64,000 nt of DNA from contig NZ_FZNO01000012.1 of assembly GCF_900188025.1 (NCBI RefSeq), positions 62,001 through 126,000 on the forward strand, written 5' to 3'. The notes below the pieces were generated by a model that was given only the letters and a program-made list of their open reading frames with translations, searched no databases and was not told the origin of the DNA. This document shows, piece after piece, positions 1 to 64,000 of the stretch; within the stretch, counting starts at the first letter, position 1, and the number at the start of each line of letters is the position of its first letter. The position numbers and the translations under genes are program-made. Source of the stretch: Blastococcus mobilis. Lineage in GTDB: Bacteria > Actinomycetota > Actinomycetes > Mycobacteriales > Geodermatophilaceae.

Positions 1-966
1 GTCCGAACCGGGGCGCAGGCTGCGCACCTGGGCGGTGACCTCGGCGACGAAGCGGTCGTAGACGGCGCTGGTCGCGTAGACCCGCTCGATCCCGATGCAC
101 GTCTGGCCGGCGTTGCTCATCGAGCCCCAGACGGCGGCGTCGGCCGCGGCGACCACGTCGGCGTCGTCGTCGACGATCATCGCGTCCTTGCCGCCGAGCT
201 CCATGAGCACCGGGGTGAGGGTCTCCGCGCACGTGGCCATGACCTTGCGGCCGGTCGGCGCGGACCCGGTGAAGGCCAGCTTGCCGACTCCCGCACGGCA
301 CAGCGCTGCGCCGGTCTCGCCGTAGCCCGTGACGACCTGGAAGGCGTCGGCGGCGTCGGGGACCGCGGCCCGCCAGGCGGCGGCCAGCCACGCGCCGACG
401 GCGGGCGTGTACTCCGACGGCTTGAAGACGACGGCGTTGCCCGCGGCCAGCGCGTACGCGATCGAGCCCATGGGTGTGAACACGGGGTAGTTCCACGGCC
501 CGATCACGCCGATGACGCCCAGCGGCTGGTACTCCAGGTAGGCGGCGTGGTTGGCCGCGAGCATCCCGGCCCTCACCCGGCGCGGGCCGAGCGTCTTGCG
601 GGCATGCGCGCCGGCCCAGGCCAGGTGGTCGATGGCGAGGGTGATCTCGAGGATCGCGTCACCGTGCGGCTTGCCGTTCTCGCGGTGGACGAGGTCGGCC
701 AGCTCGTTCATGCGCCGGGCGAGATAGCCGCGGTAGGCCGACAAGCGCTCCTTGCGCCCGTCGAAACCCAGCTCGCCCCAGTGCGTGGCGGCCGCGCGAG
801 CCCGCTCGACGGCCTCGTTCACGGCATCGGCGTCGTGCACCGGGAAGACGCCGACGACCGCGCCGGAGGCAGGGTTCGTGGATTCGAAGGTCTGCGTGGT
901 GGCGTGGCGGTCGACGGTTCCCGCGGAGGCGTCGGTGACCGCGTCCATCTGCTCGACGAGCGACAT
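1..966 (-). CDS. Aldehyde dehydrogenase, 3' end outside the window
   Basis: NAD(P)-dependent oxidation of an aldehyde to a carboxylate. 322 residues are visible from an ATG at 966; the family runs near 500, so the C-terminal third lies beyond position 1. Visible ALDH signatures are GPWNYPV (substrate channel), the cofactor-fold loop FTGSAPTGRKV, the catalytic-base region LMELGGKD and the nucleophile region NAGQTCIG with its Cys. No strong Shine-Dalgarno sequence precedes the ATG. An anti-sigma ATPase remnant ends 11 bp upstream on the same strand. Substrate cannot be assigned; it resembles the broad-range and succinate-semialdehyde groups. Confidence 0.93.
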   Translation of the reverse strand, partial: MSLVEQMDAVTDASAGTVDRHATTQTFESTNPASGAVVGVFPVHDADAVNEAVERARAAATHWGELGFDGRKERLSAYRGYLARRMNELADLVHRENGKPHGDAILEITLAIDHLAWAGAHARKTLGPRRVRAGMLAANHAAYLEYQPLGVIGVIGPWNYPVFTPMGSIAYALAAGNAVVFKPSEYTPAVGAWLAAAWRAAVPDAADAFQVVTGYGETGAALCRAGVGKLAFTGSAPTGRKVMATCAETLTPVLMELGGKDAMIVDDDADVVAAADAAVWGSMSNAGQTCIGIERVYATSAVYDRFVAEVTAQVRSLRPGSD

Positions 967-977
967 GGTGACGGAGG

Positions 978-1358
978 TTACCCGCGGGTCACTTGCCTGG
1001 CAGGAGAGGCGACCCGACCGGGCGAGGTCGCCCCGTCGACGCGGTCGTCGGCGTCGATGACGGCCCAGACCGTCACGGTGCCGCGCGCCTGGAACCAGCC
1101 GTGCCGCAGGGAGAGGTCGGCGACGAGGTGGAGCCCCAAGCCCCCGAGCCCCGGATCGCGGCCCTGGGCGGGGATCGGGAGAACCCCCGTCGAGGAGTCG
1201 CTGACCGCCAGGAGCCACAGGTCGCCGGTCCGGCTGAGCGACGTGGCGACGGGCGCGCCGCCGTGCCGCAGCCCGTTGGAGGCGAGCCGCCTCGTTGCCG
1301 GAATGCTCCGAACCTCCGTGTCACCCGGTGGTCGGGAAGATCCGACGGGGGCGCCGAA
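978..1358 (-). pseudogene. Remnant of an RsbW-like anti-sigma factor ATPase domain
   Basis: This minus-strand frame is open from a TAG at 1361-1359 to a TAA at 980-978 but has no ATG, GTG or TTG start. It reads ASNGLRHGG, then GDLWLLAVSD, then RDPGLGGLGLHLVADLS and HGW, which is the N-box to G2 region of HATPase_c_2 anti-sigma/serine kinases. The helix that normally precedes the N-box is missing, and the usual acidic residue (as in ELVTNALRHG) is Arg-Leu here. I infer a 5'-truncated pseudogene. A non-standard start is possible but less likely. It lies between aldehyde dehydrogenase and the divergent ATPase gene. Confidence 0.6.
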
Positions 1359-1409
1359 CTAGGGTCGGCGGCGAGTGGGCCTGCCGGCCCGGTGCAGGGA
1401 AGGCGGAGC

Positions 1410-4394
1410 ATGCAGACCGCGATCGACGGCGCCCCGGGCGACCCGTTCGGCACCGCGGAGATCCGTCGCCGGGTGCTGGCGGCCTGGGCCGAGGATCCGG
1501 CGCGCTTCCGCGAGGACGCGAACGCCGAGGAGGACCTCGTCCGGGGCGGCTACCGCGACCGGTTGCTGGTCGAGCTCGCGCAGAACGCCGCCGACGCCGC
1601 CGTCCGCGGGGGAGTGCCCGGCCGGCTGCGCCTGGAACTGGACGCAGGAACGCTGCGGGCAGCCAACACCGGAGCCCCGCTGGACGAGGGTGGCGTGCAG
1701 GGGCTGGCCACGCTGCGCGCCTCGGTCAAGCGCGACGAGACCGGCAGCGTCGGCCGCTTCGGGGTCGGCTTCGCCGCGGTGCTGGCGGTCACCGACGAGC
1801 CCGCCGTGCTGTCGGCGGCGGGCGGCGTGCGGTTCAGCGCCGCGCAGACCCACGACGAGGTCGTCGCCGTCCCGGCGCTCGCCGCCGAGGTGGCCCGTCG
1901 TGGCGGTGCGGCTCCCGTGCTGCGGCTGCCGTGGCCGGCCGAAGGCGCCCCGCCGGACGGGTTCACCACCGAGGTCGTGCTCCCGCTGCGGGACGGCGCG
2001 CCGCCCGTCGTCGCGGCCGCCCTGGACGCACTCCCCGCGGAGCTGCTGCTGGCGCTCCCGGGACTGGCGGGGATCGACGTGATCGTGGACGGCGCGCAGC
2101 GCTGCCTGCGCATCGAGCGTTCGGCCCGGTCCGCGCGGATCACCGACGGCGGCGGGACGACCTGGGCGATTGCCGAGCGGTCCGGCGAGCTGCCCGCCGA
2201 GCTCCTGGCCGACCGCCCCGTGGAGGAGCGGTCCCGTCGAGCCTGGACGGTGACGGCCGCGGTGCCCCTCGACCAGGAGGGGCGGCCGCGTCCGCTCCCG
2301 TCCGGGCAGGTGGTGCACGCGCCCACCCCGAGCGACGAGCCGCTGTCGCTGCCCGTGCGGCTGATCGCCCCCTTCCCGCTCGGCCCCGACCGCCGGCACG
2401 TGGCCCCGGGGCCGGTCACGGACGCGCTGGTGGCCGCGGCCGCCGGGACGTGCGCGGACCTGGTCGTCGGGCTGCCGGCCGACCCCGCGGTGCTCGCCCT
2501 GGTGCCGCAGGTCGGTCTGGCCGGGGCGGAACTGGACGCCGCCCTCTGCGCCGCGGTGCTCGAGCAGTTGCGTGCCACCTCCTGGCTCCCCGTCGCCGCG
2601 GACCCGACGGCCCGGCAGGCGCCCGACCGCGCCGCAGCCCTGGACGACCCCACCGAGGAGCGGGTCGCCGCGCTCGCCGACGTCGTCCCGGGCCTGCTCC
2701 CCGCGGGCTGGTCCCGCCGCTCGGACTCGCGGTCGCTGACGGCGCTGGGCGTCCGCCGCATCGGGACCGCGGCGGCGGTGGAGGCGGTGCGGGGTGTGGA
2801 TCGGCTGCCGTCCTGGTGGGCCGGCCTGTACGCCGCCCTCGACGGTGCCGACCGCGAGGAACTCGGCGCGCTGCCGGTGCCGCTGGCCGACGGGCGGACC
2901 GCCCACGGACCGGCCGGCGTGCTGCTGCCGGAGGCCGGGCTGCCGGTGCACCGGCTGGGCGCGCTGGGCCTCCGGCTGGCCGAGCCGGAGGCGGTCGCCC
3001 CGCCCGCGGCCCGCCGCCTGCTCGAACGGCTGGGCGCGCAGCCGGCCACCGCGGTCGCCGTGCTCGCCGACCCGGCGGTGCGCGCCGCCGTCGAGACCTC
3101 GATGGACATCGTCGACCACGCCGTCGACGGTTCGCCCGAGCCGGAGGAGCTGGCCGAGGCCGTGCTCGCCCTCGTGGCGGTGGCCCGGCCGGCGGTGGGG
3201 GAGCTGCCCTGGCTCGCCGGGCTCGCCCTGCCCGACGCCGACGGCGGCTGGGCACCGGCGGGGGAGCTGGTGCTGCCGGGATCGCCGTTGGCGGCCGTCC
3301 TCGCCGAGGGCTCGCTGGGCGTGCTCGAGGCCGAGACCGCGGCAACCGCCGATCCCGATGCGCTCCGGGCCGTCGGCGTGCTCGACACCTTCGCGCTGGT
3401 ACGCGCCGAGGACCCCGACGAGCTCGACGTCGACGGCGCCGACCGCTGGGCCGACGCGGTTCTGGACCGACTTCCGCACGACGCGCCCCCGCCGCAGTGG
3501 CCGTTGCTCACCGCCGTCCGCGACCTCGAACTGGTGGCGGACTGGGCCGGCGCGCTGCCGTTGCTGGCATCGCTGCCTCCCGAGGCGTGGGCGGACGTCG
3601 TCGTCGGCGGCGTCGCCGTGCCGGGTTATCTGCGCTGGTGGCTCTCGACCCACCCGGTCCTGGGCGGCGAGCGTCCCGACCGGCTCCGGCACCCGGAGAG
3701 CGAAGAATTACAGGGACTGTACGAATCTGCGACGGCGGCTCCGGAGGTCCTCGCGCTGCTCCGCCCGCCGGGCAGCGTGGCCGACGTCCTGGCCGACGTC
3801 GACGGCGCCATCGACCTGCTCGACCGGCTCGGGGATCCGGCCCGCACCGTGCGTCCGGGCGTGCTGCGCACGGTCTATGCGCAGCTGGCCGACGCTCTCG
3901 ACGGGATCGACGTCGATCCGCCCGACCGGGTGCGCGTGGCCCCCGACCGGGTCGTCGAGGACGCCGTGGTGCTCGACGCTCCGTACCTACAGCCACTGGT
4001 CCGAAAGCCCCTCGTGCCGGCCGCAGGCGCCCCGGGCGCCGTCGCGGACCTGCTCGACCTGCCCCTGGCCGGCGAACTGGTGCGCGGCACGGTGACCGGG
4101 CGGGGGGAGCGTCGCCGCTGGGCGGATCTCCCCGGAGCAGCACTGGCCGCAGCCCGGCTGGACGTCGCCGAGCTGACCGGCGAGGTCGAGCTCCACGACG
4201 GCCTCGACGTCGACGGCCGGCCGGTTCCCTGGTGGCCCGGGGAGGACGCCGACCACGTCGACGGCACCCCGGAGAGCCTCGGGCGGGCCCTCGCCTGGCG
4301 GGCCGGCGCGTGGTCGCGCCGGCAGGCCCTGGCCGAGGCGTTCGCCTTTCCCGACCGCGCCGCCGAGCTGGCCGCCGAGGACGCCATCGGCTGA
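1410..4394 (+). CDS. Sacsin/Hsp90-like GHKL ATPase protein, 994 aa
   Basis: Large cytoplasmic protein whose N-terminus carries a GHKL (Hsp90/sacsin type) nucleotide-binding fold. ELAQNAADA (about 55-63) is the N-box with its Mg-binding Asn, LRAANTGAPL (about 82-91) matches the G1 region, and GRFGVGFAA (115-123) the G2 box. The remaining 850 residues are Ala/Leu-rich helical sequence with no recognised enzyme motif. I chose the ATG at 1410, which follows GGAAGGCGGA; the frame stays open upstream but that part is not protein-like. Family members are annotated as sacsin N-terminal ATP-binding-like proteins. A chaperone role is inferred from the fold only; clients are unknown. The stop is followed directly by the 60-bp repeat array. 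Confidence 0.88.
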   Translation: MQTAIDGAPGDPFGTAEIRRRVLAAWAEDPARFREDANAEEDLVRGGYRDRLLVELAQNAADAAVRGGVPGRLRLELDAGTLRAANTGAPLDEGGVQGLATLRASVKRDETGSVGRFGVGFAAVLAVTDEPAVLSAAGGVRFSAAQTHDEVVAVPALAAEVARRGGAAPVLRLPWPAEGAPPDGFTTEVVLPLRDGAPPVVAAALDALPAELLLALPGLAGIDVIVDGAQRCLRIERSARSARITDGGGTTWAIAERSGELPAELLADRPVEERSRRAWTVTAAVPLDQEGRPRPLPSGQVVHAPTPSDEPLSLPVRLIAPFPLGPDRRHVAPGPVTDALVAAAAGTCADLVVGLPADPAVLALVPQVGLAGAELDAALCAAVLEQLRATSWLPVAADPTARQAPDRAAALDDPTEERVAALADVVPGLLPAGWSRRSDSRSLTALGVRRIGTAAAVEAVRGVDRLPSWWAGLYAALDGADREELGALPVPLADGRTAHGPAGVLLPEAGLPVHRLGALGLRLAEPEAVAPPAARRLLERLGAQPATAVAVLADPAVRAAVETSMDIVDHAVDGSPEPEELAEAVLALVAVARPAVGELPWLAGLALPDADGGWAPAGELVLPGSPLAAVLAEGSLGVLEAETAATADPDALRAVGVLDTFALVRAEDPDELDVDGADRWADAVLDRLPHDAPPPQWPLLTAVRDLELVADWAGALPLLASLPPEAWADVVVGGVAVPGYLRWWLSTHPVLGGERPDRLRHPESEELQGLYESATAAPEVLALLRPPGSVADVLADVDGAIDLLDRLGDPARTVRPGVLRTVYAQLADALDGIDVDPPDRVRVAPDRVVEDAVVLDAPYLQPLVRKPLVPAAGAPGAVADLLDLPLAGELVRGTVTGRGERRRWADLPGAALAAARLDVAELTGEVELHDGLDVDGRPVPWWPGEDADHVDGTPESLGRALAWRAGAWSRRQALAEAFAFPDRAAELAAEDAIG

Positions 4395-4429
4395 AGGGCG
4401 CGGCCCTGTCCCGGGTCCCGCCCCGAGCC

Positions 4430-4757
4430 TGCGAGGGGTGAGAGGGACGGGGTCGGGACCAGTGGCCCCGTCCGGAGGCTCGCCGCGAGCTTGCGAGTGG
4501 TGAGGGACGGGGTCGGGACCAGTGGCCCCGTCCGGAGGCTCGCCGCGAGCTTGCAAGTGGTGAGGGACGGGGTCGGGACCAGTGGCCCCGTCCGGAGGCT
4601 CGCCGCGAGCTTGCAAGTGGTGAGGGACGGGGTCGGGACCAGTGGCCCCGTCCGGAGGCTCGCCGCGAGCTTGCAAGTGGTGAGGGACGGGGTCGGGACC
4701 AGTGGCCCCGTCCGGAGGCTCGCCGCGAGCTTGCGAGGGGTGAGAGGGACGGGGTCC
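4430..4757 (+). repeat. Tandem array of a 60-bp unit, about 5.3 copies
   Basis: Five nearly identical 60-bp units begin with GAGGGACGGGGTC near 4442, 4502, 4562, 4622 and 4682, and a partial one starts near 4744. Copies differ at a few bases (TTGCGAGTGG, TTGCAAGTGG, TTGCGAGGGG). Each unit contains the inverted pair GACGGGGTC/GGCCCCGTC, so each can fold into a hairpin. The array is bounded on both sides by the same GCGAGGGGTGAGAGGGACGG. The unit length is divisible by 3, so it gives open frames on both strands that I treat as artefacts. It lies between the ends of two convergent genes. Confidence 0.95.
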
Positions 4758-4759
4758 TT

Positions 4760-5128
4760 TCACTGGCCCCAGCGGGGGATGGCGCTCGCGCCCGGGGCGT
4801 GGCCCTGCGTCGAGGGGCGGCCGCCGCGCCGTCCGGCCGGTGCGCGGGGTCCGGGTGCCCGCGAGGCCGCGCTCCAGCACTCGTAGAGCGACAGCCACTG
4901 TGCCGGGGTGAGGGCCGTCGGCCGGGTGGTCGGCGGCAGGCCCTCCTGGTGCAACCAGCGGACGCCGGCGGCGCCGGGCAGCTGCGCCCGGAGGAGAGCC
5001 CCGAGCGGAGCGGTGGGCGAGGCGAGGACGGCGCCGGCGAGCCGGTCGAACGCCGCCGTCTCGGCCTCCGGCAGCGAGGAGCGGGCAGCGGCGGCGGGGC
5101 CGTCGCTGATCGGGGACGGGCGTGACAC
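4760..5128 (-). CDS. Hypothetical protein, 122 aa
   Basis: Function not recognised. The GTG start at 5128 is preceded by a strong GGAGGT seven bases upstream, the main support for a real gene. The N-terminal 90 residues look protein-like (LLRAQLPGAAGVRWLHQEGL and LTPAQWLSLYECWSAA). The last 30 residues are Pro/Arg/Gly-rich and run up to the edge of the 60-bp repeat array, so the original C-terminus may have been altered by repeat growth. No signal peptide or membrane segment. Confidence 0.6.
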   Translation of the reverse strand: MSRPSPISDGPAAAARSSLPEAETAAFDRLAGAVLASPTAPLGALLRAQLPGAAGVRWLHQEGLPPTTRPTALTPAQWLSLYECWSAASRAPGPRAPAGRRGGRPSTQGHAPGASAIPRWGQ

Positions 5129-5344
5129 GGGGTACCTCCGACGAGGTCACAGCGGTGCCCGGGGACGCCGGATGCAGCCCGGCCGGCGGGGAGGAGTGGC
5201 GCCCGGGACGACACGGGCGCGGACGGCGGGCGGCGGGGCCGCTCCGCGGGAGATCGGGCTCAGACGGTGCGCAGGCGCACGGAGTACCGCATGTCCGAGA
5301 CGCTAGGGCGCGGGCGTGGCCGGGTCGACCGAATTGTCCGGCCG

Positions 5345-5674
5345 CTACTGCTCCGGCTGTGCCGCCTGCTTCGCTTGCTGCTCCTTCGCTCGCTGCTTCG
5401 CTTCCTGGCGCGCCCGGTGGGCCTCCCACTTGGCGCGGTCGCGTGCGCGGGCGTCCTTGCCGCGCTCCCACTTCTCCGCCCGCCGGCGGGCGCGCTCGAG
5501 CTCGCGCTGTTCGAAGGTGGAGTGGCGGTCCCAGTCGCGGGCGAAGAACGCCATGGTCAGGGCGGTCACGAGCACGATCGCCACGAACGCGGCGAGGACC
5601 GGGTCCAGATAGACGAAAGCAGCCACGGACCCGACGACTGCAGCAACGCCCCACACCAGCCATCCGACGGACAC
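5345..5674 (-). CDS. Small membrane protein with charged helical tail, 109 aa
   Basis: Two hydrophobic segments (about residues 3-22 and 27-45) are followed by a highly charged Arg/Glu/Lys/Gln-rich stretch from about 48 to the end, with repeated RELERARRRAEKWERG-type sequence that should form one long helix or coiled coil. GTG start at 5674; an ATG-less but otherwise ordinary actinobacterial start with weak ribosome binding. The topology suggests two membrane helices with a cytoplasmic basic tail. Function unknown. It is divergent from the STAS gene with about 200 bp between them. Confidence 0.7.
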   Translation of the reverse strand: MSVGWLVWGVAAVVGSVAAFVYLDPVLAAFVAIVLVTALTMAFFARDWDRHSTFEQRELERARRRAEKWERGKDARARDRAKWEAHRARQEAKQRAKEQQAKQAAQPEQ

Positions 5675-5877
5675 GTCGACCAGTATCCGCTGTCGCCGAC
5701 GGCGACCGGCGTCGCCTGCGGTGGGACACGTGGGAGGTGCGTGATCGGCAGGCCCTTGCGGTGCTGGGGTCCCGTCCCTACGTTGGGGGTGCGGTTCAAC
5801 AGTCAGCCGTCTCGCCGGTGCCGTGGTCCAGCAAGCAACGAGGCCCCGATCGATTCATCTCCACGAGAGGCACCCCC

Positions 5878-6264
5878 GTGACCGCAGCCTCACTCGATCC
5901 GCCCCCCACCGACCTCGTGTCCATCGACGTCTCCGGCTCCCCCCCGACCGTCCGCGTGACCGTCGCCGGTGAGGTCGACTCCACGTCCGCCCCGGTCCTC
6001 CGCCAGCACATCGAGCCCCTGCTCGACGGCGACGTCCGCGAGCTCACCATCGACCTCGGGCAGGTCACGTTCCTCGACTCGGCGGGCCTCTGCGTCCTGG
6101 CCGCGGCCCACCGTCAGGCGGTCCGCCAGGACGTGACCATGCGTGTGCTGGCCTCGTCCCGTGCGGTGATCCGCCCGTTGCAGATCACCGGCCTCTGGGA
6201 CCTGCTCAAGGCCGAGCGGGTCGACGGGTCGGCCACGCTGCCGACTCGGCAGGGCGTCGCTTGA
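5878..6264 (+). CDS. STAS-domain anti-sigma factor antagonist, 128 aa
   Basis: SpoIIAA/RsbV-type protein. In this family the unphosphorylated form binds an RsbW-like anti-sigma kinase and frees a stress sigma factor. FLDSAGLCVL carries the Asp-Ser of the phosphorylation motif (Ser about 68). GTG start at 5878, with GAGAGG seven bases upstream; the long upstream open frame is not protein-like. The STAS fold fills nearly the whole protein. The stop codon lies inside the first copy of a 14-bp tandem repeat, so the C-terminus may have been changed by it. The anti-sigma partner is not adjacent, though a degraded ATPase remnant lies at 978-1358 and an RsbP/RsbQ pair at 17599-20666. Confidence 0.9.
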   Translation: MTAASLDPPPTDLVSIDVSGSPPTVRVTVAGEVDSTSAPVLRQHIEPLLDGDVRELTIDLGQVTFLDSAGLCVLAAAHRQAVRQDVTMRVLASSRAVIRPLQITGLWDLLKAERVDGSATLPTRQGVA

Positions 6265-6306
6265 TCCCCACCGCTTGATCCCCACCGCTTGATCCGCACC
6301 GCTTGA
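6258..6306 (+). repeat. 14-bp tandem repeat spanning a stop codon
   Basis: Three consecutive copies of CGCTTGATCCCCAC (the third has one change) plus a partial fourth, CGCTTGA. The TGA that ends the STAS gene is inside the first copy, so each copy contains a potential stop. Confidence 0.9.
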
Positions 6307-6427
6307 CCTTTCCACCGGCGTCCGGACAGGGTGCTCGCGCGGGCACTTCCGTGCCGGGGCACACTCGGTCCTGCCCTCCCACCTGCCGGGGGACGGGCTC
6401 GGTCGTGGAGGAACAGGGAGGACCACC

Positions 6428-7639
6428 GTGCGGGATGCGGTCATCTGCGAGCCGTTGCGGACCCCGGTCGGGGGCTTCGGCGGATCACTGCGGGACGTGC
6501 CGGCCCAGGAGCTCGCCGCGACGGTGATCCGGGCGCTCATGGAGCGCACCGGCCTTCCGCCGGAGTCGGTGGAGGACGTCCTCCTCGGCCACTGCTATCC
6601 GACGATGGACGCGCCCGCGATCGGTCGCGTCGCGGCGCTGGACGCCGGACTCCCCGTGACCGCCTCGGGTCTGCAGATCGACCGGCGCTGCGGCTCGGGC
6701 CTGCAGGCGGTCGTCTACGCGGCAATGCAGGTGCAGTCGGGCACCTCGGACGTCGTCCTGGCCGGTGGTGCGGAGTCGATGAGCAACGCGCCGTTCTACT
6801 CGACCGCCATGCGGTGGGGGGTCAAGGCCGGGCCGGGCGTGCTGCTGCAGGACGGTCTGGCCCGGGGCCGGGTCACTGCCGGCGGGCAGAACCATCCCGT
6901 GCCCGGCGGGATGCTGGAGACGGCGGAGAACCTGCGCCGGGAGTACAAGATCTCCCGCGAGGAACAGGACGAGTACGCCGTCCGCAGCCACCAGCGTGCG
7001 GCCGCCGCCGCCGAGGCCGGCCGGTTCGCCGACGAGATCGTCCCGGTCACCGTGAAGAGCCGGAAGAGCGAGATCGTCGTCGACCGTGACGAGCACATCC
7101 GTCCCGACTCGAACGTGGAGACCCTCGCCAAGCTCCGCCCGATCATGGGCAAGGACGACCCCGAGGCCACGGTCACCGCGGGCAACGCCAGTGGCCAGAA
7201 CGACGGCGCCGCGGTGTGCGTCGTCACCCACCCGGACAAGGCCGCCGAGCTGGGGCTGCGGCCGCTGGCGCGACTGGTCTCCTGGGGCGTGGGCGGGGTC
7301 CCGCCCAGGACCATGGGGATCGGCCCGGTGCCGGCGACGGCCAAGGCGCTCGCCCAGGCCGACGTCAAGCTGTCCGACGTCGACCTGATCGAGCTCAACG
7401 AGGCCTTCGCCAGCCAGGTGCTCGCCGTGACCCGGGAGTGGGGCTTCACCGAGAGCGACTTCGAGCGGACCAACGTCAACGGCTCGGGCATCTCCCTCGG
7501 TCACCCGGTCGGCGCCACCGGCGGGCGGATCCTCGCGACGTTGTTGCGCGAGATGGAGCGCCGCGACGCGCGGTACGGCCTGGAGACGATGTGCATCGGC
7601 GGCGGCCAGGGCCTGGCCGCGCTGTTCGAGCGGGTCTGA
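6428..7639 (+). CDS. Acetyl-CoA acetyltransferase (thiolase), 403 aa
   Basis: Condenses or cleaves acyl-CoA/acetyl-CoA in beta-oxidation or acetoacetyl-CoA formation. Family hallmarks are visible: nucleophile Cys88 in DRRCGSGLQA, NEAFA, GHPVGATGGR with the active-site His, and MCIGGGQG with the second catalytic Cys. Full family length. GTG start at 6428 after GGGAGG. Followed on the same strand by a FabG-type reductase about 180 bp downstream, a pairing that would suit 3-oxoacyl-CoA metabolism. The reported activity is based on family; biosynthetic and degradative thiolases cannot be separated here. Confidence 0.95.
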   Translation: MRDAVICEPLRTPVGGFGGSLRDVPAQELAATVIRALMERTGLPPESVEDVLLGHCYPTMDAPAIGRVAALDAGLPVTASGLQIDRRCGSGLQAVVYAAMQVQSGTSDVVLAGGAESMSNAPFYSTAMRWGVKAGPGVLLQDGLARGRVTAGGQNHPVPGGMLETAENLRREYKISREEQDEYAVRSHQRAAAAAEAGRFADEIVPVTVKSRKSEIVVDRDEHIRPDSNVETLAKLRPIMGKDDPEATVTAGNASGQNDGAAVCVVTHPDKAAELGLRPLARLVSWGVGGVPPRTMGIGPVPATAKALAQADVKLSDVDLIELNEAFASQVLAVTREWGFTESDFERTNVNGSGISLGHPVGATGGRILATLLREMERRDARYGLETMCIGGGQGLAALFERV

Positions 7640-7675
7640 AGAAGGACCCCGCTGCCCCCCGCCACTCGTAGAAGG

Positions 7676-7800
7676 ACCCCCAGAAGGACCCCGTCCTCCC
7701 CACCCCTCGCATGCTCGGGGCGGGACTCGGGACGAGGCCCTCCGAACCGCTCGCAGGCTCGCAGCGAGCCTCCGGACGGGGCCGACCCCGCTTTCCCTCC
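7676..7800. repeat. Single copy of dispersed intergenic repeat related to the 60-bp array
   Basis: The stretch GCGAGCCTCCGGACGGGGCC (7766-7785) equals the reverse complement of the core of the 60-bp units at 4430-4757, and it is preceded by GAAGGACCCCGTCCTCCCC. It is rich in self-complementary GC blocks. Similar AAGGACCCC or AAGGGGCCCC blocks occur in other gene gaps (8584-8640, 44928-44960), so this is a family of dispersed intergenic elements in this genome. Confidence 0.65.
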
Positions 7801-7818
7801 GAGTAGTAGGAGTTCTGC

Positions 7819-8583
7819 ATGACTGCGTCCCTCAGCTCCCGTGTCGCGATCGTCACCGGTGCCGCCCGTGGCATCGGTGCCGCCACCGCCCGGCGGCTGG
7901 CCGAGGACGGGTTCGCCGTCGCCGTCCTCGACCTCTCCGAGGACGACGCCCAGGGCACGGTGGGGGAGATCGAGGCCGCCGGGGGGCGGGCGCTGGCCGT
8001 GGGGGCCGACGTCGGTGACTCCGAGCAGGTCCAGATCGCTGTCGACCGGGTCGCCGCCGAACTCGGCCCGCCGGTGGTGCTGGTCAACAACGCGGGGGTG
8101 ACGCGCGACAACCTGCTGTTCCGGATGACCGACGCCGACTGGGACCTGGTCATGCACGTGCATCTCCGGGGGGCGTTCCTGATGAGCCGTGCCGTGCAGA
8201 GGCACATGACGGAGGCCGGATGGGGCCGGATCGTCAACCTGTCCAGCACCTCGGCTCTGGGCAACCGCGGTCAGGCCAACTACGCCACCGCCAAGGCCGG
8301 ACTCCAGGGCTTCACCAAGACCCTCGCCATCGAACTCGGGAAGTTCGGGGTCACGGCGAACGCGATCGCGCCCGGGTTCATCGTCACCGAGATGACGAAG
8401 GCGACCGCCGCGCGGCTCGGCCAGGAGTGGGAGCCCTACGTCCAGGCCCGCGCCGCGGCCATCCCGGTCGCGCGGGCCGGCCGACCCGAGGACATCGCGC
8501 ACACGGTCTCGTTCCTCGTCAGCGAGGACGCCGGATTCGTCTCCGGTCAGGTCATCTACGTCGCCGGCGGTCCCCGCGCGTAA
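7819..8583 (+). CDS. fabG: FabG-type 3-oxoacyl reductase (SDR), 254 aa
   Basis: Classical short-chain dehydrogenase, predicted to reduce 3-oxoacyl-ACP or -CoA with NAD(P)H. Rossmann motif TGAARGIG (13-20), NNAG (90-93), catalytic Ser in LSSTSALG (about 142), Tyr155 and Lys159 in YATAK. ATG at 7819 with AGGAG upstream. It follows the thiolase gene on the same strand, separated by repeat sequence, which suggests related function but not necessarily one transcript. The exact substrate is not fixed by sequence. Confidence 0.92.
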   Translation: MTASLSSRVAIVTGAARGIGAATARRLAEDGFAVAVLDLSEDDAQGTVGEIEAAGGRALAVGADVGDSEQVQIAVDRVAAELGPPVVLVNNAGVTRDNLLFRMTDADWDLVMHVHLRGAFLMSRAVQRHMTEAGWGRIVNLSSTSALGNRGQANYATAKAGLQGFTKTLAIELGKFGVTANAIAPGFIVTEMTKATAARLGQEWEPYVQARAAAIPVARAGRPEDIAHTVSFLVSEDAGFVSGQVIYVAGGPRA

Positions 8584-8594
8584 CGGCTCCCTGC

Positions 8595-8632
8595 AGGGGC
8601 CCGCCGCGAGGGAGCGAGCGGCAGGGTAGGGG
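8595..8632. terminator. Hairpin-forming repeat between convergent genes
   Basis: GCCGC at 8602-8606 can pair with GCGGC at 8618-8622, flanked by CCC/GGG blocks. It belongs to the same GC-rich repeat style (AGGGGGTCCTTGTTCA) seen elsewhere in the window. It lies between the convergent ends of fabG and the DUF1206 gene, so a bidirectional terminator role is likely. Confidence 0.45.
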
Positions 8633-8640
8633 GTCCTTGT

Positions 8641-9507
8641 TCAGGACGACGGGTCGCGGTCGGGGTAGCGGGCGCGGGCCAGCGCGTACACCCCGAACGC
8701 GCCGAAGCCGACGGCGACCGCGGTGAGCAGCCAGGACCCGGCGGTGACGCCGGCGATCACCGTCATGGCGCCGTCGAGGCCGGTCGCGGTCGAGACGTCG
8801 GCCGAGCGGGCCGCCCGCCACAGCAGGACGCCGACCAGCCCGAAGGCGATGCCCTTGGCGACGTACCCGACCCGGCCGATCCCCTCGATCAGGGGCTCCC
8901 AGCGATCGGGGGCGGCCGGCAGGTCGATGTCGCGCATGAAGCCGCCGGTGAACCCGCGCACCAGCGTATAGAGCCCGACCACGACGACCCCCGCGGCGAC
9001 CGCGGCCACGAGCACCCCGCCGCCGGGGATGTCCAGCGTCTCGTCGGTGAGGTCGCTCAGCCGCTCGTCGGCCTGGTAGCCGGCCCCGACGGCGAACAGC
9101 AGGGCGGTCACCCCGAGGACGGCGTAGACCAGCGCCTTCGCCAGGCACTTGGCGCACACGACCGCGGTGCGGAGGCGGTGCGCCCGGTCCAGCAACCCGT
9201 GCCACCACAGCAGCACCTCGCCGGCCTGCCAGAGCGCGAGGGCGAGCATGCCGAGGCCGATGACCCACAGCAGCACCCGGCCGCCGGGACCGTCGGCCAC
9301 CGTCTGCAGTGCGCCGGTCTGGTCGGCGTCGGCACCGCGCAGCCGCCAGGCCATGCGGACGGCGAGGTAGCCGATCAGCAGGTGCATCGCGCCGTAGGCG
9401 ATCAGCCCCGCGCGGGCCAGGTGGGTGAGGACCGGATGGTCGGTGACGGCTCGGGCCCGACCGACGGCGCCGTGCACGCGGTCGAGCAGTGAACGGGCGG
9501 AGGGCAC
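8641..9507 (-). CDS. DUF1206 integral membrane protein, 288 aa
   Basis: Six or so hydrophobic helices arranged as three repeated pairs, each beginning with a motif like HLARAGLIAYGAMHLLIGYLA or GRVGYVAKGIAFGLVGVLL. This internal threefold repeat is typical of DUF1206 proteins. GTG start at 9507. A second, divergent copy follows upstream on the same strand (9556-10407), so the two arose by tandem duplication. Function unknown. CAKCLAK (about residues 123-129) adds two Cys not shared by its paralogue. Confidence 0.88.
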   Translation of the reverse strand: MPSARSLLDRVHGAVGRARAVTDHPVLTHLARAGLIAYGAMHLLIGYLAVRMAWRLRGADADQTGALQTVADGPGGRVLLWVIGLGMLALALWQAGEVLLWWHGLLDRAHRLRTAVVCAKCLAKALVYAVLGVTALLFAVGAGYQADERLSDLTDETLDIPGGGVLVAAVAAGVVVVGLYTLVRGFTGGFMRDIDLPAAPDRWEPLIEGIGRVGYVAKGIAFGLVGVLLWRAARSADVSTATGLDGAMTVIAGVTAGSWLLTAVAVGFGAFGVYALARARYPDRDPSS

Positions 9508-9555
9508 GGGCTGATCGTGCGGGACGGCTGCCCCCGCGGCGACCGGGGACCCTGC

Positions 9556-10407
9556 CTAGGTGCGCTCGGGGTAGCGGGCCCGCACGAAGCAGTAGGCGCC
9601 GAACGCGGCGATCCCGACGGCGACGAGGGTGAGCAGGAACTGACCGAACGGCAGCCCGAGGATCGTGTGCAGGGCGCCGTCGAGACCGCGTGCCTTGGAC
9701 GGGTCGACCGTGACGGCGGCGTAGGCGAGCAGGCCGCCGACGACCGCGAGGGCGAGGCCCTTGCCGGGGAACCCGACCTGCCCCAGGCGCGTGACCAGCC
9801 GGGTCGCCGACGGCGAGCTGCCGGCGGTGTCGATCTCCTTGAGGAAGCGCTTCGTGACGCCCTTGTAGACGTGGTAGGCGCCGACACCGATGAGGACGAG
9901 CCCGGCGACCCCCACCAGCCACCGTCCGGCCGGCCACCCGAAGACACCGGCCGTGGTCTGTTGCTGCTGCTGGGAGCTCGACTGGCCACCACCGGTGGCG
10001 AAGCGGATGGCCAGGACGGCCAGCGCGGCGTAGATGACCGCCTTGGTGATGGCCTTGCCGGACTTCTTGACGGCTTTCGTGCGGGTCTTGCCCGACGCCG
10101 ACCAGCCGTGCCGCCAGCGCAGCACCTCGGCGGCCTGCCAGACCGCGAGGGCGATCAGCCCGACGGCGATGATCCACAGCAGGGGCTTGCCGACCGGTGA
10201 CTCGGCGACGGTCTGCATCGCGCCGGACTGGTCGGCCGACTCGCCGCTGCCGCCACCCCAGGCCAGTTGCAGGGCCAGCCAGGCCACCAGCAGGTGCACG
10301 ACCCCGTAGGCGATCAGCCCGACGCGGGCGAGGTGCTCGAGGCCGTCGCTCTCCCCGGCCTGGCGGGCGGCGCCCATGGCCGACCCGGCCGCTCCCTGCA
10401 CGCTCAT
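9556..10407 (-). CDS. DUF1206 integral membrane protein, 283 aa
   Basis: Paralogue of the adjacent 8641-9507 product with the same three-unit membrane repeat: HLARVGLIAYGVVHLLVAWL, then KAVIYAALAVLAIR, then QVGFPGKGLALAVVGG. Between repeats one and two it has a hydrophilic insert with five consecutive Gln (QSSSQQQQQTT). ATG at 10407. The 48-bp gap suggests co-transcription with the downstream paralogue. Function of DUF1206 is unknown. Confidence 0.88.
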   Translation of the reverse strand: MSVQGAAGSAMGAARQAGESDGLEHLARVGLIAYGVVHLLVAWLALQLAWGGGSGESADQSGAMQTVAESPVGKPLLWIIAVGLIALAVWQAAEVLRWRHGWSASGKTRTKAVKKSGKAITKAVIYAALAVLAIRFATGGGQSSSQQQQQTTAGVFGWPAGRWLVGVAGLVLIGVGAYHVYKGVTKRFLKEIDTAGSSPSATRLVTRLGQVGFPGKGLALAVVGGLLAYAAVTVDPSKARGLDGALHTILGLPFGQFLLTLVAVGIAAFGAYCFVRARYPERT

Positions 10408-10544
10408 GACCGGCTCCTTCGGTGGCGTGACGACAACGGCTCAGAGTGGCACACGGCACGGTTCCCGCGCCTGCGGAAGCGCATCTCCGCCCAGGTCGGA
10501 GGCGCCGTGCCGGGGCGGGGCTGACGGTGAGGGACACTGGGCTC

Positions 10545-11204
10545 GTGGCGAACGGCGGAACCGGCATCCTGACGACCAGCACCGAGTCGATGGCCCCCGA
10601 GGTCGCCCGGCGCACCTGGCCCCTGTGGGCCGGGCTCGGCGTCGCGATGATCGCCGTCGCCGTCACCGCGGTCCTCTGGGGCCCCGCCGGTGCGCGGCTG
10701 CTGCTGGGGGCGCTGGGCCTCTTCCTCGCCGTCCGCGGAGCCCTGCTCCTGCGCGGCGCGCAGTCGGCCGCGCAGGATTCCGACCTGGCCGCTCGGGCGC
10801 GCGGGCTGGGGGGGACCGCGGTGGCCTGGGGCGCCGGGGCGCTCGTCGTCGCGCTCGTGTTCCCGGCCCTGGCCGCGGCCGTGCTGCTGGTCGCCGTCCC
10901 CGTCCTGCTGCTGGCGGCCGGGGCGGCGCTGACCACCCGCGGTGGCACGGCCCGCCGCGGCGGGCGGGCGCTGCTGGTGTGGGCGGTCCTGACGACCGGG
11001 CTGCTGGTCGCCACCGGCCTGGGGCAGAACTGGGAGCGGGCCGCCGACGTGGCCACGGTGATCGCCGCACTGGCCGTCGCCGTCCTGGCCGTGCCGGTCC
11101 TCGTCGGCGCCGCCGCCCTGCGCACGGTGGCCGCCCGGCCGGTGCCGGCCGTCCGGGCGGGCTGCGGCGGCTGCGCGTGCGGCGCGGGCGGCTGCGGTTC
11201 CTGA
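10545..11204 (+). CDS. Membrane protein with Cys-rich C-terminal tail, 219 aa
   Basis: Four to five hydrophobic helices rich in Ala, Leu and Val (WPLWAGLGVAMIAVAVTAVL and onward) end in a tail reading AGCGGCACGAGGCGS. Four Cys within about 12 residues suggest a metal-binding or redox site just outside the last helix. I chose GTG at 10545 (VANGGTGIL); the frame is open upstream but not protein-like, and ATG at 10590 is an alternative. Family not recognised. It is divergent from the DUF1206 pair. Confidence 0.72.
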   Translation: MANGGTGILTTSTESMAPEVARRTWPLWAGLGVAMIAVAVTAVLWGPAGARLLLGALGLFLAVRGALLLRGAQSAAQDSDLAARARGLGGTAVAWGAGALVVALVFPALAAAVLLVAVPVLLLAAGAALTTRGGTARRGGRALLVWAVLTTGLLVATGLGQNWERAADVATVIAALAVAVLAVPVLVGAAALRTVAARPVPAVRAGCGGCACGAGGCGS

Positions 11205-11255
11205 TCCGACCCGGTCCCGGCGGTTCCGGACCGCAGCACGGGTAATGCTCCGGGC

Positions 11256-12875
11256 GTGAGTGGTCACGTCTTCGTCGTCGGCGCGGACCTGACGCGGCTG
11301 TCGTGCGACGACGTCCTGGTTCCGACCGACCGGACGCTGCGGGTGGCGCCGGGCTGGTGCCCGCTGCTGCCGTCCGGGGTCGTCACCGGGCACGTCGCGG
11401 ACGGAGCCTGCGTCGGGCTGGAGTGGTCCGGGGACGAGCGGGTGCTCGAGGTGCCCGGGGACGGTGACCGGCGGGTGTGGCTCGTCGACACCGTCGCCGA
11501 CAGCGGCCCCGATGGCCACGGGAGCCTGCCCTGGCTGCTGGACGGGGCCCGGCAGGCGCTGGCGGCCGTCGCGCGGCGGGACGTGCCGCGTCCCGCGCAC
11601 GGCCGGGCCCGCCGGCTGGTCGGACTGCCGGCCCTGGGCACCGGCTGGGGTGGCGCGGCCGGGCAGCGTGGCGCCCTCCTCCAGCAGCTGCTGCCGGTGC
11701 TCCGCGAGGCAGCGGCAGAGCACGGGTTCGACGTCGCGCTGGTGCTGCGCGGAACCAGTGACCTCGCCGCCGCGCAGCGGGTGCGCCGCGGCGAGGACAC
11801 GGGATGGGACCTGCCCGACGACCTCCGGGTGCTGGCCGAGCAACTCGGCGAGAAGGCCCGCCGCGGGCAACTGGCGGTCTTCTTCGGCGCCGGGGTGAGC
11901 GCGGCGGCTGGGCTGCCCACCTGGGAGCAGCTGGTCGACGAGCTGGCCGAGGCCTCGGGGCTGGCCGGTGAGCTCCGCGACGGGCTGTCCCGGCTGCCCC
12001 CGCAGGACTCCGCGGCGCTGCTCGCCCGAGAGCTGGGCCGCGAACGGCTGGAGGCGTTCGTCAAGGAGCGGTTCGGCCCCGGTTCCTACGCGCTGGCGCA
12101 CGCGCTGATCGCCGACCTGCCGGTCCAGGAGTTCGTGACGACCAACTACGACCCGCTGGTGGAGCAGGCTGCCGCCGACATCGGCCGGCGGGTGCGGGTG
12201 CTCCCGTTCGAGGAGGCCGCCCCCGGTTCGCCGTGGCTGCTGAAGCTGCACGGGGACGCGGCGCATCCCGACAGCGTCGTCCTGACCCGTGAGGAGTACC
12301 TGCAGTTCGGCGACACCCGGGCGGCGCTGGCCGGGGTTCTGCACTCGCTGCTGCTGACCCGGCACGTGCTGTTCGTGGGCACCTCGATGCTCGACGACGA
12401 CCTCATCCGGATCGCCCACCAGGTGCGCAGCGCCCTCCAGCTGCAGGGCTCCGCGTCGGGACGGCGCAACGGCACGGTGCTCGCCCTGCGCGAGGACGGG
12501 GCCCGCGCGCGCCTGTGGGAGCGGGACGTGGAGACCGTCGCGATGGGTGGGGCGGACAGCTCGTCCGCCGAGGCGGCCCGGCGGCTCGAGGTCCTGCTCG
12601 ACCTGATCGGGTGCCTGTCGACGCCGCCGACCGGCTATCTCCTCGACCCGGCCTACCGCGGTCTCCTCGACGAGGAGGAGTGCGACCTGGCCGACGCACT
12701 GCAGCAGACGGCCACGGCGGTGCAGTCGGACTCGCGGTCCACCGCGGCGCAGGAAGTCGTGGCGCTGCTGCGCCGGCTGGGGCACGGCGGGTCGGCAGCG
12801 GACGGCGACGACCGGCCGCCGGACGGGGGCACCGCCGGGCCCGACGACCGCGTGCAGGAACAGCGCCCCGGATGA
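11256..12875 (+). CDS. SIR2-family protein with macro-like N-terminal region, 539 aa
   Basis: Residues about 205-400 form a SIR2-like NAD-binding fold: FFGAGVSAAAGLPTW (NAD loop), TTNYD (equivalent to the sirtuin NAD-contact motif), KLHGD with the expected catalytic His, and FVGTSMLDDD. In prokaryotic defence proteins such domains hydrolyse NAD upon infection. The N-terminal 200 residues (VFVVGADLTRLSCDDVLVPTD and LPALGTGWGG) resemble macro-domain ADP-ribose-binding proteins; this is weaker. The C-terminal 130 residues are charged. GTG start at 11256. The stop overlaps the next gene's ATG (ATGA), so the two are translationally coupled. Defence function is an inference from the domain family. 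Confidence 0.85.
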   Translation: MSGHVFVVGADLTRLSCDDVLVPTDRTLRVAPGWCPLLPSGVVTGHVADGACVGLEWSGDERVLEVPGDGDRRVWLVDTVADSGPDGHGSLPWLLDGARQALAAVARRDVPRPAHGRARRLVGLPALGTGWGGAAGQRGALLQQLLPVLREAAAEHGFDVALVLRGTSDLAAAQRVRRGEDTGWDLPDDLRVLAEQLGEKARRGQLAVFFGAGVSAAAGLPTWEQLVDELAEASGLAGELRDGLSRLPPQDSAALLARELGRERLEAFVKERFGPGSYALAHALIADLPVQEFVTTNYDPLVEQAAADIGRRVRVLPFEEAAPGSPWLLKLHGDAAHPDSVVLTREEYLQFGDTRAALAGVLHSLLLTRHVLFVGTSMLDDDLIRIAHQVRSALQLQGSASGRRNGTVLALREDGARARLWERDVETVAMGGADSSSAEAARRLEVLLDLIGCLSTPPTGYLLDPAYRGLLDEEECDLADALQQTATAVQSDSRSTAAQEVVALLRRLGHGGSAADGDDRPPDGGTAGPDDRVQEQRPG

Positions 12876-13396
12876 GGGCGGTGCGTCGTCCCTGGACCCG
12901 GCTGGCCAGTGCCGCCCTGGCCGGGCACGTGTTCTTCGAGCTGGGCGCCGGCGTCGGGATGCCGTTCGCCTCCGTGCTGGGGCCGGTCCCCGCGGCTGCC
13001 TTCTGGGCTGCGGCGACGGGAGCGGTGCAGCAGGCCGCGGGATCCCCGTCGCGGGACACCACCCTGGCCCTGGTCAACGGCGCCGGCCTGGCCGCCGTCG
13101 TGGGGCACCTGGCCGGGTGGCCGCGGCGGCGCACCCGGGTGGGGCTGCCGTGGCTGATTGACTGCGAGGGGCTCGGGCCTGAGCTCATGCGCTGGTACAA
13201 CCCGATCATCTACGCCGGGGGCGTGGCCTCGGCTGTCGCGCTGCTGAGGGAGAACCGGGCGGCTCCGCGGTGGGCCGGTCTCGCCCCGCTGCTCCTGGTC
13301 CCGGCGCTGGTACGGGTCCAGCACGTCGAGCACGAGCGGCTGCGGCGGCTGGCGCTCCGGCGTCCGGGCTGGTGGAACCGGCGGCTCGCCCTCTGA
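12872..13396 (+). CDS. Membrane protein coupled to the SIR2 gene, 174 aa
   Basis: Function not recognised. Three to four hydrophobic segments (GHVFFELGAGVGMPFASVLG, AAFWAAATGAV, GLAAVVGHLAGW, WAGLAPLLLVPALV) end in a basic tail (RLRRLALRRPGWWNRRLAL). ATG at 12872 overlaps the upstream TGA by four bases. The tight coupling suggests a joint role with the SIR2 protein, such as membrane anchoring or sensing, but a chance operon neighbour cannot be excluded. Confidence 0.78.
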   Translation: MRAVRRPWTRLASAALAGHVFFELGAGVGMPFASVLGPVPAAAFWAAATGAVQQAAGSPSRDTTLALVNGAGLAAVVGHLAGWPRRRTRVGLPWLIDCEGLGPELMRWYNPIIYAGGVASAVALLRENRAAPRWAGLAPLLLVPALVRVQHVEHERLRRLALRRPGWWNRRLAL

Positions 13397-13399
13397 TGT

Positions 13400-13414
13400 C
13401 GCCTCGCCGAGGCG
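13400..13414. terminator. Short hairpin between convergent genes
   Basis: CGCCTCG and CGAGGCG form a 7-bp inverted repeat separated by a single base, between the SIR2-operon end and the convergent helD end. It could serve both strands. Confidence 0.45.
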
Positions 13415-13430
13415 GCGTGCGCGGCCGAAG

Positions 13431-15743
13431 CTAGCTGCGCGCCTCCAGCCCGGAGAGTGCGGCGGGCAGGTCCCCGGGATGGACGACGCCGAGCCGCTGC
13501 GTCGCCCGGGTGAGTGCCACGTAGAGGTCGTTGTGCCCCCGGACTCCCTCCTCGACGATCCCGGACGGGTCGGCCACGAGGACCGAGTCGAACTCCAGCC
13601 CCTTCACTGCCTCCGGGGGAAGGACGACGGGCCCCGTGGTCAGGTCGCCATCCGTGGCGGCCCCGGGCAGTCGGGCACGAACGGCATCGGCGATGGCGTC
13701 CAGCCGGCGACGGGGGACGACGACGGCAAGCGTGCCGTCCTCCTTGTCGAACTCCGCGGCCGCCTCGGCGACGACGCCGGCGAGGTCGGCCTCGGGCGCC
13801 CGCTGCGACCAGGGCCGCTCGCCGGTGGAGCGCACCGCCTGGGCCGCCGTCCCGCCGGAGCCGCTGCGGGCCAGCACCTCGTCGGCCACCGCCATGATCT
13901 CGGCCGGCGTGCGGTAGTTGACGGTGAGCTCCTCCAGCCGCCAGTGCCGGCCGACGTGCGGGGTCAGCACCTCTGCCCAGCTGGAGGCCCCCGCTGCCGA
14001 GCTGGTCTGGGCGACGTCGCCGACAACGGTCATCGACCGCGTCGGGCACCGCCGCAGGAGCAGCCGCCACGCCATCGCGGAGAGCTCCTGCGCCTCGTCG
14101 ACGATCACGTGCCCGTAGGTCCAGGTGCGGTCGGCGGCGGCCCGCTCGGCGGTGCTGCGGGTGTCGGCGGCCTGCTGGCGCTCGGCCAGGCTCTCGGCGT
14201 CGAGCAGGTCGCCGGCGCTGAGCTCCTCCGACTCCTCCGCGGTCTCGCTGTCCTGGGAACGGGAGCCGTGCAGGAGGTCCAGGGTCTCCTGGGCGTGCCG
14301 CAGCCGACGCTGCTCCTCCCGGCGGGTGGCCGAGCGCTGCGCCGAGTCGTCGACGCCGAGCAGCTCGTCGGCCTCGTCGAGCAGCGGGACGTCGGCGGGC
14401 GTCCACGGCGACGACGGCGGCCGGCGCAGCAGCGCCCGGTCCGCGTCGCTCCAGCCCGGGGAGGCCGTGGCCAGCTGCTCCGGCGAGGCGAGGAGGTCGG
14501 CGAGCAGCCGTTCGGCGGTGAGCCGGGGCCACAGCCGGTCGACCAGCCGGTGGACGGCGGGCTCGGCGGCCACCTCGCGGCGCAGCGCGGCGACGTCGTC
14601 CCGGCCGAGGAGGTTCGCCTCGCCGAGCACGTTCTCGCCGAGCTTGTCGGCGTACTTGCGGGCCACCAGGTCGATCACCGCGCGGGCCGCGGCGGGGCGC
14701 GCCTCGTTGTGCAGCCGCGAGGCGCTGCGGGCGCGGGAGCGGATGCGGGCGGCGTCGGCCTTGGTGAAGCGCAGCCGGGTGCCGTCGATGTCCAGCTCGA
14801 CCGGCCGGTCGAGGACGGCCTGCCGGTTGCGGACGGCGGCCGCGACGACGTCGGCCATCGCCAGCCGGCCCTTCACCTCCGCCACCTCCGGTCGCTCGGA
14901 GGCCCGCGCCTGCAGGCCCGGGCGCAGTCCGCCGAGGTCGGCCAGCACCACGCCGGTCTCGCCGAGGGAGGGGAGGACGTCGGCGATGTAGCGCAGGAAG
15001 GTGGGGGTCGGGCCGACGACCAGCAGTCCGCTCCGGGCCAGTCGCTCGCGGTGGGTGTAGAGCAGGTAGGCGGCGCGGTGCAGCGCGACGGCGGTCTTCC
15101 CGGTGCCGGGACCACCCTGGACGACGACCACCCCGCGGGAATCGGCCCGGATGATCCGGTCCTGCTCGGCCTGGATGGTGCGGACGATGTCGGTCATGCG
15201 GCCGGTTCGCGTGGCGTTCAGTGCCGCCAGCAGGACCGACTCGCCGGCCAGGCCCGACCGCTCGGCCACGTCCGGATCGTCGAGGTCGAGGGTCTCGTCG
15301 GCGATCGAGACGACCGTCCGCCCGCGGGTGCGGATGTGCCGCCGGCGTCGCACGCCGAGGTCGTGCAGGGGAGTGGCCGTGTAGAAGGGCTGCGCGGCGG
15401 GAGCACGCCAGTCGACCAGCAGCGGCTCCTCGTCGCCGTCCTCCGACGACAGCCCGATCCGGCCGATGTAGCGCGGCACGTCGGCGTCGTGGCGGTCGAG
15501 CCGGCCGAAGCACAGGCCGCTCTCCGCGGCGTCCAGGGCAACGATCCGCTGGGTGTGCAGCTCGACCTGTGCCTCGCGCTCACCGATGGCCTGCGGGTTG
15601 TGCGGGACGAGGGCGAGCTGCTCCTCGAGCCGCCGCACGGTGCGCGCCCGGAGATCGTCCAGTCGCGTGTAGAGGCCGCCCACGTAGCGCTGTTCCACCG
15701 CCAGATCGGCCGCAGGGGCGACCTCGGGCCGAACCGTCGACAA
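13431..15743 (-). CDS. helD: HelD-family RNA polymerase-recycling helicase, 770 aa
   Basis: UvrD/Rep-type superfamily 1 ATPase of the HelD group, which binds stalled RNA polymerase and releases it from DNA; some actinobacterial members protect against rifamycins. Features: N-terminal coiled-coil arm with paired helices (about 1-70), Walker A GGPGTGKT (about 209-216), motif II VIVDEAQEL (about 545-553), VVGDVAQ motif III, NYRTP motif IV region, and KGLEFDSV and YVALTRA motifs V and VI. TTG start at 15743 with AGGAAGAG six bases upstream. The long acidic segment SQDSETAEESEELSAGDLLD interrupts the 1A/1B region as expected for the family. Whether it confers rifamycin tolerance cannot be told. 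Confidence 0.9.
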   Translation of the reverse strand: MSTVRPEVAPAADLAVEQRYVGGLYTRLDDLRARTVRRLEEQLALVPHNPQAIGEREAQVELHTQRIVALDAAESGLCFGRLDRHDADVPRYIGRIGLSSEDGDEEPLLVDWRAPAAQPFYTATPLHDLGVRRRRHIRTRGRTVVSIADETLDLDDPDVAERSGLAGESVLLAALNATRTGRMTDIVRTIQAEQDRIIRADSRGVVVVQGGPGTGKTAVALHRAAYLLYTHRERLARSGLLVVGPTPTFLRYIADVLPSLGETGVVLADLGGLRPGLQARASERPEVAEVKGRLAMADVVAAAVRNRQAVLDRPVELDIDGTRLRFTKADAARIRSRARSASRLHNEARPAAARAVIDLVARKYADKLGENVLGEANLLGRDDVAALRREVAAEPAVHRLVDRLWPRLTAERLLADLLASPEQLATASPGWSDADRALLRRPPSSPWTPADVPLLDEADELLGVDDSAQRSATRREEQRRLRHAQETLDLLHGSRSQDSETAEESEELSAGDLLDAESLAERQQAADTRSTAERAAADRTWTYGHVIVDEAQELSAMAWRLLLRRCPTRSMTVVGDVAQTSSAAGASSWAEVLTPHVGRHWRLEELTVNYRTPAEIMAVADEVLARSGSGGTAAQAVRSTGERPWSQRAPEADLAGVVAEAAAEFDKEDGTLAVVVPRRRLDAIADAVRARLPGAATDGDLTTGPVVLPPEAVKGLEFDSVLVADPSGIVEEGVRGHNDLYVALTRATQRLGVVHPGDLPAALSGLEARS

Positions 15744-15775
15744 GCTTTTCTCTTCCTGCTGGAATGGTTGTAGAT

Positions 15776-15804
15776 CAATTCATCGCCGCAATTCACGGCA
15801 ATTC
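15776..15804. promoter_or_regulatory. Three CAATTC repeats upstream of helD
   Basis: CAATTC occurs at 15776-15781, 15789-15794 and 15799-15804, in a short AT-rich patch unlike its surroundings and 32-61 bp upstream of the helD TTG. Spacing of 13 and 10 bp would place the last two on the same DNA face. I infer a promoter or regulator site; no known operator was matched. Confidence 0.4.
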
Positions 15805-15890
15805 TCTATTGTGCCACGCGCGGGCGCCGTCGCGTTACGTTCCCGCGCTTGGGTCCCCGCAGGGGTGCGGGTGCGCTGTTCGCGCTGACG

Positions 15891-16163
15891 ATGCCGGGAC
15901 TGATGATCCTCCTGGTCGTCCTGGCGGCGCTCGAGCATGCCCGGTCGCGCCTGGGCCGCCGCAGCCGGCTGCACGGTCGTGAGCGGCACGCCCTGTCCGC
16001 CCGTGGCATGGACGTCTTCTCCGCGGCGCTGATCCCGGGCAAGGCCGTGGACCTCGAGGAGCAGCGGGTTCGGGAGATGTGCCGGGACGACGTCGAGGAC
16101 GGCGCCCCGCCCGGGACGCGGATCGACCTCGACAGCGGGGTGGCCTACCTCGATCCGAGGTAG
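15891..16163 (+). CDS. DUF6191-like small membrane-anchored protein, 90 aa
   Basis: One N-terminal hydrophobic helix (MPGLMILLVVLAALEH) followed by a soluble part with the conserved actinobacterial pattern FSAALIPGKAVDLEEQRV then DDVEDGAPPGTRIDLDSG. This matches what I know of DUF6191. I chose the ATG at 15891; the frame opens at a TTG at 15849. The last 19 bp overlap the end of a convergent hydrolase remnant. Function unknown. Confidence 0.7.
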   Translation: MPGLMILLVVLAALEHARSRLGRRSRLHGRERHALSARGMDVFSAALIPGKAVDLEEQRVREMCRDDVEDGAPPGTRIDLDSGVAYLDPR

Positions 16164-16426
16164 CTCTCCAGCCGGTCGGCGAGCTCGGCCGGGCGACTCA
16201 GCGCCAGGCAGTGCCCGCCGGGCACCGCGTCGACGTCCAGGCCCAGCCGAACCGCTGCGATCTTCCGCTGGAATTCGAGCGGGAACAGCCGGTCCTCGCG
16301 GCCGGCCACCACCCGGGTGGGAACGGCGGGCCAGCGATCGAGCGGCCACGGTTCCTCGAACGGCCGGCCGGTGGGCCGGAACTCATCGGTCCCCTGACCG
16401 CAATCGTGGCGACACGTTCTCGTCAC
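16145..16426 (-). pseudogene. C-terminal fragment of an alpha/beta hydrolase
   Basis: The readable part, PFEEPWPLDRWP then TRVVAGREDRLFP then VPGGHCLALSRP, matches the last third of an alpha/beta hydrolase with its catalytic Asp (GRED) and His (GGH). The nucleophile Ser and the core strands are absent, and the first 20 residues of the open frame look unrelated. The missing part is replaced by the promoter region of the zinc-ribbon gene, so this is a truncated remnant. Its 3' end overlaps the end of the DUF6191 gene. Confidence 0.75.
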
Positions 16427-16498
16427 GGCCGCTGCCTACCGTCGTCGACGGGCCTCGGCACGAGGGCTGGGGTGAGTCCCACGGAGGGGGAGTCGACC

Positions 16499-16603
16499 AT
16501 GAGCACGACCACCGAACGGACGACCTGGATCTGCGACAACTGCCAGGGCGTGACGGCTTCGGCCCGCAAGCGCTGTCGCGACTGCGGGACGTCCCGTTAC
16601 TGA
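16499..16603 (+). CDS. 34-residue zinc-ribbon microprotein
   Basis: A very short protein with WICDNC and RCRDCG, so two CxxC pairs separated by 11 residues with a leading Trp. The W-x-C-x2-C-x(n)-C-x2-C pattern is that of RanBP2-type zinc fingers. ATG at 16499 is preceded by ACGGAGGGGG, a strong ribosome site, which supports translation. It stands alone between a hydrolase remnant and a convergent hemerythrin-like gene. Such fingers bind RNA or ubiquitin in other organisms; here the ligand is unknown. Confidence 0.7.
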   Translation: MSTTTERTTWICDNCQGVTASARKRCRDCGTSRY

Positions 16604-16622
16604 GTCGCCCGTGGGTCCCGCC

Positions 16623-17372
16623 TCAGGCGGCCGGTGGAGCACCGCGCAGGCGGACCACCGCAGCCCGGTAGCGCCGGGCGCCGTACACCCGCCACGCCGT
16701 GCGGACCGACCATGGCAGGCCCTCCAGCAGGCGGACCCGATCGCCGGCGCAGGAGTCCTCCAGCGCCAGCCCCAGCACGAACAGCTGCTCGGGACCGGAC
16801 AGCCGGCAGTGCGACGACGCCGCGATGGCGGCCCAGTCAGCCGCTGCCAGGTGCTCCCCGAGCAGCGGCAGCAGCGTGCGCTCCTCCTCGGCGGTCTGGA
16901 CCTCGACCGCCTCGGCCAGGGCCCGGCAGGCTGACGCGAAAGCGTCCCGGGCGGGGACGGTGCCGGCGACCTGCCACTGCCGAGCAGCGGTGACGACGTC
17001 ACGCAGCATGTGGTCGACCCGCGCGCAGCGGGCCGTCCAGGCCTCCACCGCGTTCCGGGCGGCGGGGACGGCGCGCAGCAGCGCCGGCCACACCGCCTCC
17101 CGCTCCACGGTGTGGTGGTGCAGGAGGACACGGCTGATCAGCTCGGCGTGCCCAGCCAGGGCTGCGCTGCGCTCCTCCTCGTCGGCCGGCGCCCAGCTGC
17201 CGAGGTCGGCGAGCAGGCCGAGCTCACGCCGCACCAGCTGGTGCAGCACCCGCTGGTAGGCGACGGCTCGGCAGGCGGTCGAGGCAGGGCCTGCGGGGAG
17301 CGGGACGGTGTCGTCGGCGGCGGCGCGGGGAGCGGGGATCAGGCTCGTCGGACGGACCGCGGTGGCGGTCAT
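16623..17372 (-). CDS. Hemerythrin-like HHE-domain protein, 249 aa
   Basis: Four-helix-bundle protein of the hemerythrin HHE group, expected to bind a di-iron site. Potential ligands include H in GHAELIS, HHHTVERE, and a downstream EVQTAEEERTLLPLL segment; EEERTLLP is typical for the second half of the bundle. ATG at 17372 after GAGGTG; the frame extends upstream to 17570 but without homology. The gene is divergent from rsbQ, with 226 bp between them. In actinobacteria such proteins often belong to stress regulons, but no sigma-B-type promoter could be confirmed here. Confidence 0.8.
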   Translation of the reverse strand: MTATAVRPTSLIPAPRAAADDTVPLPAGPASTACRAVAYQRVLHQLVRRELGLLADLGSWAPADEEERSAALAGHAELISRVLLHHHTVEREAVWPALLRAVPAARNAVEAWTARCARVDHMLRDVVTAARQWQVAGTVPARDAFASACRALAEAVEVQTAEEERTLLPLLGEHLAAADWAAIAASSHCRLSGPEQLFVLGLALEDSCAGDRVRLLEGLPWSVRTAWRVYGARRYRAAVVRLRGAPPAA

Positions 17373-17598
17373 GGGGCACCTCGTTCGGCGGTCGTGCCGG
17401 CGCACCGGCGGTCCTGCCGGGCGGTTGCGGGCAGGGTAGGAGCAGCCGGAGTAGGTGCGACAGGGGTTTCCGGGTACGGCCGGCGGGCCGTCGCGCTCGC
17501 GGCGCGGCGCGTCGTCTCCGCCCGTGTCCGGCCGGCTCAGCACCGTTCCGGGGGGACGGCACCACGACACCGTGCCGCACGTCGCCTAGGGTCGACCG

Positions 17599-18399
17599 GT
17601 GGCCACCGTGTTCGAGCGCAACTGCGTCCGCGTCAGCGGCGTGGTCGGCGGCCGGCCCATCGTCTTCGTCCACGGGTTCGGCTGCGACCAGGCCATGTGG
17701 CGGTTCGTGGTGCCGGACTTCGAGGTCGACCACCGCATCGTCCTCCTCGATCTGGTGGGGTCGGGCAACTCCGACCTGTCCGCGTACGACCCCGACAAGT
17801 ACGGCTCGCTGCGCGGCTACGCCACGGACATCGTGGAGATCTGCCGGGAGCTGGCGCTCACCGACGTCGTCCTGGTCGGGCACTCGGTCAGCGCGATGAT
17901 CGGCGTCCTGGCCTGGAAGCAGGCCCCCGAGCTGTTCGGGGCGCTGGTCATGGTCGGACCGAACCCCCGGTACATCGACGACGGTGACTACGTGGGCGGC
18001 TTCAGCCGGACCGACATCGCCGGCCTGCTCGACGCGCTGGATGCCAACCACCTGGGCTGGTCGGCTCAGATGGCTCCGGTGATCATGGGGAATCCGGACC
18101 ACCCGGAGCTGGCCGAGGAGCTGACCAACAGCTTCTGCCGCACCGATCCCTACATCGCCCGTCAGTTCGCTCGCGTGACGTTCCTGTCCGACAACCGCAC
18201 CGACCTCCCGGACGTCACCGTGCCGACCCTGGTGCTGCAGTGCAGCGAGGACGTCATCGCGCCCGAGGTGGTCGGCCGGTTCGTCCACGCGAGCATCCCC
18301 GGCAGCAGGTTCACGCAGCTGAGGGCCACCGGGCACGTGCCGCATCTGAGCGCGCCCGAAGAGACCACGGCCGCCATACGCGCCTTCCTGACGGGGTGA
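17599..18399 (+). CDS. rsbQ: RsbQ-like alpha/beta hydrolase, 266 aa
   Basis: Matches RsbQ, the hydrolase that in Bacillus works with the RsbP phosphatase in energy-stress activation of sigma-B, probably by providing a hydrophobic cofactor to the PAS domain. Catalytic triad: Ser96 in GHSVSAM, Asp218 in CSEDVIAP, His249 in VPHLSAP. FVHGFGCDQAMW is the oxyanion-hole region typical of RsbQ and KAI2-type hydrolases. GTG start at 17599. Its TGA overlaps the GTG of the PAS/PP2C gene, so the two are translationally coupled, as in Bacillus. Confidence 0.92.
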   Translation: MATVFERNCVRVSGVVGGRPIVFVHGFGCDQAMWRFVVPDFEVDHRIVLLDLVGSGNSDLSAYDPDKYGSLRGYATDIVEICRELALTDVVLVGHSVSAMIGVLAWKQAPELFGALVMVGPNPRYIDDGDYVGGFSRTDIAGLLDALDANHLGWSAQMAPVIMGNPDHPELAEELTNSFCRTDPYIARQFARVTFLSDNRTDLPDVTVPTLVLQCSEDVIAPEVVGRFVHASIPGSRFTQLRATGHVPHLSAPEETTAAIRAFLTG

Positions 18400-20666
18400 G
18401 CGGCACGGACCCCATCGGCAACCCGGGCCACGATCCGCGCGCGCAGCTCGGCCGCCTGCTCGAGGAGGACCCGGCCGACCTCTACGAGAACGCGCCGATG
18501 GGCTACCTCTCCACGCTGCCCGACGGGCGGATCGTCAAGGTCAACCGCACGTTCTGCGCGTGGACGGGCCGAACCCCCGGCGAGCTGATCGGCACCCGGT
18601 TCCAGGACCTGCTCAGCGTCGGCGGGCGGGTGTTCCACGAGACCCACCTCGCCCCGCTGCTGCGGATGCAGGGGGCCGTCCGCGAGATCGCGCTGGACGT
18701 CGTCCGCGTCGACGGCTCGCTGCTGCCGTGCCTGCTCAACGCCGTGGAACTCCGGGACGACGACGGCGCGCCGGTGCTGGTGCGGGCGACCCTGTTCGAG
18801 GCGACCGCGCGGCGGCGCTACGAGCGCGAGCTGCTGGCCGCGCAGCGGGCGGCGGAGGAGTCCGAGGCCCGGTCGCGGACGGTGCAGCGGGTGGTGTCCG
18901 ACCTCGCAGCCGCCATGTCCGTCGACGACGTCGCGAGGGTGATCGTGGAGCGCAGCCGGGCCGTGCTGCACGCGGCCGGCGCCGCGCTGGTGCTGGTCGA
19001 AGGGAACCCCGCCAACGCGGGGTCGGTCCCGGCCCTGCGACCGGTCCGGGTGGAGGGTCTGCCGGAGGCGTTGCTGCAGGCGCTTCGCGAGGCGGCCAGC
19101 GGGCAGCTGACCCTGGAACTGGCCCAGGGGGTTCGGATCGTTCCGCTCGACGACCGGATGCGGTCGGTGCAGCCGGCGGTCGCGGCCGCGATGGCCGACG
19201 CCGGGCTGACGGCGCTCGTGATCGTGCCCGTGTCGGCCGACAGTCGCCGGCTCGGTGCGCTGGTGCTGGGCATCGGGGGCATGGGTGAGAACGAGCTGAT
19301 CAACCTGGACCAGCCCGACGTGCTGCCCGGCAGTGCACCGGCCGACGTCGACCTCCTGCGGACCCTCGGCCGGCAGGCGGGGCAGGCCCTCGAGCGGGCG
19401 CGGCTGCAGGAGGAGACCGCCCGGCAGGCCCAGCGCGCTGCGTTCCTGCTGGAGGCCGCCCGACTGCTGGCCGAGGCCGCGGACGTGACCGAGACGGTGG
19501 AGCGGCTGGCCACTCTGGCGGTGGAGCGGCTCGCCGACCTGTGCGTCATCGATCTCGTCTCCGAGCAGGGGTTCACCCGGCCGGCGGCGCGGCACCGCGA
19601 TCCACGGCTGCAACACCTGGCCGACGAGGTGCGGGACCGGCCGCTGACCACGCGCCGGGACAGCCATCCCAGCGTGCGGGCCCTGCGGGAGGGCCGCACG
19701 CAGTGGGTGCGGTCGCTGGATCCGGACTTCGTCTCCTCGATCGCCTCCGACGACCGGCACGCCGAGGTCGCGCAGAGCCTCGACCTCGCCGGCATCGTCG
19801 CTGTCCCGCTGATCGCGGACGGCCGCCGCCTCGGGGTGGTGACGCTGTGCGCCGACCGTCGGCGCGGGGCGTTCACCGAGGCCGACGTCGAGGTCGCCGA
19901 GCAGCTCGGACTCCAGGTGGCGCTGGTCGTCGCCAAGGCCCAGCGCTACGAGCTCGACGTCCTCACGTCCCACACCCTGCAGGCGAACCTGCTCCCGCCG
20001 GAGCCGCCGGAGCTGCCCGGGTTGACGACGGCGGTGCGCTACCTGGCTGCGACGCACGGGGTGGAGGTGGGCGGCGACTTCTACGACGTCGTCCGGCTGC
20101 CGAACGACCACGTGGCGCTGGCGGTCGGCGACGTGGTCGGCCACGACATCACGGCTGCAGCCACGATGGGGCAGCTCAACTCGGTGTACCGGGCGCTGCT
20201 CGTGGACCGGCCGGCCCCGAGCGCGATCATCGACCGGCTGCAGGCCAGTTGGTCACTGCTCGGCCTGCAGCGGATGGCGACGGCGCTGTTCGCGTCGCTG
20301 GACCCGGCGACCGGTCAGTTGCGGATCGCCTCGGCGGGGCACCTGCCGCCGCTGCTGCTGACCGAGGGCCACGCGGAGTTACTGCCGGTGACGCCCAGCC
20401 GGATGCTGGGGGCGCCGCCCGCTCCGGCTCCGGCACTGGAGTGGGCCGGGGTGCTGCCCGCCGGGGCGACGCTGCTGCTGTTCACCGACGGACTGGTGGA
20501 GAGCCGGTCCGCCGACCTCGACGAGGGGCTCTCCCACCTCCTGGCTGCCGCGGCCGGCGCGGGGACCTCGGACCCCGACGAGCTGTGCGACCGGCTCCTG
20601 GCCGACCTCACCGGCGCGCACCGTGCCGACGACATCGCGCTCCTGGCACTGACCCGGCTGGCCTGA
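18396..20666 (+). CDS. RsbP-like PAS-GAF-GAF-PP2C phosphatase, 756 aa
   Basis: Multi-domain regulator: PAS (about 28-150, APMGYLSTLPDGRIVKVN), first GAF-like region (about 165-335), second GAF (about 350-510, GIVAVPLIADGRRLG), then a SpoIIE/PP2C phosphatase (about 535-755). Metal-binding motifs of the phosphatase are visible in VGGDFYDV, AVGDVVGHD and LFTDGLVE. It would dephosphorylate an RsbV/STAS protein, such as the product at 5878-6264, to switch on a stress sigma factor. GTG at 18396 overlaps rsbQ by four bases. The double GAF makes it longer than Bacillus RsbP, suggesting additional inputs. Confidence 0.92.
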   Translation: MSGTDPIGNPGHDPRAQLGRLLEEDPADLYENAPMGYLSTLPDGRIVKVNRTFCAWTGRTPGELIGTRFQDLLSVGGRVFHETHLAPLLRMQGAVREIALDVVRVDGSLLPCLLNAVELRDDDGAPVLVRATLFEATARRRYERELLAAQRAAEESEARSRTVQRVVSDLAAAMSVDDVARVIVERSRAVLHAAGAALVLVEGNPANAGSVPALRPVRVEGLPEALLQALREAASGQLTLELAQGVRIVPLDDRMRSVQPAVAAAMADAGLTALVIVPVSADSRRLGALVLGIGGMGENELINLDQPDVLPGSAPADVDLLRTLGRQAGQALERARLQEETARQAQRAAFLLEAARLLAEAADVTETVERLATLAVERLADLCVIDLVSEQGFTRPAARHRDPRLQHLADEVRDRPLTTRRDSHPSVRALREGRTQWVRSLDPDFVSSIASDDRHAEVAQSLDLAGIVAVPLIADGRRLGVVTLCADRRRGAFTEADVEVAEQLGLQVALVVAKAQRYELDVLTSHTLQANLLPPEPPELPGLTTAVRYLAATHGVEVGGDFYDVVRLPNDHVALAVGDVVGHDITAAATMGQLNSVYRALLVDRPAPSAIIDRLQASWSLLGLQRMATALFASLDPATGQLRIASAGHLPPLLLTEGHAELLPVTPSRMLGAPPAPAPALEWAGVLPAGATLLLFTDGLVESRSADLDEGLSHLLAAAAGAGTSDPDELCDRLLADLTGAHRADDIALLALTRLA

Positions 20667-20733
20667 ATCGGGCTCTTCCGCCATCCCGCGGATGGGGTGA
20701 CCATGACAGTGGACCCCTGCACTGGAGGCGGCC

Positions 20734-21033
20734 ATGGACTCTTCCTCGAACCCCATAGCGACTTCCATCGATGGCGCGACCGGTGACTGGTCGATGTCCG
20801 GCGACGCGATGCGCTGGTCACCGGAGCTGGCGGACCGGGAGGGCTCACTCGGCGAGCTGCGCGGGATGGATGTCGCGGCCGGCCTCGGCGCCGGCCTCGG
20901 GCTCGACATGAACGGCGTGCGGCGGCTGGTCACGGGGGCGCTGAACTCCCTCGGTGCGGTCGCCACCGACGTCGTCACCGAGTTCCGCCAGCTCACCCGG
21001 GGCTCGTCGGAGGAGGACGGCTCCGAGCGCTGA
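20734..21033 (+). CDS. Hypothetical protein, 99 aa
   Basis: Not recognised. ATG at 20734 has GGAGG six bases upstream. The middle is Gly/Leu-rich (VAAGLGAGLGLDMNGVRRLVTGAL), followed by an amphipathic helix (SLGAVATDVVTEFRQLTRG) and an acidic end. No clear signal peptide or membrane helix. It follows the rsbQ-rsbP pair by 67 bp and could share its transcript. Confidence 0.6.
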   Translation: MDSSSNPIATSIDGATGDWSMSGDAMRWSPELADREGSLGELRGMDVAAGLGAGLGLDMNGVRRLVTGALNSLGAVATDVVTEFRQLTRGSSEEDGSER

Positions 21034-21039
21034 GCCGGG

Positions 21040-21546
21040 TCAGCCGGCGGCACCCAGCCCGCGGTCGGCGTCCATCAGGTGGTGGCCGACCTCGTGCAGC
21101 GTGTGCCGGGCCGGCCAGTCGACGTCGCGAACGGCGGTCGCGGGGTAGTTGTAGACGCCGGTGCGCGCCCACCCGGTGTCGTCCAGGCCGTCGAGCAGCT
21201 CGGCGATCGCTGCCCCGGCCGAGTGGAGTTGCTCGGCGACCCGGGCGGGGTCCTGGTCGTCGTAGGCCTCGTCGACGGCGCGCCGGTCACGGTTCATCGG
21301 CGCGAACACCGGCTGGTCCTCGGCCTGGGTCCGGAGGATCCGGTCGCGCTGGACAGCGAGCACGTCGCGGACGTGGCAGGCGTACTCCAGCGGTGACCAC
21401 ACGTCCGGAGCCGGCCGGCGGCGGAGCGCGTCGGCGGCGGCGGTCAGCCGTGCGGCGTGCTGTGCCGCGCCGAGCGCGAGGGACGCCGCCAGAGCCGGGC
21501 GGGGGAGGGCCGCATGGTCGTAGCCGCAGGCGGCGCAGACGTCCAT
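21040..21546 (-). CDS. DinB-like putative metal-binding protein, 168 aa
   Basis: DinB/YfiT-type four-helix bundle. Candidate metal-binding His residues lie in SPLEYACHVRDVL and in HEVGHHLMDAD. The N-terminus carries CAACGYD, an extra two-Cys motif found in some actinobacterial members. Members include thiol-dependent S-transferases using mycothiol or bacillithiol, but many are unassigned. ATG at 21546 replaces a longer frame starting at 21828 that overlaps the divergent dehydrogenase. Confidence 0.8.
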   Translation of the reverse strand: MDVCAACGYDHAALPRPALAASLALGAAQHAARLTAAADALRRRPAPDVWSPLEYACHVRDVLAVQRDRILRTQAEDQPVFAPMNRDRRAVDEAYDDQDPARVAEQLHSAGAAIAELLDGLDDTGWARTGVYNYPATAVRDVDWPARHTLHEVGHHLMDADRGLGAAG

Positions 21547-21637
21547 GGCGGCGGAGTATCCCGGCCCCCCCGTGCGCTTCTGGACCTCGGACGGGTAGAA
21601 CCGACCTGAGCACGGCCACATCGACGTGGGGAGTCTC

Positions 21638-22801
21638 ATGAGCAGCAACTCCTTGACGCTGGCGCCCGCGCCGGCGTCCGAGGCCGCCGAGCAGGTGCGG
21701 GCGGAGGTCCGCGAGTTCCTCGCCGCCGAGCTGGCCGCCGGCAGCTTCCAGACGCACGTGGACACCTGGCTGTCCGGCGTCGACCCGGCCTTCTCGAAGA
21801 AGCTCGGCGAACGCGGCTGGCTCGGCATGACCTGGCCGAAGGAGTACGGGGGGCACGAGCGTTCGGCGATGGAGCGCTACGCCGTCACCGAGGAGCTGCT
21901 CGCCGCCGGCGCCCCGGTCGCGGCGCACTGGATCGCCGACCGGCAGTCCGGCCCGAACCTGCTCGCCTACGGCACCGAGAAACAGCGGCAGGAGATCCTC
22001 CCCCGCATCGCCGCGGGAGAGTGCTTCTTCGTCATCGGGATGAGCGAGCCCGACTCCGGCTCCGACCTCGCCTCGATCCGCACCCGGGCGGTGCGCGACG
22101 AGGCGGGTGACTGGGTGGTCAACGGCGCCAAGGTGTGGACGTCGAACGCGCATCATTCGCACTACGGGATCGTGCTCGTGCGCACCTCGCCGTCGGACTC
22201 CTCGAACCGGCACGCCGGGCTGTCCCAGCTGCTGATCGACCTGTCGCTGCCGGGCATCACGATCAACCCGATCCGCATCCTCGACGGCGGGCACCACTTC
22301 AACGAGGTCGTGTTCGAGGACGTCGTCGTCCCCGGTGACATGCTGCTCGGCGAGGAGGGCAACGGGTGGCACCAGGTGACCGCCGAGCTCGCGTTCGAGC
22401 GATCGGGCCCGGAGCGCTTCCTGTCGACATATCCACTTGTCGCCGAGTTCGGCCGGCGGGTGGCCGAGACCGGTGACCCCGCCGCCGTGGCGACACTGGG
22501 CCGGCTCTCCGCCCGCATCCTGGCGTTGCGCCAGATGTCGCTACGGATAGCGGCTGCGCTCGACCGGGGCGAGCTGCCGAACATCCCGGCAGCGTTGGTC
22601 AAGGACGTGGGGACGACGTTCGAGGGGGACGTGATCGAGGAGATCCGGCGGGTGGTCGATGTGACGCCGTCCCTGGAGTCACCCGATCCGCTGGGCCGGG
22701 CATTGGCGGAGGCGCAGCTGCACGCGCCGGGATACACGCTGCGGGGCGGGACCAACGAGATCCTGCGAGGGATCGTGGCGCGCGGGCTGGGGCTGCGATG
22801 A
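21638..22801 (+). CDS. Acyl-CoA dehydrogenase, 387 aa
   Basis: FAD-dependent alpha,beta-dehydrogenation of an acyl-CoA. Typical segments: GWLGMTWPKEYGG, MSEPDSGSDLASIRTRA (flavin/substrate region), VNGAKVWTSNAH, and the C-terminal GGTNEILRGIVARGLGL. ATG at 21638 with GGGGAG upstream; GTG at 21626 is an alternative. It begins a run with a second, shorter acyl-CoA dehydrogenase and a CoA-transferase. The paired FadE-type subunits suggest an alpha2beta2 enzyme as in steroid side-chain degradation. Its stop TGA probably once overlapped the next start (ATGA), now separated by an 80-bp insertion. Confidence 0.92.
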   Translation: MSSNSLTLAPAPASEAAEQVRAEVREFLAAELAAGSFQTHVDTWLSGVDPAFSKKLGERGWLGMTWPKEYGGHERSAMERYAVTEELLAAGAPVAAHWIADRQSGPNLLAYGTEKQRQEILPRIAAGECFFVIGMSEPDSGSDLASIRTRAVRDEAGDWVVNGAKVWTSNAHHSHYGIVLVRTSPSDSSNRHAGLSQLLIDLSLPGITINPIRILDGGHHFNEVVFEDVVVPGDMLLGEEGNGWHQVTAELAFERSGPERFLSTYPLVAEFGRRVAETGDPAAVATLGRLSARILALRQMSLRIAAALDRGELPNIPAALVKDVGTTFEGDVIEEIRRVVDVTPSLESPDPLGRALAEAQLHAPGYTLRGGTNEILRGIVARGLGLR

Positions 22802-22881
22802 CGACAGCGAGCGAGCATCGCAGCGAGGAACGAGCGAGGAGCGGAACGAGCGCGGAGTCGAGCCGGGGAGAGCTGCGATGA
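22792..22881 (+). mobile_element. 80-bp mini-element flanked by a 10-bp direct repeat
   Basis: GCTGCGATGA at 22792-22801 is repeated exactly at 22872-22881. Its inverse CATCGCAGC lies at 22816-22824, so the left part can form a 9-bp stem with a 15-nt loop. The interior is AGCGAG/GAACGAG-rich. Removing 80 bp would leave a single ATGA joining the two acyl-CoA dehydrogenase genes, the usual overlap in this operon style. I infer insertion of a REP-like or MITE-like element with target duplication. It encodes nothing. Confidence 0.6.
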
Positions 22882-23948
22882 GCGACCAGGACCTGGTGGT
22901 CGAGACCGTCCGGGACATCCTCAGCGGCTTCGAGCCGTTCGCGCTGACCGCGGAGCGGCGGTGGGACGCCGGGCTTTGGGGCGCGCTGGCCGAGGCCGGG
23001 CTGACCGGCGTCGGGCTTCCGGAGGAGGCCGGCGGCTCGGGCGGCGAGCTGGCCGACGCCGTGGCCATCGTGGCCACTGTGGCCCGGGGCGCCGGGGCGG
23101 TGCCGGTGGCCGAGCAGCTGCTGGTGGCGGGTCCGGCGCTGCTGGCGGCCGACCTGGACGTGCCGTCGCCGGAGCAGCCGATGACGTTCGCGGTCGCCGA
23201 TGCGGTGACCGTGCACCCGGTCGACAACGGCGACGGTCCGGGGCGGTTCACGCTGACCGGCACGGTCACCGACGTCGCATGGGCGGGGGTGGCCGCGCAC
23301 GTCGTCGTCCTGGCGCCCGCCCCGGCAGGGATCGAGGGCGCGGTGCTGGCGCTGATCGACGCCTCGGGGCTGCCGGCCACCGATGCCTTCAACCTCGCCG
23401 GTGAGCCACGCGGGTCGCTGGTGCTGGACGAGGCGCCGGCGAGCGGGTCCCTGCTGACCGAGGCGCAGGCCGGCGAGGTGCGGGCGCGGTACGCGCTGGC
23501 GCGCGCCGTGCAGCTGGCCGCGGCATCGGAGCAGGTGCTGGCGTGGACGGTGCAGTACGCGGGGGAGCGCCACCAGTTCGGCAGGCCGCTGGGCAGGTTC
23601 CAGGCGATCCAGATGGAGCTGGCCGAGATGGCCGGCGAGGTGACCGCGGTGACGGCACTGACCGACGCCGCCGTCCAGGCGCTCGACCGCGGCGAGAACG
23701 TCGTGCTCGCCGCCGCCGCGGCCAAGGTCAGGGCGGGTGCCGCCGTCGAGGTGGTCGCCAGGCTGGCGCACCAGGTGCACGGCGCGATCGGGTTCACGCA
23801 GGAGCACAAGCTGCACCACCTGACGCGGCGCTTGTGGTCATGGCGGGACGAGGCCGGCAGCGATCTCGCGTGGTCGCGCGTGCTCGCGGGCGGGCTGCTC
23901 GCCGACGGGCCGGACGGTCTCTGGCCGGCCATCACCCGGGTCGTGTGA
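22878..23948 (+). CDS. Acyl-CoA dehydrogenase, short partner type, 356 aa
   Basis: Shorter and more diverged member of the acyl-CoA dehydrogenase superfamily, of the kind that pairs with a full-length partner. Recognisable are GVGLPEEAGGSGGELAD, RHQFGRPLGRFQAIQ (the flavin/dimer contact region), and LAHQVHGAIGFTQEHKLH. The central beta-domain is degenerate. ATG at 22878, inside the right-hand copy of a 10-bp direct repeat. Likely forms a heteromer with the 21638-22801 product; this is inferred from order and family. Confidence 0.88.
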   Translation: MSDQDLVVETVRDILSGFEPFALTAERRWDAGLWGALAEAGLTGVGLPEEAGGSGGELADAVAIVATVARGAGAVPVAEQLLVAGPALLAADLDVPSPEQPMTFAVADAVTVHPVDNGDGPGRFTLTGTVTDVAWAGVAAHVVVLAPAPAGIEGAVLALIDASGLPATDAFNLAGEPRGSLVLDEAPASGSLLTEAQAGEVRARYALARAVQLAAASEQVLAWTVQYAGERHQFGRPLGRFQAIQMELAEMAGEVTAVTALTDAAVQALDRGENVVLAAAAAKVRAGAAVEVVARLAHQVHGAIGFTQEHKLHHLTRRLWSWRDEAGSDLAWSRVLAGGLLADGPDGLWPAITRVV

Positions 23949-23951
23949 TCG

Positions 23952-25175
23952 GTGGGGGCGCCCCGTGGCCCGCTGGCCGGCCTCACGGTGCTCGACCTGA
24001 CGTCGACGTTCCTGGGGCCGTACTGCGCTCTGCTGCTCGCGCAGATGGGCGCCCGTGTGATCAAGGTGGAGCCGCCGGAGGGCGACATCATCCGGTACGT
24101 CGCCGACGAGCGGCACACGGGCCTGGGACCCACGTTCCTGAACTTCAACCGGGGCAAGGAGTCCGTCGTCCTGGACCTCGTCGCGCCGGCAGGACGGGAG
24201 GCTCTGGATCTGCTGATCGACGACGCGGACGTCTTCCTCCACAACATGCGGCCCGGCGCGATGACGAAGCTGCGGATCGACCCCGCCACCGTGCTCGCCC
24301 GTAATCCCCGCGTCGTGTACTGCCACGCGGTCGGCTACGGCTCGGGCGGCGGCTACCGGCACGAGCCGGCCTACGACGACGTCGTGCAGGGGGTCTGCGG
24401 CCTCGCCGCCGTGCAGGGGGGCAGCGGCGAGCCGGAGTACGTGCGCACGCAGGTCGTCGACAAGACCGTGGGTGTCATGGCGCTCGCCGCGATCCTGGCG
24501 GCCGTGCACGAACGGTCGGTCTCGGGATGCGGCCAGGCCGTCGAGGTGCCGATGTTCGAGTCGATGGCCACCTTCCTGCTCATGGAGCAGCAGGGGGGCC
24601 GGGTGTACGCGGGGCGAACGGGTGGCACCGGGTACGCGCGGACGGCGTCCCCCTACCGGAAGCCCTACCGCACCGCTGACGGGATGATCTCGGTCCTGCT
24701 CTACACCGACGGGCACTGGCGGACCTTCTTCCGGTTGATCGACCGTCCCGACCTCGCCGACGACCCGCAGCTGCGCAGCATCCGCGGCCGGACCGAGCGG
24801 ATCGACGAGCTCTACCGGCTGGTCGAGGAGGAGCTCGCCCGGCGCACGACCGCTGAATGGCTGGAGGTGTTGCGGAAGAACGCCGTCCCGTCGATGCCCG
24901 TGAACTCCGTCGAGGACCTCTTCGCCGACGAGCACCTCGCCGCCGTCGGCCTGTTCGAGGACGTCGAGCACCCGACCGAGGGCCCGCTCGTGCAGACCCG
25001 GCTTCCGTGGACCTTCTCCCGCACGGGCGCCGCACCGTTACCCGCGGCCCCGAGCCTCGGCCGGCACACCGTGGACGTCCTGAGCGCGGCAGGCCTGGAC
25101 GACGAGGCGATCAGGGCCGCGACGGGACGACCGCACCACCCCGTCGGCGAGCCGCAGTCGGGCCCGCCTGCCTGA
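23952..25175 (+). CDS. Class III CoA-transferase (CaiB/BaiF), 407 aa
   Basis: Transfers CoA between an acyl-CoA donor and a carboxylic acid. N-terminal LAGLTVLDLTSTFLGPYC, RVIKVEPPEGD and FNRGKESVVLDL are typical. The likely catalytic Asp is Asp142 in EPAYDDVVQG. GTG at 23952, three bases after the previous stop, so part of the dehydrogenase operon. It would supply or recycle the acyl-CoA substrate of the two dehydrogenases. Convergent with an MFS gene, 3 bp apart. Confidence 0.9.
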   Translation: MGAPRGPLAGLTVLDLTSTFLGPYCALLLAQMGARVIKVEPPEGDIIRYVADERHTGLGPTFLNFNRGKESVVLDLVAPAGREALDLLIDDADVFLHNMRPGAMTKLRIDPATVLARNPRVVYCHAVGYGSGGGYRHEPAYDDVVQGVCGLAAVQGGSGEPEYVRTQVVDKTVGVMALAAILAAVHERSVSGCGQAVEVPMFESMATFLLMEQQGGRVYAGRTGGTGYARTASPYRKPYRTADGMISVLLYTDGHWRTFFRLIDRPDLADDPQLRSIRGRTERIDELYRLVEEELARRTTAEWLEVLRKNAVPSMPVNSVEDLFADEHLAAVGLFEDVEHPTEGPLVQTRLPWTFSRTGAAPLPAAPSLGRHTVDVLSAAGLDDEAIRAATGRPHHPVGEPQSGPPA

Positions 25176-25178
25176 GCC

Positions 25179-26399
25179 TCAGACCGCTTTCGCGGCCCGC
25201 TCCGAGGCCAGCAGCAGCGCAGCCGCGGCCAGCGTGCACGCCGCGATGGCGGCGAAGGCCGCGCCGTACCCCAGTCCGGTGATCAGGGCGCCGACGGTGA
25301 CCGGCGCGACCACCCGGCCGGCCTGGCCCGCCAGGGCCTGATGCCCCGACACGGTGGCGAACACCGACGGCGGGACATAGGTGCCGAGCAGCGCCGGGCG
25401 GGCGATGTGGATGACGCCGAAGCCCGCGCCGAAGAGCAGCACGAACACGACGGTGGCGGCCGGCTGCGGCAGGAGGAACAGCAGGCCGACCCCGATCGCC
25501 TGTCCGGTCACCATCAGTGCGGTGACCCGGCCGATGCCCGCACGCGCGGCGAGGACGGTCAGGACCACGCGACCCGCCACCGACAGGGCGCCCAGTCCGC
25601 CCGCGGCCACCGCGGCCAGCCCGGGCGGGGTGCCGCGTTCGAGCAGATACGCGACCAGGTGCACCGCGACGGCGGCGTTCGCGAGCATCTCCAGCGCCGT
25701 GGCCAGCGTCAGCCAGCGCACGGCCGGCCGACGCCACGCACCACCGGCTCCGCGGTCGGCACCGTCCTCCGGCGATTCCGTGGCGACCGGTTCGGACGTG
25801 GCCGGCGGCTCCTCGGGGAGCTCGTCGGGCCGACCGTCGGGGACCGTGCCGAGGTCGGCGGGCGAGCGGCGGAGCAGGAGGGCGTGCGGCAGGGCGCAGG
25901 CCGCGAGGATCCCGGCCAGCAGCAGCAGCGCCGTCCGCCATCCCACGCCGTCGATGAGCAGCTGCGAGGTCGGCAGGAAGATCGTGGAGGCGAACCCCGC
26001 GACCACCGTGAGGGTCAGCAACGCCTTGTGCCGGTCGCGTCGGAACCAGGTGTTGATCACCGCGTACGCGGGCTCGTACAGCACCGCCGCGCTGGCCAGC
26101 CCCACGCCGACGAAGGCGAGGTAGAGCTGGACCAGGTCCCGCGCCTGCGACCAGGCGACCACCGATGCGGCGCCGAGCAGGCTGCCCGCCGTCATCACCC
26201 AGCGCGCCCCGTACCGGTCCAGCCAGCGACCCACGACGACCGCGCCGAGGCCGGTGAGCGCCATGGCGAGGGTCAGCGCAGCCGACAGTTGCGCGGTGCT
26301 GGCGTCGAACGCTTCCCGCATGGGGACCAGGAACACCGCGAACGAGTAGTAGAGGACCCCGTAGGCGACGGTCTCGGTGACCGACAGCGCCCAGACCAT
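25179..26399 (-). CDS. MFS transporter, 406 aa
   Basis: Twelve hydrophobic helices in two halves separated by an acidic, Glu/Pro-rich loop (about 180-225). GRWLDRYGARWVM is the loop 2-3 signature and WFRRDRHKALL the central cytoplasmic loop. It resembles monocarboxylate-type or OFA-type carriers. ATG at 26399; the frame continues upstream without a good start codon, with plausible sequence (AWRRRDFPGWR), so the true N-terminus may be longer. Substrate unknown. Downstream of the SDR gene on the same strand. Confidence 0.85.
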   Translation of the reverse strand: MVWALSVTETVAYGVLYYSFAVFLVPMREAFDASTAQLSAALTLAMALTGLGAVVVGRWLDRYGARWVMTAGSLLGAASVVAWSQARDLVQLYLAFVGVGLASAAVLYEPAYAVINTWFRRDRHKALLTLTVVAGFASTIFLPTSQLLIDGVGWRTALLLLAGILAACALPHALLLRRSPADLGTVPDGRPDELPEEPPATSEPVATESPEDGADRGAGGAWRRPAVRWLTLATALEMLANAAVAVHLVAYLLERGTPPGLAAVAAGGLGALSVAGRVVLTVLAARAGIGRVTALMVTGQAIGVGLLFLLPQPAATVVFVLLFGAGFGVIHIARPALLGTYVPPSVFATVSGHQALAGQAGRVVAPVTVGALITGLGYGAAFAAIAACTLAAAALLLASERAAKAV

Positions 26400-26481
26400 G
26401 CGCCAGCCGGGGAAGTCCCGACGGCGCCAGGCGGCCGCCCGGGCCCGCGCGTCGCTGCCGGCCCCGGTGTTCAGCGCGGAG

Positions 26482-27240
26482 TCATCCCTTCCTGCGTGCG
26501 ACCTTGCCGGAGCCGGCCTGGTCGACGGGGTAGACGAGCACGTCGGCGATCACCACGTGTGGAGGCCGGCCGGCGATCCAGGTGACCACATCGGCGATGT
26601 CGCTCGGCCGGAGCGGCGTGAGCCCCTCGTACACGGCGTTCGCGGCGGCCTCGTCGCCGTCGAAGCGGACGAGGGAGAACTCGGTTTCCACCATGCCTGG
26701 GTCCACCTGGCTGATCCGCACCCCGCTGCCCAGCACGTCCATGCGCATGCCCCGGGTGATCCGTTCGACGGCCGCCTTCGTGGCGCAGTAGACCGCGCCA
26801 CCCGGATAGACCTCGCGACCGGCGTTCGAGCCGATGTTGATCACGTGGCCGGAGCCGCGCTCGACCATTCCGGGGAGGACGCACCCGGAGACGTTGAGCA
26901 GGCCGCGGACGTTCGTGTCCAGCATCCGATCCCAGTCGTCCGGGTCGTCGGTCTGGATCGGACCGCGGCCGGCGGCCAGCCCCGCGTTGTTCACCAGCAC
27001 ATCGATCGGCGCCCATTCGGCCGGCAGGGCCGCGAGGGCGGAACGGACGTCCTCGCGGTCGCGGACGTCCATGGGCACCGGCAGGACCGATTCCTCCCGG
27101 CCGGCGACGAGTTCCTCCAGCCGGTCGGTGCGGCGGGCGGCTGCGATCACCCGGGCGCCCTGCGCGAGGAAGGCCTCGACGCACGCCCGGCCGATGCCGC
27201 TCGACGCGCCGGTCACCAGCACCACCGGGTTGTCGGACAT
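26482..27240 (-). CDS. Short-chain dehydrogenase, YdfG-like, 252 aa
   Basis: Classical SDR: TGASSGIG cofactor motif, NNAG, INIGSNAGREVYPGG with the catalytic Ser, and YCATK with Tyr and Lys. The segment ISQVDPGMVETEFSLVRFDGD is characteristic of the NADP-dependent serine/3-hydroxy acid dehydrogenase group (YdfG). ATG at 27240. An MFS gene lies about 80 bp downstream on the same strand. Substrate is probably a hydroxy acid or similar small alcohol; not certain. Confidence 0.88.
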   Translation of the reverse strand: MSDNPVVLVTGASSGIGRACVEAFLAQGARVIAAARRTDRLEELVAGREESVLPVPMDVRDREDVRSALAALPAEWAPIDVLVNNAGLAAGRGPIQTDDPDDWDRMLDTNVRGLLNVSGCVLPGMVERGSGHVINIGSNAGREVYPGGAVYCATKAAVERITRGMRMDVLGSGVRISQVDPGMVETEFSLVRFDGDEAAANAVYEGLTPLRPSDIADVVTWIAGRPPHVVIADVLVYPVDQAGSGKVARRKG

Positions 27241-27288
27241 GGTCCTCCTCGTCGAAGCGCGCCTGGACGTGAACGGGTCAGGCGTCGA

Positions 27289-27575
27289 TCAGGGCGCCCC
27301 GCGGGGCGGTGCCACGCCGTGGGACGCCTCCGGCCCCGAGGCCAGCACGCGGTCCGGCCCCTCCGCTCTTCGTGCCTCGAGGTACGCGTCGCGGGACATG
27401 GCGATGCGATGTGCAGGCGCATCGCCTCGGCGAGCACCACGCGGTGGAACCGGGCCGTGCGGGCGGCCATCTGCTGAGCTGGCACTCCCTGGCGGAGATC
27501 CTCGTCCGCCTCGTCCCAGACGCTCAGCATCGACCACCGTGCACCACCCTCCGCGCCGTCGCGACGAATCGTCAT
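27289..27575 (-). pseudogene. Frameshifted remnant of an unidentified gene
   Basis: The first frame starts with ATG at 27575 (MTIRRDGAEGG) and reads RWSMLSVWDEADEDL then TARFHRVVLAEAMRLHIA. The sequence CACATCGCATCGCCATG then contains a five-base direct repeat (ATCGC twice); removing one copy restores reading into the other frame, AMSRDAYLEARRAEGPDR, ending at 27289. I infer a 5-bp duplication that broke the gene. I do not recognise the family. The stretch 27576-27747 upstream holds no gene; it contains an AT-rich promoter-like patch (GATCGTAAACAGTAGACACC) before the TAXI gene. Confidence 0.45.
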
Positions 27576-27747
27576 GGCTCGCAAGATCGTAAACAGTAGA
27601 CACCGCAGATTGTGAGGTGCTTCACTCCGATCACCAGTTCACCTGTAGCCCGGATCGGGCCTGCGGGGTGGTGGCACGGTGTGCGGTGGATCGACGCGCA
27701 GGTGGCACGGCCCTCCCGCCTGGACGGTTTCGCCAGGAAGGCCGACC

Positions 27748-28767
27748 ATGACCTCCGGTTCGATCACTGCCTCTGGACGGCGACCCCGTCTGTTCCTCGC
27801 CGCGGGCCTCGCCGCGAGCATGGTCCTCACCGCCTGTGGTGGGGACGAGCCCGACGGCGGCGGCGGCGGTGGGGGCGAGACCGCCGCCGAGGAGCGCAAC
27901 GAGAACCTCACGTTCGCCACGGGTGGTACCGGCGGCGTGTACTACCCGTACGGCGGCGGCATCGCGAACCTCCTCAGCGCCGAGCTGCCGGGAGTGACGG
28001 TCACCGTTCAGGAGACCAACGCGTCGGTCGACAACATGCTGCTGCTGGAGTCCGGCCAGGCTCAGATGGTGTTCGCCCTCGGCGACGTCGTCGCCGACGC
28101 CGTCGCCGGCGAGAACACGTTCGAGGAGCCGCTGGACGTCTGCTCCCTGGGCAACATCTACAACAACTACGTCCACTTCTTCACGACCGCCGACACCGGC
28201 ATCACCTCGGTGGAGGACCTGAAGGGCAAGCGTGTCTCGCCCGGAGCCGTCGGCTCGGCCTCCGAGGTCACCGCCGACCGCATCATGCAGGCGGCCGGCG
28301 TGGACCCGCAGGCCGACATCGAGCGGGTGCAGCTCGGCGTCGCAGAGACCGTCGCCGCCATCCAGGACGGCACGGTGGACGCCGGCGCGTGGTCGGGCGG
28401 TCTGCCCACCGGCGCCATCGTCGACCTGGCCAGCTCCGAGGAGCTGGTGCTGCTCGACACGGGTGAGTACGCCGACGAGCTGGCGGAGGAGTACGGGGAC
28501 TACTACTTCGCCGATGACATCCCGGCCGGCACCTACGAGGGCCAGGACGAGGACGTGCCCAACGTGGTCTCGCCCAACATCCTCGTCGTCCGCACGGACA
28601 TGGACGAGAGCCTGCAGGAGGACATCACCCGGACCATCTTCGAGAACAAGGAACAGCTGCTGACCGTGCACCCCGCGGCCGAGGAGCTGGACCCGGCGAC
28701 CGCAGCCGACATCGAGTTCATCGAGACCTGCCCGGGCGCTCAGGCCTACTTCGACTCGGCCAACTGA
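27748..28767 (+). CDS. TAXI-family TRAP transporter solute-binding lipoprotein, 339 aa
   Basis: Extracytoplasmic binding protein that feeds a substrate to the TRAP permease encoded two genes downstream. Lipobox LTAC with Cys at about residue 30, then a Gly-rich linker. The TAXI signature region LTFATGGTGGVYYPYGG and the LKGKRVSPGAVGSASEVTA segment are visible. ATG at 27748 with AGGAAGG upstream; the longer open frame from 27679 lacks a signal peptide. TAXI systems usually import dicarboxylates or glutamate-like acids. It starts the catabolic island 27748-37557. Confidence 0.95.
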   Translation: MTSGSITASGRRPRLFLAAGLAASMVLTACGGDEPDGGGGGGGETAAEERNENLTFATGGTGGVYYPYGGGIANLLSAELPGVTVTVQETNASVDNMLLLESGQAQMVFALGDVVADAVAGENTFEEPLDVCSLGNIYNNYVHFFTTADTGITSVEDLKGKRVSPGAVGSASEVTADRIMQAAGVDPQADIERVQLGVAETVAAIQDGTVDAGAWSGGLPTGAIVDLASSEELVLLDTGEYADELAEEYGDYYFADDIPAGTYEGQDEDVPNVVSPNILVVRTDMDESLQEDITRTIFENKEQLLTVHPAAEELDPATAADIEFIETCPGAQAYFDSAN

Positions 28768-28785
28768 CGACCCGATCGGCCGAGC

Positions 28786-29358
28786 ATGTCCCTGCTGCCG
28801 GGTGCCGGAGTTCCCTCCGGCCCCGGCAGCGCCGGCTCCACCCGTCGGCGTCCCCACCGGCTCGGCCGGCTGGTCGCACTCGTCGTCGCCGGCGCCGCGG
28901 TGGCGACGACGAGTGCGGTCGCCGCCCGGGGTGACGGGGAGCACGCTGTGACCGTGCGCACGCCGGACGACGACCTGGTCGCCCGCCTCCCGCTGGCGGG
29001 CGACAGGTTCGCGGTCAGCTACCGCAACAGCGTCTACACCACACTCGCGGAGGAGCGTTACCGGGTGCTTCCCGACGGCCGGTTCCAGCTGGTGGAGATC
29101 GCCGCCGACCAGCTGGCCGTGCTCGAGGAGTACTACGCCGTCCCGGGCGCCCCCCGCCCCGCTCCGCCCGGTGACCGCCGCGCCTACGTGGTCGATCCCG
29201 ACCCGGCGCGGCCGGCCGTCTTCGAGAACCTCAACATCGCCGCCACCGACCTCGGCGAACGAACGCTCTGGGTGCCCGGACACCCGCCCGTGCCTGTCTG
29301 GCAACGCGTCGACGGTGACGACCCGACCGTGCTACTGGATATCGAGGAGACACCATGA
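28786..29358 (+). CDS. DUF1850 protein of the TAXI-TRAP operon, 190 aa
   Basis: Single membrane helix near the N-terminus (about 27-47) followed by a soluble part with FAVSYRNSVYTTLAEERYRV, the recognisable DUF1850 core. DUF1850 genes commonly sit between TAXI binding protein and fused permease genes, as here. ATG at 28786; the stop overlaps the permease ATG. Probably a small accessory subunit in place of or beside DctQ; its function is not known. Confidence 0.85.
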   Translation: MSLLPGAGVPSGPGSAGSTRRRPHRLGRLVALVVAGAAVATTSAVAARGDGEHAVTVRTPDDDLVARLPLAGDRFAVSYRNSVYTTLAEERYRVLPDGRFQLVEIAADQLAVLEEYYAVPGAPRPAPPGDRRAYVVDPDPARPAVFENLNIAATDLGERTLWVPGHPPVPVWQRVDGDDPTVLLDIEETP

Positions 29359-31646
29359 AGCTCCTGGGGCGTGGACGCGCAGCCACCGCAGACCACCCGC
29401 AGCGGGCAGGCCACTCGCCGCACCACCACCTCGCCCACAGCGCCGGTCATCGTCCGAGCGGCGTCCTGGACGCGGCCACGATCGACGAGAGCGGACACGG
29501 TAAGCGGATCGACCCGGACCAGATCGACGAGGAGGCCCTGCTCGCCGAGTTCGAGGCCGAGAAGCCGGCCCGCCACCTCGTCGGCATCCCCGGCATGGTG
29601 GGGGCCGTCGTCGGGGTGGGGCTGTCGCTGTACGCCCTGTACTGGGTCTTCAACCCCATGCCGCGGCAGGTCTACCTGCCCACGTTCCTGAGCATCGGGC
29701 TGTTCCTGACCTTCCTGACCTACCGCGGGTGGGGCCGGTCGGACAAGGCCAAGGCGTCGGGCAAGCCCGACCACCCGAACGTGCTCGACTGGGTGCTCGC
29801 CCTGGCGTCGCTCGCCCCGGGCTTCTACATGGTCGCGGACTGGCAGGGCTTCTTCCGCCGCGCGGTGCTGCCGACCGACGTCGATCTGCTCATGGGCACG
29901 CTGCTGGTGGTGCTGATCCTCGAGGCGGCCCGCCGAACGGTCGGGGTGCTCGTGCCCCTCGTGGTCATCAGCTTCCTGGCCTACGCCTACTTCGGGTCCT
30001 CCATGCCGTCACCGTTCACCACCGCCGACTTCCAGTGGAGCCGCCTGATCGGCCACAACGTCATGGGCACGCAGGGCATCTTCGGCACGCCCCTGGAAGT
30101 GGCCGCCACCTACATCATCCTGTTCACCGTCTACGGCGCGGTCCTCGCCGCCTCCGGTGCCACCAAGTTCTTCATCGACCTGTCCTTCGCGGCCTTCGGC
30201 CAGTCCCCGGCGGGACCGGGCCGGACGGTGACCCTGTCGGGCTTCCTGCTGGGCACGGTCTCCGGTTCCGGCGTCGCCACGACCGTCACGCTCGGTGGCT
30301 TCGGCTGGCCGCTGCTGAGGAAGGCCGGCTACCCGGCGGAGGCGGGCGGCGGTGTGCTGGCCGCCGCCGGTATCGGCGCCATCCTGTCGCCGCCCACGCT
30401 GGGCGCGGCGGCGTTCATCATCGCCGAGCTGCTGAACGTCTCCTACCTCGAGGTCCTGGTCTGGGCGACGATCCCGACGATCCTCTACTACCTCGGGATC
30501 ATCCTGGCGATCGAGATGGACGCCCGGCGCCACGGAACCCACAAGGTCGACGTCGATTCGCAGTCCGCCTGGAAGCTGTTCCTCCGGTTCGGGTACCACT
30601 TCAGCTCGCTGATCGCGATCGTCGGGTTCATGGCGCTGGGCTACACGCCCTTCCGTGCCGTCGTCTACGCCACCGCACTGGCCTTCGTGCTCAGCTTCCT
30701 GGACCGCCAGCACTGGATCACTCCCCAGCGGGTGTGGCACTCGCTGAGCCAGGGCGCGACCGGTGCCCTCTCGGTCATCCCCGTGATGGCCGTGGCCGGG
30801 ATCATCGTCGGCGTCATGACCCTGACGGGGCTCGCACTGCGCCTGGCCGGGATCATCGTCGACCTCGCCGGTGGCAGCCTCCCCCTCACGGCTCTGCTGT
30901 CGGCGATCGTGGTGGTCCTGCTCGGCCTGGCGGTCCCGGTCACGGCCAGCTTCATCATCGCGTTCGTGATCATCTCGCCGGCCCTGCAACAGGTGGGGGT
31001 CGAGCCCTTCGCCGCCGCGATGTTCATCTTCTACTACGCCGTCCTCAGCGAGGTCTCGCCGCCCACGGCGCTCTCACCGTTCGCGGCCGCGGCCATCACC
31101 GGAGGCAAGCCGGTGAAGACGATGTGGCTGACGTGGAAGTACACGCTGCCGGCGTTCCTCGTGCCGTTCATCTTCGTCCTGTCCGAGAACGGCGTGGGCC
31201 TGCTGTTCGAGGGTGACTGGAGCACGGTCCTCATCGCCTTCGTCGCCTCGGTGTTCGCCGTGTCGGCGCTGGCCGTGGTCACCGGTGCCTGGCTGCTCGG
31301 CCCGGCGAAGATCCCGGAGCGGCTGCTGTTCGCTGTCGCCGCCGTGGCCCTCCTGGTGATGACGCCGCTGTACATGGCGATCGGTGCGGCGTTCATCGTC
31401 GCCGGCGTGGTGGTGCATCTGGTCGGGCGCCGGAACGCGGGGGGAGGGGACGCCTCAACCCCGGAGGGCACCGGAACGGACGACGCCGCGGCTCTCTCCG
31501 ATGCCCCGACCGGCGCCTCCGGCGCGACGGGCGCCTCCGGCCCGACGGGAGCCGCCGTGGCCGGCAGCCCCACGGGCCGGAGCACCACGGGTGGTGGAGC
31601 GACGACCGGCGGCGCCACCTCCGTCGACCGCGACCCAGGTCGCTGA
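29355..31646 (+). CDS. TRAP transporter fused permease (DctQM type), 763 aa
   Basis: Integral membrane protein with about 16-18 helices combining small (4TM) and large (12TM) TRAP subunits, typical of TAXI systems. Signature stretches are GSGVATTVTLGGFGWPLLRKAGYP, AAGIGAILSPPTLGAAAF and SEVSPPTALSPFAAAAITGG, which is the conserved substrate/sodium site of the large subunit. About 75 N-terminal His/Asp-rich residues and about 65 C-terminal Gly/Ala/Thr/Ser-rich residues are unusual additions. ATG at 29355 overlaps the DUF1850 stop. Drives Na- or H-coupled uptake of the ligand bound by the TAXI protein. Confidence 0.93.
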   Translation: MKLLGRGRAATADHPQRAGHSPHHHLAHSAGHRPSGVLDAATIDESGHGKRIDPDQIDEEALLAEFEAEKPARHLVGIPGMVGAVVGVGLSLYALYWVFNPMPRQVYLPTFLSIGLFLTFLTYRGWGRSDKAKASGKPDHPNVLDWVLALASLAPGFYMVADWQGFFRRAVLPTDVDLLMGTLLVVLILEAARRTVGVLVPLVVISFLAYAYFGSSMPSPFTTADFQWSRLIGHNVMGTQGIFGTPLEVAATYIILFTVYGAVLAASGATKFFIDLSFAAFGQSPAGPGRTVTLSGFLLGTVSGSGVATTVTLGGFGWPLLRKAGYPAEAGGGVLAAAGIGAILSPPTLGAAAFIIAELLNVSYLEVLVWATIPTILYYLGIILAIEMDARRHGTHKVDVDSQSAWKLFLRFGYHFSSLIAIVGFMALGYTPFRAVVYATALAFVLSFLDRQHWITPQRVWHSLSQGATGALSVIPVMAVAGIIVGVMTLTGLALRLAGIIVDLAGGSLPLTALLSAIVVVLLGLAVPVTASFIIAFVIISPALQQVGVEPFAAAMFIFYYAVLSEVSPPTALSPFAAAAITGGKPVKTMWLTWKYTLPAFLVPFIFVLSENGVGLLFEGDWSTVLIAFVASVFAVSALAVVTGAWLLGPAKIPERLLFAVAAVALLVMTPLYMAIGAAFIVAGVVVHLVGRRNAGGGDASTPEGTGTDDAAALSDAPTGASGATGASGPTGAAVAGSPTGRSTTGGGATTGGATSVDRDPGR

Positions 31647-31664
31647 GGTGGCGGCGCGACAGCA

Positions 31665-32510
31665 GTGGGCGAGGTCGTGATCTCGGGGGTCGCCGATCTG
31701 CACGTCCACGGGGCCCCCAGCCTGGTGGAGCGGCACGGCCTCGATCACGAGGTGCTCGCTGCGCACGGGACGGTCGGCGTCGATTTCGCGGTGCTGAAGG
31801 CGCACGAGGGCTCGACGGTCGAGCGCGCCGTGCTCGCGGCGCGGCGGGAACCGGCCGTCCAGGTCGTCGGCGGGATCGTGCTGAACTCTCCGGTGGGGGG
31901 AGCCAACCCCGACGCGGTCGAGGTGGCCGCCCGGCTCGGGGGGCGGGTGGTGTGGATGCCGACGGTCTCGGCGCCCGCGCACATCGCCTCGTCGTCGAAC
32001 CCCGAGCTGTCGGTGCACCGCAACCTCGCGTTCCGGCAGGTCGACGTGCTCGACGGCGCGGGAGCGCTGCTGCCTGCGTGGCAGGACGTGCTCGAGGTCG
32101 TCGCGGCGCACGACCTGGTCCTGGCCTCCGGGCACCTGACCTGCACCCAGGCACTGGTCCTCTTCCGGGCGGCGAAGGCGGCCGGGGTGACCCGGATGCT
32201 GCTCAACCATCCGCGGATGCCGTTCCTGGAGTGGGACGACGCCGCAGCGCCCGAGTTCGCCCGGCTCGGCGTCGTTCTCGAACTCGGCATCCTCCCGGAC
32301 ATCCTGACCACCGGAGGCCCGCCGTCGACCACGCTCGGGAAGGTGTACCCGCACGACATGCTGGCCTTCGGTGGCGACCTCGGGCACGCGCACTACCCGA
32401 CGATGGCGGAGGCGCTCCCGGGGTGGCTCGCCGACCTCGAACGGTCGGTGGGGGAGTCCGACACCGAGCTGATCATGACCTCGGTCGGCCGCCGGCTGGT
32501 GCAGCGGTGA
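31665..32510 (+). CDS. DUF6282-like amidohydrolase-fold protein, 281 aa
   Basis: VADLHVHGAPSLVERHG is a metal-binding HxH motif of amidohydrolase/PHP-type barrels; DLVLASGHLT, LLNHPRMPFL and FGGDLGHAHYPT supply further His/Asp ligands. This corresponds to the DUF6282 group as I recall it. Probably a cytoplasmic metal-dependent hydrolase or decarboxylase acting on the imported compound. GTG at 31665 (GTG 31677 is an alternative). Its TGA overlaps the GTG of the fused dehydrogenase gene. Confidence 0.78.
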   Translation: MGEVVISGVADLHVHGAPSLVERHGLDHEVLAAHGTVGVDFAVLKAHEGSTVERAVLAARREPAVQVVGGIVLNSPVGGANPDAVEVAARLGGRVVWMPTVSAPAHIASSSNPELSVHRNLAFRQVDVLDGAGALLPAWQDVLEVVAAHDLVLASGHLTCTQALVLFRAAKAAGVTRMLLNHPRMPFLEWDDAAAPEFARLGVVLELGILPDILTTGGPPSTTLGKVYPHDMLAFGGDLGHAHYPTMAEALPGWLADLERSVGESDTELIMTSVGRRLVQR

Positions 32511-34687
32511 TCCGGATCGCCCTGCTGCCAGGCGACGGTGTCGGGACGGAGGTCCTGGACGGGCCGTCCCGGTTGCTGCGCGGGCTGGCGGACCGGGGCC
32601 TGGTCGAGGTGACCGGGCCGTGGCCGGTCGGCGCGCGGGCCGCGGCCGGCACCGGGTCGGTTCTCCCGGACGAGACGCTCCAGGCGTGCGACGACGCCGA
32701 CGCGTTGCTGCTCGGGGCGGTGGGGGAGGACCCCGGCGTGCCGGTCGAGGTCTGCCCACGGCCCGAGGTCGCCCTGCACCGGCTCCGGGAGCGGTACGAC
32801 CTGCGCATCTCGGTCCGCGAGATCCCGGTCGACGAGCACAACGACCTCACCGTGGTCCGCAACCTGATCGGCGGCTCCTACGGCGGCGCTGCCGACCGCA
32901 CCTTCAGCGTCGACGGTGGCGAGGCCGCCGACGTGCTCCGGCTGACCCCCGAGCGGGTGGCCGAGGTGGTGCACCTCGGCTACGACGTCCTCGAGCAGCG
33001 TGGTGGCGGCCGACTGGTGTCGGTGGACAAGGCCAACCTCTACGCGACCGGCCGGCTCTGGCGCCAGACCGCGGAGGCGGTCGCCCGGGAACGTGGCCGG
33101 CCGGTCGAGCACCGCTTCGTCGACCGGGCCGCCTTCGAACTCGGTTCCGGCGCGGAGCTGCCCGAGGTTCTGGTCACCGAGGGCCTGCTCGGTGACATCC
33201 TCAGCGACCTGGCCGCCGGCCGGGCCGGGTCACCGGCCCTGTGCGGCTCCGCGTCGATCCATCCCGGGGCCCCGGTCCGGGGACGGTGCCAGGGCCTGTT
33301 CGAGCCGGCCCACGGCTCGGCGCCCCGCCGCACGGGACGCGACGAGGTGAACCCGCTGGGTGGCTTCCTCGCGCTGGTGGCGTTGCTGCAGCACTTCGAC
33401 GAGACCCGTGGGCTGGGCATGCGGCTGCGGACGGCGACGCTCACCGTGCTGCGCCAGGGCCCGTGGACCTACGACCTGGCGCCGGAGGACGTCCCCGCGG
33501 CGGGGACGTCGGAGGTCGCCGACGCGGTTCTCGCCGTCTTCCACTCGCTCGACCCCGAGGCCGCCCCGGCCGGCGTGGAGGACGTCGCGGTGGTGGCGGA
33601 GTCCGACGTCCGCGTTCCGGCCGACGTGCTCCGGTCATGGACCGTCGAGGTCCTCGAGGCGGTGGGCGTGCGCCCGGCACACGCCCACGACGTCGCGCGG
33701 GTGCTGGCCTACGCCGATCTCTCCGGCATCGACTCCCACGGCATCGCCCGGCTGCCCGCGTACGTCGGGGCCATCGGCACCGGCGTCATCCGGATCGACG
33801 GCGAGCCGACGGTGCACTCCGCCGGCGGCGCGGTCGCCCTGGTCGACGGGCACGGCCTGCTCGGACACCCGGTCACCGCGGTGGCGCTCACCGAGGCGGT
33901 CGACCGGGCCCGCCGGTACGGCGTCGGCTGGGTGAACGTGCGGAGCAGCAGCCACCACGGGGCCAGCGGGTGCTACGTCCACGAGGCCGCGCTGCAGGGC
34001 CTGGTCGGGCTGGCCGCCACCAACACCGGTCCGGTCGTCGCCCCCACCGGCGCCTCCCGGCCGTATCTCGGCACCAATCCGCTGGCCCTGGGCATGCCGG
34101 TGGCCGGCGAGGAGCCGATGGTGTTCGACATGGCGACCTCGGCGGTGGCCGGCGGCAAGTTCGAGATCGCGCTGCGCGCCGGCAAGCCGGTGCCACTGGG
34201 CTGGGGGATCGACGCCGAGGGCCGGCACACCACCGATCCGACCGCCGTCTACCCGGGCAAGGGCGCCCTGCTGCCGCTGGGCAGCGACCGGGAGCGGTCC
34301 AGCCACAAGGGCTACGGCCTCGGGCTGCTGGTCGAGCTGCTGACCGCGGTGCTGTCCGGAGGGCCGACCGGGCCCGGCGTCGGCAACCTGACCTTCCGGT
34401 CGGGTGCGCGGCCGCCGGGCACCAGCCACCTCGTCGTCGTCCTCGACCCCGCCCGGCTGGGAGATGCCGGCCGGATGCAGGTGGAGACGCAGCGGCTGCT
34501 CTCCGAGCTCCGGGCGATGGCGCCCGTCGACGACGAGCTGCCGGTGCGCACTCCCGGGCAGCGGTCGGCCGCCGAACGGGCGCTGCGGCGGGCGGAGGGC
34601 GTTCCGTTGGACGCCGGGACCCACCGCGCCCTGCTCGCGCTCGGTGAGCAGGTCGGCCGGTCCCTGGCCGTTCCATCCCGTCGTTGA
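32507..34687 (+). CDS. Fused isopropylmalate-dehydrogenase-like and Ldh2-type dehydrogenase, 726 aa
   Basis: One frame encodes two unrelated NAD(P) dehydrogenases. Residues about 1-348 are an isocitrate/isopropylmalate dehydrogenase fold: LLPGDGVGTEV, RNLIGGSYGG, VDKANLYATGRLW, TEGLLGDILSDLAAG, GLFEPAHGSAP. Tartrate and malate (decarboxylating) dehydrogenases share this fold. After a linker of about 18 residues, residues 367-700 are malate/L-lactate dehydrogenase type 2: DSHGIARLP with catalytic His411, HHGASGCYV, GTNPLALGMP, SHKGYGLG. No stop or frameshift separates them. GTG at 32507 overlaps the upstream stop. Probably oxidises an imported hydroxyacid in one or two steps; the substrate is unknown. 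Confidence 0.9.
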   Translation: MIRIALLPGDGVGTEVLDGPSRLLRGLADRGLVEVTGPWPVGARAAAGTGSVLPDETLQACDDADALLLGAVGEDPGVPVEVCPRPEVALHRLRERYDLRISVREIPVDEHNDLTVVRNLIGGSYGGAADRTFSVDGGEAADVLRLTPERVAEVVHLGYDVLEQRGGGRLVSVDKANLYATGRLWRQTAEAVARERGRPVEHRFVDRAAFELGSGAELPEVLVTEGLLGDILSDLAAGRAGSPALCGSASIHPGAPVRGRCQGLFEPAHGSAPRRTGRDEVNPLGGFLALVALLQHFDETRGLGMRLRTATLTVLRQGPWTYDLAPEDVPAAGTSEVADAVLAVFHSLDPEAAPAGVEDVAVVAESDVRVPADVLRSWTVEVLEAVGVRPAHAHDVARVLAYADLSGIDSHGIARLPAYVGAIGTGVIRIDGEPTVHSAGGAVALVDGHGLLGHPVTAVALTEAVDRARRYGVGWVNVRSSSHHGASGCYVHEAALQGLVGLAATNTGPVVAPTGASRPYLGTNPLALGMPVAGEEPMVFDMATSAVAGGKFEIALRAGKPVPLGWGIDAEGRHTTDPTAVYPGKGALLPLGSDRERSSHKGYGLGLLVELLTAVLSGGPTGPGVGNLTFRSGARPPGTSHLVVVLDPARLGDAGRMQVETQRLLSELRAMAPVDDELPVRTPGQRSAAERALRRAEGVPLDAGTHRALLALGEQVGRSLAVPSRR

Positions 34688-34703
34688 TACCGGGGCGGAC
34701 ACC

Positions 34704-35984
34704 GTGAACGGCCGGCCCTCGGCCACCGCCCGGGCGACCCTGCAGGCCGTGGCCGTCTCCGTCCTCGGTGTGCTGCCGGCGTTCCTCGTGGGCGCGCTCG
34801 CCGTGCAGATCCGCGCCGACCTGGGCGTGGGGCTCGCGCTGTTCGGCTTCGCGGCCGCGACCCTGTTCGGGGTCTCCGGCGTGTGCGCCCGCCCCGGAGG
34901 CCGGCTCGTCCAGCGGCTCGGCTTCCGGAAGGGGACGGCGCTGGCCGCGGTCCTGTCCGTCGTGTCGCTGACGGCTGTCGGCCTCGCCCAGTCGGCGGTG
35001 TGGCTCATGGTCGGTCTGGCCATCGGCGGACTCGGGAACGCGGTGGCGCAGCCGTCGGCCAACCTCGGCATCTCCGAGCTGGTCACGGAGGCGCGCCTGG
35101 GTCTGGCGTTCGGCATCAAGCAGTCGTCCGTCCCGGCCGCCACCCTGTTGGGCGGGCTGGCGGTGCCCGGTATCGCGCTGGTCTTCGGCTGGCGCTGGGC
35201 CGTGGCCGCCGCGGTGGCGCTGGCGATCGCGCTGCTGGTCTGGTCGCAGGTCACCGGTCGTGACGCTCACGGCGGGTCGCGTCCCGCCGATGGCGGCGCC
35301 CCCGACAAGGGCCTGCCCCGAGGCGGGCTCGTCGTCCTGACCCTGGGCGGCTTCCTGGGCTCGGCGGCGGCCACGCCCACGGGCGTCTTCCTCGTCGACT
35401 CGGCGGTGGCCTCGGGCGTCGCGCCGGGGACAGCCGGCCTGCTCTTCGCCGCCTGCTCCGTGCTCGGTCTGGGCAGCCGCGTCGGGTTCGGCTGGCTGGC
35501 CGACCGGCATCCCGACCGCAGCCGCTACCTGTTCATCGCCAACCTGCTCACCGGTGGGGCCGTCGGCTACGGCCTGCTGGCCACCGGCGAGGCCCCCATG
35601 GTCGTCGCGGGATCGCTGTTCGCCTACGGGATGGGCTGGGCCTGGACCGGGCTGTTCCACTTCGCCGTCGTCAAGGACAACCGTGCCGCGGCCGCCTCGG
35701 TGACCGGCTTCGTGCAGACCGGGCTCTCGCTCGGCGCGGCGACCGGGCCGCTCTTCTTCGGCATCGTGGCGCAGACGTTCTCCTACACGGCGGCCTGGCT
35801 GACCGCCGGCGTGCTGAGCCTGGCGGCGGCGGTCACCATCCGGGCCGGTCGCCGCATGGTCCGCCGCTCGCGTGGGCTGCCGGTGGCCGGGCTGCGCCGA
35901 CGGGCACCGGCGGCCGACCCCCGGCCTGCAGGCACCGACGGGACCGCCACCCGCACGACCCCACCCAGAGAGAGGGCGACATGA
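34704..35984 (+). CDS. MFS transporter, 426 aa
   Basis: Twelve-helix carrier with RPGGRLVQRLGFRKGTAL as loop 2-3 signature and a middle loop around residues 185-205. Helix 1 onwards (VGVLPAFLVGALAVQIRADLG) is similar to the MFS protein at 37564-38790, so the two are paralogues flanking the RraA and dehydrogenase genes. GTG at 34704, 16 bp after the fused dehydrogenase. The C-terminal 40 residues are Arg/Pro/Thr-rich. Probably a carboxylate carrier. Its stop overlaps the next ATG. Confidence 0.88.
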   Translation: MNGRPSATARATLQAVAVSVLGVLPAFLVGALAVQIRADLGVGLALFGFAAATLFGVSGVCARPGGRLVQRLGFRKGTALAAVLSVVSLTAVGLAQSAVWLMVGLAIGGLGNAVAQPSANLGISELVTEARLGLAFGIKQSSVPAATLLGGLAVPGIALVFGWRWAVAAAVALAIALLVWSQVTGRDAHGGSRPADGGAPDKGLPRGGLVVLTLGGFLGSAAATPTGVFLVDSAVASGVAPGTAGLLFAACSVLGLGSRVGFGWLADRHPDRSRYLFIANLLTGGAVGYGLLATGEAPMVVAGSLFAYGMGWAWTGLFHFAVVKDNRAAAASVTGFVQTGLSLGAATGPLFFGIVAQTFSYTAAWLTAGVLSLAAAVTIRAGRRMVRRSRGLPVAGLRRRAPAADPRPAGTDGTATRTTPPRERAT

Positions 35985-36664
35985 GCACCTGCCGGCTGCA
36001 CCGACCGGGGCCGCGCCCGGATACCGCCCTGCTCGAGCAGTGTCGTGACCTGCCGACCAGCATCCTGTCCGACAGCATGGACCGCGTCGGCGGCGTGCGC
36101 GGCGTCCACCGGGTCCCGGGCGGGCGGTGGCCGCGGGTCGCCGGCCCCGCCCTGACCGTGCGCACCCGCGCCGGCGACAACCTCGTCGTCCACCGGGCGC
36201 TGGATCTCGCCCGGCCCGGCGACGTGCTGGTCATCGACGCCGGCGGGTCCCTGGAGCGGGCGATCCTCGGGGAGATCATGGGCCGCTACGCCGCGGTGCG
36301 GGGGATCGCCGCCCTGGTCGTGGACGGAGCCGTCCGCGACAGCGAGGGGCTGGCGGCCGGGCCGGTGCCGGTCTTCGCCCTCGGCATCAACCACCTCGGT
36401 CCGTACAAGGACGGCCCGGGTGAGCTGCACGGGCCGGTGCAGGCCGGTGGCACGGTGGTGCGCTCGGGGGACGTCGTCGTGGGGGACGGCGACGGCGTGG
36501 TCGTGCTCCCGTACGAGCGGGCCGCCGAGGTGGTCGCACGCGGGCAGGAGCGGCTGCGCGACGAGGAGGAGCAGTTCGCCGCGATCGCGGGGGGCACGCT
36601 CGACCGGTCCTGGGTGACCCGGGCGCTGGCCGAGGTGCACGTGGGCCACGAGGTGGACCGGTGA
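35981..36664 (+). CDS. RraA-family aldolase/decarboxylase, 227 aa
   Basis: Belongs to the RraA/HMG-aldolase group, which includes class II 4-hydroxy-4-methyl-2-oxoglutarate/4-carboxy-4-hydroxy-2-oxoadipate aldolases producing pyruvate or oxaloacetate. GPALTVRTRAGDN, PGDVLVIDAGGSLERAILGEIM and VVDGAVRDSEGL carry the expected Arg/Asp metal and substrate residues. ATG at 35981 overlaps the MFS stop; its own stop overlaps the next GTG. In this island it would cleave an oxidised hydroxy-dicarboxylate. True RraA (RNase E inhibitor) function is unlikely. Confidence 0.88.
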   Translation: MSTCRLHRPGPRPDTALLEQCRDLPTSILSDSMDRVGGVRGVHRVPGGRWPRVAGPALTVRTRAGDNLVVHRALDLARPGDVLVIDAGGSLERAILGEIMGRYAAVRGIAALVVDGAVRDSEGLAAGPVPVFALGINHLGPYKDGPGELHGPVQAGGTVVRSGDVVVGDGDGVVVLPYERAAEVVARGQERLRDEEEQFAAIAGGTLDRSWVTRALAEVHVGHEVDR

Positions 36665-37557
36665 GCCGGCGCTGGGGCCTGATCGGCTTCGGCGAGGCCG
36701 GCCGGATCATCGGTGGCGCGATCGCCGCGTCCGGCGTGGAGCTCGCGGTGCACGACCGACTGCTGCTGGACGCCGCCCGCGGGCCGGCCGCGCGCGCGGC
36801 GGTCGAGGCGGCCGGCGCGATCCCGGTCGAGGACCTCGCCGCGCTCGCCGACCGCGAGGTGGTGCTGTCGCTGGTCACGCCGGCGACCGCGGTGCCGGCG
36901 GCGGCCGGCTTCGCGCGGCACGCGTCGTCCGGCGTGCTCTACGTGGACCTGAACTCCACCGCACCGGGGGCGAAGCGCGAGGTGGCCGCGGCGCTCACCG
37001 GCGTGCGGGTGGTCGACGGCGTCATGACCGGCGGCGGCATCCAGCTCGACGGGGCGAAGATCCCGATCTCGCTGGCCGGGCCGGACGCCGCCGAGGCGGC
37101 CCGGCGGCTCGGCCAGGCGGGACTCAACGTCGCCGTCGTCGGCTCGGAGATCGGTGCGGCGGCCGCGCTGAAGATGCTGCGCAGCGTCGTCATCAAGGGG
37201 ATGGAGGGTCTCTGGGTGGAGGCACTGCTCGCCGCCCGGCGGATGGACGTCGTCGAGCCCCTGGTCGCGATGATCGAGGAGACACTCGACCGGTACTCCG
37301 CTCGCGACTTCGCCACCATGCTCGTGACCACCCACGTCGGGCACGCGGGGCGCCGGCAGGTCGAGGTGCGGATGGCCCGGGACACCGTTGCGGGCACTGG
37401 AGTGCCGCCGCTGCTGTCGGACGGGATCGTCGCCCGCCACGAGCACACTGCCCGGGGACTCGCGGCCGCCGGTGCCGAGCCCGGTGCCGTTCCGCCGTCG
37501 CTGGCGGCCGCGCTGGAGATCCTGGGCAGGCTGGCGGGCGAGACGCCGCCCGGCTGA
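36661..37557 (+). CDS. 3-hydroxyacid-dehydrogenase-like NAD(P)-binding protein, 298 aa
   Basis: N-terminal Rossmann fold with GLIGFGEAGRIIG, then DLNSTAPGAKREVAAAL and VDGVMTGGGIQLDGAKIPI, typical of the beta-hydroxyacid dehydrogenase family, with a DUF1932-like helical C-terminus (ALKMLRSVVIKGMEGLWVEAL; Lys in the catalytic position of this family). GTG at 36661 overlaps the RraA stop. Expected to oxidise or reduce a 3-hydroxy acid related to the substrate of the neighbours. Last gene of the plus-strand run; convergent with an MFS gene. Confidence 0.85.
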   Translation: MSRRWGLIGFGEAGRIIGGAIAASGVELAVHDRLLLDAARGPAARAAVEAAGAIPVEDLAALADREVVLSLVTPATAVPAAAGFARHASSGVLYVDLNSTAPGAKREVAAALTGVRVVDGVMTGGGIQLDGAKIPISLAGPDAAEAARRLGQAGLNVAVVGSEIGAAAALKMLRSVVIKGMEGLWVEALLAARRMDVVEPLVAMIEETLDRYSARDFATMLVTTHVGHAGRRQVEVRMARDTVAGTGVPPLLSDGIVARHEHTARGLAAAGAEPGAVPPSLAAALEILGRLAGETPPG

Positions 37558-37563
37558 GACCGC

Positions 37564-38790
37564 TCAGCGATGCGCGGACCGTCGCCGGAGCTGCTGCGCG
37601 GCGACGAGCCCGGGGCGGTCCCGCAGCAGCATGCGCCGGCCCTGCACGATCACCGCACCGGCCACCACCGACGTCGCCGCGGTGCCGTACCAGGCGACGG
37701 AGTACGAGCCGGCCGACACGACGAGGCCGAACACGAGGGGGCCCAGCGCGGCACCGGCGCCCATCCCGCCCTGGGTGATCGAGGTCGCGCGGGCGGCCAT
37801 GCCCGGGTGCATCCGCGCCACGGAGTAGGTGGACAGTCCCGCCCACGCCCAGCCGGTGCAGTAGCCGATCAGCGCACCTGCCGCGATCAGCACCTCCACC
37901 CCGGTGCCCAGCAGCGCATAGGACAGCCCGCCGACCGCCATCTGCGCCGCGACGACCAGCAGCCACTTGGTCCGCACCCGGTCGGCCAGCCAGCCCATGG
38001 CGATCCGGGCTGCCGCGCCGGTGCCGCTGGCCACGGCGGCCAGGACACCGGCGGTCGCGGGCGTGATGCCGCCGTCGACGGCGGTGGCGACGAAGAAGGA
38101 GCCCAGCGCGTTGCCGGTCGCGGCGCCGAGCATGAGTCCTACGGCGAGCACGATCAGCGGTCCGCGGCGGAACGGGCCGGCCGCTTCCGACGGCGCGGCC
38201 GACCCGGGCGACCGCAGCCGTGCGCCGCCCGGCACGCCCAGCATCACGACGACCGCCAGGGCGGCGCCGAGGGCGAACGCCGGTCGCCAGCCCAGCGGGA
38301 TCGCGACCAGCGGAACGGCGACGCCGGCCAGCATCGTGGACAGCGGGATCGCCGCCTGCTTCGTCCCGTAGGCCAGTCCGTGCCGGTCCGGCGGCACCGC
38401 CCGGGCGATGAGGTCGTTGCTCGCCGGCTGCCCGATGCCGTTGCCCCATCCGGCCACCACCAGAGCAGCGACCAACGCGGCGGTGTACTGCGCCGCCAGT
38501 GCGATGACCAGCATCGTTCCGGCGCCCACCAGCGCCGACATCCGTACGACGGGGGAGGTCCCGAAGCGGCGCACGAGCAGCCCTGCGGTGAGCGCGGAGA
38601 CCGCCGACGTGGCGAAGAAGCACGCGACGAGGACGCCGAGCAGCGACGGGCCGAAGCCGAGATCGGCACGCAGCTGCACCCAGAGCACCCCGACCATGTA
38701 GACCGGCAGCACGCCCACCGTGGTGACCGCGACCGCCGCGACGGCGGCCGAGCGGCTGCTGGCGAGGCGGTTCCGCCGGGGCGGGCGCAC
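37564..38790 (-). CDS. MFS transporter, 408 aa
   Basis: Twelve hydrophobic helices. VGVLPVYMVGVLWVQLRADLGFG at the start is clearly related to the start of the MFS protein at 34704. The loop 2-3 region reads TAGLLVRRFGTSPVVRM. GTG at 38790 starts five bases after the stop of the FAD-linked oxidase gene, so it is in an operon lhgO-like, glcD-like, MFS. Probably carries a hydroxyacid. The much longer open frame upstream is only the antisense of the oxidase reading. Confidence 0.87.
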   Translation of the reverse strand: MRPPRRNRLASSRSAAVAAVAVTTVGVLPVYMVGVLWVQLRADLGFGPSLLGVLVACFFATSAVSALTAGLLVRRFGTSPVVRMSALVGAGTMLVIALAAQYTAALVAALVVAGWGNGIGQPASNDLIARAVPPDRHGLAYGTKQAAIPLSTMLAGVAVPLVAIPLGWRPAFALGAALAVVVMLGVPGGARLRSPGSAAPSEAAGPFRRGPLIVLAVGLMLGAATGNALGSFFVATAVDGGITPATAGVLAAVASGTGAAARIAMGWLADRVRTKWLLVVAAQMAVGGLSYALLGTGVEVLIAAGALIGYCTGWAWAGLSTYSVARMHPGMAARATSITQGGMGAGAALGPLVFGLVVSAGSYSVAWYGTAATSVVAGAVIVQGRRMLLRDRPGLVAAQQLRRRSAHR

Positions 38791-38795
38791 GGCGG

Positions 38796-40223
38796 TCAGC
38801 CCGGCCTGCGAGCGCCGTCGAAGGGCAGCAGGGCGCGGCCGAGGCGGCCGTCCGGGTCCAGCGCCCGCTTGACGGCCAGCATCGCGGCGACCTCGTCCCC
38901 GGTCCGGTTGAGCCGCAGCAGGTGCGCCTTGGCCCGCCCGATGCCGTGCTCGGCGCTGATGCTCCCGTCGTGCTGGGCGGCCAGCGTGAGGACGGCGTCG
39001 TCGAGCGCGTCGTCGCGGGGGTCGGCGTCGAGGATGTTCACGTGCACGTTGCCGTCCCCGAGATGGCCGAAGAAGAACGGCCGAGGGCTCCGGCCCGACA
39101 GCGGGTCCCGGGTGGGCCACTCCCGCACGAGTGCGCCGCAGCGCTCGACGAACTCCGCGGTCCGGGCGGCCGGCACCGAGAGGTCGAACTTGTGCGGCAC
39201 GCCGAAGGCGCTGACCGACTCGGTGATGCGGTCCCGGTAGCCCCACAGCCGACGCACCCCCGCGGCGTCGTCCGCGGCCGCCAGATCGATCAGCGGGTCG
39301 TCGGTGACCCCGGCGCCGGCGAGTGCCGTCAGCAGCCGGTCGAGGCCGGCCGGCCCGTCGGCGAGTTCCAGGACCAGGTGGGCCGGGTGCCGCCGGGGGA
39401 GCGGATCGGGCTCGCCGGTGGCCGCGAGCACCAGGCGCAGGCACGCGTCGTCGACCAGCTCCGCAGCCCGCAGCTGCGGCACCCGGACCCGCATCTCGGC
39501 GAGCACGTCGACAGCCGCCTGCACACCGGGCAGGCCCAGCAGCACGACCGCGCGGGACGCCGATCGCGCCACGACCCGGAGCAGCAGCCGCGTGATGACG
39601 CCGAGGGTGCCCTCGCTGCCGACGAGCAGGGCCGACAGCGAGTACCCGGTGTTGTCCTTGACCAGCGGATGCATCCGCACCAGCGGGCGCCCGTCCACGG
39701 TCAGCGCGTCGACGGAGAGCACCTGCGAGCGCATCATCCCCTGCTGCAGCACCCTGATGCCTCCGGCGTTGGTGGCCGCCATGCCGCCGACGGTGCAGCT
39801 CTCCCGGGCGGCGAGGTCGACCGGCAGCTCGAGGCCGTGCGGGCGGAGGAAGTCCTGCAGCGCGGCCAGGGTGACGCCGGCCTCGGCCACCACGGTGCCC
39901 GCCACCGGGTTCACCGGGCCGATCCGGGTCAACCGTGTCGTCGACAGGAGGACGTCGCCGGCCTCGGGCACGCCGCCGGCGACCAGCCCCGTGTTGCCGC
40001 CCTGGACGACGACGCGCAGCCCCGCGGCGGCGACCTCGGCGAGCACCGCCGCGGTCTGCCCCTCGTCGGCGGGCCGGACGACCAGCGCGCAGTCGCCGCG
40101 CCATCGCCCGGTCCAGTCGCGGACGTAGCCCTCGACCACCGCCGGGTCGACGAGGACGTGGTCCGGCCCGACCACACCGGCGAGGCGCTCCGCGAGCGCC
40201 TGTGTCATCGGGGCAGAGGTCAC
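38796..40223 (-). CDS. FAD-linked D-2-hydroxyacid dehydrogenase (GlcD/D2HGDH type), 475 aa
   Basis: FAD_binding_4 plus FAD-oxidase C domain. Signatures: VVQGGNTGLVAGG, ESCTVGGMAATNAGG (pyrophosphate binding), LLVGSEGTLGVITRL, and C-terminal FFFGHLGDGNVHVNIL and SISAEHGIGRAK with metal-binding His residues. This pattern is typical of D-2-hydroxyglutarate and D-lactate dehydrogenases. GTG at 40223 overlaps the stop of the L-2-hydroxyglutarate oxidase-like gene by four bases. Paired, the two could oxidise both enantiomers of one 2-hydroxyacid. Confidence 0.92.
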   Translation of the reverse strand: MTSAPMTQALAERLAGVVGPDHVLVDPAVVEGYVRDWTGRWRGDCALVVRPADEGQTAAVLAEVAAAGLRVVVQGGNTGLVAGGVPEAGDVLLSTTRLTRIGPVNPVAGTVVAEAGVTLAALQDFLRPHGLELPVDLAARESCTVGGMAATNAGGIRVLQQGMMRSQVLSVDALTVDGRPLVRMHPLVKDNTGYSLSALLVGSEGTLGVITRLLLRVVARSASRAVVLLGLPGVQAAVDVLAEMRVRVPQLRAAELVDDACLRLVLAATGEPDPLPRRHPAHLVLELADGPAGLDRLLTALAGAGVTDDPLIDLAAADDAAGVRRLWGYRDRITESVSAFGVPHKFDLSVPAARTAEFVERCGALVREWPTRDPLSGRSPRPFFFGHLGDGNVHVNILDADPRDDALDDAVLTLAAQHDGSISAEHGIGRAKAHLLRLNRTGDEVAAMLAVKRALDPDGRLGRALLPFDGARRPG

Positions 40224-41443
40224 GACGCCGGGCCGCGGCCCAGGAGGGCGTCGACGATGTGCTCGGCGATCGCCAGGGAGGACGTGGCCGCGGGCGAGGG
40301 GGCGTTGCGGACGGCGACGACCGCGCCGGTCTGGGTGATGCGGAAGTCGTCGACCAGGCTGCCGTCGGTCTCCAGCGCCTGGGCGCGAATGCCGGCCGCG
40401 GCAGGAACCATGTCCTCGACGGTCAGCTCGGGTACGTAGCGCTGCGCCGCCGCGGTGAACGCCCGCTTGCTCAAGGACCCGCGCAGCTCCTCGATGCCGG
40501 TCCGCCAGTGCTGCCTGGCGAACCTGCGGAAGCCGTCGTAACGGACGATCTCCGCCAGTTCCCGCACCGAGACGTCGCGCCGGCGGTAGCCCTCGCGGGC
40601 CAGGGCCAGCACGGCGTTCGGGCCGATGAGCACCTCGCCGTCGAACCGCGGGGTCAGGTGCACGCCGAGGAAGGGGTACCGCGGGTCGGGCACCGGATAG
40701 ACGAGGCGGTTGACGAGCGAGCGCTTCTCCGGGACCAGCGCGTAGTACTCGCCGCGGAACGGGACGATGCGCGGCGCGTGGACGTCGCCGGCCAGCTCCG
40801 CGAGCCGGTCGACCTGGAGGCCCGCGCACAGCACGACCTCGTCGACGACGATCTCCTCGCCCGACGCCTCGCGGACGACCACCTCCTCGACGGGGCCGCC
40901 GGTGGTGTGGTCCAGGCCGGTGACCGTGAAGCCGGTCCGGATGGTGGCCCCCCGCGCCTCGGCGTCGGCCGCGAGGGCCCGCGTGATCCCGGCGTAGTCG
41001 ACGATCGCGGTGGTGGGGGAGTGCAGGCCGGCGATGCCGGTGACGTGCGGCTCCAGCTCCTTCAGCTCGGCACGGTCGATGATCCGGATGCCCGGGACGC
41101 CGTTGGCCCGGGCGCGCTCGGCGATCGCGGCGAGCCGCTGCTGCTCCTCGGCGTCGAGGGCGACGAGCACCTTGCCGACCTCGTCGTAGGCGAGGCCCTG
41201 CTCGGCGCAGAAGTCCTTGAGCAGGCCGACGCCGCGGCGGCACAGCAGCGCCTTGAGCGAGCCGGGCTCGTAGTACAGGCCGGCGTGCACGACGCCGCTG
41301 TTGCGGCCGGTCTGGTGGGCGGCGAGGTGGTCCTCCTTCTCGAGGAGGGTGACCTGCGCATCGGGCCGCAGCTGCAGGAGCCGGCGGGCGACCGCGGTTC
41401 CGATGATGCCGCCGCCGACGACGGCGTAGCGCGAGACGGACAT
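40220..41443 (-). CDS. lhgO: L-2-hydroxyglutarate oxidase-like flavoprotein, 407 aa
   Basis: DAO-family FAD enzyme. GGGIIGTAVARRLLQ (10-24) is the dinucleotide fold; TGRNSGVVHAGLYYEPGSLKA is the highly diagnostic LhgO segment with its flavin-linking-type His; LTPRFDGEVLIGPNAVLA and the C-terminal ITQTGAVVAVRNAPSPAATSSL also match. Oxidises L-2-hydroxyglutarate to 2-oxoglutarate, feeding electrons to the quinone pool or oxygen. ATG at 41443 with GGAGAG upstream. Divergent from the DapA-family gene with 143 bp between, the probable shared control region. Confidence 0.92.
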   Translation of the reverse strand: MSVSRYAVVGGGIIGTAVARRLLQLRPDAQVTLLEKEDHLAAHQTGRNSGVVHAGLYYEPGSLKALLCRRGVGLLKDFCAEQGLAYDEVGKVLVALDAEEQQRLAAIAERARANGVPGIRIIDRAELKELEPHVTGIAGLHSPTTAIVDYAGITRALAADAEARGATIRTGFTVTGLDHTTGGPVEEVVVREASGEEIVVDEVVLCAGLQVDRLAELAGDVHAPRIVPFRGEYYALVPEKRSLVNRLVYPVPDPRYPFLGVHLTPRFDGEVLIGPNAVLALAREGYRRRDVSVRELAEIVRYDGFRRFARQHWRTGIEELRGSLSKRAFTAAAQRYVPELTVEDMVPAAAGIRAQALETDGSLVDDFRITQTGAVVAVRNAPSPAATSSLAIAEHIVDALLGRGPAS

Positions 41444-41586
41444 CGCTCTCCGATCCCTGCCACCGCCCCGGAGCCCGGACGCGACGACGGGCGTTCCGGA
41501 TGCGGTGGCCGTTACGGTGTGACCATGATCGCAATCGTGGTGCATGCCGGGCGAGCGGCTCGCGCCTCCCAGCAGGGTAGTTGCCG

Positions 41587-42474
41587 GTGACCGCCCTCCA
41601 GGGTGTGCTACCGATCACACTGACCCCGTTCACCGACGACGGCGACGTGGACGAGGGCAGCATCGACACCCTGGTCGAGGACTACCTGGACGCCGGGGCG
41701 CACGGCCTGACGATCCTCGGGATCATGGGTGAGGCCGCCAAGCTCCTCGACGACGAGCGGGAGCGGGTGCTCCGCCGCTACATCGACGCCACCGCCGGCC
41801 GGGTGCCGGTCGTCGCCGGCGTCTCGGCGCGCGCCACCCGGATGGCACTGGAGTACGCCCGACGGGCGGAGGACGCGGGCGCGGCCGCGGTCATGCTGGC
41901 ACCACCGGACAACGCCAAGAATCTCGACCTGGTCTTCGAGCACTTCCGCCGGGTCGCCGACGCCGTCTCCGTCCCGGTCGTCGTGCAGGACGAGCCCGTG
42001 AACACCGGCGTCACGATGCCGGCGCCGTTCCTGGTGCGGCTGCTCGACGAGATCGAGGGCTGCCGCTACCTCAAGCTGGAGGAGACGCCCACCCTGCCCA
42101 AGATCTCGGTGGTGCGGCACAGAGCGACGTCGCAGGTCGGGATCTTCGGCGGCCTCGGTGGGCTGTACCTCTACGAGGAGCTGCTGCGCGGGGCCGACGG
42201 GATCATGACCGGCTTCGGCTTCCCGCAGGTGCTGGTCGGCACCTACGAACGGTTCGTCGCCGGGCAGCGCAAGGAGGCGCAGGAGTACTTCTTCCGGTAC
42301 CTCCCGCTGATCCGCTACGAGGCGCAGCTGGGCGTGGGGGGAGTGACGATCCGCAAGCAGGTCTTCGCCCGGCGGGGGTCGATCAGCTCGCCGCACGCGC
42401 GCTTCCCCGCCCCCCCGGTGGACGAGCTCACCCTGGCCGAACTCGACGACCTGATCGCTGCCGTCGGTCTCTGA
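41587..42474 (+). CDS. DapA-family (DHDPS/NAL) aldolase, 295 aa
   Basis: Class I aldolase barrel of the dihydrodipicolinate synthase/N-acetylneuraminate lyase family. The Schiff-base Lys is Lys163 in CRYLKLEETP; ILGIMGEAAKLLDDER corresponds to the carboxylate-binding GTTGE loop, but altered. The usual Tyr region reads VVVQDEPVNTGV, lacking the YN.P motif, so it is not a true DapA. GTG at 41587 chosen, TTG at 41581 also possible. First gene of the 41587-44927 run with two FAH hydrolases and an SDR, suggesting 2-oxo-acid aldol cleavage or dehydration of a sugar acid. Confidence 0.87.
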   Translation: MTALQGVLPITLTPFTDDGDVDEGSIDTLVEDYLDAGAHGLTILGIMGEAAKLLDDERERVLRRYIDATAGRVPVVAGVSARATRMALEYARRAEDAGAAAVMLAPPDNAKNLDLVFEHFRRVADAVSVPVVVQDEPVNTGVTMPAPFLVRLLDEIEGCRYLKLEETPTLPKISVVRHRATSQVGIFGGLGGLYLYEELLRGADGIMTGFGFPQVLVGTYERFVAGQRKEAQEYFFRYLPLIRYEAQLGVGGVTIRKQVFARRGSISSPHARFPAPPVDELTLAELDDLIAAVGL

Positions 42475-42503
42475 CGGCCCCTCCGACGAGAGGTAGGACT
42501 CCC

Positions 42504-43358
42504 ATGCGGCTGACGTCCCTGCGGATGGACGGCGCCGAGCCCGCGGCACTGGTGCGTCCGTCCGGCGCGGTGCTGCTGAGCGCGGTGAACGAGGCGCTGG
42601 GTACCAGCTGGGCCGGCACCGTGCAGGAGCTGCTCGAGCAGGGCCAGGTCGAGCAGCTGCGCGACTGGGTGGGCGGCGCCCCGTCCGGGCTGCTCGACGA
42701 GCTGGCGATCCCGCAGGACCAGCTGGTGTACGCGCCGCTGTACCGGCGGCCGCGCAAGATCTGGGGGATCGGGCTGAACTACGTGGAGCACGCCGCGGAT
42801 CTGTCGGCGACGGCGCCCTCGACCGAGCCGGCCAGCTTCCTCAAGCCCGACACCGCCATCATCGGCCCGGGGGAGGCGATCCGGATCCCGCCGCAGTCGC
42901 AGCGGACCACCGCCGAGGGGGAACTCGGTGTGATCATCGGCCGCGAGTGCAAGAACGTGGACGAGGCCGACGCCCCGGGCGTCGTGGCCGGCTTCACCAC
43001 GGTCGTGGACATGACCGCCGAGGACATCCTCGAGAAGAACCCGCGCTACCTGACCCGGTCCAAGAGCTTCGACACCTTCTTCAGCTTCGGCCCGGAGCTG
43101 GTGACCGTCGACGAGGTGCCCGACGTCGACGCGCTGGAGGTCTCGACCCTGCACAACGGGGACGTCCACCGCCGCAACGTCGTCTCGAACATGACCTTCC
43201 GGCCGTGGTGGCTGGTGGCCTTCCACTCGCGGGTCATGACCCTGCTGCCCGGCGACATCATCTCGACCGGGACCCCGGGGGCCGCTCACATCCGCCCCGG
43301 TGACACCGCCGGCTGCTCGATCGTCGGCTTCCGCGACCTCTCGAACCCCGTGGAGTGA
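42504..43358 (+). CDS. Fumarylacetoacetate hydrolase-family protein, 284 aa
   Basis: FAH fold, metal-dependent C-C or C-O chemistry on 2-oxo/2,4-dioxo acids. IWGIGLNYVEHA, FLKPDTAIIGPGEAI, and the metal-ligand acidic segment TTAEGELGVIIGRECKNV with GFTTVVDMTAEDI are clear; STGTPGAAHI is the C-terminal signature. ATG at 42504 after GAGAGG. The N-terminal 85 residues form the usual small beta domain. Sits in the DapA/SDR/FAH operon; a second FAH gene follows. Specific substrate unknown (2,4-diketo-3-deoxy sugar acid or acylpyruvate are candidates). Confidence 0.9.
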   Translation: MRLTSLRMDGAEPAALVRPSGAVLLSAVNEALGTSWAGTVQELLEQGQVEQLRDWVGGAPSGLLDELAIPQDQLVYAPLYRRPRKIWGIGLNYVEHAADLSATAPSTEPASFLKPDTAIIGPGEAIRIPPQSQRTTAEGELGVIIGRECKNVDEADAPGVVAGFTTVVDMTAEDILEKNPRYLTRSKSFDTFFSFGPELVTVDEVPDVDALEVSTLHNGDVHRRNVVSNMTFRPWWLVAFHSRVMTLLPGDIISTGTPGAAHIRPGDTAGCSIVGFRDLSNPVE

Positions 43359-43362
43359 CCCG

Positions 43363-44151
43363 ATGGACCTGGAACTGACCGGCAGGGTCGCGCTCGTGAC
43401 CGCGGCCAGCAAGGGGCTGGGGCGGGCGACCGCGACCCAGCTCGCCGCCGAAGGCGCGCGTCTGATGATCTCCAGCCGCGGCGAGGAGCAGCTGGCGAAG
43501 ACGGCCTCGGAGATCGCCGAGGCCACCGGCGCGCAGGTCGAGTACTGCGCGGCCGACGTGTCCGACGCCGCCGACCTCGGCCGGCTGCTGCAGGAGACCG
43601 AGCAGCGCCTCGGCGGCGTCGACGTGCTGGTGAACAACGCCGGTGGCCCGCGCCCCGGTGGGTTCGACGCGCTCGACGACGACGCCTGGCGCGAGGCCTA
43701 CGAGCTCAACCTGATGAGCACCGTCCGGCTGATCCGCGGCGTCCTGCCGCACATGCGCGAGCAGCGCTGGGGCCGGATCGTCACGGTCGCGTCGTCGTCG
43801 ATCAAGCAGCCGATCGAGAACCTGCTGCTGTCCAACACCTACCGGGTGGCGATCCTGGGGCTGGCCAAGAGCCTGGCCATCGAGTTCGCGCCCGACGGCA
43901 TCCTGATCAACACGATCGGCCCCGGCCGCATCGCCACCGACCGCGTCGCGGGTCTCGACGCCGGCCGCGCCGAGAAGGCGGGCCTGTCCGTCGAGGAGGT
44001 GCGGGCGCAGGCCGAGAAGGCGATCCCGCTGGGCCGCTACGGCACCGCCGAGGAGTTCGGCAAGGTGGCGGCGTTCCTCGTGTCCGGCGCGAACACGTAC
44101 ACGACCGGGCAGCACTTCCTGGTCGACGGCGGCATGGTGAAGGCCATCTGA
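43363..44151 (+). CDS. Atypical SDR lacking YxxxK, 262 aa
   Basis: SDR fold with TAASKGLGRATA cofactor loop and VLVNNAGGPRPGG. Where classical SDRs have Ser...YxxxK it has SSSIKQPIENLLLSNTYRVAI: the position of the Lys is Ile and a Ser-Asn-x-x-Arg pattern is present. A recognised atypical SDR group shares this SN..R motif. So classical proton-relay chemistry is not assured. ATG at 43363, five bases after the previous stop; its own TGA overlaps the next ATG by one base. Probably dehydrogenates a sugar-acid or lactone intermediate between the two FAH enzymes. Confidence 0.85.
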   Translation: MDLELTGRVALVTAASKGLGRATATQLAAEGARLMISSRGEEQLAKTASEIAEATGAQVEYCAADVSDAADLGRLLQETEQRLGGVDVLVNNAGGPRPGGFDALDDDAWREAYELNLMSTVRLIRGVLPHMREQRWGRIVTVASSSIKQPIENLLLSNTYRVAILGLAKSLAIEFAPDGILINTIGPGRIATDRVAGLDAGRAEKAGLSVEEVRAQAEKAIPLGRYGTAEEFGKVAAFLVSGANTYTTGQHFLVDGGMVKAI

Positions 44152-44927
44152 TGCGCGTCGCCCGCTTCGCGACCGCAGCCGGCGGCCCGGCGCGCTACGG
44201 GGTGGTGGAGGGGGACGGCGAGGGCACCGTCGTGGCGCACCTCGACGGGCCGCCCTTCGACGGCGTCCGCGAGACGGGGGAATGCACCCCGCTGTCCGAG
44301 GTGACCCTCCTGGCGCCGGTGGAGCCCAGCAAGGTCCTCGCGTTCGGGCGCAACTACGCCGAGCACGCCGAGGAACTCGGGAACGAGGTGCCCGAGATCC
44401 CGATCGTGTTCCTCAAGCCCTCCACGGCGGTCGTCGGCCCGGACGCCGAGGTCGGGTACCCGGCGCTGACCTCCGACCTGCACTACGAGGGCGAGCTGGC
44501 CGTCGTCATCGGCCGGCGCTGCAAGGCCGTCCCGGCCGGGGACGTCGCCGGCGTGGTCTTCGGGTACACCGTCGCCAACGACCTGACCATGCGCGACATT
44601 CAGAAGTCCGAGGGGCAGTGGACCCGAGGCAAGGGGTTCGACGGCGCCTGCCCGCTGGGCCCCTGGGTGGAGACCGAGCTCGACCCGTCGGCGCTGTCGC
44701 TCCGGTCGACCGTCAACGGCGTGCTGCGCCAGGACGGCACCACCGCCGACATGCTGCGCGACGTGGGCGAGTGCGTCTCGTGGGTCAGCCAGGCGATGAC
44801 CCTGCTGCCCGGCGACGTGGTGCTCACCGGCACCCCCGCCGGGGTCGGCGCGCTCCAGCGCGGGGACGACATCGCGGTGACCATCGAGGGCATCGGCACC
44901 CTGGTCACCCGGATCTCCGCAGGCTGA
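44151..44927 (+). CDS. Fumarylacetoacetate hydrolase-family protein, 258 aa
   Basis: Second FAH-fold protein of the operon, only distantly similar to the first. VLAFGRNYAEHAEELG, IVFLKPSTAVVGPDAEV, YEGELAVVIGRRCK, GYTVANDLTMRDIQKSEGQWTRGKGFDGACPLGPW and TGTPAGVGAL match the acylpyruvate hydrolase/5-oxopent-3-ene-1,2,5-tricarboxylate decarboxylase (HpaG-like) group. ATG at 44151 shares one base with the upstream TGA. Likely last catabolic step, releasing pyruvate or a related acid. Confidence 0.9.
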   Translation: MRVARFATAAGGPARYGVVEGDGEGTVVAHLDGPPFDGVRETGECTPLSEVTLLAPVEPSKVLAFGRNYAEHAEELGNEVPEIPIVFLKPSTAVVGPDAEVGYPALTSDLHYEGELAVVIGRRCKAVPAGDVAGVVFGYTVANDLTMRDIQKSEGQWTRGKGFDGACPLGPWVETELDPSALSLRSTVNGVLRQDGTTADMLRDVGECVSWVSQAMTLLPGDVVLTGTPAGVGALQRGDDIAVTIEGIGTLVTRISAG

Positions 44928-44979
44928 ACAAGGGGCCCCTCGCGATTCCAGTGAGGTGCGGGGCCGCCAGCCAGCCGCC

Positions 44980-45038
44980 GATGAAGTGCGCTGACGCCCA
45001 GTTCCCGGCGAAGAAAGGGGGCGTGGGCGCACTTCATC
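44980..45038. terminator. Large hairpin between convergent genes
   Basis: GATGAAGTGCGC at 44980-44991 and its exact complement GCGCACTTCATC at 45027-45038 form a 12-bp stem. Inside, GACGCCC and GGGCGTG can extend it. No U-run follows, as usual in high-GC actinobacteria. It separates the FAH operon from the convergent TetR gene and could act in both directions. Confidence 0.65.
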
Positions 45039-45086
45039 CCGTTGGCCGCGCTCTCATCGCGCTCAGATCGTGAGGGGGACCGGGGC

Positions 45087-45758
45087 TCAGTCGCCGGGCG
45101 GGAGGCCGAGCGATCGGGCCCAGAGCCCGGTCATGGTGGCCACCAGCCGGTCCTCGTCGAACTCGGCCCCCAGCACCAGCCAGTAGTGCACCAGGCCGTT
45201 GACCATGGCGACCAGTGCATGCGCGCTGTACTCCGCGTCGACGTCGGCATCGACGTGCCCCTCGGCCTGCAGCTGCGCGATGCTGTGCCCCACGCGGCCG
45301 ACCATCCGCTCCCGGGCGGCCTGACGCAGCGCGCGCACCTCCGGATCGAACGTGGTCACCTGCTCGAACAACGCCATGAGCGCGGTGTTCTGGCGGTACA
45401 TCGCGACGAAACGGCGGTTGGCCCGGTCGATGCGGCGGACGGCGTCCCGCGGCCGGTCCCCGCTGGGCAGATCGCCGCCCGGTGCACCGTCGCCGGTGCC
45501 GAGCGAGGCGTAGAGCTCGTCCATCGTGGCGGCGACCAGGGCCCGGAAGATCTCGGTCTTGGACCCGAAGTACGTGTAGAAGCTGCCGTGGGCGACGCCG
45601 GCCGCTGCCGAGATGTCGGTGACGCGGGCGTCGAGGAAACCGTCCCGCTCGAAGACCTCGCGGGCGGCCTCCAGCAGTCGCGCACGCATCCGGCGACCAC
45701 GCTCGGTGGCGGGCAGCGCCCGGTCGACGGGACCCTCCGTCGTGCTTGGCTGGGACAC
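45087..45758 (-). CDS. TetR-family regulator, 223 aa
   Basis: N-terminal helix-turn-helix: ARLLEAAREVFERDGFLDARVTDISAAAGVAHGSFYTYFGSK-type sequence covers residues about 25-70, ending in the typical YTYFGSKTEIF. The C-terminal ligand domain resembles the TetR_C/KstR2-like group of acyl-CoA-linked regulators. GTG at 45758 with GGAGGTGGGAC upstream. The gene is divergent from the synthetase/selenoprotein operon, and a perfect palindrome lies between them, so autoregulation and control of that operon are likely. Confidence 0.9.
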   Translation of the reverse strand: MSQPSTTEGPVDRALPATERGRRMRARLLEAAREVFERDGFLDARVTDISAAAGVAHGSFYTYFGSKTEIFRALVAATMDELYASLGTGDGAPGGDLPSGDRPRDAVRRIDRANRRFVAMYRQNTALMALFEQVTTFDPEVRALRQAARERMVGRVGHSIAQLQAEGHVDADVDAEYSAHALVAMVNGLVHYWLVLGAEFDEDRLVATMTGLWARSLGLPPGD

Positions 45759-45804
45759 GCGTCCCACCTCCCTCCCGGCCGCCGGACCGGGGTCCCGGCG
45801 GTGG

Positions 45805-45828
45805 GTTGACACCGACGTCGGTGTCAAC
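45805..45828. promoter_or_regulatory. 24-bp perfect palindrome, likely TetR operator
   Basis: Left half GTTGACACCGAC (45805-45816) and right half GTCGGTGTCAAC (45817-45828) are exact complements with no spacer. Each half contains TTGACA, the -35 consensus, one facing each way, so a bound repressor would block both divergent promoters. It is 47 bp from the TetR GTG and 46 bp from the chosen start of the plus-strand gene. Confidence 0.8.
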
Positions 45829-45874
45829 TTAGCTGCGCATGTTCCTGCTGTCGCCCGTCGGGAGGCGCCGCCCG

Positions 45875-48043
45875 ATGACCGTGCCGCCGTCCGCGACCGC
45901 CTCCGGGCCGTCGGCCGACCGCGGGTCCGACGGTCTGCAGGCGCTGCTGCGTCCGCGGGGCATCGCGCTGCTCGGCATCTCCGGGCGCTCGGAGAACCTG
46001 ATGGCGCGGCCGCTGCGCTATCTCGTCGAGCACGGCTACGAGGGCGGCATCCACCCGGTCAACCCCCACTACGACGAGCTGGTCGGGCAGAAGTGCTATC
46101 CGACGCTGGCCGACGTCCCGGGCCCGGTGGACCTGGTGCTCGTGCTCGTCGCCGCCGAGCGGGTCGAGGACGCCGTCCGGCAGGCCGCCGGGGTCGGCGC
46201 CCGCGCCGCGGTCGTGTACGCCTCCGGCTTCGCGGAGGTCGGGCCCGAGGGGGTGGCCCTGCAGCAGCGGCTGGCGGCGGTCGCCCGGGAGACCGGGGTG
46301 CGCGTCCTGGGGCCGAACTGCCAGGGCTTCCTCTACGCCCCCACGGGCGTCGTCGCCACCTTCACCGCCGCGGCCGACCGGCCGCTGGCGCACGACAGCG
46401 GGGTGGCCTACGTCGGTCAGAGCGGTGCGGTCGGTGGCTCCGTGCTCGACCTGGCCACCGACATGGGCCTCGGCCTGGCCGCGTGGGCCAGCACCGGGAA
46501 CCAGGCGGATCTCGATCTGGTGCAGGTCTCCCGTGAGCTGCTGGAGGACCCCGCGGTCCGGGTGCTCATGCTCTACGTCGAGGCCACCGACGACGGCGCG
46601 GCCTACGCCGCCCTGGCCCGGCGGGCGCGGGAGACGGGCAAGCATCTCGTCGTCCTGCGGTCCGGCCGGTCCAGCGCCGGCCGGCGCGCCGTGGCCAGCC
46701 ACACGGGCTCGATGGTCGGCGACGACGTCGCGTTCGTGCTGACCTCCCAGGAGCACGGGGTCGTGCTGGTCCACGACATCGACGAACTGCTCGCCGTCGC
46801 CGCGGTGCTGGCCACCGGTAAGCGATCGGAGGGGCGGCGGGTCGCCGTCGTCACCACCTCGGGCGGCGCGGGAAGCCTGGCGGCGGACCAGTGCGAGGAC
46901 CTCGGCCTGGAGATGCCGGAGCTGTCGGCGCAGACGCAGGACCGGCTCCGTCCGCTGATCCCGGCGTTCGGCGCACTGGCCAACCCGGTGGACGTCACCG
47001 CCCAGCTGTTCAACCGCGGCGCGCACGCCTTCGGCGACGTCTGCCGGATGGTCGCCGACGACCCGTCGGTCGACGTGGTGGCGGTCTTCGTGACGATGGT
47101 CGTCGGCGAGGCCGGTGCCCGGCTCGCGGAGGACCTCGTGGCCACCGCCGGCAAGCTGCCCGTCCCGCTCCTGGTCGGCTGGATCGCCGGCCAGGAACTC
47201 ACCACCGAGGGCCGGGCGGTCTTCCGCGAGGCGGGCATCCCCGTCTTCAGCTCGGTCGGTGACGTCGTCCGGTGCGCGGCGCGCATGGCCCCGCCCCAGC
47301 GGACCGGCACCGTCCCGGCCCTGCCCCGGGCACCGCAGGTGCCCGTCGACGAGGTCAGGGCCCTCGTTCGGGCGCCGGTCGTCGACGGGCCGGCGCTGCT
47401 GCGCACCATCGGCATCGCGCAGCCGGCCTCGACACTGGTGACCGACGCGGAGGCCGCGCGCGAGGCGGTCGCCGCGCTACCCGGGCCGGGCGTGCTGAAG
47501 CTGTCGGCCGGCGAGCTGGCCCACAAGAGCGACGTCGGCGGCGTGCGGGTCGGCGTCCCGGCCGAGCAGGCCGCGGCGGTCTTCACCGAGCTGCTCGACG
47601 CCGCGAAGCGCCACCACGTACCCGACGTCGAGGGCGTGCTGGTGCAGGAGCTCATCCCTCCGGGCACCGAGCTGATCCTCGGTGCCACCGCAGGACGGGA
47701 CGGCTTCCCTCCGGTGATCACCGTCGGCCTCGGCGGGGTGACCACCGAGCTCTACCGGGACATCGCCTCGGGACTGGCTCCGGTGAGCCCGGAGGGCGCC
47801 TGGGCGATGCTGCGCAGCCTGCGCGCCTGGCCGTTGCTGGCCGGGTTCCGCGGTGCCGAGCCGGCCGACGTCCCTGCAGCCGTCGACGCCGTGGTTCGGT
47901 TGTCACAGGCCATCGTCGCGGGCGGGGATCGGCTCACCGAGCTCGAGGTCAACCCGCTCATCGTCGCCCCGCGCGGCCGCGGCGCCACCGCCGTCGACGT
48001 GCTGGTCGGCACCACCGGACCGGGCGCCCCGCTCGGCGAGTGA
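45875..48043 (+). CDS. ADP-forming acyl-CoA synthetase (acetate-CoA ligase family), 722 aa
   Basis: Single-chain NDP-forming acyl-CoA synthetase. N-terminal CoA-binding domain (LLRPRGIALLGISGRSENL), succinyl-CoA-ligase-like domain with VAYVGQSGAVGGSVLD and the likely phospho-His in VASHTGSMVGDD (about 276), then a C-terminal ATP-grasp half (VLKLSAGELAHKSDVGGVRVGV, EVNPLIVAP). Makes an acyl-CoA from a free acid with ATP. ATG at 45875 has GGAGG nine bases upstream; ATG at 45839 is in frame but lacks a ribosome site. Immediately downstream of the TetR operator; first gene of the operon containing the selenoprotein. Confidence 0.9.
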   Translation: MTVPPSATASGPSADRGSDGLQALLRPRGIALLGISGRSENLMARPLRYLVEHGYEGGIHPVNPHYDELVGQKCYPTLADVPGPVDLVLVLVAAERVEDAVRQAAGVGARAAVVYASGFAEVGPEGVALQQRLAAVARETGVRVLGPNCQGFLYAPTGVVATFTAAADRPLAHDSGVAYVGQSGAVGGSVLDLATDMGLGLAAWASTGNQADLDLVQVSRELLEDPAVRVLMLYVEATDDGAAYAALARRARETGKHLVVLRSGRSSAGRRAVASHTGSMVGDDVAFVLTSQEHGVVLVHDIDELLAVAAVLATGKRSEGRRVAVVTTSGGAGSLAADQCEDLGLEMPELSAQTQDRLRPLIPAFGALANPVDVTAQLFNRGAHAFGDVCRMVADDPSVDVVAVFVTMVVGEAGARLAEDLVATAGKLPVPLLVGWIAGQELTTEGRAVFREAGIPVFSSVGDVVRCAARMAPPQRTGTVPALPRAPQVPVDEVRALVRAPVVDGPALLRTIGIAQPASTLVTDAEAAREAVAALPGPGVLKLSAGELAHKSDVGGVRVGVPAEQAAAVFTELLDAAKRHHVPDVEGVLVQELIPPGTELILGATAGRDGFPPVITVGLGGVTTELYRDIASGLAPVSPEGAWAMLRSLRAWPLLAGFRGAEPADVPAAVDAVVRLSQAIVAGGDRLTELEVNPLIVAPRGRGATAVDVLVGTTGPGAPLGE

Positions 48044-48073
48044 GTCACCCAACAGAGAGGCAGGACATCCGCC

Positions 48074-48811
48074 GTGGGACAGGTACAGCTGGAGAGGCAG
48101 GGCGGCATCGCCGTCTTCACCATCGACAACGTCGAGGTGAAGAACGGCCTGACTCCCGAGATGGGGCTCCAGCTGTCCGGCCTGTGCGACGAGGTCGACG
48201 CCGACCCGGCGATCGGCGCGGCCGTCGTCCGAGGTGCCGGCGGCATGTTCTGCTCGGGGGCAGACCGCCGGCGCTGGACGGCGGGGGCCGACCAGGCCGA
48301 GGACCGGACCTACAAGGAGCTCGGCGCGGTCTACACCGCCTTCAAGCGGGTGGGCACCCTCCAGGTGCCGACGATCGCCGCCGTGCGCGGCGCGGCGGTC
48401 GGCGCAGGGCTCAACCTGGCCCTCTCCACGGACCTGCGCATCGTGTCGGAGAGCGCACGCCTGCTGGCCGGCTTCCTCCGCATCGGGCTGCATCCGGGCG
48501 GGGGTTACTTCACCATCTCCAGCCGCACCGCAGGCCGGGAGGCGACCGCTGCGATGGGGTTGTTCAGCGAGGAGATCGACGGCGTCCGGGCCGCCGAGAT
48601 CGGACTCGCCTGGAAGGCCGTGCCCGACGAGCAGGTCGAGGACGTCGCCCTCGAGCTCGCCGGTCGCGCGGCCAAGGACCCGGAGCTGGCGCGGGAGGCG
48701 GCGCGCTCCTTCCGTACCGAGGCGGGCCCGCCCGGGATCGGCTGGGACGCCGCGCTGCACTTCGAGCGGGCCACCCAGATGTGGTCGCAGCGACGGCGCG
48801 AGACCGCCTGA
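48074..48811 (+). CDS. Enoyl-CoA hydratase/isomerase-family protein, 245 aa
   Basis: Crotonase fold: VRGAGGMFCSGADRRRW is the first oxyanion-hole segment and RGAAVGAGLNLALSTDLRI the second. The two catalytic Glu residues of classical hydratase seem missing: the first is Asn (GLNLAL) and the second region reads FLRIGLHPGGG. So it may catalyse another crotonase-type reaction such as isomerisation, hydrolysis or dehalogenation. GTG at 48074 with GAGAGGCAG upstream, 30 bp after the synthetase. Likely acts on the CoA ester made by that synthetase. Confidence 0.88.
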   Translation: MGQVQLERQGGIAVFTIDNVEVKNGLTPEMGLQLSGLCDEVDADPAIGAAVVRGAGGMFCSGADRRRWTAGADQAEDRTYKELGAVYTAFKRVGTLQVPTIAAVRGAAVGAGLNLALSTDLRIVSESARLLAGFLRIGLHPGGGYFTISSRTAGREATAAMGLFSEEIDGVRAAEIGLAWKAVPDEQVEDVALELAGRAAKDPELAREAARSFRTEAGPPGIGWDAALHFERATQMWSQRRRETA

Positions 48812-48861
48812 CCCACTCCCGCGCGGCCCGCGCGGGCACCCCCCACCCCGGGAGTCCAGCC

Positions 48862-48939
48862 ATGACGTTCGGACCGTTCGGCCGGCCGGGCGCCGGCGAG
48901 CTGTGGCCGCAGATCCAGACGGGAAGGGTGGGGGCATGA
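48862..48939 (+). CDS. 25-residue micro-ORF coupled to the selenoprotein gene
   Basis: MTFGPFGRPGAGELWPQIQT and five more residues, ending in a TGA that overlaps the ATG of the selenoprotein gene (ATGA). GGGAG lies seven bases before its ATG. Either a small translated protein or a coupling leader controlling initiation of the next gene. No similarity recognised. The 50 bp before it contain GC-rich inverted sequence (CGCGCGGCCCGCGCG). Confidence 0.45.
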   Translation: MTFGPFGRPGAGELWPQIQTGRVGA

Positions 48940-50381
48940 CCGACTTCGACGTGGCAGTGGTCGGCGCGGGGGTCGCGGGGCTGACGGCGGCGCGGGTGGC
49001 GGCGGAGTCGGGGCTCCGCGTCGTCGCCTTCGACCGGCTCTCTCCCGGCGGTCAGCTGGTCAACCTGACGACCGTGCACGACTACCCGGAGCCGGGCGGG
49101 TCGGCGGAGTCCTGGCCGGTGGTCTCGGAACTGGTCGCCCGGGCGGAGGCCGCCGGGGTCACGATGCGCTTCGACGAGGTCACCCACGTGCGGGCCGGGG
49201 AGCCGGTGCGGCTGGAAACCGGGGGCGGCGACGTGACCGCGGGCGCGGTGGTGATCGCCACCGGACTCGGCAACGGACGGCTGGGGCTGCCCGGTGAGGA
49301 GGCGCTCGTCGGCCGGGGCCTGTCGACCTGCGCCGGTTGCGACGGTCCGCTCTACCGCGGCAAGGCCGTCGCCGTGGTCGGTGACGACGAGTGGACCGCC
49401 GAGGAGGCGCTCGAGCTCGCGGAGCTGGCGTCGGCGGTGACGGTGCTGGTGCCGGAGTTGCCGACCTGGTCGGCTGCGCGGGCCGAGCGGCTCGCCGCGG
49501 CCGACCGGGTCGCGGTGGTGACGGGCGCCACGGTCACCGCGGTGCACGCCGACGGTGTGCTGGAGGGGGTCACCGTCCGAACCGCCGACGGGGAGCGCGA
49601 GCTCGCGGTGCAGGGCGTCTTCCCCTACGTCGGGCGCCGCGGACCGGCCGGGCTGGTCGAGGCCGCGCAGACCGACGAGGAGCAGCGGCTCGTCACCGAG
49701 GACGGCGTGCGCACCGCCGTCCCGACGATGTTCGTGGCCGGCGACGCCCGCGCCCGTGCCGGCCAGACGATGTCGGAGGCCATGGCCGACGGGGTCGCGG
49801 CGGGCCAGGCGGCGGTGGCCGCGCTGCGCCCGGTGACCGGCCCGAGCCTGACGATCGTCGACCCGACGTCCGGCGTCCTGCCCGCGGAGGAGGAGGCCGG
49901 GTCGCTCGCCGGCGGGACCGCCGGCTGGACGCAGGTCGCGCTCTTCTCCAACTCCAAGCCGAACGCGACCGAACTGCTGCAGGGCATGGGGGAGCGGCTC
50001 AAGGAGCACTGGCAGCTGGCCGACCTGGGCTTCGCCAGCAAGCCGAACGCCTCCACGGCGGCCGACAAGGACACCATCGACTGGCTCGCCCAGTGCTACA
50101 GGATGGTGCTGGTGGCGGTCGGTGATTAGGGCTCGTGCTCGTCGTGGAGTTTCCATGACTCGGTCGAACTGGAGAAGCGTGGCGTCGTGGCACCCCTCGT
50201 GGTGACCGAGACGTTCCTGCCGCTGGTGGAGGCGCAGGCGAAGGCGCGGCGGCTGACCCCGCGCGTTCTCGTGGTGCCGCACCCGGTGGGCGGGCTGAAC
50301 GGCGCGGAGTTGGCCGGCCGGATCGAGGCCGCGGCGGCCTCCCTGCTGCCGATGGCCGATCAGGCGCGAGGTACGGCATGA
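48936..50381 (+). CDS. TrxR-like/UGSC fusion, probable UAG-encoded selenoprotein, 481 aa
   Basis: Residues 1-300 are a thioredoxin-reductase-like flavoprotein: VVGAGVAGLTAARVA, redox pair Cys132-Cys135 in TCAGCDG, VAGDARARAG near the FAD site. From about 305 (TIVDPTSGVLP) the sequence is UGSC family: LFSNSKPNATELLQ, then VAVGD, then TAG at 50127-50129 (codon 398), then GSCSSWSFHDSVELEKRG, VVTETFLPLVEAQA and VVPHPVGG, stop TGA at 50379-50381. The TAG takes the place of selenocysteine (or Cys) in GDUGSC. TAG differs by two bases from TGA, TGC and TGT, so a single error does not explain it. ATG at 48936 overlaps the micro-ORF stop. A gene that simply ends at 50129 is the alternative, but it would split one conserved domain. 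Confidence 0.85.
50141..50159 (+). promoter_or_regulatory. SECIS-like stem-loop downstream of the in-frame TAG
   Basis: GTCGTGG (50141-50147) pairs with CCATGAC (50153-50159), with one G-U pair, around the loop AGTTT. It begins 11 nt after the TAG, the same distance as the apical stem of the E. coli fdhF SECIS, and has a G in the loop as bacterial SelB recognition requires. It lies within coding sequence, as bacterial SECIS elements do. Confidence 0.65.
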
Positions 50382-51421
50382 CCTCGGCCGTGTCGGACGG
50401 CGTGCTCGACCTGGTCGGCGTCACGGAGGACACCTGGCAGGAGGAGGCGCTCGCGCGCGGCTGGGGTGACGGGCTGCCGCTCGTGGCCCCGACGCCGGCG
50501 CGGGTCGAGGCAGCGCTGCGTGCCCTGGAAGGCAGGGAGCTGGAGCTGGGTCCGCTCCCGCCGTCCGGGCTCGTACCGACCCGGCAGAGTTTCGCCGCGA
50601 ACGCGGTGATGGCCGGCTGCCGGCCGGCCGATCTGCCGGTGGTGCTGGCGGCGCTGCGGGCGATGCTCGCCCCGGAGTACAACCTGCACGGCGTGCTGGC
50701 GACGACGCACCCGTGCGCGCCGCTGGTGATCGTCAACGGTCCGGTGCGGACGTCGCTCGGCATCAACTGCGGCACCAACTGCTTCGGCCAGGGCACGCGG
50801 GCCAACGCGGTGATCGGGCGAGCGGTGCAGCTGCTCACGATGAACGTCGGCGGCGCGCGGCCGGGGTCGATGGACCGCGCGACGCAGGGCAATCCGGCCA
50901 AGTACTCGTGGTGCTTCGGCGAGAACGAGGAGGAGAGCCCGTTCGAGCCGTACTCGGTGCGCCGCGGGTTCGCCCCGGGGGAGTCGGTGGTGACGGTGGC
51001 CGCGGCGGAGGGTCCGCACAACATCAACGACCACGGCAGCACGACCGGCGAGGGGCTGCTGATGACCATCGCCGGGACGATGGCGCAGACGGGATCGAAC
51101 AACCTGTACGTGAAGGGCCCGCACTTCCTGGTGCTCGGGCCGGAGCACGCGGCGACGCTGCACCGCGACGGGTGGACGGTCGAGGCGCTGCGGGAACGGC
51201 TGTGGGAGCAGGCGCGCATCCCGGTGTCCCAGGTGTCGGAGGAGAACCACCGCCAGTTCGAGGACTGGGGTGTGCAACCCGACGGCGGCTTCTACACGGT
51301 CAGCACCGGCCCGGAGGTGCTGCACATCCTGGTCGCGGGAGGGGCGGGCAAGCACTCCGCGTGGATCCCCTCGTTCGGCGCGACGGCCGCCGTGTCGCGC
51401 CCGGTGCCGGTCCGCGAATGA
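50378..51421 (+). CDS. Conserved protein of the selenoprotein operon, 347 aa
   Basis: Function not recognised. Motifs: WGDGLPLVAPTPARVEA, AGCRPADLPVVLAALRA, NLHGVLATTHPCAPLVIVNG, GINCGTNCFGQGTRANAVIGRA, GNPAKYSWC. Several Cys (THPCAP, NCGTNC, SWCFGE) suggest redox or metal chemistry. It shares its architecture with the next gene product (DGLP.V.PT, NLxGxxTT, RANAxxGRAV, PAKYxxC), so they are paralogues, perhaps a heteromer. ATG at 50378 overlaps the selenoprotein stop, which shows the readthrough product's TGA is the operon-relevant stop. No signal peptide or membrane helix. Confidence 0.85.
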   Translation: MTSAVSDGVLDLVGVTEDTWQEEALARGWGDGLPLVAPTPARVEAALRALEGRELELGPLPPSGLVPTRQSFAANAVMAGCRPADLPVVLAALRAMLAPEYNLHGVLATTHPCAPLVIVNGPVRTSLGINCGTNCFGQGTRANAVIGRAVQLLTMNVGGARPGSMDRATQGNPAKYSWCFGENEEESPFEPYSVRRGFAPGESVVTVAAAEGPHNINDHGSTTGEGLLMTIAGTMAQTGSNNLYVKGPHFLVLGPEHAATLHRDGWTVEALRERLWEQARIPVSQVSEENHRQFEDWGVQPDGGFYTVSTGPEVLHILVAGGAGKHSAWIPSFGATAAVSRPVPVRE

Positions 51422-52467
51422 CCGCTGCCGGGAGTCTGCCGGTGGCGGCCGACGACGCCGATCCTTCCGCCGTGCTCGTGGAGCTGCTCGCGGCCGGGCA
51501 CGGTGACGGCCTGCCCGTGGTGCCGCCGACGGCCACCCGTCTCTCCGCCATGCTGGCCGGGGTGCGCGACGCCGACGTGTCCTACGGGCAGGTCCCACCC
51601 CTGTTCGGCGATCTGACGGTGCGCGCCGTCGCCTGGTACGCGGTGCTGGCGGGGTGCCGGCCGGCCGAGCTGCCGCTGGTGGTGGCCGCGTGCCGTGCAG
51701 CCCTGGACGACTCGTTCAACCTGCTCGGCATCGCGACGACGACCGGCGCCCCGGCGGTGGCCGTGCTGGTGCACGGGCCGGTGGCCTCCCGGCTGGGTCT
51801 GACGTCGGGCTCCGGCGGGCTCGGCACGGGTAACCGTGCCAATGCCGGCGTGGGGAGGGCGGTGTCCCTGGCGCTGGCCGGACTGGGTGGTGCGACGGCG
51901 GGGCTGACGGACATGACGACCATCGGCTCGCCGGCGAAGTACACGTGTTGCACCGCCGAGGTGCGGCGGGGGCCGCTGCCCTCGCTGGCGCAGCGGCGGG
52001 CGCTCGGGGTGGACGTCGACGCCGTGACGGTGGTGGGGGCCGCCGGTCTGGTGGAGGTGCTGCCGGGGGAGGGATATCGGGAGCCGCCGTCCGTGCTGGG
52101 TCCGGCCGCCGCGGGGATGGCGGGGGTCGCTCTGGCCGCAGGGGACCCGGCGCGCGCCGGGCAGTCCGAGCAGTTCCTGCTCCTGCCGCCGGAGCCGGCC
52201 GAGCTGCTGGCGATGCACGGGTGGGGGTACGACCGGATCGCCGGGTTCCTGTTCGAACAGGGGAACGCGCTCCTGCGGACCGGGGCGTCCGCACTGGCCT
52301 TCCGTGCCGCGGTGCCGGCCTACGCGGCCGACGACCTCCGGGTGGCCGCGTCGGCGGACGACGTCCACGTCGTCGTCACGGGCGGGGCGGGCGTGAAGAT
52401 GCTCCTGCTGCCCCCATGGACGGGCGGATCCCGTTCGGTGACCGCGCCCGTCCTGCCGCTCGAGTGA
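51418..52467 (+). CDS. Paralogue of the preceding protein, 349 aa
   Basis: Unknown function. Shares with 50378-51421 the pattern GHGDGLPVVPPTATRLSA, AGCRPAELPLVVAACRA, NLLGIATTTGAPAVAVLVHG, TGNRANAGVGRAVSLA, GSPAKYTCC. The NCGTNC of its partner is SGSGGL here, so the two differ at the Cys cluster, consistent with one catalytic and one structural subunit. ATG at 51418 overlaps the upstream TGA. Last gene of the run 45875-52467. Confidence 0.85.
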   Translation: MTAAGSLPVAADDADPSAVLVELLAAGHGDGLPVVPPTATRLSAMLAGVRDADVSYGQVPPLFGDLTVRAVAWYAVLAGCRPAELPLVVAACRAALDDSFNLLGIATTTGAPAVAVLVHGPVASRLGLTSGSGGLGTGNRANAGVGRAVSLALAGLGGATAGLTDMTTIGSPAKYTCCTAEVRRGPLPSLAQRRALGVDVDAVTVVGAAGLVEVLPGEGYREPPSVLGPAAAGMAGVALAAGDPARAGQSEQFLLLPPEPAELLAMHGWGYDRIAGFLFEQGNALLRTGASALAFRAAVPAYAADDLRVAASADDVHVVVTGGAGVKMLLLPPWTGGSRSVTAPVLPLE

Positions 52468-52553
52468 CCCGGGTCCAGCGGGCCGGGACGGGTGTCATCC
52501 AGTCGACCCACGACGGTCACGGCCCGGACACCCGGCGATGTTCGGATGGGGCC

Positions 52554-52727
52554 ATGACCCGCACCCCCGCACCCCGGCACGTGCCCGACGACGTCAGCGT
52601 CGTCGAGGTGTACGGGTCGAAGTTCCTGCTCGAGTGGCTGGACCGGGACGTGCTCGCCGCAGCGGCGGCGCAGCAGCTGGCCGACCGCCCTCCGGCGGCG
52701 CACACACCACAGGACGAGGCGGCCTGA
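52554..52727 (+). CDS. Small hypothetical protein, 57 aa
   Basis: Short acidic/amphipathic protein with VSVVEVYGSKFLLEWLDRDVLAAAAAQQLAD. ATG at 52554, with GGATGGGG just upstream as a weak ribosome site. It lies 86 bp after the operon end and before a strong terminator-like palindrome. No family recognised. The open frame upstream of the ATG is antisense-like background. Confidence 0.5.
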   Translation: MTRTPAPRHVPDDVSVVEVYGSKFLLEWLDRDVLAAAAAQQLADRPPAAHTPQDEAA

Positions 52728-52734
52728 GCCGGCG

Positions 52735-52770
52735 GGCCGGAGCCCGCGGTCGTGACCGTGGGCTCCGGCC
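52735..52770. terminator. 36-bp near-perfect palindrome between convergent genes
   Basis: GGCCGGAGCCC at 52735-52745 pairs with GGGCTCCGGCC at 52760-52770, and CGGTC/GACCG extends the stem inside, with two non-complementary pairs. It separates the 52554 gene from a convergent ABM-like gene; likely bidirectional terminator. Confidence 0.7.
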
Positions 52771-52776
52771 GACCCG

Positions 52777-53397
52777 TCAGACGGTCTCGGGTACCCGGAG
52801 GTGGGCGAGGATGATGTCGAACGCCGCCACCTCCGTGATCTGCGTGCCCATCCGGCTGCTGAAGTCCTGCCGCATCGCCGTGCCGGGGCCTTCGGCTTCC
52901 TTCATGGATTCGCGGCTGTCGTAGGTCACCGCTGTCGCGCTGCGACCGCTCTGCCGGTCCACCATGACGCTGACGCTGCAGAACCCCGGCAGGTCCTCCA
53001 TCCGTGGGAGGAGGCCCATGCGGAAGGTGTCGAGCAGCCGATCCATCTGGCCTGGATCCCCCTGGCTCCAGATCACCCGGGCGCAGGCGCCGTAGTGGAG
53101 GCCGTGCATCCGGTGCATCAGCGCGATCTCCCACTCCTGGACCTCGGGCTCGCCGCCCATGACGGCGGCGGTGCGCTCCCGCAGCTCCATGACGCCGTCG
53201 GCACTCCGCCGCAGCGCTTCCACGTCGGTCCACGACGACGTGACGATGCACCGGCCGGTGTCCCGGTCGCACAACATCGAGAGCCCGACGCAGCCCTCCA
53301 TCTGCTGCACCGCCGGCATGACCGTGTTGCGGACGTAGTAGATCCCGTCGTCCATGGCCTGCGGATTCCCGCGAATGGTGGTGGAACGGGCATACAT
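52777..53397 (-). CDS. Antibiotic-biosynthesis-monooxygenase-like protein, 206 aa
   Basis: Two ferredoxin-like ABM-type halves: the first reads MYARSTTIRGNPQAMDDGI, GLSMLCDRDTGRCIVTSSW; the second CSVSVMVDRQSGRSATAVTYDSRESM. The pattern of a conserved Asp-Arg followed by Gly-Arg in both halves shows internal duplication. ATG at 53397 after GGAGAGGAG. A close paralogue of identical length lies at 62689-63309. Members may be monooxygenases or binding proteins; no enzyme activity can be assigned. Confidence 0.8.
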   Translation of the reverse strand: MYARSTTIRGNPQAMDDGIYYVRNTVMPAVQQMEGCVGLSMLCDRDTGRCIVTSSWTDVEALRRSADGVMELRERTAAVMGGEPEVQEWEIALMHRMHGLHYGACARVIWSQGDPGQMDRLLDTFRMGLLPRMEDLPGFCSVSVMVDRQSGRSATAVTYDSRESMKEAEGPGTAMRQDFSSRMGTQITEVAAFDIILAHLRVPETV

Positions 53398-53574
53398 GCC
53401 ACCACTCCTCTCCAGAGCGGGCGGCGCCCCTGCGGCACCGCCGCACGTCCGAGGGTCCTCGCCGGTCACCCCGGAGGGCAATGACCCCGGCGGTTCGGCG
53501 CTGCACGGGCCCCCCGGCCGCCGCTGCGGGAACCGGAGCGGTGGCCGGTTCCCGCAGGCCCCGCGCGGGAGCGG

Positions 53575-54819
53575 TCAGGCCGGTGCGGCGATCCTCTCCC
53601 GGGCCTGGACGCCGTCGATGAACGTCCGGAGGACGGGGTAGATCTCGGCCTCCCAGCGGGAGCCGCTGAACACCCCGTAGTGGCCGACGCCGGGCTGCAG
53701 GTGGTGGTGCTTGTCCTCGTCCGGGATCCCGGTGCACAGCCGGTGGGCGGCCTCGGTCTGCCCGGGGGAGCAGATGTCGTCCCTGGCGCCTTCGACGGTG
53801 AGCAGGGCCGTGTGGGTGATGGCACCGGGATCGACCGGCTCGCCGCGCCAGGTGAATCGCCCCGTGGCCAGGTGGTGCTCCTGGAAGATGCGGCCGACCG
53901 TCTCGAGGTAGAACTCCGCGGGGACGTCCATCACCGCGCCGTACTCGTCGTAGAAGGCTCGGGTGTCCGCGGCGCTGGCGGTGTTGCCGGACACCAGATC
54001 CCGGTAGAGCCGCCCGTGCGCGCTCAGGTGCCGCTTCGGGTTCATGGACATGAAGGCCGTCAGCTGGACGACGCCCGGGTAGACGCGCCGGCCGGCGCCG
54101 GCGTAGCGCGCGGGCACGGTGTCGGTGAGCCGGCGTTCGAACCAGGAGATCGGCTTGGTCTCGGCCAGCGTGTTCGTCCGGTTGCGGTTGACCCGCGTGT
54201 CGACCGGTCCGGCCATGAGCGTGAGGCTGCGGGGCTGGGCGGGGTCGCCGGCGGCGGCGAGCAGCGAGACGGCCGCCAGCACGGGGACGGCGGGCTGGCA
54301 GACGGCGACGACGTGGGTGTCGGGACCCAGGTGGCGCAGCGCCTGCATGACGTGCTCGATGTATTCGTCGAGCCCGAACCGTCCGGCTTCGACCGGGATG
54401 TCGCGTGCGTTGTGCCAGTCGAGGGCGTGCACGTCGTGGTCGGCCAGCAGGGTGCGGATGGCGGGTCGGATCAGGGTCGTGAAGTGCCCGGACATCGGGC
54501 CGACGACGAGCACCCGCGGCTGGCCGGTCACCGAGGGCTTCGCGAAGTGGAGCAGGGTCGCGAACGGTGTCCTCGTCAGCGCCGTCTCGGACACGGCAGC
54601 CATCCGGTCGCCCACGGGCACGGCGTCGATGCCGAACGCAGGGCGCTCGTGGGTCGGTCGGGCGTGGGCCACGATGTCGCAGGCCGCCCGCAGCCGGCGG
54701 ACGGCGGGCGCACCCGCCAGCGGGGACGGGAGCGAGTGCAGCGCCCGGGCGGTCAGCCCGGACGCGGCGACGACGGGCGCCGTTGCTCGGCGGTTCAACT
54801 CGTAGGCGCGGTAGAGCAC
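53575..54819 (-). CDS. phaZ: Intracellular polyhydroxyalkanoate depolymerase, 414 aa
   Basis: Hydrolyses stored PHA. The N-terminal MLYRAYELNRRATAPV is typical for PhaZ-type intracellular depolymerases, and the lipase-box-like nucleophile is a Cys in HVVAVCQPAVPVLAA, as expected for the class. GPMSGHFTTLIR is the oxyanion region, and GVGHYGVFSGSRW holds the catalytic His near the C-terminus. GTG start at 54819. Two adjacent inverted repeats 32-67 bp upstream are probable operators. No PHA synthase gene is in the window. Confidence 0.92.
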   Translation of the reverse strand: MLYRAYELNRRATAPVVAASGLTARALHSLPSPLAGAPAVRRLRAACDIVAHARPTHERPAFGIDAVPVGDRMAAVSETALTRTPFATLLHFAKPSVTGQPRVLVVGPMSGHFTTLIRPAIRTLLADHDVHALDWHNARDIPVEAGRFGLDEYIEHVMQALRHLGPDTHVVAVCQPAVPVLAAVSLLAAAGDPAQPRSLTLMAGPVDTRVNRNRTNTLAETKPISWFERRLTDTVPARYAGAGRRVYPGVVQLTAFMSMNPKRHLSAHGRLYRDLVSGNTASAADTRAFYDEYGAVMDVPAEFYLETVGRIFQEHHLATGRFTWRGEPVDPGAITHTALLTVEGARDDICSPGQTEAAHRLCTGIPDEDKHHHLQPGVGHYGVFSGSRWEAEIYPVLRTFIDGVQARERIAAPA

Positions 54820-54850
54820 GTGGACCTGCCTGACACGTCGGGGGCAGCGA

Positions 54851-54886
54851 GGTGACGGCGGTCACCTTTACGGAACATATCCGTAA
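54851..54886. promoter_or_regulatory. Two adjacent inverted repeats upstream of phaZ
   Basis: GGTGAC/GTCACC around GGCG (54851-54866), directly followed by TTACGGA/TCCGTAA around ACATA (54868-54886). The second is AT-rich against a very GC-rich background and has the size of a dimeric (TetR or GntR type) repressor site. It could control phaZ to the left, AlaX to the right, or both. Confidence 0.6.
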
Positions 54887-55000
54887 TCCGGGCCGCGCGC
54901 CGGAAGGCGGCTCGGTCGGCAGACGTGGCCCGCGGTGCCGTGCCGGTCGCTCGGGACAGCGGATCGTCGCTGAACGCGCGCGAGAGGGCAGCATGCGGAC

Positions 55001-55741
55001 GTGACCAACCCGACCGATCACCACGGGCACACCCATCGCCTCGACCTCGCCGACCCGACCGTCCGCGAGTGGAACGCGATCGTGCTCGCTGCCGACCCGG
55101 AGCAGGGCATCGTCCTGGACCGGTCGGCCTTCTACCCGGGGGGCGGTGGGCAGCCGCCGGACGAGGGCGTGCTGCTGTGGGGCGGCGTCCGCACGCGGAT
55201 CGCCGGCACGCGCAAGGGCGACGAGCTGTACCTGATCCCGGTCGAGGGCGACCCGGTCCCACCGGTGGGGACGGCGGTGCGCGGGGCGCTGGACGACGAG
55301 CGGCGCACGCAGCTGATGCGCACGCACTCCGGGCTGCACGTGCTCACCGGCGTCGTCTTCCGGGACTTCGGTGCGCTGGTGACCGGCGGCAACATGGAGC
55401 CGCTGACCGCTCGGATGGACTTCGACCTCGCCGAGGTGCCGCCGGACTTCAAGGAGCGCATCGCCGAGTCGGTGAACGCCGAGATCGCCGCGGACCGGCC
55501 CATCGAGGTGAAGACGCTGCCGCGGGAGGAGGCGTTCGCGATCCCGGACATCATCCGGACAGCGACCAACCTGCTGCCGCCCGACATCGAGGTGGTGCGG
55601 ATCGTCGACATCGTCGGCCTGGACACGCAGGCCGACGGCGGCACGCACGTGGCCTCGACGTCGATGGTGGGCCGGGTGGAGGTCACCAAGATGGAGAACA
55701 AGGGGCGCGGGTTCCGCCGGCTGCGGATCCGCATCGTCTGA
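55001..55741 (+). CDS. Alanyl-tRNA editing protein (AlaX type), 246 aa
   Basis: Free-standing trans-editing domain that removes Ser or Gly from tRNA-Ala. Metal-binding HxxxH appears as RTHSGLHVL; the second site motif is TQADGGTHVAST. RSAFYPGGGGQPPDEG is the family's Gly-rich core. GTG at 55001. Unlike alanyl-tRNA synthetase it lacks aminoacylation and C-Ala domains. Stands as a single gene divergent from phaZ. Confidence 0.9.
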   Translation: MTNPTDHHGHTHRLDLADPTVREWNAIVLAADPEQGIVLDRSAFYPGGGGQPPDEGVLLWGGVRTRIAGTRKGDELYLIPVEGDPVPPVGTAVRGALDDERRTQLMRTHSGLHVLTGVVFRDFGALVTGGNMEPLTARMDFDLAEVPPDFKERIAESVNAEIAADRPIEVKTLPREEAFAIPDIIRTATNLLPPDIEVVRIVDIVGLDTQADGGTHVASTSMVGRVEVTKMENKGRGFRRLRIRIV

Positions 55742-55823
55742 GCTCGGTCCGGGACGGGCCGTCTCACTCCGCACCTACCGTGACGGTGGGCGCTCGTGCG
55801 GCCCATGACTCGGGGAGGCCTGC

Positions 55824-56728
55824 GTGCGTACCGGATCCACCGGCCGGATGCGACGGGGCGCCGTCGCGCTGACGGCGACGGCGTGCGTCCTCACCACCGC
55901 CTCGTGCACGTCGGGCGGTGGCTCGGGGGAGTCCGCGGCATCCGGCAGCGCTGCCGCCTCCGCCAGCGAGTCGGGTCGCGGCGCCTACCTGGCCCTCGGG
56001 GACTCGGTGCCGTTCGGGTTCCAGGGCGGTGCGATGGCGAACTTCTCCGACGCCGAGAACTTCGTGGGCTATCCGGAGCTCGTGGGTGAGGAGCTCGGCC
56101 TCGACGTCATCAACGCGTCGTGCCCCGGTGAGACGACGGCGAGCTTCCTGGACGCCACCGCGCAGAGCAACGGCTGCCAGAACTCCCTGCAGTCGGACTT
56201 CGGCTACCGGAGGGCGTACCCGCTGCACGTGCCGTACGAGCCGGCGGACCAGTCGCAGCTGGACTTCGCGCTGGACACGTTGACCGAGAACGACGACGTC
56301 GAGCTGGTGACCTCCATATCGGGGCCAACGACGTCTTTCTCTGCCAGCAGACGACGCCCGGCCGCTGCACGGATCCCGTGGACGTGCAGGCGCTGGCGCG
56401 GACGCGGGAGACGAACGTCGACCGCATCCTGTCGACGCTGCGCGGCGAGGGCGGGTACGACGGCCAGATCGTCGTGGTCACCTACTACGGGCTGGACTAC
56501 GCCGACGCGTTCGGGGACGTGACTCTGGGCCTGGACTCCCGGATCGCCGAGGTGGCGAAGGCGAACAGCGCCGACGTCGCCGACGGCTACCGGGCGTTCG
56601 AGCGAAGGGCGAACGAGGCCGGCGGCGACTCCGTCGAGGCCGGGCTGGTGCTGCCCAACGACGTGCACCCGACCGAGGAGGGTCAGCGGCTGCTCGCCGA
56701 CGCCGTGACCGCGGTCGTGGAGGAGTGA
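55824..56728 (+). pseudogene. Secreted SGNH/GDSL hydrolase with a frameshift
   Basis: Starts as a lipoprotein or secreted protein (signal helix with ASC near residue 28), then LALGDSVPFGFQGG (SGNH block I with Ser) and ASCPGETTASFL. At about 56311-56316 the frame changes: the correct continuation IGANDVFLCQQTTPGRC (block III Gly-Ala-Asn-Asp) is read only in the frame that continues to NDVHPTEEGQRLL (block V with catalytic Asp and His) and stops at 56728. One missing C in ACCTCCATATC (ACCCTCC expected) explains it. Either a real pseudogene or a sequencing/assembly error; an intact 301-residue hydrolase results if one base is added. Confidence 0.8.
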
Positions 56729-56729
56729 G

Positions 56730-57623
56730 CTAGTCGTACGGGTTGGTGAGGACGGGCCTCGCCTGGAGGACGTCGAAGGTGACCGGAGGGCCATCGGTGG
56801 TGGTGGTGCCCGGGACGTCGGCCGGCGCGCTGCCGTTGACCGTGAACGTCGCACTCCAGGTGACGGTGAGGTGCGCGGTGTAGGTGCCCGACCGGTAGGA
56901 ATGCTCGACCGTCTGGTTCGGATATGGGGCGCCGGGATCGATGCTGGTGATCTGGCCGGTGGCGTCGCCGGTGTGCCAGGTGAAGCGTTCGGCGGTGGCC
57001 TGGATGACGACGCTGAAGCCGCGGATGTCCACGGTGAAGGTCTGAGTCGTGGGGGAGTCGGTGTAGAAGATCACCGGCAGCCCTGTGAGGCCGTCGCCCG
57101 GCGGCTGGTGCTGCGTCGTCAGCTGGGGGAGTGGCAGCCGCTCGAAGTAGCTGAACACCTCCGCGCCAGACGGCGGCGGGTTGAGATCGGTGACGTCGTA
57201 GCAGCCCTCGCTGAAGAAACTCCAGTCGCCGATCGGGTCGCCTGGCCCGAAGCCGTCCGGGACTGGCTCGATTGCGGGTCCCTGGCTCGGGACGATCGGC
57301 CGACGGTTCACCACGAAGAAGTCGATGACGCGGCCGGGCTGCTGCGGGCATTCCCGCACGTCAGTAGGAGAGCAGTAAGCCCGCGTTTCGGCAGCCGCGA
57401 GGCACCGGTCGAGCATCTGATAGGCGTACTGGCCGGCCTCGAGACCGCTAACCCCGACGACCGCAGGAACGCTGGCGCCTTCGAACGTTACGGTCGCTGC
57501 GCCTTCTTCGAGCTCGACCGGGCACTCGATGTCATAGCCGCACGCGGCCGCAGGCGTGGCGACCAGCAGCGCACCCACTAGAGCCGCGGCGACAAAAAGT
57601 CCTCGCAAGGTTGCTCTCGTCAT
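56730..57623 (-). CDS. Secreted protein with PKD-like C-terminal domain, 297 aa
   Basis: Signal peptide (LRGLFVAAALVGALLVATPAAA) followed by CGYDIECPVELEEG. Seven or more Cys suggest disulfides outside the cell. The C-terminal part FTWHTGDATG then PNQTVEHSYRSGTYTAHLTVTWS is a PKD-like beta-sandwich (WxxGDG...H.Y...G.Y.v.Ltv). Codon use is less GC-extreme than its neighbours. ATG region at 57623 overlaps the stop of the upstream DUF6318 gene by four bases. Function unknown. Confidence 0.8.
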   Translation of the reverse strand: MTRATLRGLFVAAALVGALLVATPAAACGYDIECPVELEEGAATVTFEGASVPAVVGVSGLEAGQYAYQMLDRCLAAAETRAYCSPTDVRECPQQPGRVIDFFVVNRRPIVPSQGPAIEPVPDGFGPGDPIGDWSFFSEGCYDVTDLNPPPSGAEVFSYFERLPLPQLTTQHQPPGDGLTGLPVIFYTDSPTTQTFTVDIRGFSVVIQATAERFTWHTGDATGQITSIDPGAPYPNQTVEHSYRSGTYTAHLTVTWSATFTVNGSAPADVPGTTTTDGPPVTFDVLQARPVLTNPYD

Positions 57624-58207
57624 CCGAGCGTCATGCTCACCACGAGCCAGGAAATGTCTGCTTCAGACCAGACGAGGGTGACTCCAGAACTCAAGTTCGG
57701 TTGCGTGGGCAGCCCGGAGTCGACGGGCGTGCCGGCCGCGTCGACCATCACCACGGCCTCTTGTCGAACTCCAAAGTTGATCGACGCTTCGTCGCCGGTG
57801 AACTGCGGCTCCGTCACGTCATTCAGCGTCAGTTTGCCGCCGTCATAACGACGACCGGCAGCCAGGGCCTCGTCGTAGTTGTTGGCGATGCGCCAACAGT
57901 CGTTGCAATCAGGCCCGAGGTCTCTGAGGGGCTGCCCAGCGGGAACCGTGCGCTGACGATTGATCAGGTCGATCCAGTAACGCAGAAAGGCCTCGGCGCC
58001 GGCGGCGTCCTTGGTTCGGGCCTCGTCGGGCACGGGGAAGTCAGCGGGACCGAGCTCGGGCAGTGCTTCGGTGGTGGGCGACGCACTCGTCGAAGGCAGC
58101 GTGTCGTTGGCTTCCTGCTTCTCCGCGCAGCCGGTGAGCAACGCCGTCCCGAGCAGGACACCGATCAGCGTGCGACGCAGCCGGCCGGACCCCCGAAGAT
58201 CACGCAC
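57620..58207 (-). CDS. DUF6318-like lipoprotein, 195 aa
   Basis: Lipobox GTALLTGC with Cys near residue 27, then a Ser/Thr/Glu-rich linker and a globular domain beginning AEAFLRYWIDLINRQR and DLGPDCNDCWRIANNY, the pattern I associate with DUF6318 lipoproteins. GTG start at 58207. Coupled (ATGA) with the downstream secreted protein, so the two probably act together at the cell surface. Confidence 0.8.
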   Translation of the reverse strand: MRDLRGSGRLRRTLIGVLLGTALLTGCAEKQEANDTLPSTSASPTTEALPELGPADFPVPDEARTKDAAGAEAFLRYWIDLINRQRTVPAGQPLRDLGPDCNDCWRIANNYDEALAAGRRYDGGKLTLNDVTEPQFTGDEASINFGVRQEAVVMVDAAGTPVDSGLPTQPNLSSGVTLVWSEADISWLVVSMTLG

Positions 58208-58300
58208 AGCGGGAGACTACGCAGACCGAGACCGGCTCTTCTCGTTCGCTGTGGACAGAGGGGCCGTCCACCGCCGTATCGGGTGAACGGCCGCCCCCTG

Positions 58301-58749
58301 TCAGCGGCGCCAGCACCACTCGGGAGCTGTCACCAGTGGAACGACCTGGCCCGCCGCGGCCAGGTGCAGGCTCCAGGAGCCGTCGATCTGCCCGTCGTCC
58401 AGCGCCGACCGCAGCGCCTCCGCCCACTCGTCGTCGTCCTTGCTGATCTCCGCCTGCCCCGGCCGGCACAGTGCCATCGCGAGGTGACCGTCGCCGCCCA
58501 GCTGCTCCTCGAGGATGGAGTCGTGAACCTGCCGCAGGCCCATCACCAGGGCGGGGTCGGAACCAGCGGCAGGTCGTCGACCGGCACGACGACGGGGAGC
58601 ATGCAGCCGTCGGTACCTACCCAGGACAGCCAGAGACTGCGGGCGCCGAACACCGGCGGGTTCAGCAGCGCCGTCCAGCGGCGGGTCAGGTCGTCGGCGG
58701 AGCGGATCGGGATATCAGCGAGCGGGGGCGTCGTCGTCATGCCGCCCAC
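58301..58749 (-). pseudogene. Conserved actinobacterial protein split by a frameshift
   Basis: Two minus-strand frames, 58749-58543 (DIPIRSADDLTRRWTALLNP, LWLSWVGTDGCMLPVVVPVDD) and 58546-58301 (MGLRQVHDSILEEQLGG, LAMALCRPGQAEISKDDDEW, GSWSLHLA) match consecutive halves of a small actinobacterial family. The join reads LPLVPTPPW-stop, while the other frame gives DPALVMGLRQV. One missing base near 58558-58561 would fuse them into a protein of about 149 residues. The overlap could also be taken as an ordinary ATGA gene pair; I favour the frameshift. Confidence 0.6.
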
Positions 58750-58794
58750 CGTGGCAGCCCGCGAGGTGCCTCACGGGCGTTGTCCACAGGCCGC

Positions 58795-59829
58795 TCAGCG
58801 GTGCGGGATGCCTCCGGGACCGTGGCCGGCCGGGACCTCCTCGCCCTTGAACACCGGCCCGGGTGGCGTTCCGTCACCGAACGGCCGGGCACCCAGCTGT
58901 TCGCGGTCGTGCGGCATCAGCCAGTTCGACGTGTCGGGTCCCGACGGGATGATCTGCGTCGGATTGATGTCGGTGTGCACGACGTAGTAGTGCTCCTTGA
59001 TCTGCGGGAAGTCGATGGTGTCGCCGAATCCCGGGAGCTGGAACAGGTCGCGCGCGTAGGCCCACAGCACCGGCATCTCGCTGAGCTTCTGCCGATTGCA
59101 CTTGAAGTGGCCGTGGTAGACGGTGTCGAACCGGGCCAGGGTGGTGAACAGCCGGACGTCGGCCTCGGTGATCTGCCCGCCCATCAGGAAGCGCCGGTGC
59201 TCCAGGCGCTCGCTGAGCCAGTCCAGCGCGGTGAACAGCCGCTGGTAGGCCTCGTCGTAGGCACGCTGCGAGCCGGAGAAGCCGCACCGGTAGACCCCGT
59301 TGTTGACCTCGGTGTAGATCCGCTCCATGACCTCGTCCATCTCGTCCCGGAGGTGCTCCGGGTAGAGGTCGGGCGCGCCCTCGCGGTGGTAGGCGGTCCA
59401 CTGGGTGGAGAAGTCGAGGGTGATCTGCGCGAAGTCGTTGGTGACGACGGCACCGCTGGGGACGTCGACGATCGCCGGCACGGTGATGCCGCGGGGGTAG
59501 TTCGGGTCGCGCGCGAGGAAGGCCTCCTGCAGCCGCTCGTAGCCGAGCACCGGGTCGCGGCCGCCGGCGTCGAGGTCGAACGTCCAGCTGCGCTCGTCGT
59601 GGGTCGGGCCGCACATGCCCATCGAGATGACCGGCTCCAGACCCAGCAGCCGACGGACGATGACCGCCCGGTTCGCCCACGGGCAGGCACGGGCGACGAC
59701 GAGCCGGTAGCGGTTCGGCTCGACCGGCCAACCGCCGGCGCCGTCGGCGGTGATCCGGTCCTGGATGTAGTTGGAGTCGCGCTTGTACTCGGCCTCGACG
59801 TAGCCGGATCCGTTGTTCTCTTCGCTCAC
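58795..59829 (-). CDS. Glutathionyl-hydroquinone reductase-like GST, 344 aa
   Basis: Omega/Xi-type glutathione transferase (YqjG/EcM4 group): ARACPWANRAVIVRRLLGLE holds the catalytic Cys, ITVPAIVDVPSGAVVTND is the thiol-binding loop, and VNNGVYRCGFSGSQRAYDEAY and GGQITEADVRLFTTLARFDTVYHGHFKCN are diagnostic. In actinobacteria the thiol partner is probably mycothiol. Reduces thiol-conjugated hydroquinones. GTG start at 59829. Confidence 0.92.
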   Translation of the reverse strand: MSEENNGSGYVEAEYKRDSNYIQDRITADGAGGWPVEPNRYRLVVARACPWANRAVIVRRLLGLEPVISMGMCGPTHDERSWTFDLDAGGRDPVLGYERLQEAFLARDPNYPRGITVPAIVDVPSGAVVTNDFAQITLDFSTQWTAYHREGAPDLYPEHLRDEMDEVMERIYTEVNNGVYRCGFSGSQRAYDEAYQRLFTALDWLSERLEHRRFLMGGQITEADVRLFTTLARFDTVYHGHFKCNRQKLSEMPVLWAYARDLFQLPGFGDTIDFPQIKEHYYVVHTDINPTQIIPSGPDTSNWLMPHDREQLGARPFGDGTPPGPVFKGEEVPAGHGPGGIPHR

Positions 59830-59954
59830 TGCTTCAGGGTTCCCGATACGGAACGGAACCGCACCCTCACTCCGTCGGGCGAGTCCCTTGTGCTGCCATC
59901 GTCCGCATCCCTATGTTGCACGTGTCAGAAAACGCTTACACATGAAGGAGGGGC

Positions 59955-60305
59955 GTGACAGTAACCCGGCCGTCCGGCGACGACCTGGTCGAGATGCTGG
60001 CGGCCCTGGCCAACCCGCTCCGGCTGCGCATCGTCGCAACGCTCGCCGGTGGCCGCGACTACGTGAGCCACCTGGCGCGCGAGATCGGCATCAGCCGGCC
60101 GCTGCTGCACATGCACCTGCAGCGCCTTGAGGCCGCCGGCCTCGTCGTCGGCACGCTCGAACTGTCCGACGACGGCAAGGCCATGAAGTACTTCGAGGTC
60201 GCCGACTTCGACCTGCACCTGACCGCGACGTCGCTGGCCGAGGCGGCCGCGACGCTCACCCGTTCGGACCCGGCCAAGGGTTCCGGAGAGAAGGAGAAGA
60301 ACTGA
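59955..60305 (+). CDS. ArsR-type winged-helix regulator, 116 aa
   Basis: MLAALANPLRLRIVATLAGG, then YVSHLAREIGISRPLLHMHLQRLEAAGLV is the winged helix-turn-helix. No Cys metal site, so probably not a metal sensor. GTG at 59955 with GAAGGAGGGGC directly before it. The upstream patch TTGCACGTGTCAG...TTACACAT is AT-rich and a plausible promoter. Its TGA overlaps the next ATG by one base, so it heads a three-gene operon and probably controls it. Confidence 0.85.
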   Translation: MTVTRPSGDDLVEMLAALANPLRLRIVATLAGGRDYVSHLAREIGISRPLLHMHLQRLEAAGLVVGTLELSDDGKAMKYFEVADFDLHLTATSLAEAAATLTRSDPAKGSGEKEKN

Positions 60306-60589
60306 TGGATGTCGCTGCCGAGAGCGGCACGACCTGGCCGCACACGATCCTGATCCTGGGCATCATGATGGGGGCGCTCGTCCTCATCCTGGGTCTGGGA
60401 GCGACGTTCCTGGAATCCCGCAAGATCCGGGCCGCCGCTCAGCAGGACGCTGATCTGCGACAGCTCGTCGGCCGCTACGAACAGTTGGCCGAGAAGACCC
60501 TCGACGCCCAGCAGCGCGCCGCCGCCGACGTCTCCGAGCTGCGCTCGCGGACGGCATCCATCGAGCAGATCCTGCGCACGGTCGAGTGA
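60305..60589 (+). CDS. Single-helix membrane protein with coiled coil, 94 aa
   Basis: One membrane helix (TILILGIMMGALVLILGLGATFL, about 13-36) followed by an amphipathic heptad region (DADLRQLVGRYEQLAEKTL) to the end. ATG at 60305 and its TGA both overlap neighbours (TGATG), so it is coupled between the ArsR gene and the oxidoreductase. Function unknown; comparable proteins pair with small ArsR/PadR-like regulators in actinobacteria. Confidence 0.78.
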   Translation: MDVAAESGTTWPHTILILGIMMGALVLILGLGATFLESRKIRAAAQQDADLRQLVGRYEQLAEKTLDAQQRAAADVSELRSRTASIEQILRTVE

Positions 60590-61554
60590 TGAAGGCGATC
60601 GTGCGGGAGGCGTACTGCGCACCCGACGGGCTGCGGCTCGGTGAGGTCGAGCAGCCGGTCATCGGGGACGACGACGTGCTGGTGCGCGTGGTCGCGGCCG
60701 GCGTCGACCAGGGCGTCTGGCACCTGGTCACCGGCCTGCCGCGGCTCATCCGGCTCGCGGGGTTCGGCGTGCGGAAGCCGAAGAATCCGGTGCCCGGCAT
60801 GGACGTCGCCGGCGTCGTCACGGCGGTCGGTGCGAACGTGACCCGCTTCCAGCCCGGCGACGAGGTATTCGGGCAGGGAAACGGCACCTACGCCGAGTTC
60901 GCGTCCGTGCCGGCGAAGAACCTGGTGCACAAGCCGGCGGACGTGTCGTTCGAGGAAGCCGCCGCGGTCCCGGTCTCGGCCCTCGCCGCCCTGCAGGGGC
61001 TGCGGAAGGGGAAGGTCCGGGCCGGGCAGCGGGTGCTGGTCATCGGCGCCGGCGGGGGAGTGGGCTCCTACGCGGTACAGCTGGCGGTCGCCGCCGGAGC
61101 GGACGTCACCGGCATCTGCAGCACGGCGAAGATGGAGTTCGTCCGTTCCTTGGGCGCCGACGACGTCCTCGACTACACGCGCGAGCAGATCACCGACGGC
61201 GGACGCCGCTACGACCTCATCCTCGACACCGGCGGCAACCGGAGGCTGCGCGAACTCCGGCGTGCGCTGACGCCGAACGGCACCCTCGTCATCGTCGGGG
61301 CGGAGGTCGGCGGGTGGCGGCAGGGCATCGAGCGCCAGCTCATCGGGTTGCTGCTCACCCCGTTCATCGAGCAGAACCTGCGTAGCTACGTGTCGATGCC
61401 GAACGAGGCCGATCTGCAGTCCCTCGCCGACCAGCTCGCGGCCGGGACGCTGCGGGCGCCGGTCGACCGGACCTTCCCGCTGAGCGAGGCCGGCGCGGCC
61501 ATCACCTACCTGCGCGACGGCAAGGCCAGGGGCAAGGTCGTCGTCACGGTCTGA
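60589..61554 (+). CDS. Zinc-free NAD(P)H:quinone oxidoreductase-like MDR, 321 aa
   Basis: Medium-chain dehydrogenase/reductase fold without zinc-ligand Cys/His set; PGMDVAGVVTAVG, FEEAAAVPVSALAALQGL and VLVIGAGGGVGSYAVQLA are the quinone-reductase-type signatures. ATG at 60589 overlaps the previous stop (GTG at 60586 also possible). Substrate probably a quinone or enone. Third gene of the ArsR operon. Confidence 0.88.
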   Translation: MKAIVREAYCAPDGLRLGEVEQPVIGDDDVLVRVVAAGVDQGVWHLVTGLPRLIRLAGFGVRKPKNPVPGMDVAGVVTAVGANVTRFQPGDEVFGQGNGTYAEFASVPAKNLVHKPADVSFEEAAAVPVSALAALQGLRKGKVRAGQRVLVIGAGGGVGSYAVQLAVAAGADVTGICSTAKMEFVRSLGADDVLDYTREQITDGGRRYDLILDTGGNRRLRELRRALTPNGTLVIVGAEVGGWRQGIERQLIGLLLTPFIEQNLRSYVSMPNEADLQSLADQLAAGTLRAPVDRTFPLSEAGAAITYLRDGKARGKVVVTV

Positions 61555-61573
61555 GCCGTCGAACCGGCCGGGC

Positions 61574-61993
61574 TCAAAGTCGGGCGGTCGTCGCGTCGTC
61601 CTCGGCGCCGTCGAAGAAGTGGTCGAGGACCGCGCGGAAGACCGGCTCGTCGGGTGCGGCGTGGGCAAAGAGGGTCATGGACGAGCGCAGCTTCTGCGCA
61701 TCCACCGGTCCGAGGACGCGCTCCGGGTCCGCGGTGTCGAGGTCGGTGAGCGCCCGCGCGCACTCGACCAGTCGGCGGCCGAGCAGGGGGTGCGACAGGT
61801 AGGCCCGAGCCTCCTCGGGTCCGGAGATCGCGAAACGCTGCGCCATCCCGCTGCGGCCGAGGCCGGCGACCTGGGGAAAGACGAACCACATCCAGTGGGT
61901 GCGCTTCTCGCCGGCGCGCAGCTCCGCGAGCGCCTGGTCGTAGGTGTGGGCCTGGGCGTCGACGAACCGCCGGAGGTCGTAGGGATCGCTCAC
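61574..61993 (-). CDS. DUF1810 protein, 139 aa
   Basis: Compact protein with DLRRFVDAQAHTYDQALAELRAGEKRTHWMWFVFPQ and GLGRSGMAQRFAISGPEEARAYLSHPLLG, the diagnostic DUF1810 core. GTG at 61993; the open frame upstream is without homology. Function unknown. Convergent with the oxidoreductase gene. Confidence 0.9.
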   Translation of the reverse strand: MSDPYDLRRFVDAQAHTYDQALAELRAGEKRTHWMWFVFPQVAGLGRSGMAQRFAISGPEEARAYLSHPLLGRRLVECARALTDLDTADPERVLGPVDAQKLRSSMTLFAHAAPDEPVFRAVLDHFFDGAEDDATTARL

Positions 61994-62055
61994 CCCGGCA
62001 GCTTGCCGCACGAGCCATCCGATGACTCCGGGACGCCGGGACCGTCTGACCTGAC

Positions 62056-62637
62056 ATGCAGACGACGACTCTGGATTTCGGTCCGCAGACCGCCGAGGTG
62101 ACGCGGGTGGTCGCCGGCGTGCGCGACGACCAGCTGGGCGATCCGACCCCGTGCGAGGGCACCTCGGTCGCCGCTCTCCTCGACCATCTGGTCGGCCTGA
62201 CCATGGCGTTCCGGTTGGCCGCGGAGAAGGAGGAGTTCGCCGGGGGCCCGTCCGCGGACGCCGCCCACCTGGCGCCCGACTGGCGGACGCGGCTGCCCGC
62301 GCAACTGGCGGAGTTGAGCGCGGCGTGGCGGAAGCCGAGCGCCTGGGAGGGGACGGCCGAGGTCGCCGGGGTGCGGATGCCGGCGCCCGCGATGGCCGCC
62401 GTCGCACTGAACGAGGTGCTCGTCCACGGCTGGGACCTCGCCGTCGCCACCGGTCAGCCGTACACGGCCGACCCCGCCGGCGTGCAGGCCTGCCTGGAGA
62501 TGGTCGGCGACCGCAGCGACCCCACGGCCGAACCCGAAGGGCTCTTCGGACCGGTCGTGCCGGTGCCGGACGACGCGCCGGCGTTCGACCGGTTGCTCGG
62601 TCTCACCGGCCGCGACCCGCGGTGGGCGGCGTCCTGA
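62056..62637 (+). CDS. TIGR03086-like DinB-fold metal-binding protein, 193 aa
   Basis: Mycothiol-dependent maleylpyruvate isomerase-type N-terminal domain: LGDPTPCEGTSVAALLDHLVGL, and NEVLVHGWDLAVATGQPY with the His residues of the metal site. ATG at 62056. Members of this actinobacterial group are annotated as TIGR03086 family; enzymatic role unassigned. Confidence 0.88.
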   Translation: MQTTTLDFGPQTAEVTRVVAGVRDDQLGDPTPCEGTSVAALLDHLVGLTMAFRLAAEKEEFAGGPSADAAHLAPDWRTRLPAQLAELSAAWRKPSAWEGTAEVAGVRMPAPAMAAVALNEVLVHGWDLAVATGQPYTADPAGVQACLEMVGDRSDPTAEPEGLFGPVVPVPDDAPAFDRLLGLTGRDPRWAAS

Positions 62638-62645
62638 CCCGTGGA

Positions 62646-62675
62646 CGGTGCACGTGGTGGCCACCACGTGCACCG
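62646..62675. terminator. 30-bp perfect palindrome between convergent genes
   Basis: CGGTGCACGTGGTGG (62646-62660) is followed directly by its exact complement CCACCACGTGCACCG (62661-62675). It separates the TIGR03086-like gene and the ABM paralogue, both ending here, so a bidirectional terminator is likely. Confidence 0.7.
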
Positions 62676-62688
62676 ACCGACTCGCGGA

Positions 62689-63309
62689 TCAGACCGTCTC
62701 GGGTACGCGCAGGTGGGCGAGCACGAGATCCATCTCGGCCACGTCGGTGATCTCGCCGCTCATCTGGCGGGTGAACTCCTCACGCATCGACCGAGCCGCG
62801 TCGCTCGCGCGGTTCATCGCCTCGCGGCTGTCGTAGACCGTGGCGGTCACGGCACGGCCGCTCGCGCGGTCGACCAGCATGCTGATGCTGCAGAAGCCGG
62901 GCAGCTCCTCCACTCGCGGCAGCATGGCCATCCGGAAGGTGTCCAGCACCCGTTCCACGTCGTGGGGGTTCCCGCGACTCCAGATGAGCCGGCAGCACGC
63001 GCCGTCCGGCGCCGGGTGCGCGCGGTGCAGGATGCCGATCTCCCACTCCTGCACCTCCGGCTGGCCGCCCATCATCTCCGCGTAGCGCTGCCGCATGTCG
63101 TGCAGGCGGCTCGCGCTGTTGTGCATCGCCTCCTCGGTCTCCCAGGCGGTCGTGGCGATACATCGCCCGCTGTCGCGGTCGCACATCACCGACATGCCGA
63201 CACAACCCTCGATCTCCTGGGCGGCCGGCATGACCTGATCACGGAGGTAGGCGATCGCGTCGTCGATCGACTGCGCGTTGCCGCGCACGGTGACGGATCG
63301 GGCGTACAT
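62689..63309 (-). CDS. Antibiotic-biosynthesis-monooxygenase-like protein, 206 aa
   Basis: Paralogue of 52777-53397 with the same length: MYARSVTVRGNAQSIDDAI, MSVMCDRDSGRCIATTAW, ISMLVDRASGRAVTATVYDSREAM, and the same ending HLRVPETV. The two are duplicated together with their upstream sequence: from the ATG outward both read TGCCACCACTCCTCTC on the plus strand, and share CCCCTGCGGCA.CGCCGC further out. ATG at 63309. Function unknown. Confidence 0.8.
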   Translation of the reverse strand: MYARSVTVRGNAQSIDDAIAYLRDQVMPAAQEIEGCVGMSVMCDRDSGRCIATTAWETEEAMHNSASRLHDMRQRYAEMMGGQPEVQEWEIGILHRAHPAPDGACCRLIWSRGNPHDVERVLDTFRMAMLPRVEELPGFCSISMLVDRASGRAVTATVYDSREAMNRASDAARSMREEFTRQMSGEITDVAEMDLVLAHLRVPETV

Positions 63310-63423
63310 GCCACCACTCCTCTCGGAATCGGCGGCGAGGCCCCTGCGGCATCGCCGCGCCGATCACTGTCCTCGCGGCGGCGCCCGGCGGGCAACGCCC
63401 TGGTGCGCGGTCCGGCTGCTGGA

Positions 63424-63996
63424 TCAGGGTGGCTGCGACCCGCGCTGGAGCTCCTCCTCACCCAGCGCCACGGCGTGCGTCAGCCGCAGGCCGGCGCTGA
63501 GCCACAGCAGGACGTCGTGCAGCCGGAGGCGGGACAGCGGGACCTCCCGCGCCGCCAGCTCCTCTTCCAGCCGGGCGAACGCCGCCGCGTTGCCGGCGAG
63601 CTCCCGGTGGATCACCGCCTCCACCCCGCTGTCGCCCTCCCGCAGGTGGGGGAGCAGGTGCCAGCGGGTGGTGCGGACGACGAGGGGGAACAGGTCGGGA
63701 CGGCGGTGATGGAGGGCGGCCATGACGTGGGCGGGCTGCACGTCGGGGGTCACCTCGCAGTGCTGCCAGATCCGGCGCAGCCACGAGCCGACGGTGCCCG
63801 GTTCGGCGAGCACGGAGAACTCGTCGTCCGGGAGCTCCCAGAACGGACGGCCGGCGGCGCGCTCGATCGCGGCGTCGGCGAGGGGAGGGACGTCGTCCAG
63901 GACGCTCTTCAGGGCCGTCCAGCCCGCCGGGTCCAGACGTCCGTGCAGGCCCTCGGAGCTCAGGATGTCCCCCTCACCGAGCGGGCCGTCCGGCAC
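63424..63996 (-). CDS. Conserved actinobacterial protein, start may be outside the window
   Basis: 190 residues visible from a GTG at 63996. Recognisable stretches are GRPFWELPDDEFSVLAEPGTVGSWLRRIW and VTPDVQPAHVMAALHHRRPDLFPL, which resemble the DUF6308-type family. The GTG is only five bases from the window edge and the frame is open beyond it, so the real start could lie outside. No catalytic motif recognised. Confidence 0.65.
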   Translation of the reverse strand: MPDGPLGEGDILSSEGLHGRLDPAGWTALKSVLDDVPPLADAAIERAAGRPFWELPDDEFSVLAEPGTVGSWLRRIWQHCEVTPDVQPAHVMAALHHRRPDLFPLVVRTTRWHLLPHLREGDSGVEAVIHRELAGNAAAFARLEEELAAREVPLSRLRLHDVLLWLSAGLRLTHAVALGEEELQRGSQPP

Positions 63997-64000
63997 CGGC

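Follow-up and report, generated by a model that had tools for sequence, protein, structure and literature searches.

How does Blastococcus mobilis read the TAG codon that lies within the frame of one of its redox genes? The gene is located in the window, that is, the whole 64,000-nt stretch of the genome (designated G000) that we analyzed, and extends from an ATG at 48936 to a TGA at 50379-50381, with TAG at 50127-50129 in the same frame according to the translation. The initial annotation, made from the sequence alone, assigned this TAG to the selenocysteine (Sec) position of a UGSC motif, and it does lie in frame on the U of GD-U-GSC. We consider it very probable that the window UAG is recoded as Sec in a 481-residue redox enzyme, with the insertion itself as a prediction. 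The gene and its parts are as follows.

48936..50381, + strand: TrxR-like/UGSC fusion gene (Pfam), 481 residues with the TAG translated as U (U398)
48945..49793, + strand: TrxR-like flavoprotein domain PF07992, residues 4-286, E 3.3e-30, with a CAGC motif read in the translation
49854..50345, + strand: UGSC domain PF24696, split by the TAG, residues 307-470, E 1.4e-33
50127..50129, + strand: in-frame TAG at the Sec position of GD-U-GSC, from translation and comparison with relatives

The fusion gene and its in-frame TAG

The 83 codons between the TAG and the final TGA had been claimed to match the family domain, and the PF24696 match indeed spans the TAG. The length of 481 residues expected for the read-through product is borne out by translation, the downstream start suspected at 50187 is a GTG in frame, and TAG is two bases away from TGA, TGC, and TGT, as had been stated. 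The PF24696 score was 116.9 bits for the whole protein and 121 bits for the domain alone, against a gathering cut-off of 25. With NF041046, the NCBIfam UGSC equivalog (cut-off 125), the protein scored 104.5 bits and the UGSC paralog in the same genome 149.5 bits; with TIGR01292 (thioredoxin-disulfide reductase, cut-off 343.45), the window protein scored 193.8 bits. Because it fell below the cut-offs of NF041046 and TIGR01292, we call it a diverged UGSC member with a domain that is TrxR-like and not TrxR proper.

We collected 27 named UGSC loci by peptide pattern. The U codon was TAG in nine, all from Blastococcus or Geodermatophilus, and TGA in 18, which came from other Actinobacteria and from Alphaproteobacteria. 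Among 112 genomes of Geodermatophilaceae (family genomes, with membership judged by named relatives), 54 had a UGSC match, giving 95 matches altogether. Counted by hand from the full list, 72 of these contained exactly one TAG and 23 contained no stop, with neither TGA nor TAA in any of the 95. All 19 of the single-TAG matches that were read in sequence had the TAG at the U codon. In both UGSC genes of G000 itself a single in-frame TAG is present, at the Sec site. The UGSC genes of genera g5 and g7 that were read (L079 and L080) have Cys; these two and L078 read GDCAGC. Aligned around this site, as the initial annotation had proposed, UGSC homologs thus carry TGA, TAG, or a Cys codon.

Standard annotation reads the TAG as a plain stop, which would make the gene a pseudogene, a product of sequencing error, or a truncated protein followed by an unused downstream remnant. 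UAG does terminate some genes of G000: among 53 gene models selected by codon-position GC in 97 kb, 50 ended with TGA, two with TAG, and one with TAA. However, the same TAG is found in the nine named Blastococcus and Geodermatophilus genomes with the downstream domain conserved, and it recurs in the G000 paralog and in 72 of the 95 family matches. A pseudogene or sequencing error was rejected because of the conservation across named genomes, and a plain stop of any kind is hardly credible. Since UAG still ends two of the 53 models, its use here is recoding at marked sites and not wholesale reassignment. The initial annotation had spoken of stop-codon reassignment, which is right as to Sec recoding of UAG and too strong as to reassignment. 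We infer that Sec shifted away from the near-universal terminator UGA. The standard stop reading leaves only 397 residues of the window protein, and UGSC, FDH-N, and PrdB-like genes would be misread likewise family-wide.

Selenocysteine machinery and the hairpin after the TAG

A genome-wide check for tRNA-Sec(CUA), selA, selB, and selD had been suggested, and all were found in one cluster on contig C65 of G000 (5.09 Mb, 88 contigs, 99.99% complete). The genome has one clear tRNA-Sec, at C65:81524-81615 (L001:1501-1592), with the anticodon CUA and a score of 67 bits to RF01852 (cut-off 47); the next match above the cut-off, with 48.2 bits, was a tRNA-Ser according to ARAGORN. The genes selA (422.6 bits) and selB (276.6 bits) lie directly 3' of the tRNA, and selD (340.7 bits) lies upstream on the opposite strand. 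We judged UAG-Sec recoding by the tRNA-Sec(CUA), selA/selB/selD, a UAG where homologs have Sec (UGA) or Cys, and a SECIS-like hairpin after the codon, and found each of these.

ARAGORN labels the CUA tRNA of G000 as tRNA-Pyl, a likely source of misannotation across Geodermatophilaceae. If the label were right, UAG would be read as pyrrolysine; Ser or some other residue might also be inserted in place of Sec, and the nine Cys-coded sites among relatives indicate that Sec is not essential to the UGSC family. Such readings are very unlikely, given that the tRNA, with its 67 bits as tRNA-Sec, is placed directly upstream of selA and selB, and that homologs have Sec (TGA) or Cys at the UGSC, FDH-N, and PrdB-like Sec sites alike.

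For the Sec reading that we prefer, Ser-tRNA-Sec(CUA) would be converted by SelA using selenophosphate from SelD, and SelB on the hairpin 11 nt 3' would bring Sec-tRNA to the UAG, competing there with release factor 1. Selenium incorporation at UAG was reportedly shown by Mukai et al. in 2016. The hairpin is as follows.

50141..50159, + strand: SECIS-like hairpin GUCGUGGA-GUU-UCCAUGAC, 8 pairs, starting 11 nt after the UAG

We analyzed stem conservation over 24 of the 46 Sec-coded sites, both UAG- and UGA-coded, leaving out near-copies and the four 'type 3' sites L082-L085. In this set, 96.2% of cells were paired, compared with 15.8-52.2% for slid versions of the hairpin. Two-sided changes occurred at three of the eight stem pairs, and none of 500 shuffles, which ignore kinship, was as high. 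The loop codon AGT (50148-50150), the source of the G and U of the loop, was present in 46/46 Sec-coded and 0/9 Cys-coded sites. Related sequences enter these counts many times, and the comparison is only partial because Ser occupies this position in just one Cys-coded site of the nine. The 46 are all Sec-coded sites after removal of L038 (the window gene again) and the chance matches L019 +2399 and L115 -3462; the nine leave out L078, L079, and L080. Elsewhere AGT was rare as a Ser codon: 2 of 112 in six G000 gene stretches, and 10 of 405 in the surroundings of the Sec-coded sites.

The folding energy of the hairpin was ordinary: 16 of 200 shuffles folded equally well, and the window site folded no better than average in comparison with synonymous recoding (fraction 0.75). 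On these results, folding energy was rejected as evidence for a SECIS, and only conservation was used. The Rfam search near the TAG gave two rows, both far below their cut-offs. The conserved hairpin is predicted to be a SECIS and the binding site of SelB. As it is alike in UGA and UAG users, the signal appears to have remained unchanged when the codon was switched.

Codon and anticodon across Geodermatophilaceae

UAG was also found at the Sec site of other genes. The FDH-N gene of G000 reads NQARI-TAG-HSATVPGLGASFGRGGATN, with HSATVPG after the TAG. Among the FDH-N matches listed, at least 45 had one TAG, the Sec site of these TAG rows being read in G000 only, and one (G079) had TGA. In the latter gene (L236, G079:C12), the part surrounding the Sec codon is missing and there is a frame jump. 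UGA-Sec in this CUA genome was rejected, since the Sec stretch is absent and the TGA lies elsewhere; the gene is a pseudogene or an assembly fault.

The PrdB-like gene of G000 (L287:2655, G000:C65:116154) reads EGIDAALLVPV-TAG-PVCHQSV, with the TAG at the Sec site of UxxC. It has a frameshift upstream of the TAG; its relative in G038 (L289:1792) is intact and in frame, and scored 163.3 bits (E 6.3e-48) with PrdB TIGR04483, below the cut-off of 300. All seven PrdB-like matches in CUA genomes contained TAG, at least six of them at the Sec site; in one of these six there is also a TGA at another point of the match. In genera g5 and g7, every Sec site that was read is TGA: the PrdB-like genes of g5 have LAPA-TGA-PECC in 2/2 matches, at least four FDH rows of g7 have one TGA, and two of these rows, read at the Sec site, have CNRT-TGA-HAPSV. 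No tRNA-Sec was found in G067, one of the two g5 PrdB-like genomes, or in G071, one of the two FDH genomes.

The tRNA-Sec anticodon was CUA in 101 of the 112 family genomes and UCA only in seven (genera g5, g6, and g7); no tRNA-Sec was found in the remaining four. G058 is counted among the 101 though it has a second tRNA-Sec, with UCA (81.8 bits, L110:1169-1263, G058:C17). The UCA tRNA-Sec gene is close to a contig end, amid transposase-like frames as judged by eye. SelA had no match in the first 20 kb of contig C17, and one SelB above the cut-off was found in G058. With this tRNA, G058 might decode UGA as well as UAG; alternatively, the tRNA gene could be a mobile remnant.

We constructed a SelA tree of 56 rows, which comprised 22 of the 101 CUA genomes, four of the seven UCA-only family genomes, and 30 rows from other families of the order. 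In this tree all CUA rows fell into one group, with support 100/100. Of the other-family rows, 19 had UCA, 11 had no tRNA-Sec in the stretch examined, and none had CUA. The tree gives no branching order between the CUA group and the UCA genomes of Geodermatophilaceae.

Order-wide, the CUA pattern occurred in 75 Geodermatophilaceae genomes and in 2 of 322 others (G230 and G236); class-wide, it occurred in 6 of 394 genomes, where only two, both from Geodermatophilaceae, were tRNA-Sec-like. G236 and the four class-level matches were rejected as tRNA-Sec, which they did not resemble by eye. G230, from another family, has a tRNA-Sec(CUA) and a partial SelA on a 4.8-kb contig (L267, G230:C194). The partial SelA is 82% identical to the SelA of G000, and the other SelA of G230 (61.5%) lies beside a UCA tRNA-Sec; the contig is therefore taken as probably stray, judging from its sequence, and G230 was set aside as a genuine CUA user outside Geodermatophilaceae.

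Support for Sec recoding in the window gene is given by the codon, the homology across it, the tRNA, the sel genes, the conserved hairpin, and the codon-anticodon agreement between genomes. As to origin, we tentatively propose, at less than even odds, a single change of the Sec codon, from UGA to UAG, within Geodermatophilaceae, which at least the UGSC, formate dehydrogenase, and PrdB-like genes underwent together while the SECIS stayed unchanged. The drive may have been that UGA is nearly the sole terminator, so that Sec moved to a little-used codon of release factor 1. The UGA-keeping sister genera would then represent a living 'before' state, and G058, with CUA and an extra UCA, may read both codons. 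UAG- and UGA-using genera in one family make a natural before/after pair for a change of Sec codon, across which the hairpin and sel genes are kept while anticodon and codons switch together.

Predicted function and comparison with known systems

The genes next to the fusion gene are as follows.

45839..48043, + strand: acyl-CoA ligase-like gene (CoA-binding, succinyl-CoA ligase-like, and ATP-grasp domains), presumably of the same unit
48074..48811, + strand: enoyl-CoA hydratase-like gene, the upstream neighbor (PF00378, E 1.8e-37), presumably of the same unit
50378..51421, + strand: 347-residue partner protein, without a Pfam family
51418..52467, + strand: 349-residue paralog of the partner (34% identity), without a Pfam family

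A relative of the 347-residue partner lies 3' of UGSC in 26 of the 27 named loci, from both Actinobacteria and Alphaproteobacteria, and the enoyl-CoA hydratase-like gene is upstream in all nine TAG relatives also. Tandem paralogs like those at 50378-52467 are found with UGSC in Alphaproteobacteria as well as Actinobacteria. All nine named TAG loci have the TrxR-like part fused, and in the 10 TGA loci (out of 18) where a TrxR-like match lies upstream, it is a separate gene. Besides Sec insertion, we infer an electron path and a substrate. Within the 481-residue enzyme, electrons from NAD(P)H would pass through the CxxC of the TrxR-like part to the Sec-Cys pair (UxxC) of the fused UGSC domain and serve to reduce an organic substrate, CoA-linked or otherwise; judging from the neighboring genes, the substrate is perhaps a CoA-linked catabolic intermediate.

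The structure model of UGSC (49836-50378) has five alternating beta/alpha units with a mean pLDDT of 87.2, and Sec is placed between strand 90-96 and helix 99-114, at the helix start. Its matches were to generic folds of the flavodoxin and receiver kind: nine by Foldseek at E <= 0.001 (TMq 0.41-0.53), and others by VIA with Z up to 12.2, closely followed by unrelated rows; as the matches are generic, no function was drawn from the model. In the consulted part of PMC2398784 a Trx-like fold is supposed for UGSC, and the order of elements in our model does not look like that fold. The model of the 347-residue partner had no Foldseek match at E <= 0.001 and a VIA Z of at most 6.8. Sequence search of the PDB gave five rows for the UGSC profile, none better than E 0.28, and no match for the partner profile. 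The modeled structures of UGSC and its partner did not reveal a reaction. GrdB/PrdB (PF07355) and UGSC are alike in that Sec follows a strand-like stretch and a motif of the UxxC/UGT type comes after it. These similar motifs had suggested a possible kinship of the two; in the hhalign alignment the Sec residues are paired, and its probability of 2.6% (E 0.018) does not demonstrate common descent.

UAG-directed Sec had been said to be known for Geodermatophilus and Blastococcus, and Geodermatophilaceae UGSC genes with it are already in print in the SecMarker paper (PMC5330540). According to this paper, tRNA-Sec(CUA) occurs in Geodermatophilaceae, their formate dehydrogenase and UGSC-motif selenoproteins were reported by Mukai 2016, and AhpC was added by PMC5330540. 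Excerpts of PMC10778597 and PMC8124441 also cite UAG as a Sec codon. The published system, as described there, and the window agree in the tRNA-Sec(CUA), in UAG within UGSC and formate dehydrogenase genes, and in the family. As the recoding is already known in Geodermatophilaceae, the window gene is a further example of it and not a new phenomenon. Beyond the account in the excerpts of PMC5330540 are the window gene with its TrxR-like fusion, the PrdB-like UAG gene, and the UGA-keeping sister genera. Our additions are the PrdB-like UAG gene, the hairpin kept across the codon switch, the one CUA branch in the SelA tree, the sister genera that keep UGA, and G058 with its additional UCA tRNA-Sec. 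In titles and abstract openings, we found no UGA-keeping Geodermatophilaceae; a UAG-coded PrdB may already have been reported.

The UGA-coded UGSC selenoproteins (PMC2398784, as excerpted; PF24696, NF041046) share with the window the domain, the U-x-x-C site, and the kind of hairpin, and their named loci share its two partner genes. The window differs from them in its UAG codon and in having the TrxR-like part fused instead of separate. Pyrrolysine decoding resembles the window in that a CUA tRNA reads UAG, whereas the tRNA here is of the tRNA-Sec type and lies beside selA/selB.
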